NCBI GenBank assembly: GCA_900466575.1
Contig: UBMP01000007.1
Coordinates: forward strand, 1-64,000
Length of the DNA: 64,000 nucleotides
From: Hyphomicrobiales bacterium
Lineage (GTDB): Bacteria; Pseudomonadota; Alphaproteobacteria; Rhizobiales; Rhizobiaceae
Direction of reading: 5' to 3'
The notes beneath the pieces are model-generated. The model ran no database searches. It was not told the DNA's origin and saw only the letters and a program-made list of their open reading frames with translations. The position numbers and the translations under genes are program-made. Shown piece after piece: positions 1-64,000 of the stretch (position 1 is its first letter; each line of letters begins with the position of its first letter).

Positions 1-15
1 GATGGGGTGAGGGCG

Positions 16-915
16 ATGGCGACCATGATCGACGGAAAGAAAGCGGCAGCCTCGGTGATCGAGGCGGTGAAGACCGCAGCCTCAAGCCTTGAGACGGAGG
101 CCGGCGTGAAGACTGGCCTTGCGGTCATCATCGTCGGCGACGATCCGGCCAGCCACGCCTATGTCGGCGCGAAGGGCCGGATGGCGAAGGAATGCGGCTT
201 TAACTCTCTCCAGCATACGCTGCCTGCCGAGACGACACAGGAAGAACTTGCGGCCCTCGTTGCCACACTGAATGACGATGAGAGCATTCACGGCATCCTC
301 GTGCAGCTGCCGCTGCCCAAACATCTGAATTCGGAGGCCATCATCCAGTCGATCCGGCCGGAGAAGGACGTTGACGGTCTCCACGTCGTCAATGCCGGCA
401 AGCTGGCCACGGGCGATCTGGAGACGGGGCTGATCTCCTGCACGCCGGCCGGGGCCATGCTGCTGGTGCGCTCCATCCATGGCGAAGACCTCTCTGGCCT
501 CAATGCCGTGGTGATCGGCCGCTCCAATCTCTTCGGCAAGCCGATGGGGCAATTGCTGCTCAACGCCAATGCGACGGTCACGATGGCGCATTCGCGCTCG
601 CGGAATATCCCGGCGCTCACACGCAACGCAGATATCCTCGTGGCCGCCGTCGGGCGGCCCGAGATGGTGAAGGCCGACTGGGTGAAGCCCGGGGCAACCG
701 TGATCGATGTCGGCATCAACCGGGTCGCCGCGCCGGAAAAGGGCGAGGGCAAGAGCCGTCTGGTTGGCGACGTGGCCTATGACGAAGCCGCCGAAATTGC
801 CGGTGCGATCACCCCCGTTCCCGGCGGCGTCGGGCCGATGACCATCGCCATGCTCATGGCCAATACAGTGATCGCTGCGCATCGGGCCGCGGGAAAGAAT
901 GCGCCGAAATTCTGA
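16..915 (+). CDS. folD: Bifunctional methylenetetrahydrofolate dehydrogenase / cyclohydrolase FolD
   Basis: Cytoplasmic enzyme that oxidises 5,10-methylene-THF to methenyl-THF with NADP and hydrolyses that to 10-formyl-THF. The 299-residue length and family signatures are intact: the PLP segment in [10 protein letters not shown], the DVDGLH motif, the Rossmann segment [12 protein letters not shown], and the C-terminal [12 protein letters not shown] chose the ATG at 16 (MATMIDGKK). An upstream in-frame GTG at 7 and an ATG at 25 are alternatives, and whatever lies upstream is outside the window. It sits directly before the dimethylamine monooxygenase operon, whose GcvT-like subunit should produce methylene-THF from formaldehyde. 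FolD here therefore probably serves one-carbon oxidation from methylamines (inference) and may be a second copy beside a housekeeping folD elsewhere. Confidence 0.95.
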
Positions 916-959
916 CGGCGAAAAGCGACTGATCTAGCGAGAATTCCAGTCATATCGGC

Positions 960-987
960 TTGCCAAGATGTGAAAGACGCATATACT
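960..987 (+). promoter_or_regulatory. Candidate sigma-70-type promoter for dmmDABC-tmm
   Basis: TTGCCA (960-965) and TATACT (982-987) are separated by 16 bases. They sit about 40 bases before the dmmD start, in the only spacer between folD and dmmD. Recognised by eye only. Confidence 0.4.
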
Positions 988-1026
988 GAGGAAATAAATA
1001 TTCCACATAGGAAAAGAGGGAACGTA

Positions 1027-2160
1027 ATGGCATTATCGTGGCGCTTTTCCGCCTTGGCGGATCGACATCGGGCTCTCGGATCGAAACTTGAGGACTGGAG
1101 CGGCATGGGAACCGCCTGGACCTACGACAAGGACATGTCTCAGGAGCATGTGGCCATCCGCACCAAGGCCGGGCTCATGGATGTCTCGGGTTTGAAAAAG
1201 GTCCATCTTGTCGGGCCGCACGCCATTGCCGTGCTCGATTACATCACCACCCGCGACATGAGCAAAATCTATCCCGGCCGCTCGGTTTACGCCGCGATGC
1301 TGAACGATCGCGGCCATTTCACCGACGATTGCATTGTCTACCGCACGGGACCGAATTCCTGGATGCTGGTGCATGGCTCGGGCTCCGGCCATGAGGAAAT
1401 CGTCAAGCAGGCCGCGGGCCGCAATTGCGCTGTCCTCTTCGATGACGACCTGCACGATCTGTCGCTTCAGGGGCCGGTCGCTGTCGATTATCTGGCGAAA
1501 TATGTACCCGGCATCCGCGACCTGAAGTACTTCCACCATATGCAGACAACGCTTTTCGGCGCGCCGGTCATGATCTCACGCACCGGCTATACCGGCGAGC
1601 GCGGCTACGAGATTTTCGTGCGCGGACAGGATGCGCCCATGGTCTGGGATCGGATCGTCGCCGAGGGTGCTGAGATGGGGATCATCCCCTGCTGCTTCAG
1701 CGTGCTCGACATGCTGCGCGTCGAGAGCTACCTGCTCTTCTACCCCTACGACAATTCGCAGATGTATCCCTTTGCGGACCAGCCGCCCGGCGACAGCCTG
1801 TGGGAACTCGGTCTCGATTTCACCGTCAGCCCCGGCAAGACGGGCTTCCGGGGTGCCGAGGAACATGCACGGCTGAAGGGCAAGGAGCGCTTCAAGATCT
1901 TCGGCATGCTGCTCGATGCGAACGGTCCGGCCGATCTCGGCGACGAGGTCTATGCCGATGGCAAAAAGGTCGGCGTCATCACCTGCCCGTGCTATTCGAC
2001 GCTCACCGGCAAATCCATGGCGATTGCCCGGCTCGATGTCGACAAGGCCGTGCATGGCGTCAAGCTCGAGGTGCGCGGCAAGGCGCTGAATGCCAGCGCC
2101 ATCGCCCATACACTGCCCTTTGACGATCCGGAAAAGAAGAAGAGGACGGCGATCGGTTAA
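1027..2160 (+). CDS. dmmD: GcvT-like THF-dependent subunit of dimethylamine monooxygenase
   Basis: 377-residue aminomethyltransferase (GcvT) family protein with the typical features: an N-terminal RTKAGLMDVSG segment, SRTGYTGERGYEIF, and a C-terminal barrel domain. No gcvH or gcvP is nearby, so it is not the glycine-cleavage T protein. In the dmmDABC operons of marine Roseobacter and in the Pseudomonas heme-dependent oxidative N-demethylase, a GcvT-like subunit binds THF and captures the formaldehyde released from the N-methyl group. The ATG at 1027 is preceded by AAGAGGG. A GTG 57 bases upstream is in frame but has no ribosome site and overlaps the likely promoter. First gene of a tight five-gene set, 11 bases before dmmA. 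Confidence 0.85.
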   Translation: MALSWRFSALADRHRALGSKLEDWSGMGTAWTYDKDMSQEHVAIRTKAGLMDVSGLKKVHLVGPHAIAVLDYITTRDMSKIYPGRSVYAAMLNDRGHFTDDCIVYRTGPNSWMLVHGSGSGHEEIVKQAAGRNCAVLFDDDLHDLSLQGPVAVDYLAKYVPGIRDLKYFHHMQTTLFGAPVMISRTGYTGERGYEIFVRGQDAPMVWDRIVAEGAEMGIIPCCFSVLDMLRVESYLLFYPYDNSQMYPFADQPPGDSLWELGLDFTVSPGKTGFRGAEEHARLKGKERFKIFGMLLDANGPADLGDEVYADGKKVGVITCPCYSTLTGKSMAIARLDVDKAVHGVKLEVRGKALNASAIAHTLPFDDPEKKKRTAIG

Positions 2161-2171
2161 GGAGGCGAACC

Positions 2172-2777
2172 ATGCTTGTCGAAGGCATCAAGAGCCGCCC
2201 GGTCTATAGGGGTCTAACCCTTCAACGACACGCGCGGCGGCATCTCTTTGTTCTGGAAGGCGAGGGCGCTCATGCCCTCCTCGACCAGACGGACCGGCTG
2301 GATGAAACCATCCTCTCGCGCAGCGAAATCCTCTACGTCGCGCGCGGCTCGCAGGGCAAAGGCCATGACCAGGCCCTGCAGCAACTGGGCGCCGACATGT
2401 TTTTCACGGCGCCGACGATCCCCACCTTGCTCTTCCGGCTCAAGGTCTCGCTTTCGACCGCGCATATGGGCACGCGGCTTTATATCGCCGGCACTGAAGG
2501 CTTCATCGGGCAGGCGATGATGGTGGCGCTGGAATTGGGCATGGACCATGCCTCGATCCTCACCGAACATCGGGGTTCGCTCGCTCGCCGCGTCCAGTGC
2601 GTCCATTGCAAGGGCATCACCGACGATGTCACGCAGACGCCCTTCACCTGCAGCCATTGCGGCCTGCCGCTTCTGGTGCGCGACCACTATTCGCGCCGTC
2701 TCGGTGCGTTCCAGGGTGTCAATATCGATGCCGAGGAGCCCGGCAGCGCGCCCGAGCCTGAGGAGCTGTTCCTATGA
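2172..2777 (+). CDS. dmmA: Dimethylamine monooxygenase subunit DmmA-like (zinc-ribbon protein)
   Basis: 201-residue soluble protein without catalytic motifs of its own. The C-terminus has a four-cysteine ribbon: Cys143, Cys146 (CVHC), Cys160 and Cys163 (CSHC), followed by a conserved-looking YSRRLGAFQGV tail. This two-part layout fits the DmmA family, which in known clusters always accompanies the reductase and heme subunits. A strong Shine-Dalgarno (AAGGAGG) precedes the ATG at 2172. The stop overlaps the dmmB start (ATGA), so the two are probably translationally coupled. The function as a structural or electron-transfer subunit is inferred from the operon. Confidence 0.8.
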   Translation: MLVEGIKSRPVYRGLTLQRHARRHLFVLEGEGAHALLDQTDRLDETILSRSEILYVARGSQGKGHDQALQQLGADMFFTAPTIPTLLFRLKVSLSTAHMGTRLYIAGTEGFIGQAMMVALELGMDHASILTEHRGSLARRVQCVHCKGITDDVTQTPFTCSHCGLPLLVRDHYSRRLGAFQGVNIDAEEPGSAPEPEELFL

Positions 2778-3739
2778 GTGGTGGCATGGAAATTCCGGTT
2801 CGCGTGGCGAAGATCACACCGGTGGCCAATGGCATCAAGCGCTTCCGCTTTGAACGGCTGGACGGTCAGCCCATGCCGTCCTTCTCCGGCGGCGCACACG
2901 TGATCGTCACCATGAATGACGACGGTCATCTTCGCCGTAATGCCTATTCGCTGATGTCGCCGCCACATGACTGTTCGGCCTACGAGATCAGCGTGCTGCG
3001 CGTGGAAGATTCCCGCGGCGGCTCGGCCTTCATGCATGAGAAGCTTTCCGAAGGCGACGAGATCCGGGTGAGCTACCCGGTCAATCTGTTCCAGCCGGAC
3101 TGGCGCGGGCGCAAGCATCTGCTGATCGCCGGCGGCATCGGGATCACGCCCTTCCTGGCGATGATGGAGCAGTTCACGCGCGAAGGCGCGAATTTCGAAC
3201 TGCACTATGCCGTCCGTTCCATGGACCGCGGGGCCTATTGCCACGACCTGGTTGAGCGCTACGGGCCGCATCGCGTGAAGATCTATAGCGACGCCGATGG
3301 CAGCATGATCCCGCTCGGCCGTCTTCTAGACAGCCAGCCGCTCGGCACGCATCTCTATGTGTGCGGACCCGGCGGCATGATCGACGGCGTGCTGAAAGCC
3401 GGCATCGAGGCGGGCTGGCCGGAGCAGAACCTGCATTCCGAGCGCTTCCTCTCGGCGCAGGCCGGCAAGCCGTTTTCGGTGGAGCTGACGCGCTCGGGCA
3501 AGACGGTTCATGTCGGCCATCACGAGAGCATTCTGGAAGCCGTCGAGGCTGCCGGTGTCGATGCGCCGTTCCTCTGCCGTGGCGGCGCCTGCGGCCAGTG
3601 CGAGACCGGCGTGGCGCTCTGCGACGGCTTGCTGCTGCATCACGACGTCTATCTCACCGACGAAGAAAAGGCCTCCGGCCGGAAGGTCATGATCTGCGTG
3701 TCCCGCTTCGAGGGACGCGCGCTGCATCTCGAACTGTAA
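2774..3739 (+). CDS. dmmB: Dimethylamine monooxygenase reductase subunit (FMN/[2Fe-2S], phthalate-dioxygenase-reductase type)
   Basis: 321-residue reductase that passes electrons from NAD(P)H through FMN and a plant-type [2Fe-2S] centre to the heme subunit. Visible motifs: flavin-binding RNAYSL (55-60), nucleotide-binding GGIGITP (120-126), and a C-terminal ferredoxin domain with Cys268, Cys273, Cys276 and Cys308 (C-x4-C-x2-C). This order matches the VanB/PobB-type reductases. The start overlaps the dmmA stop by four bases and dmmC follows after 29 bases. On its own it could be any Rieske-oxygenase reductase, but the partner here is a DUF3445 heme protein, which makes it the amine demethylase reductase. 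Confidence 0.88.
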   Translation: MSGGMEIPVRVAKITPVANGIKRFRFERLDGQPMPSFSGGAHVIVTMNDDGHLRRNAYSLMSPPHDCSAYEISVLRVEDSRGGSAFMHEKLSEGDEIRVSYPVNLFQPDWRGRKHLLIAGGIGITPFLAMMEQFTREGANFELHYAVRSMDRGAYCHDLVERYGPHRVKIYSDADGSMIPLGRLLDSQPLGTHLYVCGPGGMIDGVLKAGIEAGWPEQNLHSERFLSAQAGKPFSVELTRSGKTVHVGHHESILEAVEAAGVDAPFLCRGGACGQCETGVALCDGLLLHHDVYLTDEEKASGRKVMICVSRFEGRALHLEL

Positions 3740-3768
3740 AGCTTCACTCCACATCGGGAGAACGACCC

Positions 3769-4809
3769 ATGTCACTCGTCTTCAAGCAGGAAACGTTCCG
3801 GGACGATTTCACCTATCGCAACAGCCCGGCAAACATCCGGCGCTTTCCCTTTCCCTTCGACCGCGACGAGTACATGTATTCGGTCAACATGGAACCGCAT
3901 GTGAAGGGAAGGCCCGGCACGGTCTTCGAAAACCTGATCGACGTCGATGAGCACTATGTTTCGGAGATGCGGGACCGGGCGCTGGTGCTGAAGGAAGATC
4001 CGCTGCGCTATCAGGCGCTGCCGCACATGATGTCGGCGCAGTGGGATACGCTGGAACTGCTGATGGAAGAGCAGGCTGCCGGATACCCGGAACATTTCAC
4101 CCTGATCCGCAATGGCGATCAGTGGCGCTGGATCAACCGGCCGCTCGGCATCGACGACACATTCACATTCGGTGATCCTTCCACGCTGCCCTACGAACCG
4201 CTGGAATATATCAGTCGCCAGACGCAGGGCGACATCTGCGTCGTGGACCAGCGCGACGGCAATCTCTGGATGGATGCCGGCATGGTGACGACGCAGGCCG
4301 ACTGGTCGCTTGATTTCGATATCGGCATGAACTTCATGGAATGGCACGGCCCGGTTCCCTTGGCACACCAGATCGGCGTCTTCGACCGCGCCCTGAAATT
4401 TCTTCTGAACCTGCAGCTCGGCAAGCCGGTGCGCCGGTTCAACTGGACGATGACGATCAATCCCCGCCTCGATACCAGCCCGGAAAACTATCCGAAATGG
4501 GGGCCGGACCGCACGACGGTGACGCCGGAGAATGTCGGCGAAAAGGTACACCTGCGGGTCGAACTGCAGAGCCTGTGGCGGCTGCCGCGCTCCAACGCCA
4601 TTCTCTTCGTCATCCGCTGCTATCTCATGAACATGGAAGAGCTGGTGACCGTGCCGAAATGGGCGCGCCGCTTCCCGCGCGTGCTGAAAACGCTGCCGCC
4701 GGAACTCATCGACTACAAGGGACTGACCCGCTACCGCCAGACGACTATCGACTGGCTTGAAAAATTTGACGACGGCGCGCCGACCAGCCCGGGCTTCTGG
4801 CCCGATTGA
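3769..4809 (+). CDS. dmmC: Heme-dependent oxidative N-demethylase catalytic subunit (dimethylamine monooxygenase, DUF3445)
   Basis: 346-residue protein of the DUF3445/HODM alpha family, whose members bind heme in a PAS-like fold and oxidise secondary methylamines. It should convert dimethylamine plus O2 to monomethylamine and formaldehyde. Typical segments include the N-terminal RRFPFPFDRDEYMYS, LVLKEDPLRY, and VELQSLWRLPRSNAILF at about 264-280. I use the ATG at 3769, which follows CGGGAG. An upstream open frame reaching 3361 lies inside dmmB in another frame and is not coding. tmm follows after 67 bases. Confidence 0.88.
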   Translation: MSLVFKQETFRDDFTYRNSPANIRRFPFPFDRDEYMYSVNMEPHVKGRPGTVFENLIDVDEHYVSEMRDRALVLKEDPLRYQALPHMMSAQWDTLELLMEEQAAGYPEHFTLIRNGDQWRWINRPLGIDDTFTFGDPSTLPYEPLEYISRQTQGDICVVDQRDGNLWMDAGMVTTQADWSLDFDIGMNFMEWHGPVPLAHQIGVFDRALKFLLNLQLGKPVRRFNWTMTINPRLDTSPENYPKWGPDRTTVTPENVGEKVHLRVELQSLWRLPRSNAILFVIRCYLMNMEELVTVPKWARRFPRVLKTLPPELIDYKGLTRYRQTTIDWLEKFDDGAPTSPGFWPD

Positions 4810-4876
4810 GCTGCCTGCCGCGCCTGGCGTCTTCATGCATCAAGAACATCCAAAATAATTGGAAGGGGAATGCGAC

Positions 4877-6217
4877 ATGACACGAGTTGCCGTTATCGGT
4901 GCCGGCCCTTCGGGCCTTGCCCAATTGCGGGCTTTTCAATCCGCCGCCAAAAAGGGCGCCGACATCCCGGAAGTCGTCTGCTTCGAGAAGCAGTCGAACT
5001 GGGGCGGGCTCTGGAATTACAGCTGGCGCACCGGCGTCGATGAGAACGGCGAGCCAATCCATAACTCCATGTATCGTTACCTCTGGACCAACGGTCCGAA
5101 GGAAGGTCTGGAATTCGCCGACTATTCCTTCGAGGAGCATTTCGGCAAACAGATCGCTTCCTATCCGCCCCGCGCCGTGATGATGGATTACATCGAGGGC
5201 CGGGTGAAGAAGGCCGATGTCCGCAAATGGATCCGCTTCTCCTCCGTCATCCGCTGGGTCGAATATAACGAAGACGCCGGCGACTTCACCGTAACCGTCC
5301 ATGACATGGTGAAGGACACGGTCTACAAGGAGCGCTTCGACTATGTCGTCTGCGCCTCGGGCCACTTCTCGTCTCCGAACGTGCCGGAATATCCGGGCTT
5401 CGAGCATTTCTACGGTCGTATCGTGCACGCGCATGACTTCCGCGACGCGCGCGAATTCACGGACCAGAACGTGCTGGTCGTCGGTTCGTCCTACTCGGCG
5501 GAAGACATCGGCTCACAGTGCTGGAAATATGGCGCCAAGACGGTGACCTCCTGCTATCGTTCGGCGCCGATGGGTTTCAACTGGCCGGACAACTGGGAAG
5601 AAAAGCCGGCTCTGGTCCGTGTCGAGGGCAAGACGGCCTTCTTCAAGGACGGCACGAGCAAGGAGGTCGACGCGATCATCCTGTGCACCGGCTACAAGCA
5701 TTATTTCCCGTTCCTGCCCGACGACCTGCGCCTGAAGACGAAGAACAGGCTCGCCACCGCCGATCTCTACAAGGGCGTGGTCTATGTCCATAATCCCAAG
5801 CTCTTCTATCTCGGCATGCAGGACCAGTGGTTTACCTTCAACATGTTCGATGCCCAGGCCTGGTACGTTCGTGACATCATCATGGGCCGCATCAAGGTTC
5901 CGGAAGACAAGCAGGTGCTGCTCGCGGATGTCGCCGAGCGCGAGGCGCGTGAAGAGGCCTCCGACGACGTCAAATATGCGATCAAGTACCAAGGCGCCTA
6001 CATCAAGGAACTGATCGCCGACACGGACTATCCGACCTTCGATGTCGACGGCATGTGCAAGGCCTTCTTCGAATGGAAGCAGCACAAGGTCGATGGAATC
6101 ATGGATTTCCGCAACAATTCCTACAAGTCGCTGATGACGGGCACGATGGCGCCGAAGCACCATACGCCCTGGGCCGATGCGCTGGATGACTCGATGGAGG
6201 CCTATCTGCGCAATTGA
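4877..6217 (+). CDS. tmm: Trimethylamine monooxygenase Tmm (flavin-containing monooxygenase)
   Basis: 446-residue FAD/NADPH enzyme that N-oxygenates trimethylamine to TMAO. FAD motif GAGPSG at residues 8-13; the FMO signature F-x-G-x-x-x-H at 178-184; the NADPH motif [10 protein letters not shown] at 203-212; and a C-terminal ATGY-like [12 protein letters not shown]. Length and sequence style match the bacterial Tmm group (about 450 residues) rather than plant or human FMOs. The ATG at 4877 follows GGAAGGGGAA. A TTG at 4859 is in frame but unnecessary. Together with tdm on the opposite strand and dmmDABC upstream it forms a complete TMA to monomethylamine route. Related enzymes also oxidise indole or sulfides, so substrate breadth is uncertain. 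Confidence 0.9.
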
Positions 6218-6240
6218 CCGGCGACCGGATCCCCGACTGA

Positions 6241-6279
6241 CCGGCATGGGATGCTTCGCGCATCCTGTGCCGGCTTTTT
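6241..6279 (+). terminator. Rho-independent terminator after tmm
   Basis: A GC-rich stem, CCGGCATGGGATGC pairing with GCATCCTGTGCCGG with two imperfect positions around a TTCG-containing loop, is followed directly by five T residues (6275-6279). Classic intrinsic terminator closing the dmmDABC-tmm operon. Confidence 0.85.
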
Positions 6280-6330
6280 GCGTTGTGACCAAACGAGTTT
6301 CCCGCAACCCTTCTAGAGCATCGAGAGCCT

Positions 6331-6930
6331 ATGGATTTCCTGACGAGCATTCTGGGTCGCATGGCCGGCTTCTTGTATCGTTGCCGCGCAGACGAAAACT
6401 ATACGATGTTGGAAATGACCAACGGTATCGAACGCATCTTCGGCTATCCGGCCGACGAGATCATCGGTAACCGCGTGCGCACCTTCACCTCGATCATGTA
6501 CGAGGAGGATGTGCCCGTGATGGACGAGCTTGTCGGCCGGGCCTTGCAAACCCATACCGACTGGACGCTGGAATATCGCATCCGCCATCGCGACGGGCAG
6601 CTGATCTGGGTCACGGAGACCGGCGGCGGCGTGTGGGACGAGGCGGGAGAGCTGCTTTATCTCGAGGGCAGCATCCTCAATATCGAATCCCTCTACCAGC
6701 GAATCGACGAGCAGACGGCCGGCATGCGGGTCACGGCGTCGAAGACCAACGAGATCCTGCAATCGCTGCGCTATCTGAAGCTGCTGGCCGTCAATGCCGG
6801 CATCGAGGCTGCCCGCGCCGGAACGGCGGGCTCGGGCTTTGCCGTGCTGGCGGCGGAGATGCGGGCGCTGGCCAACTCGTCGGAAGAGGCGGCGCGGGCC
6901 ATCTCGACCGCGCAGCGAAAGGACGCTTAA
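6331..6930 (+). CDS. Small soluble PAS protein with a shortened chemoreceptor signalling tip
   Basis: 199 residues. Residues about 20-125 form a PAS/PAC domain (IFGYPADEIIGNRV, then a PAC-like LEYRIRHRDGQLIWV). They are followed by roughly 65 residues that match the conserved hairpin tip of methyl-accepting chemotaxis proteins (LKLLAVNAGIEAARAG, GSGFAVLAAEMRALANSS). There is no transmembrane segment and no HAMP domain, and the coiled-coil stalk normally flanking the tip is almost absent. It could bind CheW/CheA weakly or act as a cytoplasmic redox or ligand sensor. It lies after the tmm terminator and its stop overlaps the convergent tdm stop by four bases. The ribosome site is weak (GAGAG). 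Confidence 0.75.
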   Translation: MDFLTSILGRMAGFLYRCRADENYTMLEMTNGIERIFGYPADEIIGNRVRTFTSIMYEEDVPVMDELVGRALQTHTDWTLEYRIRHRDGQLIWVTETGGGVWDEAGELLYLEGSILNIESLYQRIDEQTAGMRVTASKTNEILQSLRYLKLLAVNAGIEAARAGTAGSGFAVLAAEMRALANSSEEAARAISTAQRKDA

Positions 6931-9296
6931 GACCGCGGACGCGTCTTCTGCGGATCGTAATGCGAGAGCGGCACGATGACGGCGGGCAGGCGCTTCTGCT
7001 GACCATCCAGCTTGCCGATCTCGACCTGGGTGCCGACGGCAGCATGTGTGACGTCCACGCGGGCGAGCGCAATCGTCTTGCCGAGAATGGGCGAGCGCGT
7101 CGCGCTGGTGATGACGCCGACCTGTGCGCGGCCGATATGGATGCAATCCCCATGGCCGACCGCGTCGTTCGCCTCGATGTCGAGACCGACCATCAGGTGG
7201 CGCGGATTGGCCTTGCGCCGGACCAGAGCCTCGCGGCCGATGAAGTCGTCCTGCTTTGATTTCAGCGGCACGGCAAAGCCGATACCGGCTTCGAACGGGT
7301 CCGTCTGATCGTCGAATTCGTGATGAGCGAAGATCAGGCCCGCCTCGATGCGCACCATGTCCAGCGCCTCAAGTCCCATCGGCTTCAGGCCATAGGGCTC
7401 GCCGGCCTTCCACACGGCATCGAACACGGCTGAGGCGTCCTTCGGGTGACAGAAGATTTCGTAGCCGAGTTCGCCGGTATAGCCGGTGCGCGAGACGACG
7501 ACCGGTGCACCCTCGAAGGTGCCGATGCGGCCAACGGCGAAGCGGAACCATTCGAGTTCGCCGATCGCCGGCTGGCGCGGCGCGGTCCAGATGATCTCCT
7601 TGAGGATATCGCGGCTGGCAGGCCCCTGGAGCGCAACGTTGTGCATCTGGTCGGTCGAGGAGCGGACCCAGGCCTTGAAGCCCTTCTTCTCCGCCTGCTC
7701 GCGCAGCCAGATGCCGCTATAGTCATCGCCGCCGATCCAGCGGAAATTCTTGTCGCCAAGGCGGAAGAGGGTGCCGTCATCGATCATGCCGCCATGTTCG
7801 TAGCACATGGCCGAATAGACGACCTGGCCGGTCGACAGCTTTCGCACGTCGCGCGTCAGGCAATATTGCAGCAGCTCCTCGGCATCAGGCCCTGTCACCT
7901 CGAACTTGCGCAAGGGTGAAAGGTCGATGAGCGCCGCGCGCTCGCGGCAGGCCCAGTATTCCTCGATCGGCCCTTCCGAGGAGAAGCGGTTCGGCAACCA
8001 GAAGCCGCGATATTCGGTGAAGTCGCGCGTCATGGCGGAGAGGCGCGGATGAAAGGCGGTTTCCCGCGTCAGTTCGGGTTCGGCATCAGGTGTCATGCGA
8101 TAGGCTACCGCTCGTGTGAAGGTCTCTTTGCCGGAGAAGGTCCGGACATGAATGTCGGTCGGGTCCCAGCCATTGGCCGCGTCGATATCGTCGGGGCAGG
8201 AGGAGGAGACGCAGACGAGATCGGTCAGCGCCCGCATCAGGACATAGTCGCCCGGCCGCGACCACGGCTCGTCGAGATAGAGCTGGTTATTGTGGTCGAT
8301 ATTGGTGTTGTAGAAATAGTTGAGCGCTTCCCAGCCCTTGCGGCCGGGAATGCCATAGGGGGCAAGTGCTGCGTTGAAATTATCCGTGCAATTGGCATGA
8401 CCCGGATAGCCCATGTCGTCATAGTAGCGGGAATTGCAGGCGGTGGCGAAGGCGTCGTGGCGACCGACCGTATCCTGCACCACCTCCACCAGAGGTTCGA
8501 AATCGCGGTCGAAGGCCTTCGAGGGAAGGCCGGGTGTCGGATAGCTGCGCCCGAGCAACGTGCGGGTCACGGTGGAATCCAGCGCCAGATCGAGCCCCTT
8601 GTCGACCTTGCGGGCGGCAAAGGCCTGAAAGTCTGTGCATTGCCGGCCATAGACATCAATGATCTGGATGAACTCGCCCGCGCGCACGAAATAAGCCGAG
8701 GCAGTGGCGGCGCGGATGCGGATATCCTCGATTGGATCGGCCAGCGGTTCGGGCAGGGCGGAAGCGTAATCGCGCAGGATCGTCGAGCGACGGATGCGAA
8801 CTTCCACCGGCGTTGCCGTGTCCTGCGCTTCCGGCGACATGGCCGCAGCCGGCGCGCAGACGATCAGCAGGCCCTTGAGCGCGATGTTAAATTCCGCCGT
8901 ACTGCCGGAAGGCGAGGCGGGTCCAAAGAGCCGAAGGGCGGCGGCAGAGGAGATCTCGGCGCCGCGCCGCTGCAAAGTCGTCTTGAGGCGCGCGGCGCTC
9001 GGATCGGCGGAGGCCAGAAGCGCTTTCAGTCCCGATGCCTCGCCCGTGAAGGACGCGCCGAGTCCTGCGGACTGGAAACGCCCGCTCTCATCCAAGAAGG
9101 TCAGTTCGCAGGTCTGCCCGCCTTCGCTGTCCGTCAGCGTGACGACATCGCCCGGCTCGACGCGCAAGGTCAGTGAACCACCGCCCCTGCAGCGATAACG
9201 CTCCGTGCCGCGCGGCAGCGCCGGGATACCGGGATAGCGAATTGTGCTCGCCAAGACCGGCCTGAGGCCGGGGGCCAGCGTGTCTGTCTCACGCAT
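6927..9296 (-). CDS. tdm: Trimethylamine N-oxide demethylase Tdm (DUF1989 + GcvT fusion)
   Basis: 789-residue two-part protein. The N-terminal half is a DUF1989/urea-carboxylase-associated metal-binding region with its cysteines (YGRQCTDFQAF, HANCTDNFN, VCVSSSCPDD). The C-terminal half is a GcvT-type THF-binding domain (SRTGYTGELGYEIF, LDMVRIEAGLIF). This architecture is characteristic of Tdm, which splits TMAO into dimethylamine and formaldehyde, and the GcvT half can channel formaldehyde onto THF. It links Tmm (TMA to TMAO) with DmmDABC (DMA to MMA). I chose the ATG at 9296; a TTG-started extension to 9362 lacks a ribosome site. It is transcribed divergently from the permease. An alternative reading as a dimethylglycine-dehydrogenase-like protein is unlikely because the FAD domain is absent. 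Confidence 0.88.
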   Translation of the reverse strand: MRETDTLAPGLRPVLASTIRYPGIPALPRGTERYRCRGGGSLTLRVEPGDVVTLTDSEGGQTCELTFLDESGRFQSAGLGASFTGEASGLKALLASADPSAARLKTTLQRRGAEISSAAALRLFGPASPSGSTAEFNIALKGLLIVCAPAAAMSPEAQDTATPVEVRIRRSTILRDYASALPEPLADPIEDIRIRAATASAYFVRAGEFIQIIDVYGRQCTDFQAFAARKVDKGLDLALDSTVTRTLLGRSYPTPGLPSKAFDRDFEPLVEVVQDTVGRHDAFATACNSRYYDDMGYPGHANCTDNFNAALAPYGIPGRKGWEALNYFYNTNIDHNNQLYLDEPWSRPGDYVLMRALTDLVCVSSSCPDDIDAANGWDPTDIHVRTFSGKETFTRAVAYRMTPDAEPELTRETAFHPRLSAMTRDFTEYRGFWLPNRFSSEGPIEEYWACRERAALIDLSPLRKFEVTGPDAEELLQYCLTRDVRKLSTGQVVYSAMCYEHGGMIDDGTLFRLGDKNFRWIGGDDYSGIWLREQAEKKGFKAWVRSSTDQMHNVALQGPASRDILKEIIWTAPRQPAIGELEWFRFAVGRIGTFEGAPVVVSRTGYTGELGYEIFCHPKDASAVFDAVWKAGEPYGLKPMGLEALDMVRIEAGLIFAHHEFDDQTDPFEAGIGFAVPLKSKQDDFIGREALVRRKANPRHLMVGLDIEANDAVGHGDCIHIGRAQVGVITSATRSPILGKTIALARVDVTHAAVGTQVEIGKLDGQQKRLPAVIVPLSHYDPQKTRPRS

Positions 9297-9538
9297 CGTT
9301 CTGTCTCGCGAAAGAGGGGCCTCATAGCTCCTGGGATCATGTTGACAAAATGCAATGGGCAAGTAAAGGCCGTATTGACTAAAAAGAAAAAATATTCACT
9401 ATGCATAAAGGGCATGCATCTGGACCCGCGCACAGACACGGCTCATGACAATCTCCAGCAAGCCCCGCAATGCCATGGGAGGCACGTTCAGGGAGACGTT
9501 CAAAGAGACGTCCGGAACATAAAAGGGGAATATCACCG
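9297..9538. promoter_or_regulatory. Divergent control region between tdm and the APC permease
   Basis: AT-rich for this genome. It contains TTGACT at 9375-9380 with a possible TATGCA -10 near 9400 reading toward the permease. An imperfect tandem 12-mer lies at 9486-9497 (GTTCAGGGAGAC) and 9498-9509 (GTTCAAAGAGAC), just before the permease ribosome site. The repeat may be a regulator site or chance. Confidence 0.4.
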
Positions 9539-11323
9539 ATGACGGATATCGTGAACGCCGGCGTTTCCGCCGGCAGTGAAGGAAAGCTGATACGCGCACT
9601 GGACTGGAAGGGCGCGTTCTGGGTGGCTGCCGGTGTGCCGCCGCTCGTACTCTTCTCCATCGGCGGCATCGCCGGCACGACGGGCAAGCTTGCCTTTCTC
9701 GTGTGGATCATTTCGATGGTCATGGGTTTTCTGCAGTCTTTTACCTATGCAGAAATCGCCGGCATGTTCGGCAACAAGTCGGGCGGCGCGTCCGTCTATG
9801 GCGCTACGGCCTGGCTGCGCTACTCGAAGTTCATCGCGCCGCTGTCGGTCTGGTGCAACTGGTTTGCCTGGTCGCCGGTGCTCTCGCTCGGCTGCGCCAT
9901 TGCGGCCGGCTATATTCTCAATGCGTTCTACCCCATCCCCGCAGCCGATTCGCAGGCCGTGCTGAGCTGGATCAGCGCGCATGCCTCGTCCATCACCGTC
10001 GATAGCCCACGGGTCGCCGAATATATCGCGGCGCATGCCGGGACCTCGCCGCAGGATGCCGTCACCGCGCTGCTCAGCGCCGACGGTGTCGCCGCGCTGA
10101 CCCCTGCCATCCGCACCTGGTCGCTCGCGACCTTCACCATTCCGTTCCTCGCCACCGCCAACATCAACGCCACCTTCTTCATCGGCGGCATCCTGATGCT
10201 GATCATCTTCGCGATCCAGCATCGCGGCATTTCGGAAACGGCGAGCGTGCAGAAGTGGCTGGCGATCATTGTGCTCGTGCCGCTGCTCATCATCGGCATC
10301 TATCCGATCGTCAGCGGTCAGATCGTGTCGTCGAATGTCACCGGCCTCGTGCCTCCGACGGCAGCCTATGCCGGCACGGACGGAACCTGGAGCATCGGCG
10401 GCTGGACGCTCTTCCTCGGCGGTCTCTACATCGCCGCCTGGTCGACCTACGGCTTTGAGACGGCCGTGTGCTATACGCGCGAATTGAAGAACCCGAAGAC
10501 GGATACGTTCAAGGCAATCTTCTATTCGGGTCTCGCCTGCTGCGTCTTCTTCTTCCTCGTTCCCTTCGCTTTCCAGGGCGTGCTCGGCCATTCCGGCATG
10601 CTGGCCCCCGGGATCGTGGACGGAACGGGCGTCGGCGAAGCGCTCGGCGGGCTGATCGGCGCGGGTCGCATCGTGACCCAGCTGCTCGTCGTCTTGATGA
10701 TCATGGCGCTGTTCCTGGCCATCATGACCGCCATGGCCGGTTCCTCGCGCACGCTCTACCAGGGCTCCAAGGACGGCTGGCTGCCGAAATATCTCGACCA
10801 TGTGAACGAGAACGGCGCGCCGACGCGGGCCATGTGGACGGACTTCGCCTTCAACCTGTGCCTTCTCGCGATCGCATCGGACACAAGCGGCTATTTCTTC
10901 GTGCTGGCCGTTTCCAACGTCGGCTACATCATCTTCAACTTCCTCAACCTCAACTCCGGCTGGATCCACCGCATGGATTCCGGCCATGTCGAGCGTCCCT
11001 GGAAGGCACCGACCTGGCTGATCGGTGTGAACACGGTGCTCGCCTTCGTCAACGCGCTCTTCCTCGGCGCCGGCGCCAAGGTCTGGGGCTATGCGAATGC
11101 GCTCTGGATCGGCTTCGCCTTCGCGGCGCTGATCCTGCCCGTCTTCGCCTATCGTCACTATGTGCGAGACGGGGGCAAGTTCCCGGATGGCGCCATGGAG
11201 GATCTCGGTCTGGTTGGCACTGATCTCGGCGTCAAGAAGGCAGGCATACTTCCCTATGTGGCGCTTCTGGTCGGCCTTGCCATCGTCCTGATTGCAAACT
11301 GGTTCTTCCAGCTTCCCGCATAG
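9539..11323 (+). CDS. APC-superfamily permease, candidate methylated-amine transporter
   Basis: 594-residue membrane protein with about twelve hydrophobic segments. An early glycine-rich helix (LVLFSIGGIAG) and the FTYAEIAGMFGNKSGG loop are typical of amino acid-polyamine-organocation permeases. A hydrophilic insertion of about 80 residues follows the fourth helix (roughly residues 135-205), unusual for simple amino-acid permeases. The start at 9539 follows AAAAGGGGA. It is divergent from tdm and lies within the TMA gene set, so import of TMA, TMAO, dimethylamine or a related amine, or export of monomethylamine, is a reasonable guess. The sequence alone does not fix the substrate. Confidence 0.8.
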   Translation: MTDIVNAGVSAGSEGKLIRALDWKGAFWVAAGVPPLVLFSIGGIAGTTGKLAFLVWIISMVMGFLQSFTYAEIAGMFGNKSGGASVYGATAWLRYSKFIAPLSVWCNWFAWSPVLSLGCAIAAGYILNAFYPIPAADSQAVLSWISAHASSITVDSPRVAEYIAAHAGTSPQDAVTALLSADGVAALTPAIRTWSLATFTIPFLATANINATFFIGGILMLIIFAIQHRGISETASVQKWLAIIVLVPLLIIGIYPIVSGQIVSSNVTGLVPPTAAYAGTDGTWSIGGWTLFLGGLYIAAWSTYGFETAVCYTRELKNPKTDTFKAIFYSGLACCVFFFLVPFAFQGVLGHSGMLAPGIVDGTGVGEALGGLIGAGRIVTQLLVVLMIMALFLAIMTAMAGSSRTLYQGSKDGWLPKYLDHVNENGAPTRAMWTDFAFNLCLLAIASDTSGYFFVLAVSNVGYIIFNFLNLNSGWIHRMDSGHVERPWKAPTWLIGVNTVLAFVNALFLGAGAKVWGYANALWIGFAFAALILPVFAYRHYVRDGGKFPDGAMEDLGLVGTDLGVKKAGILPYVALLVGLAIVLIANWFFQLPA

Positions 11324-11334
11324 TAGCATCTCCA

Positions 11335-11375
11335 AAGCGTACACTCGCGCGCCAAGGCTCCGCGAGTGTACGCTT
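11335..11375. terminator. Long perfect hairpin downstream of the permease
   Basis: Perfect 15-bp inverted repeat: AAGCGTACACTCGCG (11335-11349) and its complement (11361-11375), with an 11-base loop. It begins 12 bases after the permease stop. No T-run follows, so it may work as a Rho-independent-like or mRNA-stabilising structure rather than a canonical terminator. Confidence 0.6.
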
Positions 11376-11386
11376 GTGATTCGTCG

Positions 11387-11490
11387 CCGCGCCCGATGAT
11401 TGGTCTGGAAGACCTCGGCAGGGGCTCGGTAGCCGAGGCATTTTCTCGGGGTTGCGTTCAGGCCTGCGCAGTAGATGCGCAGGCCGTCTT
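11387..11490 (-). pseudogene. C-terminal remnant of an IS30-family transposase
   Basis: Read on the minus strand, about 32 codons give LNATPRKCLGYRAPAEVFQ followed by TNHRA. This is the conserved tail of IS30-type DDE transposases (L-N-x-x-P-R-K-x-L-G-Y-x-x-P-x-E-x-F). No catalytic domain or terminal repeats are present around it, so only a decayed end of the element survives. It lies in a non-coding spacer between the methylamine module and the lyase operon, which suggests past rearrangement there. Confidence 0.65.
11461..11485. repeat. 10-bp perfect inverted repeat inside the transposase remnant
   Basis: GGCCTGCGCA (11461-11470), spacer GTAGA, then TGCGCAGGCC (11476-11485). It lies at the 5' edge of the surviving IS30-like reading frame. 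The rest of the 11324-11652 spacer shows no gene. Confidence 0.5.
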
Positions 11491-11633
11491 GCGTAAGTGT
11501 CAAGAGTCGCACTTCATCCTTGAAGCCACCGCGCTACACGTTCTAGGTCGATAAGCTATGTTATGGAACTTTCAGCTCTTCCCAGTAAGCGCGGAGAGTT
11601 TCGGCTCAGAGAAGGCACTTCGCTTTGAGGGGC

Positions 11634-11670
11634 AACGCCCGTCTGGCGGCCCTTATCCGTCACGGGCGTT
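11634..11670 (-). terminator. Possible hairpin at the end of the lyase operon
   Basis: AACGCCCGT (11634-11642) pairs with ACGGGCGTT (11662-11670). It overlaps the last codons and stop of the flavoprotein gene. There is no clear T-tract, so this is only a candidate. Confidence 0.3.
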
Positions 11671-12795
11671 TCGCGCAAATGAGAAAAGCGATGACGGAAG
11701 CTCGCTACCTCCGAGGAGGACCAGGTCTGCCAGGATTTCGCCCACGACACTTGCAAACTTGAACCCATGGCCCGAACAGGCGGAAGAAATGACGACATTT
11801 GAGTTGCCGGGGGCAAAATCGATCAGGAAATCTTCGGCCGGGAGCATGGTGTAGCGGCAGGTCGTGGCGCGCACGCGGTGAGACGTAACCTGCGGAAGGC
11901 GTTTCTGCGCAAAGCCGTCGAGGAGATCGGTATCGGCGTCGTTCACCGGCGCATTGGGTTTGGTCGGATCGATCGGCTCGCGGAAATGCGCGTGGCGCCC
12001 GATCTTCACCCCATCGACACCAATGGCCGGAAAGCCGAAGAAAGATCCGTTGTCGCCCTCATCACGAAGAAAGCATGGCATCCGCCCCGGCTGAGCCAGG
12101 AAACCGTCGTCCGGTTGGTACCAGGCTACGACCTGCCGGATCGGTTTTGCGTAGGGAACAAGCTCGGGCACGAGCTCCGCGATCCAGGCTCCGGTCGCAA
12201 TGATGGCTTTGCGGGCGCGGTAACGCCCGGTTGCCGATCGCACTGTGACGCCGTCTGCCTCCGGATCGATTGCAACGACCCGCTCTCCAAAGTGAAGCTC
12301 GGCCCCGTCTTCGGCCGCGAGCTTCAGATATCCCATGATCGCAGCCTCGGGCCGGATGTAGCCCCCTTGCGGATCGAGCACGGCCACCTCGTCTCGATCG
12401 AGCGCAAAGGCAGGATAACGGCGCGCCATCTCCGCGCGATCAAGAACTTCGTGCGGAAGGCCATGCAGGGCGCATGCTGCCTGCGTGCCGCTGACGATCT
12501 TGCTGTCAGGCCGCCCGATCTGCAGGACGCCGGTGACCGAAAGGACATCCGCGCGCAAACGGGTCTCAAGCGCGCGCCAATTTTCATAGGCGCGCCGCAG
12601 AAGCGGTACATAGGATGGATCTTCGAAATAGCCGAGCCGGATGATCCTGCTGTCGCCGTGGGAAGAACTGAGCGCATGCGCGGGAAAGTGCGCCTCGATG
12701 CCAAGAACCTTGGCGCCTCGAGAGGCAGCGATGGACGCAGCTGCGCTTCCCATGGCCCCCAGACCGATAATGGCAACATCGAATTCCGCGACCAT
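11653..12795 (-). CDS. Monomeric sarcosine oxidase / N-methyltryptophan oxidase-family flavoprotein
   Basis: 380-residue FAD amine oxidase (typical family length 370-390). N-terminal FAD motif GLGAMG at 11-16, SSSHGDSRIIRLGYFED next, and Cys313 in CRYTMLPAEDF. That is the position of the cysteine (Cys315 in monomeric sarcosine oxidase) that carries covalent FAD. The C-terminal SGHGFKF motif is also present. The enzyme should oxidise a secondary N-methyl or cyclic amine with H2O2 release. It is the last gene of the ABC/lyase operon, 31 bases after the HAL-like gene. I chose the start MVAEFDVAII at 12795; a longer open frame upstream overlaps the lyase gene. A substrate related to the imported compound is inferred, for example a partly demethylated betaine. 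Confidence 0.82.
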   Translation of the reverse strand: MVAEFDVAIIGLGAMGSAAASIAASRGAKVLGIEAHFPAHALSSSHGDSRIIRLGYFEDPSYVPLLRRAYENWRALETRLRADVLSVTGVLQIGRPDSKIVSGTQAACALHGLPHEVLDRAEMARRYPAFALDRDEVAVLDPQGGYIRPEAAIMGYLKLAAEDGAELHFGERVVAIDPEADGVTVRSATGRYRARKAIIATGAWIAELVPELVPYAKPIRQVVAWYQPDDGFLAQPGRMPCFLRDEGDNGSFFGFPAIGVDGVKIGRHAHFREPIDPTKPNAPVNDADTDLLDGFAQKRLPQVTSHRVRATTCRYTMLPAEDFLIDFAPGNSNVVISSACSGHGFKFASVVGEILADLVLLGGSELPSSLFSFARNARDG

Positions 12796-12826
12796 GTCTG
12801 TTCTTTCCGGCGACCCTGGGCAATCG

Positions 12827-14317
12827 TTACAACGCAGGCGCATGCTCTGCGATAAGGGACCGCAGCAACTCGATATCGTAGCCGAGCGGCCGATCATCGT
12901 CGTAGCGATCAATATGCGCGCGTACGAAATCGCGGATCGCCTTCGTACCGGACGCTGGCGAGGCTGTGGACACAAGAAAATCCTGAGCCTGCACGGCGGC
13001 CATCAGTTCGATCCCCAAAATATGCTCGGTATTGTCGAGGATCGACAGAAGCTTGTTGGCCGCCGCCGTCGGATGGGCGAGAAAATCCTCCTGCAAGGCC
13101 GAGGTGAGACCGCCATCGGTTGCGGCAGGCGCCGCAAGTCTGCGATTGTCATTGACCAGTGCCGCCGCCGTATACTGGGCGATCATGAACCCCGAATGGC
13201 TGCCGGCGTCGCTCGCCAGAAAAGGCGGGAGGCCGCTGACCAGCGGATTGACCAGCCGGTCGATGCGCCTTTCGCTCATCGCAGCGATCTGGGCAATCGC
13301 CACCGCCAGACTGTCGGCCGCCTGCCCGAGCGCCGGCGCCACGGCGTGAGCCTCCGACCAGACGAGGGGATCTTCGGGCGTTCCGGCAACGGCCGGGTTG
13401 TCAGTCACCGACGCCAACTCCCGATCGACAGTGCGGCCGGCCGCATCGAACACATCCCAGGCTGCCCCGTGTGCATGGGGTATCGCCCTCAGGCTCAGCG
13501 CGTCCTGGGTCCGCCGTCCCAATGCTGCAGCCACAAGTCCGCTTCCGGCCAAACGTGCTCGCAGGCGCGCACCGACTTTCGCGATGCCCGCGGAAGGCCG
13601 CAAAGCCAGCACCGCCTCATCGAAGGCCGTCATCTGACAGCCTGCAGCCTCGAGGGTCAGCGCCGCGATCGCATCGGCCCAGTCGAGCAGACGTTCGGCG
13701 CGCGCCAATGCTACAGATGTGAGCCCTGTCGCGCAGGCCGTCCCGTTGACGAGGCTCAGCCCTTCCTTGGCGGCCAGCACGAGGGGTTCAAGCCCGATTT
13801 GCGCCAGCGCCTGGCGCCCTGTCAGGTGGGCGCCTCGGACAGTCGCCCGCCCCTCGCCTATGAGAACCAGGGCTATATGGGCGTTATGGATCAGATAACC
13901 GGCCGATCCTCTTGATGGCACGTCCGGAATGCAGTGGTCGTTGAGGAGATGTTTCAGGTGGCGAACCACCTCCGGCCTTACGCCGGAATGACCATGCGCA
14001 AAGTTGGCGATTTGCGCGGCGATCACCGCACGGACCTCCCGCGCTGCCAGCAACGGACCGACGCCACAGGCGTGGCTCAGCACGATGTTGCGTGACAATC
14101 TGCTTTGCGCATCGCGATCGACCACCGTATCGGACAATGCACCGACGCCTGTCGTAACGCCATAGGCACGCACACCGCGCTCGACCAGGCTGTCAACGAT
14201 CCGGCGCGCGCGGCCTACTCTGTCCCAGGCATCTTGGGACAATGCAAGGCCGTCACCCTCTGCAACGCTTGCAATGTCCCGCCATGACAATGTTGTCGTG
14301 ATCGTGACCATAGCCAT
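12827..14317 (-). CDS. Histidine-ammonia-lyase homologue lacking the MIO serine; candidate trimethylammonia-lyase
   Basis: 496 residues, full length for the HAL/PAL family. The catalytic Tyr52 region (AYGVTTGVG), the LVNGT loop, QDALSLRAIPHAHGA and TDNPAV are all present. The motif that cyclises to the MIO cofactor, Ala-Ser-Gly followed by DLAPLA, is replaced without a gap by Ser138-Ala139-Gly140 then YLIHNA. Without the central serine MIO should not form. MIO-independent members are expected where the leaving group is already quaternary, as in ergothionase, which releases trimethylamine from ergothioneine. The start overlaps the ATPase stop (TGATG). The HutC-like repressor and amino-acid importer in the same locus fit a histidine-like substrate, and the TMA pathway lies directly downstream. 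A plain HAL assignment is disfavoured. Confidence 0.75.
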   Translation of the reverse strand: MAMVTITTTLSWRDIASVAEGDGLALSQDAWDRVGRARRIVDSLVERGVRAYGVTTGVGALSDTVVDRDAQSRLSRNIVLSHACGVGPLLAAREVRAVIAAQIANFAHGHSGVRPEVVRHLKHLLNDHCIPDVPSRGSAGYLIHNAHIALVLIGEGRATVRGAHLTGRQALAQIGLEPLVLAAKEGLSLVNGTACATGLTSVALARAERLLDWADAIAALTLEAAGCQMTAFDEAVLALRPSAGIAKVGARLRARLAGSGLVAAALGRRTQDALSLRAIPHAHGAAWDVFDAAGRTVDRELASVTDNPAVAGTPEDPLVWSEAHAVAPALGQAADSLAVAIAQIAAMSERRIDRLVNPLVSGLPPFLASDAGSHSGFMIAQYTAAALVNDNRRLAAPAATDGGLTSALQEDFLAHPTAAANKLLSILDNTEHILGIELMAAVQAQDFLVSTASPASGTKAIRDFVRAHIDRYDDDRPLGYDIELLRSLIAEHAPAL

Positions 14318-15087
14318 CAGGTTCCAAAATGACCGATGAACTGCCGGAAGGCGGGTGAAGCGCCATCACCGAACATTTCGTCTGGCGAGCCGCTGCTGTC
14401 CACAAGCCCCTCGCGCATGAAGACGACGCGGTTCGACACGTTGTGGGCAAAACTCATCTCATGGGTGACAACGAGCATTGTCATCCCCTCCTCCGCCAGC
14501 GCCCGCATGACACGCAGCACCTCGCCGACCAGTTCCGGATCGAGTGCGGAGGTCGGTTCGTCGAACAGCATGACCTTTGGCTTCATTGCCAGCGCCCGGG
14601 CGATCGCCGCACGCTGCTGCTGGCCGCCGGAAAGATGTGCTGGATAGGCATGCCGCTTGTCGACGATGCCGACCTTTTTCAACAGCGCCTCTGCCTCCGC
14701 GATGCACTCCTCCTTCGGACGCTTGAGCACGTGCACCGGCCCTTCGATAACATTCTCGAGGATGGTCATGTGGGACCAGAGATTGAACCCTTGAAAGACC
14801 ATCCCGAGCTCGGAGCGGATGTGGTCCACCTGCTTGCGGCTTGCCGGCCGGCTGATACCATTCTTATGCACCATGCGGATCGGTTCGCCATCCACGGCAA
14901 TCTCCCCGGAGGTTGGAATCTCCAGAAGATTGATACAGCGGAGAAATGTGGATTTGCCGGAGCCTGAAGCACCGAGCAGGGAAATCACATCGCCGTCGCG
15001 GGCATCCAGCGAAATGCCGCGCAGCACTTCATGTGTACCAAAGCTCTTGCGGATATTGCGGACGGAAAGTCGGATGACATCCGGCAT
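14317..15087 (-). CDS. Polar amino acid ABC transporter ATP-binding protein (HisP/GlnQ type)
   Basis: 256 residues. Walker [10 protein letters not shown], signature LSGGQQQR and Walker [14 protein letters not shown] are all visible, with the EMSFAH segment after the H-loop as in HisP. It energises uptake through the two permeases upstream. It lies 15 bases after the permease gene and couples to the lyase gene by a one-base overlap. Operon order is binding protein, permease, permease, ATPase, lyase, oxidase. Confidence 0.92.
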
Positions 15088-15102
15088 GTCAGAAATCTCC
15101 GT

Positions 15103-15807
15103 TCAGACTTTGAGCGCCGGCGGAAGCGCACGGCGGTGACGGGAGAGGGAATATTCGAGCAGGTTCATCGCCTGCAGGATGACGAAATTGAGAACGAGAT
15201 AAATGAGCGCAGCGCAGAGAAACACTTCCATCGTCCTGTAGGTCTGCGAGATAAGGCGCTGCGCAACGCCTGTGACTTCCCAGACGGTCACAAGACTTGC
15301 CAGCGCCGTGGATTTCATCATCAGCACGATCTCGGTCGAATAGGCCGGCAAAGCATGGCGGAAAGCGATGGGCGCGATGATCCGGCGCACGAGAAGAAAT
15401 CCCGACATGCCAATCGAACGCGCCGCTTCGATCTCCTTCGGCGGAATCGCGCGGATGCCGGCGCGGAAAATCTCGGCCGTATAACCGGCGGTGCAGAGGG
15501 ACAGTGAAAGAACCGCGCAAACCACCGGCTCCCGCAGGAAAGGCCAGAGGAAAGAGTAGCGGATGACGCCGAACTGCCCGAGGCCGTAAAAGACTAGGAA
15601 CATCTGGATCAGCAACGGCGATCCGCGAAAGACGAAGATGTAGCCCTTGGCAAGCCCGGACAGAACGGGGTTGCCGCTGACCCGCATGGCGACCACGACA
15701 AGCGCCAGCAGGCCGCCAAAAAAGATCGACAGAAAAAACAGCATCAAGGATGTCGGTACGGCCTTGATTAGCGTGACCATGGTTGAGGAGAGGAAGGCAA
15801 AATCCAT
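15103..15807 (-). CDS. Polar amino acid ABC transporter permease (HisM type)
   Basis: 234-residue inner-membrane permease with about five hydrophobic helices and the EAA loop EIEAARSIGMSG. The preceding AGIRAIPPKE is typical of the HisM/ArtM group. I chose the start MDFAFLSST at 15807, four bases after the stop of the companion permease; an upstream in-frame extension would lie inside that gene. It forms the heterodimeric channel with the product of the preceding gene. Confidence 0.9.
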   Translation of the reverse strand: MDFAFLSSTMVTLIKAVPTSLMLFFLSIFFGGLLALVVVAMRVSGNPVLSGLAKGYIFVFRGSPLLIQMFLVFYGLGQFGVIRYSFLWPFLREPVVCAVLSLSLCTAGYTAEIFRAGIRAIPPKEIEAARSIGMSGFLLVRRIIAPIAFRHALPAYSTEIVLMMKSTALASLVTVWEVTGVAQRLISQTYRTMEVFLCAALIYLVLNFVILQAMNLLEYSLSRHRRALPPALKV

Positions 15808-15811
15808 GATC

Positions 15812-16534
15812 TCAGGCTTTCCCCATGGCCGAGGGCATGCTGCGGTTTGCGCGCCGCTCCGCACCGTTGAAAACCCGATCCGACAGGCTGGTGAGCACGA
15901 GATAAAGCGCTCCACCGACAATGTAGAAGAGGAAATATTGCCGCGTTGATCCCGCCGCCACCTGGCTCGCCCGCATCAGTTCGACCAGCCCGGTGACCGA
16001 AATCAGAGCCGAATCCTTGAGGCCGAGCTGCCAGACATTTCCAAGTCCGGGAATCGCAAAGCGCAAAACCTGCGGGATGATGATGCGGCGCAGGCGCAAG
16101 GCCGAGCTCATGCCGATTGCCGAGGCCGCCTCGAGTTCCCCTCTCGGGATCGAAAGGAATGCACCCCGAAACACTTCCGTCTGATAGGCCCCGGATATAA
16201 TACCCACCGCAAGTGCACCGGCCAGAAAGGACGGCATCCCGAAAAACCGGTCATACCCCATCAGGCGACCGATCGCGGTCAGTCCGGAAGACCCTCCGAA
16301 ATATATGAGATAGATGATCAGTAGCTCTGGAACGCCGCGAAAGACCGTCGTGTAGATGTGGCCAAGAAAGCGGAGTAGAGGGCTTCCGGAAAGGCGCAAG
16401 GCAGCGACGATCGTGCCGATGACAGCTCCGATCGCCAGGGCCGTTGCCGTCACCGCAAGCGTCATCAAAGCGGCAGCAAGCAACCACACGCCCCATCCGT
16501 TCGCTCCGAAGCCAAGCAGTTGAAACCCTGTCAT
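15812..16534 (-). CDS. Polar amino acid ABC transporter permease (HisQ type)
   Basis: 240-residue permease with several membrane segments and the EAA motif ELEAASAIGMSS, preceded by GAFLSIPRG. It belongs to the same family as the next gene (HisM type) and is its likely partner. The gap of 91 bases from the binding-protein gene holds a strong hairpin that may lower downstream expression relative to the binding protein. Confidence 0.9.
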   Translation of the reverse strand: MTGFQLLGFGANGWGVWLLAAALMTLAVTATALAIGAVIGTIVAALRLSGSPLLRFLGHIYTTVFRGVPELLIIYLIYFGGSSGLTAIGRLMGYDRFFGMPSFLAGALAVGIISGAYQTEVFRGAFLSIPRGELEAASAIGMSSALRLRRIIIPQVLRFAIPGLGNVWQLGLKDSALISVTGLVELMRASQVAAGSTRQYFLFYIVGGALYLVLTSLSDRVFNGAERRANRSMPSAMGKA

Positions 16535-16561
16535 TACCCTTCCTCGACAAGATAGCAGCGC

Positions 16562-16604
16562 GTGAGAGCCGGCGCCTGGTCAAACGGCAGAAGCCGGCTC
16601 TCAC
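16562..16604 (-). other. Intercistronic hairpin between binding-protein and permease genes
   Basis: Perfect 12-bp inverted repeat GTGAGAGCCGGC (16562-16573) and GCCGGCTCTCAC (16593-16604). Such stems after periplasmic binding-protein genes usually protect the upstream mRNA or attenuate the downstream part. Confidence 0.65.
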
Positions 16605-16625
16605 TCATTTATCAACTTCAGCCGC

Positions 16626-17465
16626 TTATCGCGGGCTCACGTCGAGCTTGAACCATTTCATCGACAATTCCTTCACCGTGCCATCGGCAAGTGCAGACTT
16701 GATGGCTGCGTTGAACTTGTCGCGCAGTTCGGTATCGGACTTGCGGATGCCGAGACCCTCGCCCTCACCCCAGATCGAGCCGACAATTTCTGGACCGGTG
16801 AAGACGAGCGAACCGCCCGAAGACTGGAACGCATTGTTGAAGTAGACGGCATCGTCGAAGCCGAGATCGATACGGCCGTTCTGCAGGTCGAGGTCGCGAT
16901 CGGCGCCCGTCTTGTATTCGCGAATCTCGGCGACGCTGCCAAAGTTGTCGTAAATGAACTTGGCATAAACAGTAGCAGCCTGGATACCGATCGTCTTGCC
17001 CTTGAATAGGGCCTTCAGCGCCTCGATCTCCTTCACGCCCGTCTGGCCGGGCGTCATGGTGATCGTCGCTCCGGTTCCGGCCGCCTTGGCAAGCGGGCTG
17101 TCCTTGGCGGTCGCGAATGCGGCAGGTGTCGCGGCATAGGGAATGGTGAAGTCGATGACCTGTTTGCGTTCGTCGGTGATGGAGAGCGCATCCATGATTA
17201 CGTCGAACTTGCCGCCGTTCAGCGCCTGGATCATCCCGTCCCAATCGGACGCAACCAGTGTGCATTCGATCTTGGCGCGTTCGCAGAGCACTTTTGCAAG
17301 CTCCGGCTCAAACCCGCCGAGCGAGCCGTCGGCATTCGTCATGTTCCATGGGGCGTAGGCGCCTTCAAGCGTAATGGTTGCCTTCGTCCAGTCCTTGGCA
17401 ACGACCGGAGCGGAAACAGTGGAGGCGATAATGGCGCCCAGGAGAGTTATAGAGCGAAATTTCAT
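16626..17465 (-). CDS. Periplasmic amino-acid-type substrate-binding protein
   Basis: 279 residues with a Sec signal peptide (MKFRSITLLGAIIAS, cleavage probably after VVAKD). It is a family 3 solute-binding protein: EGAYAPWNMTNADGSLGGFEPEL near the N-terminus, FDVIMDALSITDERKQVIDF in the first lobe, and QNGRIDLGFDDAVYF in the second. It captures the substrate for the permease pair. The family binds histidine, arginine, glutamine, octopine and similar compounds. Co-transcription with the HAL-like enzyme and control by a HutC homologue favour a histidine derivative such as a histidine betaine (inference). Confidence 0.9.
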   Translation of the reverse strand: MKFRSITLLGAIIASTVSAPVVAKDWTKATITLEGAYAPWNMTNADGSLGGFEPELAKVLCERAKIECTLVASDWDGMIQALNGGKFDVIMDALSITDERKQVIDFTIPYAATPAAFATAKDSPLAKAAGTGATITMTPGQTGVKEIEALKALFKGKTIGIQAATVYAKFIYDNFGSVAEIREYKTGADRDLDLQNGRIDLGFDDAVYFNNAFQSSGGSLVFTGPEIVGSIWGEGEGLGIRKSDTELRDKFNAAIKSALADGTVKELSMKWFKLDVSPR

Positions 17466-17640
17466 GTGTTAGTCCCTCTGAGATTTGGTTGACCTAATTC
17501 TCATCTACCGATCTGCGCCGGCTCGCCAATGTCGTCCTCACGAACATGGTTGTATAGGGTACCATATGGAAAAATTTGTGTTATGCAAGAGACATGGAGT
17601 AAATTTTCAGCGGTCACACCGCATGCTGAAGGAATAGGCA
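17466..17640. promoter_or_regulatory. Divergent promoter with candidate HutC-type operator
   Basis: The spacer separates the binding-protein gene from the hutC-like regulator. TTGTATAGGGTACCATAT near 17550-17567 contains TGTATA and the palindrome GGTACC. It resembles the TGTATA-rich sites bound by HutC-family repressors, but the match is imperfect. Confidence 0.35.
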
Positions 17641-18387
17641 ATGACGCGCAGCAGCGACATCAAGAAGGCCCTTGCCGCAAACGAGGCGACGCCACTCTAT
17701 GCGGGCGTCAAGCAAATCATTCTGAACAAGATCCAAAGCGGAGAATGGCCTCCTAGGCACCGGGTCCCGTCTGAAAATGAACTGGTGCTTGAATTGGGCG
17801 TGAGCAAGATGACGGCCAATCGGGCCTTGCGCGAACTTGCGAACGAAGGCGAATTGATCCGGAGACAAGGCGTTGGGTCGTTCGTCGCCGAGCGCAAAGG
17901 TGTGTCGACTCTGTTTGAAGTCCGCAACATCGCCGAAGAAATTGCCGAACGTGGGCATTCGCATGAAGCGAGCGTTATTGCGCTCGCCGAGGTCTCTGCA
18001 TCGCCAGAAATCGCAGACGCGTTGGGGCTCGAGATAGGATCGGCAGTCTTCCACTCGTTGCTCGTCCACAGCGAGAACGGGGTCCCTGTCCAGATCGAGG
18101 ATCGCTACGTCCATCCGGAGATTGCAACGGACTATCTCAAGCAGGATTTTACGGTCATCACGCCGAATGCCTACCTGACCGCCGTCGCGCCGCTCAGCGG
18201 TTCCGAACATGTCGTTGAAGCAGTCATGCCGCAGACTTGGGAATGCAAGCTCCTGATGATCCTCAAAACAGAACCCTGTTTGACGATCAGACGGCGCACG
18301 TGGTCCGACTCAAAAGTCGTATCGACTGCGCGTCTCATTTATCCCGGTCAACGCTATCGCCTGGAAAGCCGGAACGGAACCTTTTAG
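17641..18387 (+). CDS. HutC-like GntR-family repressor
   Basis: 248 residues. N-terminal GntR winged helix (HRVPSENELVLELGVSKMTA, then NRALRELANEGELIRRQGVG) and a C-terminal UTRA domain. It is closely HutC-like throughout, including VGSFVAERKG, LFEVRNIAEEI, VPVQIEDRYVHPE, DFTVITPNAYLTAVAPL and LIYPGQRYRLES. HutC proteins respond to urocanate, the product of histidine ammonia-lyase. A HutC paralogue divergent from an importer and a HAL homologue therefore suggests that it senses the urocanate-like product of that lyase, for example thiourocanate if the substrate is ergothioneine (inference). The usual hutUHI genes are not in the window. Confidence 0.88.
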   Translation: MTRSSDIKKALAANEATPLYAGVKQIILNKIQSGEWPPRHRVPSENELVLELGVSKMTANRALRELANEGELIRRQGVGSFVAERKGVSTLFEVRNIAEEIAERGHSHEASVIALAEVSASPEIADALGLEIGSAVFHSLLVHSENGVPVQIEDRYVHPEIATDYLKQDFTVITPNAYLTAVAPLSGSEHVVEAVMPQTWECKLLMILKTEPCLTIRRRTWSDSKVVSTARLIYPGQRYRLESRNGTF

Positions 18388-18582
18388 ACATCTGCCACAC
18401 TTGTATATGGAACCTAGTTTTCTGCGAGACCGCATCATTGTGATCGAGGCTCTTCCAAAAGCCAGGGAGTCGCAGCTTGGGCCACGTTTGCGCGCTCCTG
18501 ACGTTCGACCCACATTGCCTTTTCAGCAGCCGACTCCCGCTGACCGGATTTGTGTCCGAGCGACTGGCCGCACCAATTTCGG

Positions 18583-19185
18583 TCAGCTGCCCGAAACCGG
18601 ATGCGTCGTGGTACCCCAGCAGACGATCCTGACGGCGATGCGCATGCGGTCCAGATATTCGGCCGGCGTTGCCACCGAGCGCTTGATCCCCTCCGACGTC
18701 GCAGAAAGGTTGGCGGCAATATCCTTGGCGGAGACCCCCGCCCCGCTCCAACGCGCGGCGATACCCGCCGAGGCCAGCGCATCCGCCACCTCGGAGACCA
18801 CAGCCTTCTCGACCTCGTCAAAAACGGGACCGACAAGCTCGATCATGGTCGTCATCAGTTCGCCGAGGTACGCGGCGCCGACCGCTTTGCTGTGTAGTGC
18901 CACGAAGGCGCCCAGCAGACGTTCCTCGATATCGTGATCCTCCCGGGCAAGCGCGGCTGTAGCCTCCGCGCGCATCACCTCGATAGTGCGCGAGACCATG
19001 GCCTTGAACACGGCTTCTTTAGTCGGAAAATGGAGGTAAAGGGCTTGGCGCGAGATTCCGACCGTCCGCGCGATATCCTCCATCGTCGCCTTTTTATAGC
19101 CGTAACGCAGGAAAATGCCGATCGCTGCATCGACGATCGCGACCTGCCGATCGGTTTCGGCGTCATTGTCTGTTCTCATGTCCAT
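18583..19185 (-). CDS. TetR/AcrR-family transcriptional regulator
   Basis: 200 residues. N-terminal helix-turn-helix ATMEDIARTVGISRQALYLH followed by FPTKEAVFKAMV, and a variable ligand domain. It is divergent from the SDR gene at 19483 across a 297-base spacer, so it probably represses that gene and itself. The ligand is unknown. The 195 bases between the HutC-like gene and this one hold no recognisable gene. Confidence 0.85.
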   Translation of the reverse strand: MDMRTDNDAETDRQVAIVDAAIGIFLRYGYKKATMEDIARTVGISRQALYLHFPTKEAVFKAMVSRTIEVMRAEATAALAREDHDIEERLLGAFVALHSKAVGAAYLGELMTTMIELVGPVFDEVEKAVVSEVADALASAGIAARWSGAGVSAKDIAANLSATSEGIKRSVATPAEYLDRMRIAVRIVCWGTTTHPVSGS

Positions 19186-19345
19186 CGTCCAGTCCGCGCA
19201 TCGTGAATCGTTTCAACAGGTTCATCCGCGCCGGATCGATTGTTAGCCGGTCCATTAATCCCGCTCAATTCGGAATCCGCATGGCGTCGCGGCCCAGCCG
19301 AAAGGCCTTCGCAAGTGATGATGTCGTGCCAAAGCAGAGATCACG

Positions 19346-19380
19346 CTTGACAACATGACAAAATATCGCAGATTGTCAAG
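19346..19380. promoter_or_regulatory. Inverted repeat between TetR and SDR genes
   Basis: CTTGACAA (19346-19353) and TTGTCAAG (19373-19380) form a perfect inverted repeat, with an internal TGACAA copy at 19356-19361. It is a candidate TetR operator overlapping a TTGACA -35 element. Nothing else was recognised in 19186-19482. Confidence 0.45.
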
Positions 19381-19482
19381 TATGTCGTCTATGCGGCAGG
19401 GCAACCCGTGGCTCCGGGTGCGGTTCAGTGTTGCGTTCAGGAGCGACAGATCCATACGCGCTTCGTCAGATAGGAGAAACCT

Positions 19483-20445
19483 ATGACATCCCAGGCATTC
19501 ACGACGGCTGATGTGCCGGATCAGTCAGGCAAGTGCTTCATCGTCACCGGAGCGAATACGGGCATCGGTTTCGAAGTGGCGAGCGCGCTGGCGGCGCGGG
19601 GTGCGCGCGTATTGCTCGCGTGCCGCGACGAAGCGAAGGCAAAAGCCGCGATGAGCCTCATTCGTCAAAAGACCTCGCGCGCCGACCTCTCCTTCCTGCC
19701 GCTTGACCTGGGGGACCTGGCGAGTGTGCGACGGGCGGCGGAGCTGGCCGCCGAGGAACCGCGTATCGATGCCCTGATCAACAATGCCGGCCTGCAGGGG
19801 CCGGTGCTGAAGCGCACGGCGCAGGGTTTTGAACAGACATTCGGCGTCAATCATCTCGGCTGCTTCGCATTCAGCGTGCTGATGTTACCCAAACTCACGG
19901 AGACGCCCGGGTCGCGCGTCGTCGTCACGAGCAGCGGGCAGCACAAAGGCGCGAAAATCGAATGGGATGATCTTGACGCAGAGAAGAGCTACAAATGGCT
20001 TCCGCGCTACGGTGCCAGCAAGCTCGCGAACCTGCTCTTTGTCTTCGAACTGGACCGGCGCTTGCGGGCGGCAGGCGTGCCGGTAACGGCGGTCGCGTGC
20101 CATCCAGGTCTTGTCGGCACGAACCTCGCCCGCAGTAGCTGGTGGGGCAACATCATCATGTCCCTGATCGGCTTGCTCTTCGCCACCCCCGCCATGGGGG
20201 CATGGGGCGCGCTACACGCCGCGACCGGGCAGATTAAGCCCGGCGGATATTATGGACCGACGGGAGCTTCAGGCCTGCGAGGGCCTTCCGGTGAGGGAGT
20301 TCCCTCCGACGATGCGCGGAATCCGCAGCTTGCCGAACGGCTATGGGATGTGTCCGTCAAGATGACCGGGATCGACCCCGGCTTGCCTCCCGTAGATGGA
20401 ACCGCGCCGCGAGATACATCACACGCTGGGTTGCGCGATGCCTGA
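19483..20445 (+). CDS. Short-chain dehydrogenase, retinol-dehydrogenase-like
   Basis: 320-residue classical SDR with the TGANTGIG cofactor motif, INNAG, TSSGQHKG around the catalytic serine, and YGASK as the Tyr-x-x-x-Lys pair. A hydrophobic stretch near residue 225 (IIMSLIGLLFATPAMGAW) may touch the membrane, as in the retinol dehydrogenase-like group. RBS AGGAG precedes the ATG. It is probably controlled by the divergent TetR gene. The substrate is unknown; members reduce aldehydes and ketones. Confidence 0.85.
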   Translation: MTSQAFTTADVPDQSGKCFIVTGANTGIGFEVASALAARGARVLLACRDEAKAKAAMSLIRQKTSRADLSFLPLDLGDLASVRRAAELAAEEPRIDALINNAGLQGPVLKRTAQGFEQTFGVNHLGCFAFSVLMLPKLTETPGSRVVVTSSGQHKGAKIEWDDLDAEKSYKWLPRYGASKLANLLFVFELDRRLRAAGVPVTAVACHPGLVGTNLARSSWWGNIIMSLIGLLFATPAMGAWGALHAATGQIKPGGYYGPTGASGLRGPSGEGVPSDDARNPQLAERLWDVSVKMTGIDPGLPPVDGTAPRDTSHAGLRDA

Positions 20446-20749
20446 CAGAAGACGCTCGCGATCGTCAGCACCGGGACAAAGGCTCCGCGCGGACCTCGCC
20501 CAGGCGTTCTGACGCGAAGGCTATCCAACGTGTTCACGCGCGCCGCACCGCTCGGAAGCGGGTGGCCGCAATGACCTTGACGGCGAACGGCGGAACCTTC
20601 CGGCGGCTGCCGTCTATCGCCTTACACGACTCCACCCGATTGAAATGACGCCTCGTTTTATTCCGCACACGAATGGGGGCATGAAGAAGTCGATGCAAAT
20701 GAGTGCCTGGCAAGACATCAGCGCATGCGCTGACGTCACAGCGAGCGCC
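20446..20749. other. Spacer between convergent SDR and AraC genes
   Basis: About 300 bases with no convincing gene, RNA or repeat. Short open frames here have no ribosome sites or family resemblance. Confidence 0.5.
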
Positions 20750-21766
20750 TCAGACCGGCATGCCATGGATATCCCGCCATTGATTGGGGGTCAGCCCCTC
20801 CCAATCGCGGAAGGCGCGGTAAAACGAACTCTTGTCCTGATACCCCAGCATCCAGGCTACTTCGTTGATATCCGCCGACGGATCGACAAGGAGTTCGCGC
20901 CCGAGTTCCTGCCTTGCTTCATGGAGGAGATCGCGGAAGGTTGAGCCCTCTTCCGTAATCCGGCGCTGCAGGGTGCGCTCACTGGTGCCGAGGTCCCGCG
21001 CAATGGCGGACAATTCGGGCCGCCCGCTGGTCAAATGCCGCTTGAGCGCATGTTTGACTTGCTCGCGAACAGAATGGAACGGTTCGAGTTCGCTGAGAGC
21101 GGTCGCCAGAGCCGGCGTCAGAAGCTCAAGCAGCTCCGGATTATGACCGGGAAAAGGCTTGTCGAGATCGGCGCTATTGAAGACCACCATATCCACCGGA
21201 GCGTTATAGCGGATCGGGCAGGCGAAATGATCGCGAAGTTCCGGACTCTTCGGATCCGGCCGGGCAAATTCGATCCGGGCCGGCACGATGAGCTGACCGG
21301 TCCCTCGCCGCGCGAGTTCGATCGTGAACACCAGAGACAGATAGGCCGACAGTGCCGGTGGCGGTGCGTTGGCGTAAAGCCAGCGGCTGCTGACAGCCAC
21401 CTGCCCTCCGTTTTCCTCGACGTTGAGCGTGGAGGGGGTGCACAGGCGCTGGTATCTGACCAGCCGTGACAGCGCATCGCGGAAATCACGCGCATAGAAG
21501 GCGACCAGGGCCGAGGGTGGAAAGATCGATGTTTCCGCGCCCTTGACGAGTTCGATTGCAAACGAGGCGGGATCGGGAACAAGCATCTCCACCGCCCGGA
21601 AAACCGCAAAATACTCTTCGGTCGTAAACACCCTCTGCGGGTTCAGATGCAGCGTGCTCGGAAGGCGGGCCTGCCGCAGGATTGCCGAAGGCGGCAGACC
21701 GAAACGTTCCATCACACGCCAGAAGGCCTGCGGGATCTTCGACTTATCCGCTGGAGATGTGCTCAT
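20750..21766 (-). CDS. AraC-family regulator with arabinose-binding-like N-terminal domain
   Basis: 338 residues. The N-terminal region (about 20-210) resembles the PF12625 type found in OruR/ArgR-like AraC proteins. The C-terminal tandem helix-turn-helix is clear: LSAIARDLGTSERTLQRRI and INEVAWMLGYQDKSSFYRAF, ending in the typical W-E-G-x-T-P-N-Q-W-R. The start at 21766 follows GGGAGT; a longer frame to 21835 has no ribosome site. It lies directly after the RND pump gene on the same strand and may control the efflux operon. Confidence 0.85.
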   Translation of the reverse strand: MSTSPADKSKIPQAFWRVMERFGLPPSAILRQARLPSTLHLNPQRVFTTEEYFAVFRAVEMLVPDPASFAIELVKGAETSIFPPSALVAFYARDFRDALSRLVRYQRLCTPSTLNVEENGGQVAVSSRWLYANAPPPALSAYLSLVFTIELARRGTGQLIVPARIEFARPDPKSPELRDHFACPIRYNAPVDMVVFNSADLDKPFPGHNPELLELLTPALATALSELEPFHSVREQVKHALKRHLTSGRPELSAIARDLGTSERTLQRRITEEGSTFRDLLHEARQELGRELLVDPSADINEVAWMLGYQDKSSFYRAFRDWEGLTPNQWRDIHGMPV

Positions 21767-21880
21767 CTGCCGTACTCCCTTCTTGTACTGCCTGCCCCTC
21801 CAGGGAGGTCGCCTTTGATACTTAGCCCAATGCACGCTGTCTTGCGAAATGCGTTTGCGGTGCTTTCCCGGTTTCCTGGG

Positions 21881-24800
21881 TCAATCCTGGCTTTCAGGCG
21901 GCCCCGTCGTTACCATTGCATTCGGACGCAGCCGGAACGAGACGGCGTAGAGCGCCGGCAGGAAGAAAAGCGTCAGAAATGTTCCGACGATAATCCCGCC
22001 CATCATCGCATAGGCCATGGGTCCCCAGAAGACCTCCCGGCTGATCGGGATCAGCGCAAGGCTGGCCGCCGCTGCGGTCAAAAAGATGGGACGCGTCCGG
22101 CTGATCGTGGCTTCAAGCACGGCGTCCCATGGCGCCGTCCCCTCGGCGCGCAATCTTTCGATCTGGTCGACCAGAATAACCGCGTTGCGGATCAGGATGC
22201 CGATCAGGGCGAAGACACCGAGGATGGCGACGAAGCCCAATGGCGCGCGGCTCGGGACGAGCGCCGCGACCACCCCTATGAGTGCAAGCGGCGCCACCGA
22301 CATGACCAGAAACAGGCGGCTGAAGCTCTGCAGCTGCACCATGAGCAGCACTGCCATAACAAGCAGCATGACCGGAATGACGGCCGCAATCGGCGCCTGC
22401 GACTTGCCGCTATCTTCGACCGGGCCGGCCACCTCGATCTTGTAACCGGACGGCAGGGCCGCCTTCAGCGTGTCTATCTGCGGCTGGAGGGATTCCACCA
22501 CGGTCGCCGGCTGCGTTGCGTCCAGCACACTTGCTTTGACCGTGATCGTCGGCAGGCGGTTGCGGCGCCAGATCACGGGCTGTTCCTGCTCATAGTCGAG
22601 GGTGGCGACGGCCGACAGAGGAATCTGCTGGCCGTTTCGACCCGGAAATTGCAGATTCTCGATCGTTCCGATATCGCCGCGCTCGCGGTTTTCAGCGCGG
22701 CCGATCACATCAACCAAATAGATCGAGTCGCGGATCTGCGTGAAGGAGGAGCCGGCCACAGCCCCCGAAATCGCCTGGGAAATATCCTGCGAACTGACGC
22801 CGAGCTGCCGGGCCTTGTCCTGAAGGACATTCACCTTGAGCACGCGCGCCGGTTCGCTCCAGTCGAAGACGGCTGGGCTTGCCAGCGGGGAATTGCTGAC
22901 GACGCCGGCGACCTGCTGGGCAATCTCCCGCACTTTGCCTGTCGACGGACCCGTTACCCGATACTGGATCGCGCGACCGGGCGGCGGCCCGAGGGGGAGC
23001 AGGGCGACCATGACGTCCGTGCCGACATAATCGCGACGGGTCGCCTCGGCGATCTTGGCGCGCAACCTGTCACGGCCCGCCACCGACTTCGGCACGATCA
23101 CCAATTGCCCGTAATTGGGCGATCCCACCTGCACGTCCAGGGTCAAAACGAAGCGCGCCGCGCCACTCCCCACATAGGATGTCCAGTGATCAACGTCCGG
23201 GTCGCCAGCCAGTACATTCGCCTCGAACCGATCCATCTGCGCCTTCGTGTCTGCAATCGAGGCATTTTGCGGCAATGTCCAGTCGACGATCAGTTCGACA
23301 CGATCGGAAGGCGGGAAGAACTGGACTTCAACAAAGCGAAAGCCCCAGATGGACAGCGCGAAAAGCCCGACGGTGACAAAAACGGTCGTCCATTTCCACG
23401 TCAGCGAAATGCGAATAACGGCCCTGAAAGCCTTCATCAGCCGCGAAGGCTCATGATGGTGCGACTTCATCGTCTTGGGCAGAAACGTCACACCCAGGAG
23501 TGGCGAAAACAGGACGGCCACAATCCATGACAAGAGCAGGGACACGGCGATAACGACAAACAGCGTGAACGTATATTCGCCTGCAGCGCTGTTGTTGAGT
23601 CCGACAGGCATGAAGCTTGCCATGGTGACCAGCGTGCCGGTCAGCATCGGGAATGCCGTGGAGGTATAGACTGCGGTTGCAGCTTTGTTGAGGCTGTCTC
23701 CGGCCTCAAGCCTTGCCACCATCATTTCGATGGCGATCATGGCGTCGTCGACCAGCAGGCCGAGCGCGATGATCAATGCCCCAAGCGAGATGCGCTGGAG
23801 CGAAATGTCGAGCAGGTCCATGCCAACGAAGGTAAAGGCAAGCACCAGCGGAATGGTCAGCGCCACAACGAAGCCCGCACGGAAGCCGAGGCTGACGAAG
23901 CTGACGGCGAGAACGATCACGACGGCCTCGAAAAGGGCCCTGAGAAAGCCACCCACGGCCTCCTGAACCACTTCGGGCTGGTCGGCGACCAGATGCAGGT
24001 CCACTCCCGCCGGCAGCTCCCGGGTGACATCCTCCATCGTCTTGCGGAGGTCGTCCCCGAAATGGACCAGATTGCCGCCGGCGCGCATGCCGATGGCAAG
24101 GCCAATGGCCGGCTGGCCGTTGAACCGGAACAGAGAGGATGGCGGATCGGCATAACCCCGCGTGATCGTGGCAACGTCACTCAACCGGAAGAAACGGTCG
24201 TTGACGCGCAGATTGACCGAGCGGAGACTATCTTCAGAGGTAAACTGGCCGCCGACGCGAATGCTGATCCGTTCCGATTTGGTATCGATCTCGCCGGACT
24301 GGACGATGGCGTTCTGGGCCTGAAGCGCTGTCAGCACCGCGTTGCGGTCGAGCCCCATGGCCGCGAGCTGCCGCATCGAGAATTCAAGGAATATCTTCTC
24401 ATCCTGCGCACCGAGCAGGTCGACCTTGCCGGCATTGGGCAAGGCAAGAACGCGCGAGCGGATATCCTCCGCATAGTCGCGCAATTGCCGCTGCGAAAGT
24501 CCGTCGGCCGTCAGGGCATAGATATTGCCGAACACGTCGCCGAAGGAATCGTTGAAGGCGGGCGCCGTTGCGCCTTTCGGAAATTCGGGCGCGACGTCGC
24601 CGATCAGGTCGCGCACACGCTTCCAGTTTTCGGGAACCTGACGTGCGGGTGTCGTGTCCTTGAGGTTCACGAAGACGACGGTGCTGCCGGAGGTCGTCAT
24701 GCTGCGGGTGAAGTCAAGCGCCGGCAGTTCCTGCAGCTTGCGCTCGATGCGCTCAGTCACCTGTTTCGTGACGTCTTCCGCTGAAGCGCCCGGCCATTGC

Positions 24801-24955
24801 GCGCTGACCAGCATCGTCTTGATCGTGAAGGAGGGATCTTCTTCGCGCCCAAGGTTGATATAGGACAGAGCCCCCGCTACCGTGGCAACGATCATGAAAA
24901 ACCACATGAGGCTCCGGTGATTGAGCGCCCATTCAGACAGATTGAATTTATTCAA
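21881..24955 (-). CDS. RND-family efflux pump, inner-membrane transporter
   Basis: 1024 residues, the standard length for AcrB/HAE1-type proton-drug antiporters. The N-terminal first helix is followed by NLGREEDPSFTIKTMLVSA. TM4 carries the paired aspartates in LGLLVDDAMIAIEMM, and the second half repeats the topology, ending in GGIIVGTFLTLFFLPALY. It starts with TTG at 24955, overlapping the adaptor stop (TTGA) with GGAGAC upstream, so translation is coupled. It works with the two upstream adaptor lipoproteins and an outer-membrane channel that is not encoded here. Confidence 0.92.
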   Translation of the reverse strand: MNKFNLSEWALNHRSLMWFFMIVATVAGALSYINLGREEDPSFTIKTMLVSAQWPGASAEDVTKQVTERIERKLQELPALDFTRSMTTSGSTVVFVNLKDTTPARQVPENWKRVRDLIGDVAPEFPKGATAPAFNDSFGDVFGNIYALTADGLSQRQLRDYAEDIRSRVLALPNAGKVDLLGAQDEKIFLEFSMRQLAAMGLDRNAVLTALQAQNAIVQSGEIDTKSERISIRVGGQFTSEDSLRSVNLRVNDRFFRLSDVATITRGYADPPSSLFRFNGQPAIGLAIGMRAGGNLVHFGDDLRKTMEDVTRELPAGVDLHLVADQPEVVQEAVGGFLRALFEAVVIVLAVSFVSLGFRAGFVVALTIPLVLAFTFVGMDLLDISLQRISLGALIIALGLLVDDAMIAIEMMVARLEAGDSLNKAATAVYTSTAFPMLTGTLVTMASFMPVGLNNSAAGEYTFTLFVVIAVSLLLSWIVAVLFSPLLGVTFLPKTMKSHHHEPSRLMKAFRAVIRISLTWKWTTVFVTVGLFALSIWGFRFVEVQFFPPSDRVELIVDWTLPQNASIADTKAQMDRFEANVLAGDPDVDHWTSYVGSGAARFVLTLDVQVGSPNYGQLVIVPKSVAGRDRLRAKIAEATRRDYVGTDVMVALLPLGPPPGRAIQYRVTGPSTGKVREIAQQVAGVVSNSPLASPAVFDWSEPARVLKVNVLQDKARQLGVSSQDISQAISGAVAGSSFTQIRDSIYLVDVIGRAENRERGDIGTIENLQFPGRNGQQIPLSAVATLDYEQEQPVIWRRNRLPTITVKASVLDATQPATVVESLQPQIDTLKAALPSGYKIEVAGPVEDSGKSQAPIAAVIPVMLLVMAVLLMVQLQSFSRLFLVMSVAPLALIGVVAALVPSRAPLGFVAILGVFALIGILIRNAVILVDQIERLRAEGTAPWDAVLEATISRTRPIFLTAAAASLALIPISREVFWGPMAYAMMGGIIVGTFLTLFFLPALYAVSFRLRPNAMVTTGPPESQD

Positions 24956-26043
24956 CGAATTGTCTCCGGAGAGAAAGCGACGGTCTCGCCGTCCTGAAGG
25001 CTCTTGACGCCCGCAACCACCACAAGGTCGCCCTGGCCTATTCCTGAAGAAACATGCACGGATTTCTCGTTTGCCTCCGCGATCTGGACTTGGCGGGCGT
25101 GCAAGGTTCGCTTGGCGGGGTCGACGATCCAGACATTCGTCTTGCCGCCCGCCTCGAAGAGCGCGCTTCCGGGGATTTCGACAAAGCCCGTGCGAGGCCG
25201 GGTCCAGGTTGCGGAAATCGTGGTGCCGATGCGGAATTCCGCCGGCGGGTTTGTGAGATCAAGCCGGACGCGCCGTGTTCTGGTCGCGATATCTGTGGCG
25301 GGCGCGATTTCCCGGACGAAACCTTCCGCACTGATGGCCGGGTCGATCTGCAATTCCACACTGAGCTTCGTTCCCGGCGCCAGTTCGTGCAGGGCGTCGA
25401 TCGGAACATCGATGACGGCATCCAGCGCCGTTGCGCGGGCAACGGTCATCACCGGGGTCCCGGGGTTGACCACCTGTCCCACCTCGGTCTGGATATCGGT
25501 GACCACGCCGTCATATTCCGAAGTGAGCCTGGAATAGGAGAGCTGTTCCTGTGCCTTCGCCTCCGTCGACTTGGCCCGCGTCAAGGAAGCGTTCGCCGTG
25601 TCGAGCGTCGCCCCCGCATTCTCCTCGTCGGTGGCAGAAACGATATTGCCCGCATGGAGCGTCTGATTGCGGGCATAGGCGGCTTTTGCGGTGTCAACCT
25701 GGGCGGCGGCGGCTCGCAACGCAGCCTGGGCATCGTCGAGCGCCTGCTGCAGGCTGCTCGGATCGATGGTGGCGAGGACCTGGCCGCGCTTGACCCGTTC
25801 GCCGACAGCAACGAGACGCTGGTCGATGCGGCCGAGCACCTGAAATCCCAGGCTTGTGCGATAGCGCGGTTCCACGATGCCGGCGAAGGTCAGCGCCAGC
25901 TTATCCTGATACTGCGCCGTCAGAGTCAAGACGGGACGCGGCGGCGGGGCGCTCTGACTTTTCGCGTCCTGATCGCAACCCGCCAATGCCGTGGTTGCCA
26001 GCAAGACGCTCATGAGAAAAATTCGTCCGCGCATGTCGATCAT
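24952..26043 (-). CDS. RND periplasmic adaptor (membrane fusion) lipoprotein 1
   Basis: 363 residues. The signal peptide ends in a lipobox TALAGC, then a biotinyl-lipoyl-like hairpin domain (LGFQVLGRIDQRLVAVGERV, then KRGQVLATIDPSSLQQALDD) and beta-barrel regions typical of HlyD/AcrA adaptors. The ATG at 26043 overlaps the upstream adaptor stop (ATGA); the in-frame GTG at 26049 is less likely. It joins the RND pump to an outer-membrane channel. Confidence 0.9.
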   Translation of the reverse strand: MIDMRGRIFLMSVLLATTALAGCDQDAKSQSAPPPRPVLTLTAQYQDKLALTFAGIVEPRYRTSLGFQVLGRIDQRLVAVGERVKRGQVLATIDPSSLQQALDDAQAALRAAAAQVDTAKAAYARNQTLHAGNIVSATDEENAGATLDTANASLTRAKSTEAKAQEQLSYSRLTSEYDGVVTDIQTEVGQVVNPGTPVMTVARATALDAVIDVPIDALHELAPGTKLSVELQIDPAISAEGFVREIAPATDIATRTRRVRLDLTNPPAEFRIGTTISATWTRPRTGFVEIPGSALFEAGGKTNVWIVDPAKRTLHARQVQIAEANEKSVHVSSGIGQGDLVVVAGVKSLQDGETVAFSPETIR

Positions 26044-27137
26044 TGCCACGCGACTTTCTGATTGGGGTGAAGAAGCTGGACGCCGGCCACGACGACGGCA
26101 TCACCGTCCTCGATGCCGGAATCGAGTATGACGCTGTCGTTCAGGTAGCGATCCACCTTGACCTGACGCAGCGAAACCTGCCGCGTCTGGCGGTCGACGA
26201 CCCAGACCGCCGGGTTCCCTTGGTCAATCGTCAGCGCCTGGGCTGGGAGCGTGGCCTTTGCCGGTCCGGAACTGCGCGCGTCTGCGGCAACGATGACGGT
26301 TGCGCCGAGCGACATGCGCGGTGGCACGTCCTGAAGAGAGATCTTGATCGCGACAGTGCCGGTGGACGGATCGACGCTGGGGGCGATTTCCCGAACGGTT
26401 CCGCGCGTCTTGACCTCCGGATCAGCAAGAAGCCCAACCTCGACAGGCGCACCTTCCTTGAAGTCGGCCTGAAGCAGGAGACGCTCGGACACCTGTAGCC
26501 TGACATCACGGCCATCATCTTCGGCCACGGTGAACACGGCCTGCGCCGGCTGGACCAACTGACCGATCTCCGCACCGACAGCCGTGATGGTGCCGTCCGA
26601 CTTGGCATGCAATTGGGTATGTGAAAGTTGTTCTTCCGCGGTCGTGACACCCACTTCAGCGCGATCGACATTGCTCTGGGAGACACGCGCGGCCTCTTCG
26701 GCCTTCTCAAGAACGCTGCGCGGTGTACTGGCGTTTGAAAACAGGATGCGCTGACGCTCGAGGTTTCGCGTCGCCTGTACCAGCTGGCTCTTTGCAAGAT
26801 CGAGATCGGCCTGAGCCGAAACGCGCGCGACACGCTGCTCTTCCGGTTCCAGTTTCGCCAGAAGCTGTCCCTTGACGATGTGATCGCCGATATCGGCCGA
26901 CCGCTCCGTCAGCCGCCCCGCAAGCCGGAACGAAAGATCCGTCTGGGTGCGGGCAGCAATCTCGCCCGTGACCCCGATTTTACGCGGCACCGCGTCCTTG
27001 CGGACCTGCAGAATACTGACGGCCACATCCTCCTTCTTTGGCGGGTCCTGCTTCTGACAGGAGACAAGCACGGCGCAAGTGGCGAAAAGGACGGCAATAA
27101 ACAGGGGTCTGATCATCTGATTTCCGGTGGCAGACAT
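26040..27137 (-). CDS. RND periplasmic adaptor (membrane fusion) lipoprotein 2
   Basis: 365 residues. Signal peptide with lipobox VLVSC, then an AcrA-like lipoyl half (LSFRLAGRLTERSADIGDHI), a coiled-coil hairpin (about 100-190) and a C-terminal ASVD-type barrel. It is a second, distinct adaptor in the same operon as the first. The start MSATGNQMIRP at 27137 follows GGAAG, and MIRPLF at 27116 is an alternative. Two adaptors with one RND pump is the arrangement of TriABC in Pseudomonas aeruginosa, where both adaptors are needed. Confidence 0.88.
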   Translation of the reverse strand: MSATGNQMIRPLFIAVLFATCAVLVSCQKQDPPKKEDVAVSILQVRKDAVPRKIGVTGEIAARTQTDLSFRLAGRLTERSADIGDHIVKGQLLAKLEPEEQRVARVSAQADLDLAKSQLVQATRNLERQRILFSNASTPRSVLEKAEEAARVSQSNVDRAEVGVTTAEEQLSHTQLHAKSDGTITAVGAEIGQLVQPAQAVFTVAEDDGRDVRLQVSERLLLQADFKEGAPVEVGLLADPEVKTRGTVREIAPSVDPSTGTVAIKISLQDVPPRMSLGATVIVAADARSSGPAKATLPAQALTIDQGNPAVWVVDRQTRQVSLRQVKVDRYLNDSVILDSGIEDGDAVVVAGVQLLHPNQKVAWQ

Positions 27138-27635
27138 GCGGCTTCCGGGCAAACCGAACAGCCTTCGGCGTGCGCCTGCCCCTTCGGGCAGAGGCGGCGA
27201 GGCAGCCCTGCAGGCAAAAGGTTCATGTCGTTTCCCTTCCGCCAACGGCGCATAGAACATCAAGCATTGCGACCGGCGATCCGGGCGACTGAATCTGGTG
27301 GACCGCCGGTCGACTTGCACCGCGCCGCCAACTTGGGGGGCTTGAGCAACGCGGCATCCCAAAATTAACTAGCGTCCTGCGCCAGCGCAGTTTCGAAGTA
27401 CGCCAAGTTAGTTGCAAAGTGCGCCATTCTTTGTGCGAAGAAATCCAGGGGCAGAATTGGAGCAGTCGCCCCCGCATTCAGCGGCAGGACAGACGTCCCT
27501 TTTTGCTCCATGTCCCCGGCCCCGACGGCGCGCGAGAGCATCCCTCGGCAGCCCGCAAGCTGCTGACCGGACTTCGTCACGATTGTGCAGACCGGATGCC
27601 TTGACCGACCGTATGGTTCGCGCCATCTAGGCGCT
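27138..27635. other. Spacer holding the efflux-operon promoter
   Basis: About 500 bases between the second adaptor gene and the divergent hypothetical gene. It contains one possible 48-codon frame (listed separately) and a short GC palindrome at 27377-27390 (CTGCGC-CA-GCGCAG). No promoter is clear by eye. Confidence 0.4.
27365..27511 (-). CDS. Possible 48-residue small protein
   Basis: Minus-strand frame beginning ATGGAGCAAAAAGGG with CCGGGGAC upstream. It encodes a protein-like sequence (LPLDFFAQRMAHFATNLAYF, then ETALAQDAS) with a phasin-like feel. It ends just before the RND operon. It could be a small gene, a truncated one, or chance. Confidence 0.25.
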   Translation of the reverse strand: MEQKGTSVLPLNAGATAPILPLDFFAQRMAHFATNLAYFETALAQDAS

Positions 27636-28259
27636 ATGGCAAAACCCAAGAAGAGCGACATCGATCTGATCAGAACATGGACCCTATCGGCTCCAATCAC
27701 GTTGGGATCGTTTGTCCGGGCGAAGGGTCTGCTCCAGGAGATCCAGGCGCGCCTCCCTGCCACCTCCAGGAAAGCAATCTCGCTCGAAGGACCCGATCTC
27801 GTCCTGGCGATGCCAGTCGACGAGAAGCCCGCTTTTAACGCGGCGGTCTCGGTGATTTCCAAGACGTTGGATGAAGCCCCCTCCCTTCCTGTCATCCCTC
27901 GCGAGATCGAGGACATCCTCGGCATGAAGACGAGTGAGCGGCATCGCTGGCTTGCGGACGGACGTCTTCCGAGCGCTGGGACGAGAACCGTGAGGCTCGC
28001 AGGACGTGCCCGCCGGATCACCTTCCATATCTTCGATCCGCAGGTGGTCGAGGATATTCTGAACCGTGGTGCCGTCGATGAGTGGCGTATTGAGGATGTG
28101 GAGGCGAAGGCAGAGAAGAGAGCAAAGGCTGCTTATCAGGCGAAGCTGACACGACAGTCGAAGAAGAGGAAGCCGTCGAAAAAGTCCGAAGGCACCGAAG
28201 ACCCGGCCGCGGCCCTGCGCGGCTGGGAAGATTTCGATTTGGACGGGCTGCTGCGTTGA
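27636..28259 (+). CDS. Hypothetical protein with a possible DNA-binding segment
   Basis: 207 residues of unknown function. The middle part (about 100-150) reads as a compact helical unit, EIEDILGMKTSERHRWLADG then RTVRLAGRARRITFHIF. This resembles regulators in which a short winged segment follows a helix-turn-helix. The C-terminus is rich in Lys, Arg and Glu (KAEKRAKAAYQAKLTRQSKK) and probably helical. No catalytic motif is seen. It is a single gene divergent from the efflux operon. Confidence 0.6.
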   Translation: MAKPKKSDIDLIRTWTLSAPITLGSFVRAKGLLQEIQARLPATSRKAISLEGPDLVLAMPVDEKPAFNAAVSVISKTLDEAPSLPVIPREIEDILGMKTSERHRWLADGRLPSAGTRTVRLAGRARRITFHIFDPQVVEDILNRGAVDEWRIEDVEAKAEKRAKAAYQAKLTRQSKKRKPSKKSEGTEDPAAALRGWEDFDLDGLLR

Positions 28260-28366
28260 TCACGAGCAGCAATGATAATGCCGGGCATGATCATGAATTG
28301 GGACTTTGCTGCCACGGCAAGCCGGTTGATACGCGCGAGCGGTAGGCGGCTGCCGCAAGATCGCCA

Positions 28367-29098
28367 TCACCAGGCGACCACACCCTGGGGTTCGACAAAG
28401 CGTCCCGATACGGCGTCGTCCCCGAGCAATGCATATTGAACGGGCAGGCGCGCGCCTTCAGCCGGGGTCATGAAGCCGTTGCCGCCCGTCAGGTCCGTTT
28501 TCACATAGCCGGGAGCGACCGAGTTCACGATGATCGGCGTGTCCTTCAGCTCTGCCGCCAGTTGCACCGTCAACATGTTGAGAGCCGCCTTGGAAGCATT
28601 GTAGCCGATCAGGCGTGCCTCGTAATAAGGTGACGTCGGATCCCCGTTCACGCTGAGGGATCCAAGCGTCGTCGACAGATTCACGATGCGACCCGCTTTC
28701 GACTGTAACAGCAGCGGAAGCATGGTTTGCGTCACGCATAGCGTTCCGATGAAGTTCGTCTCCATGAGCCGTCTGACCGCCGCCATTGTTGCCCTGGTGG
28801 GCGGTCCGTCCTCGGCATCGACGATGCCGGCATTGTTGACGAGAATGTCGAGCCGGCCATATTTATCGGAAATGGCCCGGGCGGCAGCCTCGATGGTCTC
28901 CTGCCTGTGGAGGTCGATTTCCATCGCCTCCACGGCCAATCCCGCTTCAGCGAGTTCGCGGGCTGCGACCCGTCCGAGCTGCAGATCGCGCGCTCCCATG
29001 ATGACGGTCACGCCAGCCTCTGCAAGTTGGCGGGCGATCTCGCGTCCTATGCCCTTGTTGGCACCGGTGACGAGAGCAATTCTGGTCGTTTCGTTCAT
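28367..29098 (-). CDS. Short-chain dehydrogenase/reductase
   Basis: 243-residue classical SDR: TGANKGIG, LVNNAGIVD, NLSTTLGS around the catalytic serine, and YNASK. The N-terminal half resembles carbonyl reductase-like SDRs (ANKGIGREIARQLAEAG). The start at 29098 has AAGGAC upstream; a longer frame crosses the operator. It is divergent from a TetR gene across 72 bases that contain a 30-bp near-palindrome. Confidence 0.87.
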   Translation of the reverse strand: MNETTRIALVTGANKGIGREIARQLAEAGVTVIMGARDLQLGRVAARELAEAGLAVEAMEIDLHRQETIEAAARAISDKYGRLDILVNNAGIVDAEDGPPTRATMAAVRRLMETNFIGTLCVTQTMLPLLLQSKAGRIVNLSTTLGSLSVNGDPTSPYYEARLIGYNASKAALNMLTVQLAAELKDTPIIVNSVAPGYVKTDLTGGNGFMTPAEGARLPVQYALLGDDAVSGRFVEPQGVVAW

Positions 29099-29132
29099 GT
29101 CATGTCCTTCGGATATTGGCGAAACATGCCAG

Positions 29133-29162
29133 CCAATATATGAAGGATCATTCACATTTTGG
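29133..29162. promoter_or_regulatory. 30-bp near-perfect palindrome, candidate TetR operator
   Basis: Starts CCAATATATGAAGG and ends ATTCACATTTTGG. 26 of 30 positions are self-complementary. It fills the short spacer between the divergent SDR and TetR genes, ending eight bases before the TetR start codon. Confidence 0.6.
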
Positions 29163-29170
29163 ATTCGCAT

Positions 29171-29836
29171 ATGGATGCCTCACCGCCTCGACATCTCAAA
29201 GCCCGCAAAACGCCGCGCCAGGCCCGGTCGGCGTCAACCGTGGACGCGATTTTCGAGGCGGCTATTCAGGTTTTGCTTAGAGACGGAACCCATCGGCTCA
29301 CCACCACGCGCGTGGCGGAACGGGCGGGGGTCTCCGTTGGCACGATGTACCAATATTTTCCGCACAAGCAGGCCCTGCTCTATGCCTTGAACGAACGCTA
29401 CCTTGACCGTTTGGCCGAGCGCATGGAGAAAGTCTGCCGCGAACGCCATGGCAATTCGCTCCCGGACATGATCGCGGCACTGGTCAATGGCTATTGGGAG
29501 GCGAAGACGGAGCGAAGCGAGGTCACGCGCGCACTCTACAGTTCTGCCGTCGAACTGGACAACGAGGCGCTGATTAACGCTTTTGCCAGACGCATGGACG
29601 CGGCGACAGGCGCGATGCTGGAGAGCGCTCCCATGCCGAACCGTGCCAACATCGACCTAGTGAAAGTCACGCTGCTCTCGGTGATCTTCGGGACCGTGAG
29701 GAACGTTTTCGAACGCAATCTGCCAGCCGAGGAACAGGGGGCGATCCGCGAAGAGGTGATCCGGATGTGTGTTGCCTACCTGAGTTCCGCAGACGATGGC
29801 AGGATGGAAACCAGAGCATCATCGCGCTCTGCATGA
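29171..29836 (+). CDS. TetR-family transcriptional regulator
   Basis: 221 residues. Helix-turn-helix at about 25-65: LTTTRVAERAGVSVGTMYQY followed by FPHKQALL. A C-terminal TetR_C-like domain follows. It probably controls the divergent SDR through the palindrome between them. The ligand is unknown. A TTG in frame 12 bases upstream is unnecessary. Confidence 0.87.
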   Translation: MDASPPRHLKARKTPRQARSASTVDAIFEAAIQVLLRDGTHRLTTTRVAERAGVSVGTMYQYFPHKQALLYALNERYLDRLAERMEKVCRERHGNSLPDMIAALVNGYWEAKTERSEVTRALYSSAVELDNEALINAFARRMDAATGAMLESAPMPNRANIDLVKVTLLSVIFGTVRNVFERNLPAEEQGAIREEVIRMCVAYLSSADDGRMETRASSRSA

Positions 29837-29895
29837 AGCGCAAGGCACCGAGCGATGCTAGGCTGCGGTTCGGTTCTCATCAAGCCTTTGGCACC

Positions 29896-30273
29896 TCAAG
29901 TTTCATCAAACCGGATGCGTGCGCCCTTTATGTTCTCCTGATTGCTGTTCGCCCACCTGACGAGAGCCATGACTGGCCCAAGCAATGTCCGTCCGACCTC
30001 CGTCAACTCGTAGTCCACGCGCGGCGGAATGGTGGGAAACAATGTCCGCTTCACCAACCCGTCACGTTCCAGTCCCCGCAGGTTGATCGTCAGCATGCGC
30101 TGCGAGATGCCGTCGATCCGACGACGCAATTCGTTGAACCGAACCGGTCCGTCCTTGAGCGTCGCGATGATGTACAACGTCCATTTGTCGCCGACGAGAT
30201 CGAGGATTTCCCGAACCATCCGGCAGTCGTCATCTTGGGTGGGGGTAGGAAAATCAATGATACTGAGTGTCAT
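29896..30273 (-). CDS. HxlR-family redox/electrophile-responsive regulator
   Basis: 125-residue winged-helix protein. The HxlR signature is clear: a cysteine near the N-terminus ([11 protein letters not shown]), [45 protein letters not shown] and [10 protein letters not shown]. Family members such as YodB and QorR use this cysteine to sense quinones or oxidants and control azoreductases and quinone reductases. Here it is divergent from azoR, matching that pattern. The ATG at 30273 is preceded by AAGAAGG; a TTG upstream is rejected. Confidence 0.87.
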
Positions 30274-30319
30274 GGGAGTGCCTTCTTGCAAGGTGCATAG
30301 TGGTCACCTTAATAGTGTC

Positions 30320-30336
30320 GGTAACAAGATGTTACC
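30320..30336. promoter_or_regulatory. Candidate HxlR operator in the azoR promoter
   Basis: GGTAAC (30320-30325), five bases, GTTACC (30331-30336): a perfect inverted repeat in the divergent spacer, 24 bases before the azoR start. GTAAC-N5-GTTAC is a usual form for HxlR-family sites. Confidence 0.55.
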
Positions 30337-30359
30337 ACCACGCACCCATAGGAGCAACC

Positions 30360-30980
30360 ATGACCAACATCCTTCTCGTTACATCGAGTCCCCGTGGCGC
30401 CGAAGGCCTGTCCACCCGCTTCGCGACCGAGATCGCCGAAGGCCTGAAGGCCCGCACGGGCGGCACCGTTCTCACGCGCGATCTGACGGCGAACCCGCTC
30501 CCGCATATCGGCCAGGCCTACATCCAGGGCCGTGGCGCTGCCGCCGAGGCGCGCACCCCCGAGCAGGCCGAGGCCGTCGGCCTTGCCCAGAAGCTCGTCG
30601 ATGAGGTGAAGGCCGCCGACGTGATCGTCCTGGGTTCGGGCATGATCAATTTCGGTCTGCCGTCACAGCTGAAGGCCTGGTTCGATCACATCACCTGGCC
30701 AAGCGTAACCTTTGGCTATAGCGCAGCCGGCAGGCCGCAGGGATTGTTGAACGGCAAGAAGGTCTATCTCGTTACCGCCGCAGGCGGTGTCTTCTCCGAA
30801 GGCGAATGGGCGGCCTTTGATTTCCAGACCGGCTATCTGCGCCACCTCCTGGGCTTCATCGGCCTGACCGACGTGGAGATCATCCGCGTGGAAGGCACTG
30901 TCTTCGGGCCTGAGGCGGCCAAGGCCGCCATCGCAGCCACTGAAGCACAGGTGCAGGCGGTCCTTGAAAAGGCCGCCTGA
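30360..30980 (+). CDS. azoR: FMN-dependent NADH-azoreductase
   Basis: 206-residue flavodoxin-fold enzyme that reduces azo compounds and quinones with NADH. Typical AzoR features are visible: [17 protein letters not shown] for phosphate binding, [28 protein letters not shown] (FMN and dimer contacts) and VTAAGGVFS, with a C-terminal [10 protein letters not shown]. The start at 30360 follows GGAG. It is divergent from the HxlR gene, which very likely represses it. A 50-base hairpin follows the gene. Confidence 0.9.
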
Positions 30981-31000
30981 CAGCGGGCCGGACGACGGAC

Positions 31001-31050
31001 GACTGCTATGGCTGCGCGCGTGAATCTTCACGTCAGCAGCCATAGCAGTC
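31001..31050. terminator. 50-base two-tier hairpin between azoR and the next gene
   Basis: Perfect outer 15-bp stem GACTGCTATGGCTGC (31001-31015) with its complement (31036-31050), and an inner 6-bp stem CGTGAA/TTCACG (31019-31024 and 31027-31032). No T-tract follows, so termination may be partial or the element may stabilise mRNA. Confidence 0.55.
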
Positions 31051-31082
31051 GATCCAAGCCAGAAGACGAAGAGGAAAAACAG

Positions 31083-31727
31083 ATGAAGATCGCTCTCTTT
31101 GGAGGGACCGGCCCAACCGGAGCACACATTATCGAAGAGGCGCTCCGGCAGGGCTATGAGCTGTCCGTGTACACCCGCAACGCCGCAAAGCTGTCGGCCT
31201 TCGACGGCAGGATCGAAGTGGTCGTCGGCGACCTCAACAACCGCGAAGCGATCAAGGCCTGTATCCAGGGCGCAGATGCCGTCATCAGTGCGCTGGGGCC
31301 TAACAGTTTGAAAGCACGCGAGAAGCGGCCCATCATGCGCGGCGTCGGCACGATCGTCTCTGTCATGGAGGAGTTGAAGGTCCGTCGCCTCATCCAGATC
31401 TCGACGGCCATCTATCGTGACCCGAAGGACGGTTTCGACTTCAAGTCGCAAGCATTCGTGACGCTTTTCAAGCTGATCGTTCCCAAGGCCCAGGATGACA
31501 TCAAGGCGACCGCCGAATTGGTGAGCAACTCAAGCCTCGACTGGACCCTCGTTCGAATTCCGAACCTCAAGGACGGGCCCGCAACCGGGCAAGTGGACGT
31601 CGGCTGGTATGGCAAGACGAAGCTCGCGATGAAGCTTTCGCGCGGCAACCTTGCGAAATTCCTCGTCGATCAAGTCGTAGGCAGGCAATACGTGCGCGCC
31701 GCGCCTGGAATAGCCGACGGCAGCTGA
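31083..31727 (+). CDS. NAD(P)-binding atypical SDR (NmrA/epimerase-like)
   Basis: 214 residues with an N-terminal Rossmann motif FGGTGPTGAHII and no SDR catalytic tetrad, as in the NAD(P)H-binding NmrA-like group (YwnB/SDR_a5). Segment VVVGDLNNREAIKACIQGAD matches that family. It may act as a redox-sensing or quinone-reducing protein. The ATG at 31083 follows GAGGAAAAACAG. It is followed after about 100 bases by a FrnE/DsbA-like gene and probably forms a stress operon with azoR. Confidence 0.8.
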   Translation: MKIALFGGTGPTGAHIIEEALRQGYELSVYTRNAAKLSAFDGRIEVVVGDLNNREAIKACIQGADAVISALGPNSLKAREKRPIMRGVGTIVSVMEELKVRRLIQISTAIYRDPKDGFDFKSQAFVTLFKLIVPKAQDDIKATAELVSNSSLDWTLVRIPNLKDGPATGQVDVGWYGKTKLAMKLSRGNLAKFLVDQVVGRQYVRAAPGIADGS

Positions 31728-31824
31728 GGCCGATGTCTCAGCAGACACGCGTCTGGCGGATATGCGCGCTGCGCCTGCCCCCATGCAGACCTCTGTCGGC
31801 CCGAAGAACAAAAAGGATAACATC

Positions 31825-32460
31825 ATGCTGCAAATCGATCTTTACACCGAGATCACCTGCCCCTGGTGCATCATCGGTCATCACCGTCTCGACAAGGTTC
31901 TGGCCGAACGCTTTCCGGATCTGGACGTCGATATCCGCCAACACCCCGTCCTGCTGCTTCCCAATGCACCGGCGGAAGGGCTCTACATCCCCGATCTTCT
32001 GCTTTCGCGCTACGGCGTGACCGATCCGAAGGCGTCGTTCGCCCGGCCGGAAGGGGAAGCACGCGCCTCCGGCCTTGACCTCGATCTGAGCCGCCAGCCC
32101 TGGACTTACAGGACGCAGGCGGCGCATGGGCTGATCCTTGCGGCGCGAACACGAGGGACCCAGCACGCGCTCGCTGTTGCCATTACCGACGCTCATTTCC
32201 TCGAGGCGAAGAACATCTCGGATCCCGATGTTCTCGCGGATATTGCCGTGGAGCATGGGTTCGAACGTGAAGAGGCCCGTGCAATCGCGCTCGATCCCGA
32301 ACAGCACAGACGTGTCGAACTCGAGACAGCTCACGCGGCAGCGTCCGGCATCAGGTCTGTCCCGCACTTCGTTTTCGGTGGGCGCGTTGCCCTCAGCGGA
32401 GGTCGCAGCGAAGACGAGATTGCAGCGGCCATTCGCCAAGCTGCTGATGTCGCCGCGTAG
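31825..32460 (+). CDS. DsbA-family oxidoreductase, FrnE-like
   Basis: 211-residue thioredoxin-fold protein with the active-site pair in EITCPWCIIGHHRL (Cys-Pro-Trp-Cys). The helical insertion and the C-terminal cis-Pro region SVPHFVFGG are as in FrnE/2-hydroxychromene-2-carboxylate isomerase relatives. No signal peptide, so it is cytoplasmic. RBS AAAAGGAT. Family members act in oxidative or polyketide-type disulfide isomerisation. The gene neighbourhood (azoR, HxlR) suggests a role under electrophile stress. Confidence 0.83.
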   Translation: MLQIDLYTEITCPWCIIGHHRLDKVLAERFPDLDVDIRQHPVLLLPNAPAEGLYIPDLLLSRYGVTDPKASFARPEGEARASGLDLDLSRQPWTYRTQAAHGLILAARTRGTQHALAVAITDAHFLEAKNISDPDVLADIAVEHGFEREEARAIALDPEQHRRVELETAHAAASGIRSVPHFVFGGRVALSGGRSEDEIAAAIRQAADVAA

Positions 32461-32493
32461 CGCGCAAGGTTTGCTGAGGAGATGAAGTTCAAT

Positions 32494-32514
32494 GCCCGGC
32501 CAGAGGCGCCGGGC
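32494..32514 (+). terminator. Possible hairpin after the FrnE-like gene
   Basis: GCCCGG (32494-32499) and CCGGGC (32509-32514) around nine bases, in the spacer between convergent genes. There is no T-run. Confidence 0.3.
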
Positions 32515-32559
32515 GATAAGACCTTCCTGGCCATGAGCCTGACAAACGACTGGCGCCGG

Positions 32560-32952
32560 CTACGGATTTCGTCTTTGTGTGATGGCTCCCACTGCCTCTG
32601 TCAACCGCGCCATGTCGGTTGGCTTCCCGAGATTGAGAGCATCCGCCAAGACGGAGTTCCTCCCGATGGCGGCGGGATCGGCGGCACTGGCAAGCACAAA
32701 CGGAATGCTGCGAGCCTTCAGCTGCAGAGCAACCGGCGTAACCCGCTGACCACCGAGGTCGATATCAAGAACGGCGGCATCAGGTGTCGTGTCTTCCATC
32801 AGCTCAAGAGCATGATCGACGGAGCTTGCGGGCCCCAGCACAGCAAACCCGCCTGCGGTCAAAGCGTCCTGGATTTCCAACGCGATCAAAAATTCGTCCT
32901 CGACAACGAGAACACATGAAGGGCTTGAATGAGCATGCGCTGGATGGTTCAT
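32560..32952 (-). CDS. Single-domain response regulator
   Basis: 130 residues, a receiver domain only. Acidic pair in LVVEDEFLIALEI, phosphoacceptor Asp in AAVLDIDLGG, and conserved Lys in NLGKPTDM. There is no output domain, so it acts by protein contact or as a phosphate sink. Its start overlaps the stop of the adjacent histidine kinase (ATGA), so the two form a pair. Such receiver-only partners of HWE kinases are common in alphaproteobacteria. Confidence 0.9.
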   Translation of the reverse strand: MNHPAHAHSSPSCVLVVEDEFLIALEIQDALTAGGFAVLGPASSVDHALELMEDTTPDAAVLDIDLGGQRVTPVALQLKARSIPFVLASAADPAAIGRNSVLADALNLGKPTDMARLTEAVGAITQRRNP

Positions 32953-33935
32953 AAAGCTTGCACCGGGATCCTGATTGTCGCGGCCAAACCTCCCGCGTCG
33001 TATGAAAGTTCCACGCGACCGCCAAGATGAGCTGCGGTGCCCTCGATCATCTCAGTCCCGTAACCTCTGCGTTCGGGAGGCAGAACAGACGGGCCATTTC
33101 GCTCCTGCCATCGACACATGAGATAGGTTCGCCCCTTTAATCCTTCTTCTACCGTCCAGGTCACGTTCACGATGCCATCGCTTCCCGAAAGGGCGCCGTA
33201 TTTGATCGCGTTGGTCGCCAGCTCATGAAATATCATGCTTGCGGCGAGGATTCTGGAGGGGCCGATGTGAACGGCAGGACCGTCGTAGCTGATGCGGCCA
33301 CTCCAGGCCTCACCCACCGCCTGGTGCAACAGGTCCTTGAAATCAGCGCCCTCGTTGCGTGCGGCAATTTCCTGGGCCCGGAGGGTGACGTCGAGACGAC
33401 CGAGGAAGGTGCTTCGGTACTCGGCTGCGGTCTGGCCTTCCACCTTCGTCTGCAAGGCAAGCGCCCGTACGACCGCAAAGAGGTTCTTCATCCGGTGGCG
33501 CGTCTCGGAAAGGATGAAATCCATCTCCGCGTCGTGTCGCTGGCGCTCGGTCACGTCTTCAAACAGCACCAGAATATGGGTGCTGTTGTCATCCGGATGC
33601 ACAAGGCGTCGCGCATCGACCAGGAAAGTGCGTTTTCCGATGACGGGGAAATCATGCTTCACCTCAAAGCCGATGACGGCTGCCGCCCGCGGAATGATGC
33701 CCGCGATCAGTTCGCGAAGCTCGGGAATATCCCACTGGCCATTGCCCAGGTCGAAGAGGCTCTCGCCGACGAGATCGTCGCGCTCAACCCGGAAGGTCTT
33801 GATGAAGGCGTTGTTGGCGGTCGTGACACAAAGCCGCTGATCGATAACAACGATCGGCTGCGTCATCGTATCGACGACGCCCTGGGCTTGGACGTGCCCG
33901 CTCCTCAGCAGACGGTAAAGGTCCTCCAACATCAT
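32949..33935 (-). CDS. PAS-containing HWE-family sensor histidine kinase
   Basis: 328 residues. An N-terminal PAS domain (about 18-135; VVIDQRLCVTTANNAFIKTF) and an HWE/HisKA_2 kinase core: phosphoacceptor His in SETRHRMKNLFAVVRAL, the N-box HELATNAIKYGAL, and the Trp-x-Glu of LMCRWQERNGP that names the family. No membrane segment, so it is a cytoplasmic sensor. It is translationally coupled to the receiver protein. The stimulus is unknown; similar kinases sense light, redox or stress. Confidence 0.9.
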   Translation of the reverse strand: MMLEDLYRLLRSGHVQAQGVVDTMTQPIVVIDQRLCVTTANNAFIKTFRVERDDLVGESLFDLGNGQWDIPELRELIAGIIPRAAAVIGFEVKHDFPVIGKRTFLVDARRLVHPDDNSTHILVLFEDVTERQRHDAEMDFILSETRHRMKNLFAVVRALALQTKVEGQTAAEYRSTFLGRLDVTLRAQEIAARNEGADFKDLLHQAVGEAWSGRISYDGPAVHIGPSRILAASMIFHELATNAIKYGALSGSDGIVNVTWTVEEGLKGRTYLMCRWQERNGPSVLPPERRGYGTEMIEGTAAHLGGRVELSYDAGGLAATIRIPVQAL

Positions 33936-34085
33936 CGGTCGTCCTCTTCTCCCATTTCCGGCGGTGTCTCAGTCTATTTTACGCAATATTTTTCGGGCAC
34001 TTGACGCCATGGCATGCCGCCAAGTGCTCCCGGGTGGCTAAGAAAAACGGGCAACCGGGCCTCGCGTTCCCTTGAAAATGCTGAA

Positions 34086-35183
34086 CTATGAAGGAAGCGA
34101 AAAAGCGTCCCGCGGAACGGTCAGTCTGATCAGCAGACCGTGAGGCTGCCATTCCCTAGAAACCTGCGCATTCAGCGTCCGCACCACCATTTGCTCAAGC
34201 GTCGTTCCAAACCCGGACTCTGCACTTCGAGCAGACACAGCAGGCCTCGTATCGGATTCGAGCCAGGTAATCTCGAAACTCTCTTGCCGCGAACACAGGG
34301 TTATATCCAGTCGTCCTTCCGCCACAGAAAGCGCGCCGTACTTGACCGCGTTGGTCGCGTATTCGTGAAACAGAAGCGCGAGCGTCGTCACTCTGTCGGC
34401 ACTGACAGGCGCGTCTTCACCGTGCAGCCTCCATCTCCGGTCCGCATCGTCCTCAAAGGGCGAAAGCAGGCTGGACAGGAGCGTAAACAGCGTTGTCGAT
34501 TGCTCCGTAACGGGTTCTCTGCCGCTGAAAACGGGCAAAGTCATTTCATGGGCGCGCGACAGGGAGAGAAGGCGGTCCTTCATGCTTGCAGCCAGTTCGG
34601 CCGGTGTCTGTGCCGATCGCGCGGCCAGCGTGATAATGCTGCCTGTGATCGCAAAGAGGTTCTTGATGCGATGGTGCATCTCCCGAAGCAGCAGATCCTG
34701 ATGCTTGGCCGCGCGTTTGCGATCCGAGATGTCCCGGGCGATCTTCGACGCCCCGATGATCACCCCGTCGGCATTGCGGATCGGCGAGATTGTCAGAGAG
34801 ATATCGACGAAGCTCCCGTCCTTGCGACGGCGGACCGTTTCAAAATGATCGACCCGCTCTCCGGCCCTTATCCGCGCTAGGATCGCGGGCTCCTCGTCCA
34901 GACGATCGTCGGGGATCAGTATGGTAATCGGCCGTCCTACGGCTTCTTCCATTCTGTAGCCGAAAACCCGTTCAGCGCTCTTGTTCCAGGTGGTGATGAC
35001 CCCCTGCAGGGACTTGCTGATAATGGCGTCGTCCGACGATTCGACAATGGCAGCAAGAAAGGCCGCGGCGTCGTGCCCTGGCTGTGCGGCCTTTGCATCG
35101 TCCTTAAGCTGCTGGAGACGATCTTCGGCGCTGTCGCCACATCGCTCACCATCCCCCTCAACATCATACCCTTTATTCGCCAT
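34086..35183 (-). CDS. PAS-containing HWE-family sensor histidine kinase
   Basis: 365 residues. PAS/PAC region at about 40-160 (IISKSLQGVITTWNKSAERV and PIRNADGVIIGASKIARDIS), then HWE kinase core with REMHHRIKNLFAITGSI, the N-box FHEYATNAVKYGALS and a WLE motif in ITWLESDTRP. Cytoplasmic. No dedicated response regulator is adjacent; the receiver at 32560 could serve both kinases. It lies next to the cox regulator MHYT-LytTR but is transcribed away from it. Confidence 0.9.
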   Translation of the reverse strand: MANKGYDVEGDGERCGDSAEDRLQQLKDDAKAAQPGHDAAAFLAAIVESSDDAIISKSLQGVITTWNKSAERVFGYRMEEAVGRPITILIPDDRLDEEPAILARIRAGERVDHFETVRRRKDGSFVDISLTISPIRNADGVIIGASKIARDISDRKRAAKHQDLLLREMHHRIKNLFAITGSIITLAARSAQTPAELAASMKDRLLSLSRAHEMTLPVFSGREPVTEQSTTLFTLLSSLLSPFEDDADRRWRLHGEDAPVSADRVTTLALLFHEYATNAVKYGALSVAEGRLDITLCSRQESFEITWLESDTRPAVSARSAESGFGTTLEQMVVRTLNAQVSREWQPHGLLIRLTVPRDAFSLPS

Positions 35184-35469
35184 TGGCGTTCACGTGCCCC
35201 AAGAGGTAACCTGAAAAGAACTTGAACGAGAAGGGCTTCCACCCTGCGTGTGGGAACATAGCGTGTCGGCATTCGAAATAAAGTCCTTAATTAGAAAATT
35301 CTATCATAACATCTTTTTGCGCCCTCCCCTCTATGTCCCCCAACCTGTCGATGATCGGTGGCGGTTATGGCGAGCCGCAAAGGGGCCGCCACGCTCTTGA
35401 TTGCTGCGGATGACAGATCGCAGAAACTCTGTTAGCCTCCTCTGACGTTCTATAATCCCGAAACGGCAG
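35184..35469. promoter_or_regulatory. Divergent spacer between the HWE kinase and MHYT-LytTR genes
   Basis: About 286 bases, relatively AT-rich around 35280-35320. It holds the promoters of both genes. No clear operator was recognised. Confidence 0.4.
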
Positions 35470-36627
35470 ATGCTGACACCGCAGTACGATCTCATGCTTG
35501 TACTCGCCTCCGTGGCCGTTTCGGTCATGGCGTCGTTTACAGGGCTGACTCTGACGCGCGGGATTTCGGCCCTCCCGGACATGACGCGCAAGCTTCTGAT
35601 CGTGATGGCGTCGCTGTCACTCGGCGGCGGCATATGGTGCATGCACTTCGTCGCCATGCTGGCGATGCGTTTGCCGGTGCCGATCAGCTATGATGCGGCC
35701 AATACACTTGGCTCGGTGCTCATCGCCATACTCTTGTCGGGGGTTGCGCTCCTCATCATGCATTATGGTGCCCGCACGCTTCTCCGGATGGCGATCGCCG
35801 GCACCGTCCTCGGCAACGGCATCGTGGCCATGCATTATCTCGGCATGTCTGGCATTCGCGGCTGCATGCCCACGTTTCAGCCCGCCGGGCTTGTTCTGGC
35901 CGTCGTCGGCGCCACGGCAACAGGTATCCTGGCCGTATGGGTTTCGTATTCGAGGCGCACGACCAGTCACATCTTCGCCGGTGCCATCATCTTTGGCCTC
36001 TCGGTCGTGCTCGTGCATTTCGTGGCGATGGGCTGGACAAATTTTCAGGCGGGCGGCGTGAGCGGCGATTTCACGCCGATCATCGAGAACGGTACGCTGG
36101 CGCTCGTCGTCATGCTGTCCGCCTTCGTGATCTGCGGCACGTTCCTGCTCACGGCGACGAATTTCCTTCTGACCGGTGAGGCGCGCGAGGCCGCGTCTCA
36201 GGAGACCGTGCAGGTGAACACGGGCGCTCCGGCGAATCCCGATACGCCGGAAAGCACACCGGAACAGACAGTCTCGGATTTCCCCGTGCTGGAGAAGCAC
36301 AAGCTGCCCTACGAGCGCGACAAGCGCATCTACTTCATCGAGCCTGCCCAGGTCGCCGCGATCCGCGCCGAGGGGCACTACACCATCATTCATACGGCTG
36401 ACGACAAGCTGTTCTGTCCTCTCTCCATTTCGGAGGTGGAAAAGCGGCTTCACGCGGGACGATTTATCCGGACACACCGGAGCTATCTCGTGAATATCGA
36501 GCGGGTCACGGCGTTCGAGCGCGCCAAGGACAGTGGGCGATGTCTGTTCGAGGGCGTCACATCGCTCAAGTTCGTGCCGGTCAGCCGCTCATTCGTTCCG
36601 CGCGTGCGCACAGCCCTGAACATCTGA
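35470..36627 (+). CDS. MHYT-LytTR membrane-bound transcriptional regulator (CoxC/CoxH-like)
   Basis: 385 residues. The N-terminal half has seven hydrophobic helices carrying MHYT-type motifs (IWCMHFVAM, IVAMHYLGM, VLVHFVAMGW) thought to bind metal and sense gases. The C-terminal LytTR DNA-binding domain runs from about 285 to the end: IYFIEPAQVAAIRAEGHYT, SEVEKRLHAGRFIRTHRSYL. In Oligotropha carboxidovorans the proteins with this architecture, CoxC and CoxH, belong to the CO dehydrogenase gene cluster. Here it lies directly upstream of coxM, so CO-responsive activation of cox is very likely (inference). Confidence 0.85.
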   Translation: MLTPQYDLMLVLASVAVSVMASFTGLTLTRGISALPDMTRKLLIVMASLSLGGGIWCMHFVAMLAMRLPVPISYDAANTLGSVLIAILLSGVALLIMHYGARTLLRMAIAGTVLGNGIVAMHYLGMSGIRGCMPTFQPAGLVLAVVGATATGILAVWVSYSRRTTSHIFAGAIIFGLSVVLVHFVAMGWTNFQAGGVSGDFTPIIENGTLALVVMLSAFVICGTFLLTATNFLLTGEAREAASQETVQVNTGAPANPDTPESTPEQTVSDFPVLEKHKLPYERDKRIYFIEPAQVAAIRAEGHYTIIHTADDKLFCPLSISEVEKRLHAGRFIRTHRSYLVNIERVTAFERAKDSGRCLFEGVTSLKFVPVSRSFVPRVRTALNI

Positions 36628-36704
36628 ATCACCCCCGATTAGCCAGACTGCTTTGCCACTTCAATCAGGCGGGCGCCCGGCATTTTGCCGCCTACCGGGA
36701 TGAT

Positions 36705-36741
36705 TTCGCGTTTCGTGCAGCCTATTCGCATTTCGTGCAGC
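36705..36741 (+). promoter_or_regulatory. Tandem 17-bp direct repeat upstream of coxM, candidate LytTR site
   Basis: TTCGCGTTTCGTGCAGC (36705-36721) and TTCGCATTTCGTGCAGC (36725-36741) match at 16 of 17 positions with a 20-base period. LytTR proteins bind paired direct repeats about two helical turns apart. The site is about 105-140 bases before coxM and just after the LytTR regulator gene. A partial third copy may begin near 36745. Confidence 0.6.
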
Positions 36742-36844
36742 GCGTTTCGCATCCAGGGCCTTGGCCATTGTCGCGGCCCGGCGCCGGGATTTCTCCTCTT
36801 GTCCATGGCGGGTCCGCGAGGAGGCGGCGCGCCGGGAGGAGACC

Positions 36845-37699
36845 ATGATACCTGCACCCTTTGAATATCACCGCCCGGATTCCGTCGAGGCGGCCGTGAA
36901 ACTTCTGTCCGACTTCGGCGAGGACGCCCGCGTCGTTGCCGGCGGCCATAGCCTGATCCCGATGATGAAGCTCCGCATGACGGACTTCGGTCATCTGATC
37001 GACCTTCAGGCGATCGACGCGCTCAAAGGCATCCGCATCGACGGGCGCCGCATCACCATCGGCGCGATGACGACCCAGCACGAGATCATTCATCACGCGG
37101 GTCTTGCAACTGCCGCACCGATCCTTGCGGAGGCAGCCGGGCAGATTGCCGATCCGCAGGTGCGCTACATGGGCACGCTGGGCGGCAATGTCGCCAATGG
37201 CGATCCGGGAAACGACATGCCGGGCGTCATGCAGTGTCTTGACGCGACCTTTCACCTGAATGGCCCCGGCGGTAGCCGCGTGGTCAAGGCGCGCGATTTT
37301 TACGAGGCGGCCTATTTCACCGCGCGGGCCGAGGACGAAATCCTCACCGCCGTGAGCTTCGATACGCCGGCCGGCGGTCAGGCCTATGTCAAGCAGAAGC
37401 GCAAGATCGGCGATTATGCCACTGCCGCCGCCGCCGTTGTCATCGCCCGGTCGGGCGGACGCTGCACGGCTGCTTCAATTGCCATGACCAATCTCGCCGA
37501 CACGCCTGTCTGGTGTGAAGAGGCGGGGGCTGCCCTTGCCGGCACGGACCTGTCCGCTGCCGCGATCGAGGCGGCCGTTGGCGCCATGGACCGGGCGATC
37601 GATCCGCAAAGCGACAACCGTGGGCCTGCCGAGTTCAAGCGCCATGCCGCCGCCGTCGTGCTGCGCCGGGCGATTGCCGCCGCTGCCGCCCGCGCCTGA
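36845..37699 (+). CDS. coxM: Aerobic CO dehydrogenase, FAD-binding medium subunit
   Basis: 284 residues (288 in Oligotropha). The FAD-binding signatures are AGGHSLIP and [16 protein letters not shown]. The subunit passes electrons from the Fe-S subunit to the quinone pool. The ATG at 36845 follows GGGAGGAGACC. First gene of the coxMSLDEFG operon, with coxS 11 bases downstream. A xanthine-dehydrogenase FAD subunit is excluded by the CoxL active-site motif. Confidence 0.95.
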
Positions 37700-37710
37700 A
37701 GGAGATGACA

Positions 37711-38202
37711 ATGAGCAAGATGCACATCACGCTGACGGTCAACGGCAAGCAGGAGGAGTTGCTTGCCGAACCGCGCGAACTTCTGATCCACGTACTGCGC
37801 GAGCGGCTGTCGATCACCGGCCCGCATATCGGCTGCGAGACGTCGCATTGCGGCGCCTGCACGGTCGACATGAACGGGAAATCGGTCAAGTCCTGCACGG
37901 TTCTCGCCGCACAGGCCAACGGGGCCGAGATCACCACCATCGAAGGGCTCGGGACGCCCGATAGTCTGCACGTCCTGCAGACGATGTTCCGCGAGCATCA
38001 TGGCCTGCAATGCGGCTTCTGCACGCCGGGCATGATCACCCGTGCCTATCGTCTGCTGCAGGAAAATCCGGACCCGAGCGAGGAGGAGATCCGCTACGCC
38101 ATGGCGGGCAATCTCTGCCGCTGCACCGGATATCAGAACATCGTGAAGGCCATCATGGCTGCCGCGTCGGAACTGAACGCGGTCAAGGAGGCAGCCCAAT
38201 GA
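37711..38202 (+). CDS. coxS: Aerobic CO dehydrogenase, [2Fe-2S] small subunit
   Basis: 163 residues with two [2Fe-2S] domains. The N-terminal plant-type cluster is [16 protein letters not shown] with a final cysteine in SVKSC. The C-terminal cluster uses CGFCTPGM and [12 protein letters not shown] start at 37711, giving a seven-base gap to the AAGGAG ribosome site; the ATG at 37705 is too close to it. The stop overlaps the coxL start (ATGA). Confidence 0.95.
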
Positions 38203-40619
38203 ACGACATGACACCCCCGAAGGACGAGCGCGCGGTCGCGCTCAAGGGTCTCGGCGCCTCGCGCAAGCGCGTCGAAGACGTGCGCTTCACACAGGGCAAG
38301 GGAAACTACGTCGACGATCTGAAGCTGCCGGGCATGCTCTTCGGCGATTTCGTCCGCTCGCCCTATGCCCATGCCCGCATCAAGTCGATCAATAGCGAGA
38401 AGGCCAAGGCTTTGCCCGGCGTCGTCGCCGTGTTGACCGCCGCCGATCTCGCGCCGCTGAACCTGCACTGGATGCCGACGCTGGCCGGCGACGTGCAGAT
38501 GGTTCTGGCGGATGGAAAGGTCCTGTTCCAGGGCCAGGAAGTCGCCTTCGTCGTCGCCAACGACCGTTATGTCGCCGCCGATGCGGTGGAACTGGTCGAG
38601 GTCGAATACGAGGAGCTTCCCGTCGTGGTCGATCCGTTCAAGGCGCAGGCGCCCGACGCGCCGGTGCTGCGCGAGGATCTGGCCGGAAAGACCTCCGGCG
38701 CCCATGGTCCGCGCCGCCATCACAACCATATCTTCACCTGGGAACAGGGTGACAGGGACGCGACCGAGAAGGTGCTTTCCTCCGCCGATGTGGTTGCCGA
38801 GGAAATGGTCTATTATCATCGCACGCATCCCTGTCCGCTGGAAACCTGCGGCTGCGTCGCCTCGATGGACAAGGTCAACGGCAAGCTGACGGTGCATGGC
38901 ACGTTCCAGGCGCCGCATGCCGTGCGAACCGTCGCCTCGCTGATCTCCGGCATCGCCGAACACAATATCCGCATCATCTCGCCCGATATCGGCGGCGGCT
39001 TCGGCAACAAGGTCGGCGTCTATCCCGGCTATATCTGCGCCATCGTCGCCTCCATCGTCACCGGCAAGCCGGTGAAGTGGATCGAAGACCGGATGGAAAA
39101 CCTGATGGCGACCGCCTTTGCCCGCGACTACTGGATGAAGGGGCGGATCTCGGCGACGAAGGACGGCCGCATCACCGGTCTGTCCTGCCATGTGACGGCC
39201 GATCACGGTGCCTTCGATGCCTGTGCGGACCCGACGAAATTCCCGGCCGGCTTCTTCAATATCTGCACGGGCTCCTATGATATCCCGGTGGCGCATCTGG
39301 CGGTCGACGGGGTCTACACCAACAAGGCGCCCGGCGGCGTGGCCTACCGCTGCTCCTTCCGGGTGACCGAGGCGGCCTATTTCATCGAGCGGATGATCGA
39401 GGTTCTGGCAATCAAGCTCGGCATGGATGCCGCCGAATTGCGGACGAAGAACTTCATCCGCAAGGATCAGTTCCCCTACCAGTCGGCGCTTGGCTGGGAA
39501 TATGATTCCGGCGATTATCATACCGCCTGGGACAAGGCGCTCAAGGCCGTGGACTATGCCGGCCTGCGCCGCGAACAGGCGGACCGCATCGCTGATTTCA
39601 AGGCCGGCAAGACGCGCAAGCTGCTCGGCATCGGGCTGACGCATTTCACCGAAATCGTCGGCGCCGGCCCGGTCAAGAATTGCGATATTCTCGGGCTCGG
39701 CATGTTCGATAGCTGCGAAATCCGCATTCACCCGACGGGATCGGCCATCGCGCGCCTTGGCACGATCAGCCAGGGCCAGGGTCATGCCACCACCTTCGCG
39801 CAGATCCTTGCCTCCGAAATCGGCTTGCCCGCCGATGACATCACGGTGGAGGAAGGCGACACCGATACCGCGCCCTATGGGCTCGGCACCTATGGTTCGC
39901 GTTCCACACCGGTGGCGGGTGCGGCGACCGCCATGGCCGGGCGGAAGATCCGCGCCAAGGCGCAGATGATCGCGGCCTACCTGCTCGAGGTTCATGACGA
40001 CGATGTCGAATGGGATATCGACCGCTTCGTGGTCAAGGGCGCTCCGGAGCGCTTCAAGACGATGAAGGAAATCGCCTTCGCTGCCTATAATCAGGCGATC
40101 CCCGGTCTGGAACCCGGTCTTGAGGCGGTGAGCTATTACGATCCGCCGAACATGACCTATCCCTTCGGCGCCTATATCTGCGTGATGGAGATCGACGTCG
40201 ATACGGGCGAGCACAAGGTCCGGCAGTTCTACGCGCTGGACGATTGCGGCACCCGCATCAACCCGATGATCATCGAGGGGCAGGTTCATGGCGGCGCGAC
40301 GGAGGGCTATGCCATCGCGATGGGTCAGGAAATTGCCTATGACGAAATCGGCAACGTGAAGACCGGAACGCTGATGGACTTCTTCCTGCCGACGGCCTGG
40401 GAGACGCCGCATTACACGACCGACTTTACCGTCACGCCGTCCCCGCATCATCCGATCGGCGCGAAGGGTGTCGGCGAGAGCCCAAATGTCGGCTCGGTGC
40501 CTGCCTTCTCGAATGCGGTGCATGATGCCTTCCGAGCTTTCGGGCTGACGCAATCGCACATGCCGCACGATCACTGGCGGATATGGAAGGTCGCCCACGA
40601 TCTCGGCCTGCACGGCTGA
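38199..40619 (+). CDS. coxL: Aerobic CO dehydrogenase form I, molybdenum/copper large subunit
   Basis: 806 residues (809 in Oligotropha). It oxidises CO with water to CO2 at a Mo-S-Cu centre bound to molybdopterin cytosine dinucleotide. The active-site loop AYRCSFR (residues 382-388) carries the copper-ligating Cys385 and matches the form I pattern AYxCSFR, not the form II AYRGAGR of general hydroxylases. The C-terminal GAKGVGESP region with the catalytic Glu is also present. The ATG at 38199 overlaps the coxS stop. A longer frame upstream lies within coxS and is not coding. Confidence 0.97.
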
Positions 40620-40628
40620 CGGAACGGT

Positions 40629-40655
40629 GGCGGGCCGGAAACGGTCCGGCCCGCC
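40629..40655 (+). other. Strong hairpin between coxL and coxD
   Basis: Perfect 11-bp stem GGCGGGCCGGA (40629-40639) and TCCGGCCCGCC (40645-40655) with loop AACGG. It has no T-run. It probably makes coxDEFG less abundant than coxMSL or stabilises the structural transcript. Confidence 0.6.
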
Positions 40656-40679
40656 ATACCTCCCCGAAGGATATGTTCG

Positions 40680-41549
40680 ATGACCTGGAAAACGCTGAAG
40701 GGCGATCTGGCGCGTCTAGGCTATGTGGCCTCCGACGATCTCGCCATGGCGCTGCATCTCTCCGTGACGCTTGGCAAACCGCTGCTTCTGGAAGGCGCGG
40801 CCGGCGTCGGCAAGACCGAGCTTGCCAAGGTGCTTTCCACGCTGCTCGACACCCGTCTGATCCGCCTGCAATGCTATGAGGGAATCGACGCATCGGCGGC
40901 GATCTACGAGTGGAACTATCAGCGCCAATTGCTCTCGATCCGCGCCGGCGACGGCGCGGCGGGCGAGGACGCCGAAGACCGCATCTTTTCGGAGAAATAT
41001 CTGCTGGCGCGGCCGCTTCTGCAGGCCATCCGCGAGGAGCGGGCGCCGGTGCTTCTTCTGGACGAGGTGGATCGCGCCGACGAGGAATTCGAGGCCTATC
41101 TGCTGGAACTGCTGTCCGATTTCCAGGTGACGATTCCTGAACTCGGGACGATCCGCGCGACGGCGCGTCCGCATGTCATCCTGACGGCCAACGGGACGCG
41201 CGACCTCTCCGACGCACTGCGCCGCCGCTGCCTCTACAGCTATGTCGACTACCCCGACCGCGACACGGAGACAGCGATCCTCAAGGCGCATATGCCGGGT
41301 ATCGAGGGACGACTCGCTGCCCAGATTGTCGGCGTCGTGCAGGCGTTGCGCAAAGAGGAGCTTGAGAAGAAACCCGGCGTTGCCGAGATGCTCGACTGGG
41401 CGGCGGCTATTGCCGGTCTCGGGATCAACGATCTCGCCGATGATCCGGTAACGCTGCAGGCCACGCTCGTCTGCCTTCTGAAGACCCGCGCCGACCGCGA
41501 CGCGGTGCCGCTGGAAGTGCAAGAGCGACTTGTCGGAAAGGCGGCCTGA
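40680..41549 (+). CDS. coxD: CoxD, MoxR-type AAA+ ATPase for CO dehydrogenase maturation
   Basis: 289 residues. Walker A GAAGVGKT (39-46), Walker B LLLDEVDRA (125-133), arginine-finger region RDLSDALRRRC. In Oligotropha CoxD is a membrane-associated chaperone needed to insert sulfur and copper into the CoxL active site, together with the VWA protein CoxE. The stop overlaps the coxE start (TGATG). Confidence 0.93.
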   Translation: MTWKTLKGDLARLGYVASDDLAMALHLSVTLGKPLLLEGAAGVGKTELAKVLSTLLDTRLIRLQCYEGIDASAAIYEWNYQRQLLSIRAGDGAAGEDAEDRIFSEKYLLARPLLQAIREERAPVLLLDEVDRADEEFEAYLLELLSDFQVTIPELGTIRATARPHVILTANGTRDLSDALRRRCLYSYVDYPDRDTETAILKAHMPGIEGRLAAQIVGVVQALRKEELEKKPGVAEMLDWAAAIAGLGINDLADDPVTLQATLVCLLKTRADRDAVPLEVQERLVGKAA

Positions 41550-42727
41550 TGCGCGCGCGCCGTTTTCCCGAACGCGAGGACATGACCCGCCGCATGGCCG
41601 GCTTCATGGCACATCTGCGCCTCAACGGTTGGCCAGCCGGTATCGGCGAAAGCGCGGACGCCCTGCGGGCGCTTTCCGTCATTGATGCAACGGACCGCGG
41701 CGAGGTACGCGAGGCACTTCGCGCCGTCTGTGCCAGCGGTGCCGAGCGCCACCGACGTTTCGATGACCTGTTCGACGCCTACTGGCATTCAGACGGCCGC
41801 GCGCGGCAGCGTCCGACCGACACGTCGGCCCGGCGCAAACCGCCGGCGCAGATGTCCGATCTTCTGGGTTCCCTGCCGTCATCGGCAAGGGGTGGCGTAC
41901 CGGATGCGCCCGAAGCCGCACAGGATGGCGAAGCGGAAGGCGGCGGCACGGGGAAGCTCGTCGCCTCGCGGCTCGATGCGCTACGGCGGACCGACATGCG
42001 TCATTTCTCGACGCCGGAGGAGATTGCTGCCGCCGAAGCCGTGGCCCTGCGGCTGGCGCGGGCGCTTCGAGACCGCCGGTCGCGGCGTCTGCGGCGGGCG
42101 CGGGCCGGGTCGACGCTCGATCTGCGCCGGATGGCCCGTCGCTCGATTGCGCATGGCGGCGAGCCGCTGGAGCTATTGCGTCGCAAACGGCCCGATCGCC
42201 CGGTCAACATCGTCGCGCTCTGTGATGTATCCGGGTCGATGAGCTTGTATGCGCGGATCTTTCTCGCCTTCCTGCGAGGGCTGATGAGCGCGGACAGCCG
42301 GACGGATGTCTTTCTCTTCCATACCCGTCTGGTTCGCATCTCCGATGTGCTGCGCGACGGGAACGGAGCGAGGGCGCTCGAGAAGCTGACGCTGATGGCG
42401 AACGGCTTCGGCGGCGGCACGCAGATTGGTCTCAATCTGAAGCGGTTCAACGACCAATACGCCCGGCAGGCCGTGAATGGGCGCACCGTGTTGCTCATAC
42501 TCTCCGACGGTTACGACACCGGCGCGCCGGAGGCGATCGGCACCGAATTGCAGCGGCTGAAGCGGCGCGGCGGGCGGATCGTCTGGCTCAACCCCCTGAA
42601 GGACTGGGCAGGCTACGAGCCCGTGGCGCGCGGCATGGCTGCCGCATTGCCGCATCTCGATCTCTTTGCGGCCGCCAATACGCTCGATGCCCTGGCGGCC
42701 CTTGAACCACAACTTCACCGGATCTGA
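41549..42727 (+). CDS. coxE: CoxE, von Willebrand factor A-domain maturation protein
   Basis: 392 residues. The C-terminal VWA domain has the MIDAS motif Asp226-x-Ser-x-Ser in CDVSGSMSLYARI, preceded by an Arg-rich region (RLRRARAGSTLDLRR). CoxE works with CoxD in CO dehydrogenase metal-centre assembly. The middle region 85-140 is low-complexity and probably a flexible linker. Confidence 0.92.
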   Translation: MRARRFPEREDMTRRMAGFMAHLRLNGWPAGIGESADALRALSVIDATDRGEVREALRAVCASGAERHRRFDDLFDAYWHSDGRARQRPTDTSARRKPPAQMSDLLGSLPSSARGGVPDAPEAAQDGEAEGGGTGKLVASRLDALRRTDMRHFSTPEEIAAAEAVALRLARALRDRRSRRLRRARAGSTLDLRRMARRSIAHGGEPLELLRRKRPDRPVNIVALCDVSGSMSLYARIFLAFLRGLMSADSRTDVFLFHTRLVRISDVLRDGNGARALEKLTLMANGFGGGTQIGLNLKRFNDQYARQAVNGRTVLLILSDGYDTGAPEAIGTELQRLKRRGGRIVWLNPLKDWAGYEPVARGMAAALPHLDLFAAANTLDALAALEPQLHRI

Positions 42728-42742
42728 GCACGGGAGGCTTCG

Positions 42743-43825
42743 ATGCGCGTACCCATGAAGATCGACGACACGGCCGGTAGCCTGAAGCGCGCCCATCGTC
42801 CCTATGTCTTGGCCACCGTCGTGCGCACGGTCGCCGCAACCGCTGCCAAGGCAGGCGCAAAGGCCATTATCCTGGAGGATGGCAGCATTGCCGAGGGCTG
42901 GATTGGCGGCGGCTGCGCCCGCGGCGCGGTGCTGAAGGCGGCCAAAGACGCCTTCGCCGACGGTCAGCCACGGCTGGTCTCGGTTCAGCCGGAAGACCTG
43001 CTGTCCGAACTTGGTGTCGCTCCGGGCGACGTCCGCGATGGCGTCCGCTTTGCCCGCAACATGTGCCCTTCGAAGGGGACGATGGATGTCTTCATCGAGC
43101 CGGTGCTGCCCCTGCCGGAACTCTATGTTCTCGGCGCCAGCCCCGTGGCGGTCGCCCTTGCCGATATCGCGCGGCGCTTCGGCTTCCGCACGATTGCGTG
43201 TGCGCCGGCGGAAGACCAGGCGGCCTTTGCAGAGGCGGACGAGCGGATCGAGGGCATGCTTTTGCCCACAGGCGGGGAGAGCGAGCGGTATATCGTCGTC
43301 TCCACGCAAGGCCGCGGCGACGAGGCCGGCCTGACGGCCGCAGCCTCCGCAACCGGCGCCTATGTCGCCTTCGTCGGCAGCCGCGCGAAGGCCGCGTCGC
43401 TCCGCGAGAAGCTCGCCGCCCGCGGTCTGCCGCAGGAGGCGCTTGACCGCATCAAAGCGCCGGCGGGCCTTGATATCGGTGCGGTGACGCCTGAGGAAAT
43501 CGCGCTGTCGATCATTGCCGAGATGATCGGCATCCGGCGACACGGCCTTCGCGGGCGCGATGCAGGAAACGCCGCCGCCGACCGGGCTGAGGTGGGTGAC
43601 CGGAAGCTGGAAACTTCAGAGCCGCTTCCGGGTGAAGCAGTCTCCACGCTGCAGGACGCCGCACCACAGGCGGCACGGCCGAAAAGCTGTCTCATGGCGC
43701 CCCTCGCGGCCGTTGCCGCGCTCCTGTTCCAGCCATCGGCTTCGAATTCCGCACTCGCCGGGACGGCCGAACGGCCGGTTCCCGACCATGAACTTCTTCT
43801 CCGGCTTCACTCCTGTTGCATGTAA
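42743..43825 (+). CDS. coxF: CoxF, XdhC/CoxI-family cofactor maturation protein with C-terminal extension
   Basis: 360 residues. Residues 1-275 form the XdhC/CoxI fold: GSIAEGWIGGGCARGAVLKA at the N-terminus and a Rossmann part LPELYVLGASPVAVALADIA. Family members deliver sulfurated molybdenum cofactor to the apoenzyme. The last about 85 residues are unusual: a polar, Pro/Ala-rich segment, then a short hydrophobic run MAPLAAVAALLF and a C-terminal tail. CoxF of Oligotropha is about 280 residues, so the tail is an addition, perhaps a membrane anchor. RBS GGGAGG. Confidence 0.88.
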   Translation: MRVPMKIDDTAGSLKRAHRPYVLATVVRTVAATAAKAGAKAIILEDGSIAEGWIGGGCARGAVLKAAKDAFADGQPRLVSVQPEDLLSELGVAPGDVRDGVRFARNMCPSKGTMDVFIEPVLPLPELYVLGASPVAVALADIARRFGFRTIACAPAEDQAAFAEADERIEGMLLPTGGESERYIVVSTQGRGDEAGLTAAASATGAYVAFVGSRAKAASLREKLAARGLPQEALDRIKAPAGLDIGAVTPEEIALSIIAEMIGIRRHGLRGRDAGNAAADRAEVGDRKLETSEPLPGEAVSTLQDAAPQAARPKSCLMAPLAAVAALLFQPSASNSALAGTAERPVPDHELLLRLHSCCM

Positions 43826-43838
43826 AGGATATCCGCAA

Positions 43839-44279
43839 ATGGAAATGACAGACGAAATCCGCATCAAGGCACCCAAGGCACGCGTCTATGAAGCCCTCAA
43901 TGACCCGGCCGTGCTGAAGGCCGCGATCCCCGGCTGTGAATCGTTGGAGCAGGTGTCTGATGAGGAGCTGGAAGCCAAAGTCGTTCTGAAGGTCGGGCCG
44001 GTCAAGGCAACCTTCGGCGGCAAGGTCACGCTCGACCGCAGCGGTGCGCCCGACAGTTTCTCGCTCAAGGGCGAAGGCAGCGGTGGCGTTGCAGGGTTTG
44101 CCAAGGGCGGCGCGGATGTCGAGCTGGTGGCCGACGGCGACGAGACCATCCTGCGCTACGCCGCGAAGGCCGAAATCGGCGGAAAGATCGCCATGCTCGG
44201 CAGTCGGCTGATCAACAGCACGGCGCAGAAACTTGCCGAGCAGTTCTTCACGAACTTCTCGGCAAGACTGGCGTCATGA
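43839..44279 (+). CDS. coxG: CoxG, SRPBCC-family CO dehydrogenase-associated protein without membrane anchor
   Basis: 146 residues, one CoxG/SRPBCC domain: DEIRIKAPKARVYEALNDPA at the start and GKVTLDRSGAPDSFSLKGEG in the middle. CoxG proteins usually add a linker and a C-terminal hydrophobic anchor (about 205 residues in all) that recruits CO dehydrogenase to the membrane and quinone pool. Here the protein stops after the folded domain (FFTNFSARLAS). The start at 43839 follows AAGGATATCC. Confidence 0.88.
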   Translation: MEMTDEIRIKAPKARVYEALNDPAVLKAAIPGCESLEQVSDEELEAKVVLKVGPVKATFGGKVTLDRSGAPDSFSLKGEGSGGVAGFAKGGADVELVADGDETILRYAAKAEIGGKIAMLGSRLINSTAQKLAEQFFTNFSARLAS

Positions 44280-44315
44280 GCGTCCACAACAGGCGGCGCG
44301 GAATCCGGCCTGCGG

Positions 44316-44924
44316 TCAGTAGCCGACCGTAAAGCGCTGCCTGATGTGCTTCGGCGTTTCGATCTCATCGACGAGCGCAATGGCATAATCTTCGAACGAA
44401 ATGCTGCTGCCGTGTTCGTTGGTCAGAAGCTGATCGCCACCCAGGCGGAATTTGCCCGTGCGTTCGCCGGGCACGAAAGCAGCCGATGGTGACAGGAAGG
44501 TCCAGTCAAGGCCGGGCTCCTGCTTCAGGCGTTCAAGGAACACGACACCGCCCATGGCCTCGGCCTTGTAGATCTCCGGGAATTCCGGGGTGTTCACCAG
44601 AAGTTTGCCGGGTGCGACTTCGAGGCTGCCGGCGCCGCCGACGACCAGATAACGCCGCACGCCGGAGGCCTTGACCGCATCGATAAACTGTTCCGGCTTG
44701 CTGGCCGTGAAATGGATCGCGCTGATGACGGCATCATGACCCTTGAGGATGCCGGCCAGAGCGGCCGTATCCTCGATATTGGCAGAGACCGGCGTCAGGC
44801 CCGGCAGGCTGGCGATCTTGCCGGCGTCGCGGGCTATACCGGTGATCTGATGGCCACGGGCGGAAAGTTCGGCTGCGATACGCGATCCGGCATTGCCGGA
44901 AGCGCCAATGAGAGCGATTTTCAT
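44316..44924 (-). CDS. NAD(P)-binding atypical SDR (NmrA-like)
   Basis: 202 residues. Rossmann motif IGASGNAGSRIAAELSARGH, no SDR catalytic tetrad. It resembles the YwnB/NmrA-like redox proteins, with GGAGSLEVAPG a family segment. The role is unknown, probably stress-linked. It follows the DsbA-like gene after 26 bases on the same strand, so the two form an operon opposite the LysR gene. The arrangement mirrors the pair at 31-32.5 kb. Confidence 0.82.
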   Translation of the reverse strand: MKIALIGASGNAGSRIAAELSARGHQITGIARDAGKIASLPGLTPVSANIEDTAALAGILKGHDAVISAIHFTASKPEQFIDAVKASGVRRYLVVGGAGSLEVAPGKLLVNTPEFPEIYKAEAMGGVVFLERLKQEPGLDWTFLSPSAAFVPGERTGKFRLGGDQLLTNEHGSSISFEDYAIALVDEIETPKHIRQRFTVGY

Positions 44925-44950
44925 GACTTGATCCTCACCTGGGTTTAAGT

Positions 44951-45640
44951 TCAGTGCGCGCTGGCTGCACGTGCCTTGACGGCTTCGATAGCAGCGGAGA
45001 TTGCGGCCTTGCCGCCATAAAGATGGCCGCCCTGCACGATTTCGCGATGCTCGCCGACCGTAACCAGCAATTGCGGCACGCCGGAGCCCGCAAACGACTG
45101 CATCTGCCGGATCGTCGTACCGATCCGGGCATCGGCCCGAGCGGCCAGCGCCTCATCGTCCGTCAGACGGGCGGCGAAGGCAACTTCGTCGATGGCATGC
45201 CCATGCGCTTCGGCGACCCGGACGGCAACGACAGCAACTTCTGAAGCGTCCGACGTATCCTTCCCGTCGATGTAGCGCGCCTTCTGCAAATTGCGCAACA
45301 GGGCTGGCTCGAGGTGCGAATCGAGTTCGCCGAGCGCCTGAATTGCCCGCGTGGCATAGGTCGAGTCGAACATCGCATCCGGATTGCGCAGAACGTTGTC
45401 GCGATAATCCGTGGTGAATGTCTGCCCGGTCAGCTCGGCAATCCGGGTATCATTGCGCCAGGCCATATCTGCCATGGAAGCCATGCGCCGCGCGCCACCG
45501 CCGGCAAACAGGCCAGACGGACGCAACTGCAATGCGTTCGGATAGGCTTCCGCCAGCGAGGCCAGAGCCGGCGCGCTGGCATAGCACCAGCCGCAAAAGG
45601 GGTCATAGAAATATTCGAGCTTCAAATTGTCCTCGGTCAT
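44951..45640 (-). CDS. DsbA-family protein (FrnE-like, Cys-Gly-Trp-Cys)
   Basis: 229 residues, thioredoxin fold with the pair in FYDPFCGWCYASAPALA and cis-Pro region GSGVPQLLV. There is a helical insertion between them and no signal peptide. Members of this group are annotated as DsbA-family or 2-hydroxychromene-2-carboxylate isomerase-like. I start at 45640 because AGAAGG lies nine bases upstream; the ATG at 45649 overlaps that site. It is divergent from the LysR gene, which probably regulates it. Confidence 0.83.
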   Translation of the reverse strand: MTEDNLKLEYFYDPFCGWCYASAPALASLAEAYPNALQLRPSGLFAGGGARRMASMADMAWRNDTRIAELTGQTFTTDYRDNVLRNPDAMFDSTYATRAIQALGELDSHLEPALLRNLQKARYIDGKDTSDASEVAVVAVRVAEAHGHAIDEVAFAARLTDDEALAARADARIGTTIRQMQSFAGSGVPQLLVTVGEHREIVQGGHLYGGKAAISAAIEAVKARAASAH

Positions 45641-45805
45641 GCGCCTCATCCTTCTCGCAAGACGGCCGCCTTTTGGGCCATCGTTTGCATGTCACGGCGG
45701 GCGACGTTTGCCGTCCGTCTTCGAAGAAGAATATGGCACAGGTAGAAGCGCGCAAAAAGAACGACAATCTTGACAAATTGTATGGCTTATCCAAACAATA
45801 GTCCC

Positions 45806-46708
45806 ATGATCGAACCCCGCTATCTCAGCCGTCTTCCCCATTTCGTCGCCGTCGTCGAAACGCGCACCTTCACGCGCGCCGCCGAACGGCTTGGGGTCAC
45901 CAAAGCCGTTGTCAGCCAGCATATCGCGACGCTGGAGGAAGAACTCGGAACGGCGCTTCTCGTTCGCACGACCAGACGGGTCGAGCCGACGGAAGCCGGT
46001 CGGGTGCTTTACGCGCGGGCGGCGGAAATCCTGCGTCTGGCGCAGGATAGCTTTGCAGAAGTCACCGAGGCCACCCATCGTCCGCAGGGCACGCTCCGCA
46101 TTGCCGCTCCGAACGACTACGGGACGATCATGGTCGTTCCGGCCGTGACCGAGTTCCTGCGCCGCTATCCGGCCTGCCGGGCGGATCTGCACTTCAATGA
46201 CAGGCGCATGGATCTCCTCGACGGCGAGCTTGATGCGTCCATTCGGGTGGGCTGGCTGGTTGACAGCAGCCTGAAAGCGCGCCGACTGGGTAGCTTCAAC
46301 CAGGTCCTCGTTGCGTCGCCCAGGCTGCGGGATGCTGTCGATAAAGTGTCCGCGCCGCAGGATTTGCGCACCCTTCCGTTTGTCGCCAATACCGCGCTCC
46401 CGGACCCGACCTCTTGGTTATTTTCGCGGCCGGACGGATCGAAAATGGTGTTTCAGGCCGAACCGAGCCTGTCGATCGACACCACGCAGGCGGTCCATGC
46501 GGCCCTGCTCCGCGGCGCCGGCATATCGGTGCTGCCCGATTTCTCGGTCGAAGCGGACCTCGTTGCCGGACGTCTCATGCGCGTCCTGCCGGACTGGGCG
46601 CTTCCGACTGGCGGGATTTACGCGGTTTTCCCCTCGGCGCGTTTCAGGCCGGCCCGCGTGACGCAGTTTATCGATATCCTGATCGAGAATATCAACCAAA
46701 GCCGCTAG
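45806..46708 (+). CDS. LysR-family transcriptional regulator
   Basis: 300 residues, typical LysR length. N-terminal HTH: FVAVVETRTFTRAAERLGVT then KAVVSQHIATLEEELG. The effector domain contains RIAAPNDYGTIMVVPAVTEF. It belongs to the AaeR/DsdC-like group with RRMDLLDGELDASIRVGWL. It is divergent from the DsbA/NmrA-like operon, the likely target. The start at 45806 gives the usual N-terminus; upstream ATG and TTG codons are in frame but have no ribosome site. Confidence 0.88.
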   Translation: MIEPRYLSRLPHFVAVVETRTFTRAAERLGVTKAVVSQHIATLEEELGTALLVRTTRRVEPTEAGRVLYARAAEILRLAQDSFAEVTEATHRPQGTLRIAAPNDYGTIMVVPAVTEFLRRYPACRADLHFNDRRMDLLDGELDASIRVGWLVDSSLKARRLGSFNQVLVASPRLRDAVDKVSAPQDLRTLPFVANTALPDPTSWLFSRPDGSKMVFQAEPSLSIDTTQAVHAALLRGAGISVLPDFSVEADLVAGRLMRVLPDWALPTGGIYAVFPSARFRPARVTQFIDILIENINQSR

Positions 46709-46947
46709 CCCAGAGGTGCCGGCGATCACGGTCGGGAGGAAGGTCTTGTCACCGCCGAGCATCATGATACCCTCGTTCCACCGTAAGCACGCTGTTCGAT
46801 CGACGAACAACGTCGTTCCGCTCCGGTTTCGATACGAGCCCATCGACCGGGTTTGAGATGCGCCTTTTCCAAAAGCCGGTATTCATCATCCTCGGACGTG
46901 CACGGTCACAAACAATCGGGTCGGCATAAAAAATCGGGAGGAAAACT
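46709..46947. other. Spacer between LysR and LuxR genes
   Basis: 239 bases with no recognisable gene. It contains the LuxR promoter and the strong ribosome site CGGGAGGAAAAC. Confidence 0.4.
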
Positions 46948-47733
46948 TTGTTACTGACGGCAAAAAAGAGCAAGGCGCTCACCCACATTACGGAGATTCT
47001 GGCTGACACGCATGCCGACGCAACGGAGTTGAGGCGTCATGTCGCCTCAGCGGTTCTCGATCTCGTCGATGCGGATATGTGCGCCTCCTATGCCTGGAAT
47101 CCGTCGCTTGGCCAGTTTGAAAGCGGTGTCGGCATAAACCTGAGCGAAGGGCACACGGAACGCTATCTGTCCTATCACCAGCATCGCCATTCCTCCCGCA
47201 TTGCCCATCTGCTGGGTCGCAAGGGCGCGGTGCGCATTTCCGACATCATCTCCAGCGCCGACTTTCGCAAGACGGAGATCTACAACGATCTCCTGGCAGC
47301 CGATCGACACAAGTTCGGCCTTCAACTGGCCCTGTATCACCATGGGCGCTATCTGAGCGACATTCGTATCTGGCGCGGTGAAGGGACGTTGGACTTTACA
47401 GACCAGGACCAGCAATTGCTGGATCTGATCGAGCCCGCCTTCGTGCGCGCCTATATGCGCCTGTCTACCGGGAAGGAGGCGCCCAAAGCCCCACTCAAAG
47501 CCGCTGCATTTCAGGGACTGTCCGGGCGGGAAGCGCAGGTCGCCGAACTGGTGGCGCTGGGCCATTCCGACAAGGAAGTGGCACGCAAGCTTGGCGTATC
47601 GTTTCCCACCGTCAGAACGCATCTAGGCAATGTCTTCAGCAAGCTCGGCGCCCGAAACAGGACAGAACTCGCCCTTCATCTGCGACGTCTCACGGAGGGT
47701 GAAGGCAAGACACGTACCCCCTACGACGCCTGA
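46948..47733 (+). CDS. LuxR-type transcriptional regulator with GAF-like N-terminal domain
   Basis: 261 residues. The C-terminal GerE helix-turn-helix is clear: LSGREAQVAELVALGHSDKE then VARKLGVSFPTVRTHLGNVF. The N-terminal about 170 residues look like a GAF/cyclic-ligand domain rather than an autoinducer-binding domain. It starts with TTG at 46948: the GGGAGG ribosome site six bases upstream decides this, and no closer ATG exists. It is followed by an ABC importer on the same strand and may regulate it, but no shared operator was found. Confidence 0.82.
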   Translation: MLLTAKKSKALTHITEILADTHADATELRRHVASAVLDLVDADMCASYAWNPSLGQFESGVGINLSEGHTERYLSYHQHRHSSRIAHLLGRKGAVRISDIISSADFRKTEIYNDLLAADRHKFGLQLALYHHGRYLSDIRIWRGEGTLDFTDQDQQLLDLIEPAFVRAYMRLSTGKEAPKAPLKAAAFQGLSGREAQVAELVALGHSDKEVARKLGVSFPTVRTHLGNVFSKLGARNRTELALHLRRLTEGEGKTRTPYDA

Positions 47734-47846
47734 TCCCCCAGGTCGGAGAAAGCCGCGTGGACTGCGCAGACCGGCTCAACAATCTTGTTGAATTGTGGGG
47801 CTGCAGGCGGGTTGCTAGGTTTCCCTTCGAGTGAGGAGAGCCGAGC

Positions 47847-48779
47847 ATGTCAAGAAAAGTCATCCGGAAGGCCGTGCTGTTGGCTGGGATTGTGATAGGA
47901 ATATCAAGCAATTCCGCGCATGCCGATACACAGATTACCATCGGGGTGCCACCGGTGCCCGAATTCGTCCTGCCGATGATCGCGATCGAGAAGGGCTATT
48001 TCAAAAAGCACGGGATGGAGGCGAAGATCCAGATCACACAGGGAGGTGTCGCTGCCGCCCTTCAATCGGGATCGCTTCAATTCGGCGCGCTTGGCACGCC
48101 CGCGCTGATCCAGGCGACCGACAGCGGCCTCGATCTCGTCGTAACCGCCGGCGGCGCGATCGCCTCTGTGACCGACAAGAACTACGGCATCGTCACCCGC
48201 GCAGGTTCCGGCATCGAAACGCCGGCCGATTTTGCCGACAAGAAGGTCGCCATTTCGCAGATCGGGGATTTCTTCCAGATCATGGCGCGGGAATGGTTCC
48301 GCCTGAAGGGTGTCGACTGGCACAAGATCAAGTTCGTCGAAAGCCCGTTTCCGCAGCAGCCGGATCTGTTGAAGGCGGGAACCGTGGACGCCGTCGTGAC
48401 GACGTCACCGTTCCTGGCCCGCTCTCAGGCAGCAGGCGTGGGCGACAAGACGTTCTACATCGCTGCCGATCTGCCGGACAGGCTGCCGCCATTCCTTTAT
48501 GCCAGCACACGCGAATGGGCGGAAGCAAACCGCGAAACTGCCGCGGGTTTCAAGGCAGCGCTCGCAGAGGCGCTCGAATACGAGAAGGCGGACCTCAAGG
48601 GGTCTCTCGAGATCTTCAGCCATTTCGTGAAAATGCCGCCTGAAATCCTGTCGAAGCTCTCGATCAGCAAGCTCGACACCAATGTGTCGCCCGAACAAAT
48701 CCAGCTCTGGGTCGACATGATGAAAAAGCAGGACATGCTGCGCGAGTTCAAGTCCACGGAAACACTGTTCCTGAAATAG
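47847..48779 (+). CDS. SsuA/NMT1-type periplasmic substrate-binding protein
   Basis: 310 residues. Signal peptide MSRKVIRKAVLLAGIVIG with cleavage after SAHA. The body is an NMT1/SsuA-like fold: IGVPPVPEFVLPMIAIEKGY, then GYFKKHGMEAKIQ, then IETPADFADKKVAIS. The family binds sulfonates, nitrate, pyrimidine precursors, riboflavin and aromatic acids. First gene of an ABC operon ending with an SDR-MoaF fusion. Substrate unknown. Confidence 0.88.
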   Translation: MSRKVIRKAVLLAGIVIGISSNSAHADTQITIGVPPVPEFVLPMIAIEKGYFKKHGMEAKIQITQGGVAAALQSGSLQFGALGTPALIQATDSGLDLVVTAGGAIASVTDKNYGIVTRAGSGIETPADFADKKVAISQIGDFFQIMAREWFRLKGVDWHKIKFVESPFPQQPDLLKAGTVDAVVTTSPFLARSQAAGVGDKTFYIAADLPDRLPPFLYASTREWAEANRETAAGFKAALAEALEYEKADLKGSLEIFSHFVKMPPEILSKLSISKLDTNVSPEQIQLWVDMMKKQDMLREFKSTETLFLK

Positions 48780-48795
48780 CGGTGGCACATCTGCC

Positions 48796-48818
48796 TGCCG
48801 GGCCGTTAGGGCCCGGCA
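48796..48818 (+). other. Intercistronic hairpin after the binding-protein gene
   Basis: Perfect 9-bp stem TGCCGGGCC (48796-48804) and GGCCCGGCA (48810-48818) with loop GTTAG, in the spacer before the ATPase gene. Same arrangement as at the other binding-protein gene near 16.6 kb. Confidence 0.6.
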
Positions 48819-48889
48819 ACCTTCACATGCCGGTTTCCGCCAGCAGGCGGCCGCGTGCAAACAGCTCCCAAAATCATGGTGACGGGTTC

Positions 48890-49666
48890 ATGACGACGTC
48901 CAACATGCCCGCGATCAGCTTTGATCGCGTCAGTCTATCGATCGCGAACCGCAAGATCATCGACGATGTATCGTTCGAGGTCAGCAAGGGTGAATTCGTC
49001 TGCGTCGTCGGACCGTCAGGCTGCGGGAAGACGACGCTGCTCAGAATGGTGATTGGTCTGGCGCAGCCGAATGACGGCGAAGTGCGTCGCTTTGGTCAGC
49101 CGGTCACCGGGCCAGTCCGCGACGTTGCCGTCGTTTTCCAGGATTATGGCCGCGCGCTTCTCCCATGGAGAACGGCAGCGGGAAATGTCGCGCTGGCGCT
49201 CGAAGCCGCCGGCACGCCGAAGGCCGAACGCGCGGACACCATCGCCTCGCTGCTGGAGAAGGTGGGGCTTAGAGGGCACGGCGACAAATATCCGGGCCAG
49301 CTTTCCGGCGGCATGCAGCAGCGCGTGCAGATCGCCCGTTGCCTCGCCCAACAGCCGGGCATCCTGTTGATGGACGAGCCTTTCGGTGCGCTGGACGCGA
49401 TGACGCGCCAGACGCTGCAGGACGAGATCGCCGAGATCGTCGCCGGCACCGGCACCACAGTGATGTTCGTGACGCATGACATTGACGAGGCCATCTACCT
49501 GGGTGACCGGGTGGTTCAGCTCGACGCCAATCCCGGCCGCGTCGCCGAGATCAGCGATGTCAGCCTCGCCCGTCCCCGCGACCAGATCTCGAGCCGCGAG
49601 GCGCCCGAGTTCCTGCGTCTTCGCCATGTGCTCTTTGCCCATATCGAGCGGAGCGCTCACCCATGA
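48890..49666 (+). CDS. SsuB/TauB-type ABC transporter ATP-binding protein
   Basis: 258 residues. Walker [10 protein letters not shown], signature [17 protein letters not shown], Walker [15 protein letters not shown], and H-loop [11 protein letters not shown]. It energises the two permeases that follow. I start at [10 protein letters not shown] (48890); a longer frame upstream crosses the hairpin. Its stop overlaps the next start (ATGA). Confidence 0.9.
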
Positions 49667-50424
49667 CCGTCTGGACATATCGGGGATGGCTGCTGCCTCT
49701 TGTCCTGTTGGGCGCTGCAGAACTCTCCATCCGCATATCTGGCATAGAGAGCCTGGGGATTGCCCTGCCCAGCGACGTCGGGCGGGCGCTGGTCCAGATC
49801 GCCGGCGATGGAACCGCATTTATACATACCTGGGAGACGCTTGCCGCGATGCTGCTCGGTCTCCTCATCGGCGGGTCCGTGGGCATCTGCCTCGGGATAT
49901 TTCTGGGCCTGTCGCGTCTGGCCTCATGGACGTCGAGCCTCGCCATCGAGTTGTTCAGGCCGATCCCGCCCGTCGCGATCATTCCGATCGCCCTGCTGAT
50001 CTATGGTTTCGGAGTGCGCATGGAAGCGGCTATCATCGCCTTCACCGCCTTCTGGCCGATGCTGCTTCTGACGCAGAGCGCGGTGGAGTCCGTCGACAGA
50101 CAGCTGATCGAGGTCGCGCGGGTCCTGCAGCTTTCCCGGCTCAAATCCGTCACCTCGATCATTCTTCCCGCGATCCTGCCGCGGGTCCTGACCGCCCTCC
50201 GGCTGACAGTGGGCATTGCGTTCATCGTCGCCATCACCACGGAAATTGCGGTCAATCCATTGGGGTTGGGGCACGCGATGATGCTCGCGCAAATGGAGCT
50301 GCGCCCGTCCTTCATGTATGCCTATGTGGTTTGGCTCGCCGTGCTCGGCTGGGTCATCAACACGGGGCTGCTCCTGTTGCAGAAGCGCATGTTCGGCGCG
50401 ATGCGGATCGAGGTGCGCCGATGA
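49663..50424 (+). CDS. SsuC/TauC-type ABC transporter permease 1
   Basis: 253 residues, about six membrane helices with the EAA-type loop EVARVLQLSRLKSVTSIILP. It begins in a four-base overlap with the ATPase gene and ends in one with the second permease. Confidence 0.9.
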   Translation: MTVWTYRGWLLPLVLLGAAELSIRISGIESLGIALPSDVGRALVQIAGDGTAFIHTWETLAAMLLGLLIGGSVGICLGIFLGLSRLASWTSSLAIELFRPIPPVAIIPIALLIYGFGVRMEAAIIAFTAFWPMLLLTQSAVESVDRQLIEVARVLQLSRLKSVTSIILPAILPRVLTALRLTVGIAFIVAITTEIAVNPLGLGHAMMLAQMELRPSFMYAYVVWLAVLGWVINTGLLLLQKRMFGAMRIEVRR

Positions 50425-51191
50425 GAAGATCCCCTTTTGCATCCCTGCTCTGGTATCTCGCGCCTGTCCTGTTTGCGCTTTCCATCTTCGGCCTCTGGGC
50501 CGTCGTCACCGAACTCGGGCTGGTGAAGAAGATATTCCTCCCGCCGCCGGTCGATGTCTTCGTCAACCTCTGGAAGGGCATGATCGAGGGCAACCTGCTT
50601 CAGTTGACCGGCGCGACGCTGCTCAGGATGTTCTACGGATGGGTGCTCGCCTCCGCCGCCGGCATTTTCATCGGAACATTGATCGGCCTGTCTGAAACGG
50701 CCAGGGCATGGCTGACGCCGACACTGGAGCTGTTGCGGCCGCTGCCCGCATCGACGCTTCTGCCGATCGGGATCGCCCTTTTCGGCCTGAATGCCAACAT
50801 GCTGCTGGCGGTGATTGCCTTTGGCGCGATCTGGCCCGTCCTGCTCGCAACCGTCGATGGGTTCAGGTTCATCGAGCCGAGGCTCAAGGAAGTCGCCGCC
50901 ATTCTCGGCATCTCGCGATTTTCCTTCGCCTTCAAGTTCGGATTGCCCTCGGCCGCGCCGGACATCCTCTCCGGCATGCGCCTGTCGCTGACGGCCTGCC
51001 TGATCATCACGGTCATCGGCGAAATCGTCACCGCGCAGGACGGTCTCGGCACCGCCATCATTCTCGCCGCCCGATCCTATCGCAGCGTCGATCTCTTCGC
51101 GGGCGTCGTGCTGCTAGGCGCCGTTGGCTTCCTCAACAATGCGCTTCTGTCCGCGCTCAGACGGGCGCTCCTGCCCTGGCAAAAGACCTGA
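50421..51191 (+). CDS. SsuC/TauC-type ABC transporter permease 2
   Basis: 256 residues, six membrane helices and an EAA loop RLKEVAAILGISRFSFAFKF. A second, different permease in the operon suggests a heterodimeric channel, as in some aromatic-acid or pyrimidine-precursor importers. It begins at 50421, not at the upstream in-frame extension, which lies inside permease 1. The SDR-MoaF gene follows after 52 bases. Confidence 0.9.
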   Translation: MRRSPFASLLWYLAPVLFALSIFGLWAVVTELGLVKKIFLPPPVDVFVNLWKGMIEGNLLQLTGATLLRMFYGWVLASAAGIFIGTLIGLSETARAWLTPTLELLRPLPASTLLPIGIALFGLNANMLLAVIAFGAIWPVLLATVDGFRFIEPRLKEVAAILGISRFSFAFKFGLPSAAPDILSGMRLSLTACLIITVIGEIVTAQDGLGTAIILAARSYRSVDLFAGVVLLGAVGFLNNALLSALRRALLPWQKT

Positions 51192-51243
51192 CAGGCCCCG
51201 CGCCGGGCCTCGATGCACCCCATGAAACTGGATATCCAAGACG

Positions 51244-53019
51244 ATGACACATGCTTTCGATACAAATACCACCGTCGATGAAGTGGTCGCCGACCTCGAT
51301 CTCAGCGGCAAGCAATATCTGATCACCGGCGCCTCTTCCGGCCTCGGGCTGGAGAGCACGCGGGCGCTGACCTCCCGTCGCGCCAAGGTGATCGTGGCTG
51401 TGCGCTCAAGGTCAAAGGGCGAGGAAGCCATCGCTGCGGTCCGCGCGACCGTACCCGATGCGCAGATGGACCTTCATCTGGTCGATCTCGCGTCCTTGAG
51501 TAGCGTCCGGAATTTCTGTGCCGAAATCCGCGCGGATTATGACGGACTGGACGGCATTCTGGGCAATGCCGGGATCATGGCGACGGATTTCGGGCGCACC
51601 GAGGACGGGTTCGAGCTGCAGTTCGGCACCAACCATCTCGGGCATTTTCTGCTGGTCAACGAACTCGTGCCCCTCTTGAAGGCGCGGCCGGGCTCGCGGG
51701 TCGTTATGGTCAGTTCCGGCGCACACCGCCTTGCCGATGTCGATATGAACGATCCCAACTTCCTCGTCCGCCCCTATGACCGCTGGGACGCCTATGGACA
51801 GGCGAAATCCGCAAACGCACTCTTTGCGCTCGGCTTTGATCGTCGCCATGAAGCCGACGGCGTGCGCGCCTTTGCCGTCGCACCTGGCGTCATCCTCGAC
51901 ACCAATCTTCATCATCATCTCAACCCGGAACTGTTCCTTCCGCTGCGTGAACGCCAGCCCACCGTGAGCCAGCTGCCGAGAAAGACCGCGGCGCGCGGTG
52001 CGGCCACGCTCGTCTGGGGTCTTGTTCATCCCGACCTTGCAGGAAAGGGCGGCGACTTTCTGGAGGATTGCGGTTTCTCGGAGGTCAATCCTGATCCGCG
52101 GCTGCCCAATGGCGTGATCCCTTGGGTGACCGATGCAGCGCATGCGGAAGAGGTGTGGAAGCTTTCCGAAAAGCTCGTCGGCGCAACCTTCGGGTCGCCC
52201 CCGCCTTCGTCGTCTGGTTCTGCCGGACAGAAGACCGGCCCATCGTCCAGTTCCGTTGCCAGCGGATTGTCGGTCAACCGCGCAGCCAGCACCACGCGCC
52301 TTTCGGGCCAGACGCTGACTTTCCGGCTTGAGTCCGGCGAAAAGGCCGAGCTGCAATTCGATGCTGCCGGCCAGGTTTCCTGGAAGGGGCTGCCCGGCGC
52401 AAATCTCGGGGAACGTGGTGCGTGCGAGATCGACGTGATCGAAGCGGCCCCCGACGTCCTGCTCATCACGCTGATGTTGCCGTCGGCGACCATGGAAACG
52501 ATGAACCTCGTTTACGATGCCGGCACGGGTCAGGGTTTTTTCGTCTCCTCCGCGCTCTCCGATCTCGATGCGCCTTTCGAGCGCAAGACGCGGGTGAGCC
52601 AGCGCTTTACCTGCGCGACCTCGGAAAACGGTCCGGATGGCGGCCAGCCGGTCGCTGCGACCCGCGATCTGCTCGGCACCAGAGCGCTTTACCACTACAG
52701 CGAAGACACGATCTATGAGCACATCTATCTGAACTCGAAATGGTATTCCTACCAGTGCCTCAAGGGTATGCGCCGCGGGGACTGCGGAACGGACGAGGCG
52801 AGCTATTTCAAGGTCAGGGACGACGTCTACATCGTGACCTGGCGGGAGATCCTGATCGATCTCGCCGCAGTCTTTGTCTACGATATGAAATCGAAGCAAT
52901 CGACCGGCATGGCCTGGGGCGCTCCCGGCGGCTTGACGGAACTGAAGCATATTCCGACCGGCGCACGGTTCGAGAAGATCAACGATCCGGGCTATCCTGC
53001 CGACATAGCGCTCGTGTGA
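51244..53019 (+). CDS. Fusion of a short-chain dehydrogenase with a MoaF-like domain
   Basis: 591 residues. Residues 1 to about 320 form an SDR of the retinol-dehydrogenase type: TGASSGLG (28-35), GILGNAGIM, MVSSGAHR and YGQAK. A Ser/Pro linker (about 325-345) joins it to a C-terminal region of about 240 residues matching MoaF: TRDLLGTRALYHYSEDTIYE, HIYLNSKWYSYQCLKGM and REILIDLAAVFVYDMKSKQ. MoaF genes occur with monoamine catabolism and are regulated by tyramine in Klebsiella; their biochemical role is unclear. It lies in the ABC operon, so the importer may feed this enzyme. Confidence 0.8.
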   Translation: MTHAFDTNTTVDEVVADLDLSGKQYLITGASSGLGLESTRALTSRRAKVIVAVRSRSKGEEAIAAVRATVPDAQMDLHLVDLASLSSVRNFCAEIRADYDGLDGILGNAGIMATDFGRTEDGFELQFGTNHLGHFLLVNELVPLLKARPGSRVVMVSSGAHRLADVDMNDPNFLVRPYDRWDAYGQAKSANALFALGFDRRHEADGVRAFAVAPGVILDTNLHHHLNPELFLPLRERQPTVSQLPRKTAARGAATLVWGLVHPDLAGKGGDFLEDCGFSEVNPDPRLPNGVIPWVTDAAHAEEVWKLSEKLVGATFGSPPPSSSGSAGQKTGPSSSSVASGLSVNRAASTTRLSGQTLTFRLESGEKAELQFDAAGQVSWKGLPGANLGERGACEIDVIEAAPDVLLITLMLPSATMETMNLVYDAGTGQGFFVSSALSDLDAPFERKTRVSQRFTCATSENGPDGGQPVAATRDLLGTRALYHYSEDTIYEHIYLNSKWYSYQCLKGMRRGDCGTDEASYFKVRDDVYIVTWREILIDLAAVFVYDMKSKQSTGMAWGAPGGLTELKHIPTGARFEKINDPGYPADIALV

Positions 53020-53026
53020 TGACTGG

Positions 53027-53056
53027 AACCGGCGAGGGATTTCCCCGGCGCCGGTT
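53027..53056. terminator. Hairpin between the convergent SDR-MoaF and TPP-enzyme genes
   Basis: AACCGGCG (53027-53034) and CGCCGGTT (53049-53056), extended by partial GGAA/TTCC pairing. It sits in the 57-base spacer between converging genes and probably serves both. Confidence 0.6.
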
Positions 53057-53076
53057 TCCGCTTTCCGCGGCAAGTC

Positions 53077-54702
53077 CTAGCTGAGCGGTGCCGGGTGAAC
53101 GAATGGCCACGGTGAAGTGTCGGAACCACGCGGGATGGTCACCTCGATCACCACCGGTTCATGCGCTTGCAAGGCCTCCGAAAGCTTGCCGCGCAGGTCT
53201 TCCGGGTCTGACGCTTTTATGGCCATCACGCCGAAGGATCTGGCGAGCGCCACGAAGTCCGGATTTTCGAGATCCGCGCCGAGCAGGCGGTTGCCATAGA
53301 CGGTCTGCTGATCGCGCCGCACATTGCCATAGGCCGAGTTGTTGAAGACGATGGCCACAACGGCGATTCTGAACTGCTTCGCGGTTGCCAATTCCTGAAC
53401 CCCGAACATGAAGCCGCCGTCGCCGGAGACGGACACGACGGCCTTGTCGGGATTGGCGACCTTGACGCCCAGCGCGGTATTGAACCCGAAGCCGAGATTG
53501 TCCTGATAGCCGCAAGTGACATATTGGCGAGGGGCGTAGACGGGGAAGCACATGCGCGCCGTAAAGCCGACCTGCGAGACTTCCTCCACGAAGAACCCGT
53601 CGCGGGGCAGAACCTCGCGGATCACGCGAAGATAGCCCTCCTGCGGCTGAACGCTGGTCAGGGCCTCGGCCGCCTTTGTCTTGAGCTCGGCAAACTCGGC
53701 CTCGCGCGAGGCCAGCGCCGGCAGCCCTGCAAGCTCGCCCAGAAGGGCACGAATGCCGGCAGCCGATCCGGTCACCAGTCCGAGATCTGGCTTCAGCCGC
53801 ACCATTTCGGTCGGGTCGATATCGATGCGCAGAACCTTCAGGCCCTTCGGCATCCACCGCCAGCGGAAATATTGCAGTTCGAGCCGCGAGCCGATGCCGA
53901 TGAGGAGGTCGCAATTCTGCCAGTACTGCCATGCGGCCGGCGGCAGCAGGGCCAGCGGATCGTCGTCGGGCAGGATGCCTTTGCCGGAGCGGTGCGCGGT
54001 CACCGGGGCCTGCAGCAGCCGGGCGAGTTCCGCTACGTCCGCTTCCGCGCCGATGGCCCCCGAGCCCAGCATGATCAGCGGGTTCTTTGCCGAGCGGATG
54101 AGGGCAGCGGCCTTCGCGACAAGCTCCGGATCGGGGCGCGGCACTGGGGCCGGCGAAACCGCCTGCGGCATGTCGACTTCGGCGGCCATGCCGAAGACGT
54201 CCCAGGGTGCCTCGATGCCGACCGGCCGCTGACGGCCGGACAGCATCTCCTTGAAACCCTCCGCCATCACCGCGCCGGCTTCGGTCGGATGGTTGATGCG
54301 CGCGGCCCATTTGGTCAGGCCCTTCAGCGTGCCGAGATGGTCGGGCAGTTCATGCAGCTGGCCCCTGCCCTGCCCGATTAGATGCGACATGATATTGCCC
54401 GTCAGGCACATGACCGGCGCATTGGCGCCATAAGCCGTGCACAGGGCCGCGCCGGAATTCAGAAGGCCCGGCCCCGGCACCACCGTATAGGCGCTCGCGC
54501 GACCGGTCGACTTCGCATAGCCATAGGCCATGTAGCCGGCGCCCTGCTCGTGTCGCGTATGGATGAAGCGGATGCTCTCCGCCTCCCGCGCCAGCGCATC
54601 GTTGAAATCATACATATGCGCGCCCGGAATGCCGAAGACGGTATCCACGCCATGGGCGATGAGAGACTTCGCCATTATTTCGCCAGTGGTCATGCGGGTC
54701 AT
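53077..54702 (-). CDS. Thiamine-pyrophosphate-dependent enzyme, acetolactate-synthase-like
   Basis: 541 residues with the three-domain TPP layout. The N-terminal catalytic Glu52 is in HEQGAGYMAYGYA. The middle domain holds LIMLGSGAIGAEADVAELAR. The C-terminal TPP site is GDGGFMFGVQEL (GDG at 427-429) and ends in NNSAYGN. There is no regulatory subunit or ilvC nearby, so it is not the biosynthetic acetolactate synthase. It is co-transcribed with an FAD 2-hydroxyacid dehydrogenase, so a 2-oxo-acid decarboxylase or ligase acting on that product is plausible. Start ATG at 54702 with AGGACA upstream. Confidence 0.82.
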   Translation of the reverse strand: MTRMTTGEIMAKSLIAHGVDTVFGIPGAHMYDFNDALAREAESIRFIHTRHEQGAGYMAYGYAKSTGRASAYTVVPGPGLLNSGAALCTAYGANAPVMCLTGNIMSHLIGQGRGQLHELPDHLGTLKGLTKWAARINHPTEAGAVMAEGFKEMLSGRQRPVGIEAPWDVFGMAAEVDMPQAVSPAPVPRPDPELVAKAAALIRSAKNPLIMLGSGAIGAEADVAELARLLQAPVTAHRSGKGILPDDDPLALLPPAAWQYWQNCDLLIGIGSRLELQYFRWRWMPKGLKVLRIDIDPTEMVRLKPDLGLVTGSAAGIRALLGELAGLPALASREAEFAELKTKAAEALTSVQPQEGYLRVIREVLPRDGFFVEEVSQVGFTARMCFPVYAPRQYVTCGYQDNLGFGFNTALGVKVANPDKAVVSVSGDGGFMFGVQELATAKQFRIAVVAIVFNNSAYGNVRRDQQTVYGNRLLGADLENPDFVALARSFGVMAIKASDPEDLRGKLSEALQAHEPVVIEVTIPRGSDTSPWPFVHPAPLS

Positions 54703-54766
54703 CGGAGTGTCCTGTCTTGCTATTCTTGAAAGCTGAACTGTCGTGGGCCGGTCATGCGATGTCCGG

Positions 54767-56233
54767 TCAGGCGCTGTCGGGCACCAGCCTGCCGGGGTTC
54801 ATGATGCCGTCGGGATCAAGCGCCCGTTTGATGGCGCGCATGGCATCAAGTTGCGCCGGCTCCTTGAGCTTCAGCATGACATCGAGCTTGCTTTGCCCGA
54901 TCCCGTGCTCGGCGCTGAATGACCCGTTCAGCGATTTCAGCAATGCAAACGCCCTGGCCTTTGCCTGTTCGAGCGGAAGGCTCTGCCAACGCTCGCGGTC
55001 AGGGCAGGCCAGCGCATAGTGCAGATTGCCGTCGCCAAAATGCCCGATGGTCAGGGTCTCGAAGCCGAGTTCGTGAGCGGTCGCGTCCATGTCCTGCAGA
55101 AACTTTGAGATATTGGCCAGCGGCAGGGAGATGTCGAAATGATAGGAGGCGCCATATTTCAGGATCGACTCGAGGACGGATTCTCGCATCCGCCAGAACG
55201 CGGCGCGCTGCTGCTCGGATGAGGCAACCACGGCGTCGAGCACGTCGCCCGCTTCCATCAGTTCCTCAAGGACCGCCAGCGTTTCGGTGGAGAGCTGCGT
55301 CGATCCGCTCTCATCCATCCGAGCATCCACCGCGCGCGACGATCCGACCTCGAGCAGGAAACCGGTTTCGACAGGTCCCGCAAGCGGCGATTTCAGATCA
55401 GGAAAGGCCTTTTCAATCGCGGCAAGCACGGGTTGGGGGACATATTCGAAGGCTTCGACGGCCTGACCCGTATGGTCCTGGATGCGGTTCAGCACCCGGA
55501 CCGCGGCGTCAACAGAAGCGAGCGACAGAAAGGCAGTGACACGCGTCAACGGCTTCGGGAAAAGCTTGAACACCGCCGCCGTGATGATGCCGAGCGTGCC
55601 TTCCGAACCGATCAGCAGGTCCTTCAGGTCATAGCCGGTATTGTCCTTGCGCAGCCCGCTCAGCCCGTTGAAGATCGAGCCATCCGGCAGCACCGCCTCG
55701 ATGCCGAGGCACAGTTCCCGTGTGTTGCCATAGCGCACGACGTTGGAGCCGCCCGCATTGGTCGCCAGATTGCCGCCGATGCTGCAACTGCCCTTGGCGC
55801 CGAAGGTCAGCGGGAACAGCAGGTCATGGTCATCGGCATGGTTCTGAACCACCTGCAGGATCGCGCCTGCCTCGACCACGATGGTCCGCCCCGCCTCGTC
55901 GAGATGGCGGATGGCGTTCATCTTCGACAGTGACAGGACGATAGACGGTATATTCGGCGATGGGATGCCGCCGCCGGCAAGGCCCGTATTCCCACCCTGT
56001 GGGACGATGCAGACGCCTTTAGCCCGGCACAATTTCACGATCTGCGAGACCTGTTCTGCGTCAATCGGACTGACAACGGCAAGCGCCTCGCCCGTGAACT
56101 GGTGTGTCCAGTCGGTCAGATAGGCCGCCATCGCCGCGGCGTCGGTCATGACACGCGTCTCGCCGACGATGGCGCGCAAGTCTTCCACGAAACCGGCTGA
56201 CGCGGCCTCCACGAATTTGGCGGTCTGACGCAA
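54767..56233 (-). CDS. FAD-linked 2-hydroxyacid dehydrogenase (GlcD/D-lactate dehydrogenase type)
   Basis: 488 residues, FAD_binding_4 plus FAD-oxidase C domain. PP-loop VPQGGNTGLAGGGIPSPNIP, GGNLATNAGGSNVVRYGN, and C-terminal GHFGDGNLHY with HGIGQSK. It oxidises a D-2-hydroxyacid to the 2-oxoacid, passing electrons to a flavoprotein or quinone. It starts with TTG at 56233: GGGAGGAG lies six bases upstream, while an ATG at 56293 lies inside the operator and has no ribosome site. The TPP enzyme follows after 64 bases, and the pair would turn a 2-hydroxyacid into an aldehyde plus CO2. Substrate unknown. Confidence 0.85.
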   Translation of the reverse strand: MRQTAKFVEAASAGFVEDLRAIVGETRVMTDAAAMAAYLTDWTHQFTGEALAVVSPIDAEQVSQIVKLCRAKGVCIVPQGGNTGLAGGGIPSPNIPSIVLSLSKMNAIRHLDEAGRTIVVEAGAILQVVQNHADDHDLLFPLTFGAKGSCSIGGNLATNAGGSNVVRYGNTRELCLGIEAVLPDGSIFNGLSGLRKDNTGYDLKDLLIGSEGTLGIITAAVFKLFPKPLTRVTAFLSLASVDAAVRVLNRIQDHTGQAVEAFEYVPQPVLAAIEKAFPDLKSPLAGPVETGFLLEVGSSRAVDARMDESGSTQLSTETLAVLEELMEAGDVLDAVVASSEQQRAAFWRMRESVLESILKYGASYHFDISLPLANISKFLQDMDATAHELGFETLTIGHFGDGNLHYALACPDRERWQSLPLEQAKARAFALLKSLNGSFSAEHGIGQSKLDVMLKLKEPAQLDAMRAIKRALDPDGIMNPGRLVPDSA

Positions 56234-56279
56234 GTCGTACTCCTCCCGGTCCCGTTCGGACCCGGCGTCCTCGTTAAAA

Positions 56280-56330
56280 CTAACATGGTACATGTCAGAT
56301 CACGTTGTCAACTACCATGTAACATGTTAG
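56280..56330. promoter_or_regulatory. Two palindromic operators between glcD-like and GntR genes
   Basis: CTAACATGGTACATGTCAG (56280-56298) and CTACCATGTAACATGTTAG (56312-56330) are 15/19 identical and each is near-palindromic around CATG. A TTGACA -35 for the glcD-like operon lies between them on the minus strand (56305-56310). The second site ends ten bases before the GntR start, consistent with autoregulation. Confidence 0.65.
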
Positions 56331-56339
56331 ATATTTCCC

Positions 56340-57029
56340 ATGAGCAACGCCCTGAAACCTATTCAACCGCCCTTCTCCCTCATGCAGGTGACCATCGATC
56401 GCATCCGCGATGCGATCATCGCCGGCGAATTGCCGCTGGGATGCAAATTGTCGGAGCAGCGCCTGGCGGATCAGCTCGGCGTCAGCCGCTCGCCGGTTCG
56501 CGATGCGCTGGCGGCGCTGCAGCGTGAGGGGCTGGTCAGCGTTTCGCCCAAGCGCGGCTCCTTCGTCTTCACGCCAGACCTGAAGAGCGTCGATGAGATC
56601 AACGAGCATCGCTGCATTCTGGAAAAGGCGTCCATACGGAAGGCCATTGCCTCCAATCATACCGCGCTGCTGGAAAGCCTCGCTGCGGCCTGCGCCCGCA
56701 TGTCCGAAGCTGTCGACGCAAACGATGCGCTTCAATACACGAAGGGCGACATGGATTTTCACAACTCGATTATTCTCAGCGGCGGAAATCACTCCATCGC
56801 CTCATCCTACCGGCGCACGATCGGCCCGCTGATGGCGCTGCGGACCCATCTCTTCATGATCATGAACGAGAACCTCGGCCGTTCCATGGGAGAACATCTG
56901 TCCTTGCTGGACGCCTGCCGCGCAAAAGATGCCGACGAAGCGGAAAGTCTGATCGACGTACATGCCGCACATCTTGTCGATGCCTATCGGCTGGCGCTGG
57001 CGGAAAAAGGTCTCGTGGACGCGGCGTGA
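56340..57029 (+). CDS. GntR/FadR-family regulator with FCD domain
   Basis: 229 residues. N-terminal winged helix (LPLGCKLSEQRLADQLGVSR then SPVRDALAALQREGLVSV) and a C-terminal FCD all-helical ligand domain. It is divergent from the glcD-TPP operon and has two palindromic operators in the shared promoter. It probably responds to a hydroxy- or oxo-acid. It converges with hpaR. Confidence 0.87.
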   Translation: MSNALKPIQPPFSLMQVTIDRIRDAIIAGELPLGCKLSEQRLADQLGVSRSPVRDALAALQREGLVSVSPKRGSFVFTPDLKSVDEINEHRCILEKASIRKAIASNHTALLESLAAACARMSEAVDANDALQYTKGDMDFHNSIILSGGNHSIASSYRRTIGPLMALRTHLFMIMNENLGRSMGEHLSLLDACRAKDADEAESLIDVHAAHLVDAYRLALAEKGLVDAA

Positions 57030-57072
57030 ATTGCCGGCCTGCCTGAGGCATTTTGTCGAAGAGCGAGCGATC

Positions 57073-57555
57073 TCAACCCTGGTGGCTGCGATCGGCAAGC
57101 TCATCGAGAAGATCGAGCAGAAGATCGATCTTTTCGCGGCCGAACCGGGATTGGAGGCGTTCGTAGATGGCTTTGCTCTCGGGCGCCACCTGCTCGATGA
57201 TCCTGAGGCCGGGTGCGGTGATTTCGAGGAGAACGCGCCGTCCGTCGTTCTCGTCTCTGAGCTTCGAAATCAGGCCGCGCTCTTCCAGCGTTCGGATGAT
57301 GCGCGTCAGGCTCGGCGGCAGGATGAAGGCCTTGTCGGCCATCTCGGAGGCATCGATCACGCCCTGTTCCGCAAGAATGCGGATGACGCGCCATTGCTGC
57401 TCGGTGAGATCATGGGCGGCGAGCATAGGACGGAAGTTTTCCATCACCGCCTCCCGCGCCCGCAGAAGCGCAATCGGCAGCGAGCGGCGCGTGTTCGGCG
57501 GCAGGAACGCATCCTTGCCTTCCAGTGAAGTCTGCTTTCCGGCGGCGTCAGTCAT
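57073..57555 (-). CDS. hpaR: MarR-family repressor of the homoprotocatechuate operon, HpaR
   Basis: 160 residues. HpaR-type features: SLPIALLRAREAVMENFRPM, then LTEQQWRVIRILAEQGVIDA, then LPPSLTRIIRTLEERGLISK. In E. coli HpaR represses the hpa meta operon and is relieved by homoprotocatechuate or hydroxyphenylacetate. It is divergent from hpaF with a perfect palindrome in the spacer. Confidence 0.9.
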   Translation of the reverse strand: MTDAAGKQTSLEGKDAFLPPNTRRSLPIALLRAREAVMENFRPMLAAHDLTEQQWRVIRILAEQGVIDASEMADKAFILPPSLTRIIRTLEERGLISKLRDENDGRRVLLEITAPGLRIIEQVAPESKAIYERLQSRFGREKIDLLLDLLDELADRSHQG

Positions 57556-57639
57556 AGGCTTTTCATAAACGCACGGGCCGTTTTTGCAATCGCTGACGAA
57601 TTAAATTCCGACCCCTCCTTGACCGTCAGCGAATTTAAG

Positions 57640-57651
57640 TTAACATGTTAA
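57640..57651. promoter_or_regulatory. 12-bp palindrome in the hpaF promoter, candidate HpaR operator
   Basis: TTAACATGTTAA is perfectly self-complementary and lies 22 bases before the hpaF start, inside an AT-rich stretch (57630-57655). Its core TAACATGTTA is identical to a core in the GntR operator region at 56320-56329. Confidence 0.6.
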
Positions 57652-57672
57652 ATAACGCTCTGGGAGGATGCG

Positions 57673-58062
57673 GTGCCCCATTTCAACATCGAATATTCGG
57701 CCAACCTGGCTGACAAAGTCGACATGCAGGCCTTGGTCGACGTCGTGCACGCAGCCGTGGTGTCGCTCGGCCCCTTCCCGCTCGGCGGGCTCCGGGTTCG
57801 GGCCTTCCCGACGGAAACTTACGCCATTGCCGACAAGCTGCCGGAAAACGGCTTCATCGACATGTCCTTCCGCATCGGTGCCGGGCGCAGTGACGCGGAA
57901 AAGAAGCGCGCCGGCGAGGTGATTTTCGGCGCCGTGTCAGATCATCTGAAGACGCTCTTCGACACGCCGCATTTCATGCTGTCGCTGGAGATCCGGGAGA
58001 TCGATCCGGAGCTGAGCTGGAAGAAGAATTCCATCCACACGCGGCTGAGCAACACAAAATAA
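57673..58062 (+). CDS. hpaF: 5-carboxymethyl-2-hydroxymuconate delta-isomerase HpaF
   Basis: 129 residues, tautomerase superfamily. It starts with GTG at 57673, so the second residue is the Pro that becomes the catalytic N-terminal Pro1 after Met removal. The sequence PHFNIEYSANLADKVDM and the downstream VRAFPTETYAI match HpcD/HpaF. It isomerises the ring-cleavage product after oxidation. The start is fixed by GGGAGG upstream. First gene of the hpa operon. Confidence 0.92.
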   Translation: MPHFNIEYSANLADKVDMQALVDVVHAAVVSLGPFPLGGLRVRAFPTETYAIADKLPENGFIDMSFRIGAGRSDAEKKRAGEVIFGAVSDHLKTLFDTPHFMLSLEIREIDPELSWKKNSIHTRLSNTK

Positions 58063-58116
58063 CCATTCTGGAAACGAGCAGCGCAGACCCCCGTGAAGCG
58101 CTCGAGGAGACTGATC

Positions 58117-59631
58117 ATGTCCACGCTTGACGAGAACATCACCAAGGCGAAGGCCTATCTCAAGCAGTTCGAAAACGGCGTCCTGAACCGCATCGGCGGT
58201 GAAGATGTGCCGGCCGCCGACGGCTCGACCTTCGAGACGATATCGCCCGTCGATCTGAAGCCGCTGGCCAATGTCGCGCGCGGCAAGGCCGCCGATATCG
58301 ATCGCGCCGCGAAGGCCGCCAAGGCCGCCTTCCCCGCATGGGCAGCTCTTTCGGGTGACGAACGCCGCAAGATCCTCAACAAGGTGGCGGATGCCATCGT
58401 AGCGCGCGCCGAGGAAATCGCTTTCGTCGAGTGCATGGACACCGGGCAGTCGCTGAAATTCATGGCCAAGGCTGCCCTCCGGGGGGCTGAAAACTTCCGC
58501 TTCTTTGCCGACCGCGCACCGGAAGCGCGCGACGGCAGAACGCTGCGGGCACCCGGCCAGGTCAACATGACGACGCGCGTTCCGATCGGCCCCGTCGGCG
58601 TCATCACGCCGTGGAACACGCCTTTCATGCTGTCGACCTGGAAGATCGCGCCGGCCCTTGCCGCCGGTTGCACCATTGTCCACAAGCCGGCGGAATTTTC
58701 GCCGCTGACGGCCCGTCTGCTGGTCGAGATCGCCGAAGGTGCCGGCCTGCCCAAGGGCGTGTGGAACCTCGTCAACGGCCTCGGCGAAGATGCCGGCAAG
58801 GCGCTGACGGAGCATCCGCTGATCAAAGCCATCGGTTTCGTCGGTGAAAGCCGCACCGGCTCGATGATCATGAAGCAGGGCGCCGAGACTCTGAAGCGCG
58901 TGCATTTCGAGCTTGGCGGCAAGAACCCCGTGATCGTGTTTGCCGATGCAGATCTGGAGCGTGCGGCGGATGCCGCCGTCTTCATGATCTACTCGCTGAA
59001 CGGCGAGCGCTGCACCTCGTCCTCGCGCCTGCTGGTCGAGGAAGGCGTCTATGACAAGTTCACCGCGCTGGTCGCCGAAAAGGCCAAGCGCATCAAGATC
59101 GGCCATCCGCTCGATCCGGAAACCGTGATCGGCCCGCTGGTGCATCCGGTGCATGAGAAGAAGGTTCTCGAATACATTTCCATCGGCAAGTCCGAGGGTG
59201 CGACGGTTGCCGCCGGCGGCGCCAAATTCGACGGTCCGGGCGGCGGCTGCTATGTTTCGCCGACGCTCTTCACCGGCGCCAACAACCAGATGCGCATCGC
59301 GCAGGAAGAAATCTTCGGTCCGGTTCTCACCGCCATTCCCTTCAAGGACGAGGACGAGGCTCTCGAACTCGCCAACGATGTCCAATACGGTCTGACCGGC
59401 TATCTCTGGACCTCGGACGTCACCCGCGCCTTCCGCTTCACCGACAATCTCGAAGCCGGAATGATCTGGGTTAACTCTGAAAATGTTCGCCACCTGCCCA
59501 CCCCCTTCGGCGGCGTCAAGAATTCCGGCATCGGCCGCGACGGCGGTGATTGGTCCTTCGATTTCTACATGGAAACGAAGAACATCGCCTTCGCGACCAC
59601 CCCCCACAAGATCCAGAAACTCGGCGGCTGA
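58117..59631 (+). CDS. hpaE: 5-carboxymethyl-2-hydroxymuconate semialdehyde dehydrogenase HpaE
   Basis: 504-residue NAD aldehyde dehydrogenase. Catalytic Cys299 in GERCTSSSR, general base Glu265 in ELGGKNP, cofactor region GFVGESRTGSMIM. It oxidises the semialdehyde made by HpaD. RBS GAGGAG before the ATG at 58117; an upstream in-frame start at 58093 overlaps it. Confidence 0.93.
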   Translation: MSTLDENITKAKAYLKQFENGVLNRIGGEDVPAADGSTFETISPVDLKPLANVARGKAADIDRAAKAAKAAFPAWAALSGDERRKILNKVADAIVARAEEIAFVECMDTGQSLKFMAKAALRGAENFRFFADRAPEARDGRTLRAPGQVNMTTRVPIGPVGVITPWNTPFMLSTWKIAPALAAGCTIVHKPAEFSPLTARLLVEIAEGAGLPKGVWNLVNGLGEDAGKALTEHPLIKAIGFVGESRTGSMIMKQGAETLKRVHFELGGKNPVIVFADADLERAADAAVFMIYSLNGERCTSSSRLLVEEGVYDKFTALVAEKAKRIKIGHPLDPETVIGPLVHPVHEKKVLEYISIGKSEGATVAAGGAKFDGPGGGCYVSPTLFTGANNQMRIAQEEIFGPVLTAIPFKDEDEALELANDVQYGLTGYLWTSDVTRAFRFTDNLEAGMIWVNSENVRHLPTPFGGVKNSGIGRDGGDWSFDFYMETKNIAFATTPHKIQKLGG

Positions 59632-59714
59632 CCGCTCGGGGACGGATCAAATCAACCGGCAGGCGCATGAGCCGGAATTCCATGCGTCGCAGCCAGCCAT
59701 AGGAGGAGGAGGAA

Positions 59715-60569
59715 ATGGGTGAGATTGTTCTAGCGGCGAAATGCACGCATGTGCCGACCATGCTGATGTCGGAGCAGGAAGGCCCCGTGAAGGGGAAGCG
59801 CCAGCCCGCCATCGACGGTCATCTGGAAATCGGCCGGCGCGCCAAGGCGCTCGGCGTCGACACCGTTATCATCTGCGATACGCATTGGGTGATCAATGCC
59901 GGCTTTCACATCAACGCGAATGACCGGTTCAAGGGCGTCTTCACCTCGAACGAGTTTCCGCAGTTCATCCAGGACATGGAATACGACTACGAGGGCAATC
60001 CCGAGCTTGGCGATGCCATTGCGGCGACGGCGCGCGACATGGGCGTCTATACGCTCTCCCACCATCTCGACAGCCTCGAGATGGAATATGGGACACTCGT
60101 CCCGATGCGGTTCATGAGCCGGGCGCATGACATGAAGGTCGTCTCCATCGCGGCCTGGTGCACGGTTCACAGCCATGACGAAAGCCGCGTCATCGGCGAG
60201 GCGATCCGCAAGGCGGTCGAAGCGAGCGACAGCAAGGTTCTGCTCGTTGCCTCGGGTTCGCTGTCCCACAAGATCTGGGCCAACAAGGACTATGCCGCCA
60301 ACAACGGCACCTTCACGATCAGCTCCGAATTCAACCGGCAGGTTGACCTGCATGTGCTGGAGATGTGGAAACGCGGCGATCATGCCACCTTCCTGAAGAT
60401 GCTCCCGGACTATGCCAATTTCTGCTGCGGCGAAGGCTCCATGCACGACACGGCCATGCTCTATGGCGCGCTCGGCTGGGACAGCTACACCGGGAAATGC
60501 GAGGTCGTCACCGAGTATTTCCCGTCTTCCGGCACCGGACAGACCAACGTCATCTTCCCTGTTCAATGA
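59715..60569 (+). CDS. hpaD: Homoprotocatechuate 2,3-dioxygenase HpaD, class III (LigB type)
   Basis: 284 residues, close throughout to E. coli HpaD (283 residues). Visible segments: AAKCTHVPTMLMSEQEG, VDTVIICDTHWVINAGFHIN, TSNEFPQFI, ASGSLSHKIW, YGEG-like CCGEGSMHDT, and FPSSGTGQTN at the end. It cleaves 3,4-dihydroxyphenylacetate next to the diol using Fe2+. RBS AGGAGGAGGA. It is immediately followed by a second enzyme for the same reaction from an unrelated family. Confidence 0.93.
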   Translation: MGEIVLAAKCTHVPTMLMSEQEGPVKGKRQPAIDGHLEIGRRAKALGVDTVIICDTHWVINAGFHINANDRFKGVFTSNEFPQFIQDMEYDYEGNPELGDAIAATARDMGVYTLSHHLDSLEMEYGTLVPMRFMSRAHDMKVVSIAAWCTVHSHDESRVIGEAIRKAVEASDSKVLLVASGSLSHKIWANKDYAANNGTFTISSEFNRQVDLHVLEMWKRGDHATFLKMLPDYANFCCGEGSMHDTAMLYGALGWDSYTGKCEVVTEYFPSSGTGQTNVIFPVQ

Positions 60570-60618
60570 TCGAAATCCGGCGGGTGGCACGGCCCCCGCC
60601 CAACCCACTGGAACGACC

Positions 60619-61599
60619 ATGCCCATACCGACACCGAACCTCTACCCGCCCTTCAACATCGTGCGTCTCAGCCACGTCGAATTCGGCGTGAAGGATCTGG
60701 CGAAGTCGCGCGCCTTCTATGTCGACACGCTCGGCCTCCAGGTGACCGACGAGACGTCTGACGCGATCTACCTCCGCGCCATGGAGGAACGCGGCCACCA
60801 TTGCATCGTGCTGCGCAAGTCCGACAAGTCGGAAGCCCGCGACCTCGGCTTCAAGGTCTTCTCCGACGAGGATCTCGACAAGGCGGCCGCGTTCTTCGAC
60901 AAGAAGGGTCTCGGCGTCGAATGGGTCGAGCGGCCTTACCAGAGCCGCACCTTCCGCACCCGCGACCCGCATGGCAGTCCGCTGGAGTTTTACTGCAAGA
61001 TGGATCGCCTGCAGCCGATCCATCAGAAGTATGCGCTCTATCGCGGCGTGAAGCCGCTGCGCATCGATCATTTCAACTGCTTTTCGCCCAATGTCGACGA
61101 GTCGGTCGCCTTTTATAACGAGATCGGCTTCCGCGTCACCGAATATACGGCCGACGAGGAGACGGGCCGGCTCTGGGCTGCCTGGACGCACCGCAAGGGC
61201 GGCGTGCATGACATCGCCTTCACCAACGGTCTTGGCCCGCGCCTGCACCACACGGCGTTCTGGGTGCCGACCCCGCTGAACATCATCGACCTCCTCGACC
61301 TGATGGCGACGACCGGCTGGGTTGCCAATATCGAGCGCGGACCGGGCCGCCACGGCATTTCCAATGCCTTCTTCCTCTATATTCTCGATCCCGACGGCCA
61401 TCGCATCGAGATCTACTGCTCGGACTATCAGACGGTCGATCCGGACCTCGAACCGATCAAGTGGGACCTGAAGGATCCGCAGCGCCAGACGCTGTGGGGT
61501 TCGCCGGCACCGAAGAGCTGGTTCGAGCATGGCAGCCTGTTCGAGGGCGTGACGCCGCGCGCGTCGGACCTCGCGGCCCAGCCGATCATCGCGCCCTGA
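60619..61599 (+). CDS. Homoprotocatechuate 2,3-dioxygenase, class I (VOC type)
   Basis: 326 residues with two vicinal-oxygen-chelate domains. The C-terminal domain keeps the metal ligands expected from the Brevibacterium and Arthrobacter enzymes: His151 (RIDHFNC), His210/211 (LHHTAFW) and Glu264 (HRIEIYC), plus a second-sphere His197. N-terminal LSHVEFGVKDLAKSRAFYVD starts the first domain. It performs the same cleavage as HpaD by a different fold. The ATG at 60619 is preceded by GGAACGACC, a weak site, 49 bases after hpaD. Confidence 0.88.
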   Translation: MPIPTPNLYPPFNIVRLSHVEFGVKDLAKSRAFYVDTLGLQVTDETSDAIYLRAMEERGHHCIVLRKSDKSEARDLGFKVFSDEDLDKAAAFFDKKGLGVEWVERPYQSRTFRTRDPHGSPLEFYCKMDRLQPIHQKYALYRGVKPLRIDHFNCFSPNVDESVAFYNEIGFRVTEYTADEETGRLWAAWTHRKGGVHDIAFTNGLGPRLHHTAFWVPTPLNIIDLLDLMATTGWVANIERGPGRHGISNAFFLYILDPDGHRIEIYCSDYQTVDPDLEPIKWDLKDPQRQTLWGSPAPKSWFEHGSLFEGVTPRASDLAAQPIIAP

Positions 61600-61673
61600 T
61601 ATAAGCCAAGAGGAACTCATGGACGTCGGATGTGCCTGCCTCGGCGGCATCATCTGAATCCGGAGGAGTAAAA

Positions 61674-62543
61674 ATGACGCATCCCAGATTTATCAGCTTC
61701 TCCATACAAGGACGGCAGGCCTATGGCCTTCTGGTTGACGACGGCGTGGTGGATCTCTCCTCGCGCTACAGCAGTTGGCCGACCCTTCTCGAAGTCGTGG
61801 CGGCAGGCGCGCTGCAGGAGCTTGCCGACACATTTCGCGGCCAGCGGGCGGATTACCCGCTGAGCGACATCACCTTCGAAATCCCGATCCCGAAGCCGGA
61901 AAAGCTCATCTGCGTTGGCGTGAACTTCCCAGACCGGAACGAGGAATACAAGGACGGGCAGGCGGCGCCCTCGAACCCGTCTCTCTTCGTCCGCTTCCCG
62001 CGATCCTTCACCGGGCACAACCAGCCGCTGATCCGCCCGCCGGAAAGCCCGCAGCTCGACTATGAAGGCGAAGTCACCATCGTCATCGGCAAGGGCGGAC
62101 GCCGGATTTCGGAAAGCGAAGCGCTCGACCATATCGCGGCGCTGACGCTGTGCAACGAAGGCACGATCCGCGACTGGGTTCGTCACGCCAAGTTCAACGT
62201 CACGCAGGGCAAGAATTTCGACCGCACCGGCTCCATCGGCCCGTGGATCGTGCCCTATACCGACGAAAGCCAGATCGCAGATATCAAGCTGGAGACCCGC
62301 GTCAACGGCGAAGTGCGCCAGCAGGATCGCACCAGCCGCATGATCTTCTCGTTCCGCAAGATCATCAACTACATCTCGACCTTCACCACGCTTGTACCGG
62401 GCGACGTCATCGTTTGCGGTACGCCGACAGGCGCCGGTGCCCGTTTCGACCCGCCGATCTGGCTGAAGCCTGGCGATGTCGTGGAAGTCGAGGCCGAGGG
62501 GATCGGCATTCTGCGCAACACGATTGCCGACGAGGTTCTGTGA
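61674..62543 (+). CDS. hpaG: HpaG-type fumarylacetoacetate hydrolase-family isomerase/decarboxylase
   Basis: 289 residues, single FAH domain: KPEKLICVGVNFPDRNEEYK, LDYEGEVTIVIGKGGRRISE, and GKNFDRTGSIGPWIVPYTDE with metal ligands. It decarboxylates or isomerises the oxidised ring-cleavage product (OPET) in the hpa pathway. E. coli HpaG is a tandem of two such domains; here only one is present. The start at 61674 follows CGGAGGAG. Confidence 0.85.
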   Translation: MTHPRFISFSIQGRQAYGLLVDDGVVDLSSRYSSWPTLLEVVAAGALQELADTFRGQRADYPLSDITFEIPIPKPEKLICVGVNFPDRNEEYKDGQAAPSNPSLFVRFPRSFTGHNQPLIRPPESPQLDYEGEVTIVIGKGGRRISESEALDHIAALTLCNEGTIRDWVRHAKFNVTQGKNFDRTGSIGPWIVPYTDESQIADIKLETRVNGEVRQQDRTSRMIFSFRKIINYISTFTTLVPGDVIVCGTPTGAGARFDPPIWLKPGDVVEVEAEGIGILRNTIADEVL

Positions 62544-63349
62544 TGCTGACAAAGACACAAATCGAGGCCGCGGCCGCCGCACTCGACCAGGCGGAAAAGA
62601 CGCGCGAGCAGATCGGTCTCCTGACCCTGCAGCATCCGGACATGACCATGGACGATGCCTATGGGGTTCAAGCCGCCTGGGTCAACAAGAAGATCGCGGA
62701 TGGCCGCAAGGTCATCGGCTGGAAGATCGGCCTTACCTCCAAGGCGATGCAATATGCGCTGAACATCAACATTCCGGATTCCGGCGTGCTCTTTGACAAC
62801 ATGGTGTTCGAGGATGGCGCGACGGTTCCCAAGGACCGCTTCATCCAGCCCCGCATCGAAGCCGAGATCGCCTTCGTGATGAAGAAGGCGCTCAAGGGTC
62901 CGAATGTCACGGTCTTCGATGTGCTGAACGCCACGGACTACGTCACCCCGGCCTTGGAAATTCTCGACACACGCATCGTCCGCGTCGATCCGCAGACCAA
63001 GAAGGCGCGCACCGTCGTCGACACGATTTCCGACAATGCCGCCAATGCCGGCATCGTCACCGGCGGCCGGGCGATGAAGCCCGATGCCATCGACATGCGC
63101 TGGATGGGCGCCATAGTGACGCGCAATTCCGAGGTTGAGGAGACGGGACTGGGCGCAGGTGTGCTCAACCAGCCGGCCCGCGGCATTGCCTGGCTCGCCA
63201 ACCGTCTTGCCCAATATGGCGAGGAAGGCATCGAGGCGGGGCAGATCGTGCTGGCCGGATCGTTCATTCGACCGATCGAAGCCCGCCATGGCGACACGAT
63301 CTTCGCCGATTTCGGACCCTATGGGTCCGTGGGCCTCTATTTCGAATAA
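62543..63349 (+). CDS. hpaH: 2-oxo-hept-4-ene-1,7-dioate hydratase HpaH
   Basis: 268 residues (267 in E. coli). It hydrates the oxohepteneoate to 4-hydroxy-2-oxoheptanedioate. FAH-related hydratase segments: [37 protein letters not shown], and [17 protein letters not shown]. Its ATG overlaps the hpaG stop (TGATG). Confidence 0.93.
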
Positions 63350-63388
63350 GACTTCCCGCTCAACATCCCCGCAAAGCCGAGTGACACC

Positions 63389-64000
63389 ATGCCCGCACCG
63401 AAAAACACGTTCAAGACCGCGCTTTGCGAGGGCAAGCTGCAACTTGGCCTCTGGCAGGCCCTGACAAGCCCGACAACGGTCGAGATTTGTGGCCATGCCG
63501 GTTACGATTGGCTGCTGATCGATGCCGAACATGCGCCCAACGATCTGCCGCTTCTGGTCGAGCAGCTGCGTGCGCTCAAGGGGTCTTCGAGCCACGCCAT
63601 CGTGCGCCCGCCGATCGGCGAAGCCTGGATCATCAAGCAATTGCTGGATATCGGCGCGCAGACGCTTCTGATCCCGATGGTGGAAAGCGGGGAGCAGGCG
63701 AAGAATCTGGTGCGTGCGATGTTCTATCCACCGCATGGCGTTCGCGGTGTCGGCGCGGCACTCGCGCGCGCCTCAGGCTACAACAGCATTCCGGATTATC
63801 TGAAAACGGCCAATGACGAGGTGTGTCTTCTCCTGCAGATCGAGAGCCGTGCCGGGATCGAAGCCCTCGACGCGATCACGTCGACACAAGGCGTGGACGG
63901 GGTGTTTATCGGACCTGCGGACCTCGCGGCCGATATGGGGCATCTCGGCAACCCCGGCCATCCCGCAGTTCAGGCTGCGGTCGAAGACGCGATCCGACGG
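63389..64000 (+). CDS. hpaI: 4-hydroxy-2-oxoheptanedioate aldolase HpaI (truncated by window end)
   Basis: First 204 residues of about 260 are visible. The class II aldolase segments are present: LGLWQALTSPTTVEICGHAG, DWLLIDAEHAPND, LLIPMVESGEQAK, LLQIESRAGIEALDAI and GVFIGPADLAADMG. It splits the product to pyruvate and succinate semialdehyde. Last hpa gene seen. The 3' end is outside the window. Confidence 0.93.
   Translation, partial: MPAPKNTFKTALCEGKLQLGLWQALTSPTTVEICGHAGYDWLLIDAEHAPNDLPLLVEQLRALKGSSSHAIVRPPIGEAWIIKQLLDIGAQTLLIPMVESGEQAKNLVRAMFYPPHGVRGVGAALARASGYNSIPDYLKTANDEVCLLLQIESRAGIEALDAITSTQGVDGVFIGPADLAADMGHLGNPGHPAVQAAVEDAIRR

Follow-up and report, generated by a model that had tools for sequence, protein, structure and literature searches.

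The closest described relative of the system studied here is CoxC of Afipia carboxidovorans OM5. CoxC is a membrane MHYT-LytTR protein that represses the coxB promoter, PcoxB, and is released from it by CO together with copper (Durante-Rodriguez et al. 2024, PMC11347149). EMSA and reporter assays have shown that its LytTR domain binds three direct repeats at PcoxB (PMC11347149). That paper gives these as three TTNNNGCN at 18–21 bp intervals, assigned by resemblance to a short consensus. It also describes RcoM1 of Paraburkholderia xenovorans, which binds three TTCNNGCA with 12–13 bp spacers, and canonical LytTR sites, which consist of a pair of 9-bp direct repeats 10–13 bp apart (PMC11347149). 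An earlier note on the DNA analysed here considered the targets of CoxC/CoxH-type regulators to be poorly defined, a view overtaken by the OM5 CoxC target shown in 2024 (PMC11347149). In the literature searched, CoxC from this one organism is the only MHYT-LytTR regulator with a tested DNA target, and the open-access literature searched contained no earlier report of a CoxC-type operator directly before coxM in the clade considered below.

The window (the whole stretch of 64,000 nucleotides that was analysed) carries a form I CO dehydrogenase gene cluster, coxMSLDEFG. All of its genes lie on the + strand. The first, coxM (36845–37699), encodes the FAD subunit of aerobic CO dehydrogenase and has a ribosome-binding site, GGGAGGAG, just upstream. 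The Fe-S subunit gene coxS (37705–38202) was assigned by position and sequence, and the form I large subunit gene coxL (38202–40619) by its AYRCSFR motif and a TIGR02416 score of 1423.7 against a cut-off of 991. The accessory genes coxD, coxE, coxF and coxG (40680–44279) were named from position and sequence, coxG by Pfam COXG (1.8e-33). Ahead of coxM, also on the + strand, lies a coxC-like gene (35470–36627) for a protein of 385 aa with an MHYT membrane sensor (Pfam MHYT, 3.3e-28) and a LytTR DNA-binding domain (Pfam LytTR, 2.2e-19), both above cut-off and the only Pfam domains found in it. Solved structures include no relative at E 1e-3, and a search of the window's genome at 1e-30 gave no coxB homologue. 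Beside coxC, the minus strand (32560–35183) encodes two PAS-HWE histidine kinases together with a response regulator, transcribed away from the cox cluster.

The intergenic gap of 217 bp that separates the coxC stop (36627) from the coxM ATG (36845) holds two near-identical 17-bp copies, TTCGCGTTTCGTGCAGC at 36705–36721 and TTCGCATTTCGTGCAGC at 36725–36741. They are identical at 16 of 17 bases and start 20 bp apart. The earlier note had placed such a pair, with a 20-base period, between the MHYT-LytTR gene and coxM, and its coordinates and period are exact. While both copies are real, the description as a pair overlooked a degenerate third copy at 36746–36761, which coincides with a third-repeat signal at +21 throughout the family. 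On the + strand, putative operator repeat I (36705–36720) reads TTCGCGTTTCGTGCAG, with its core TTCGTGCA at 36712–36719. Putative repeat II (36725–36740, period 20) reads TTCGCATTTCGTGCAG, with the same core at 36732–36739. The nearest relatives, Rhizobium subbaraonis (L044) and G358 (L021), carry both without change. Putative repeat III, TTCGCATCCAGGGCCT, follows 21 bp after repeat II on the same strand and has the core CCAGGGCC; its TTCGCN2CCAGGGC is common to the window and these two relatives. The three cores are separated by spacers of 12 and 13 bp, and an upstream CGCA forms part of each strong repeat.

Compared with OM5 PcoxB, the regulator architecture (MHYT-LytTR) and the target genes are the same, and the direct repeats are probably three here too, the third being weak in the window. 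The position differs, since PcoxB precedes coxB whereas the window site directly precedes coxM, and the window repeats do not fit three TTNNNGCN at 18–21 bp intervals as literally published for OM5. The RcoM1 operator, as that paper describes it, is a direct-repeat triplet bound by a LytTR regulator that responds to CO and controls cox genes. Both strong window cores match TTCNNGCA exactly and with a 12-bp spacer, but the third copy, at 13 bp, is degenerate, and the CGCA ahead of each strong core belongs to the repeat. The regulators also differ: RcoM is a heme-sensor activator, while the window regulator is a membrane protein with MHYT as its sensor domain. Like canonical LytTR sites, the window family has direct repeats about two helical turns apart. 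In contrast to the canonical pair, its repeats number three and their conserved block spans about 13 bp. The site is thus best described as a further example of an operator type already on record.

Pattern searches found TTCGCNTTTCGTGCAGC only in this gap within the 5.14-Mb genome. In 150 dinucleotide shuffles of the gap, the best 17-mer pair 17–60 bp apart shared at most 14 bases (mean 11.8), compared with 16 observed. The sole other near-identical 17-mer pair of the window, at 42047 and 42089 (16/17, period 42), lies inside the coxE frame (41549–42727). An RcoM-like pair alone was tried as a motif and rejected as unspecific, giving eight own-genome matches and two in a reversed control. Elsewhere in the genome, a site of 18.0 bits with the weight matrix described next, TGTCTGATTCGTGCAG / CTTTCAGTTCGTGCAG (L223:1494; G000:C44, about 175656), is without the CGCA half and overlaps weak ORFs only.

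Regulator homologues were gathered from relatives, the order, named genome contigs and plasmids. We built a weight matrix of 16 positions from sixteen units, both repeats of eight loci, with the window excluded. Scored with this matrix from other loci, the window pair reaches 47.4; window repeat III scores 0.3 bits and is without TTNNNGC. The earlier note proposed looking for the motif upstream of coxM in other genomes with MHYT-LytTR genes, and it is conserved there. A pair of at least 16 bits in the same orientation, facing coxM, is present upstream of coxM in 86 of 94 loci with coxC and coxM, and in a second, order-wide sample gathered by coxM in 41 of 45 loci with adjacent coxC; these loci are partly related to one another, and both samples include some of the training genomes again (e.g. 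L071, L099, L149, L159). Most pairs among the 94 loci score 24–47 bits, and site I usually lies 100–240 bp ahead of the coxM start. When redundancy was removed (downstream regions more than 80% identical), 73 of the 81 strongest loci stayed. Background scores stayed below 15 bits, with a maximum of 14.8 in 1000 shuffled 320-mers and 13.1 in 1508 other real 320-mers. The strict pattern CGCRNTTCGTG-N7-13-CGCRNTTCGTG had two matches in 385 genomes of the class, both between coxC and coxM.

The third repeat is also a family feature. Sliding the unit matrix along 72 non-redundant upstream regions revealed a repeat whose offset from site II is exactly +21 (z = 7.5 relative to the remaining offsets); upstream of site I, no fourth repeat appeared at −20 or −21. 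The putative site probably has three repeats, two strong and one weak, and is not a pair. A few coxM loci with adjacent coxC (L170, L178, L049, L065, L093) have no recognisable operator motif, and the DNA specificity of their CoxC may have diverged.

Nearly all loci have the order coxC then coxM, and linkage alone could carry a repeat along with these genes. In principle, a duplication that arose by chance, a terminator or some other intergenic repeat without regulatory function could be preserved this way. However, the motif is retained across dozens of genera, with repeats I and II kept while their flanks diverge. The shuffles fail to reproduce the pair, a terminator-like stem was looked for and not seen, and the repeat stays with coxM when coxC lies elsewhere. 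Such an origin is extremely improbable.

Two genomes have coxM and coxC apart. In G078 an intact coxC homologue stands alone on contig C4 and the cox operon is on C5. Here the operator lies 119 bp ahead of coxM, and its three repeats, TTCGCATTTCATGAAA / TTCGCATTTCGTGCAG / ACCGCATTTCGCAGAT, are clear. G202, where coxC is also unlinked, has a weaker pair (22.5). Three genomes (G116, G076 and G309), the only negative loci of this type, have coxM with no coxC at E 1e-60 and no motif, and three loci with an MHYT-LytTR gene and no coxM nearby (L056, L104, L118) have no operator motif. Since G078 and G202 keep the motif and these six loci are without it, the site accompanies coxM together with the presence of the regulator. 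It thus appears to behave as a trans-acting operator should. Conservation before coxM and absence where coxC is undetected support the earlier reading of the repeat as a LytTR site controlling form I CO dehydrogenase. Three loci initially taken for divergent coxC/coxM arrangements (L007, L011, L015) were rejected as minus-strand loci. The dissociation argument therefore rests on G078, with its unlinked coxC, and on G337, where the target is another.

In G337 a motif of 44.7 bits (L160:2640-2676; G337:C1, about 3935639) lies divergent from an MHYT-LytTR gene with 48% identity. It faces hypA, a ferredoxin gene and cooS (TIGR01702, E 1.1e-220), followed by genes for a cooC-like ATPase, hypB-like and hydrogenase-like proteins, up to L160:15608; for cooC, hypB and the membrane subunit, the names come from reading the sequence. 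A search of G337 at 1e-70 gave no aerobic coxM. This arrangement comes from one genome only; cooS was found neither among 385 genomes of the class nor among 19 further genomes of the family. Anaerobic nickel CO dehydrogenase operons are run by CooA in well-known cases.

The window's genome encodes a second LytTR domain (G000:C29:142894), and another regulator, such as a LytTR protein acting in trans, could bind the site, with coxC associated through linkage only. Against this, the operator remains at coxM in genomes with an unlinked coxC, is missing where coxC is undetected, and in G337 sits beside an MHYT-LytTR gene without aerobic cox genes. We consider another binder very improbable. The coxC-like protein is presumed to be the one that binds 36705–36761, and coxM is presumed to be the first gene of the target operon. 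Taken together, these comparisons make it very probable that 36705–36761 serves as operator for the CoxC-type MHYT-LytTR regulator whose gene lies immediately before it.

The family motif also bears on the operator described in OM5. The PcoxB1 primer that mutates repeat 1 changes TTACCGCC to GGACCCCC (PMC11347149). Because this sets repeat 1 as TTACCGCC, we infer from the stated 18–21 bp intervals that the other two published repeats would be TTTGGGCA and TTGCGGCA; the periods would then be 29 and 26 bp. Read with the family motif, PcoxB has CGCAGTTCATGCG / CGCCGTTGGTGGA / GTCGTTTGGGCA at 21 and 20 bp. The matrix pair there consists of CCCGCAGTTCATGCGT and ACCGCCGTTGGTGGAA at a distance of 21 bp, and TTTGGGCA follows in register after another 20 bp. 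The published mutation also breaks the CGC of ACCGCCGTTGGTGGAA, so the reported loss of binding fits both registers. Among the loci compared for the PcoxB register, the nearest cox relative, a Bradyrhizobium betae plasmid, has no coxB, and the closest coxB homologue locus scanned has no motif. The published OM5 register probably needs correction. In 29 kb of pHCG3, the highest-scoring pair falls outside PcoxB, in the coxC-coxM gap (22.5, L124:15159), where a pair is also kept in the B. betae plasmid (28.7), and a further pHCG3 pair lies between coxH and coxI (17.0, L124:24371). We predict from these matches that pHCG3 carries CoxC/CoxH operators besides PcoxB, before coxM and between coxH and coxI; with PcoxB included, the sites are L124:15159, L124:12119 and L124:24371.

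How the operator may work can be outlined from its geometry and from OM5 CoxC. With periods of 20 and 21 bp, all three repeats fall on one face of the helix. Three LytTR domains would occupy them on that face, probably binding cooperatively, just upstream of the coxM promoter or overlapping it. By analogy with A. carboxidovorans CoxC, in cells without CO the membrane-anchored CoxC would hold the operator and block the cox operon. CO, bound via copper in the MHYT domain, would then release CoxC from the operator. Alternatively, CoxC may bind this same site and activate coxM, as RcoM does from three repeats. Both strong cores equal the RcoM1 consensus with its 12-bp spacer, and a scan of the window gap found no good sigma-70 hexamers, as expected of an activator-dependent promoter. 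Neither the sigma-70 scan nor EM on 73 loci found a positionally fixed core promoter element downstream of the operator. A missing sigma-70 consensus is weak evidence, though, as Alphaproteobacterial promoters frequently score poorly on it, and the sole tested member, OM5 CoxC, is a repressor that CO releases from its DNA. Activation is thus a possible but less favored mode of action, and we lean towards a role for the operator in repression in this clade.

A broader proposal, which we put forward tentatively, is that a single code (CGCATTTCGTGCA three times at 20–21 bp) serves the alphaproteobacterial MHYT-LytTR CO sensors. At least one genome, G337, would have adopted this code a second time, for an anaerobic nickel CO dehydrogenase operon, the published OM5 operator would be out of register, and pHCG3 would hold two further operators. 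G337 suggests that anaerobic CO metabolism, too, has taken up the copper-MHYT sensor. For the model strain, the family motif points to a revised register of the repeats and predicts unrecognised operators. A conserved motif with strict position and spacing provides a testable operator for the control of aerobic CO oxidation in Alphaproteobacteria, and with it the DNA code of a barely studied class of sensors becomes testable across a large clade.
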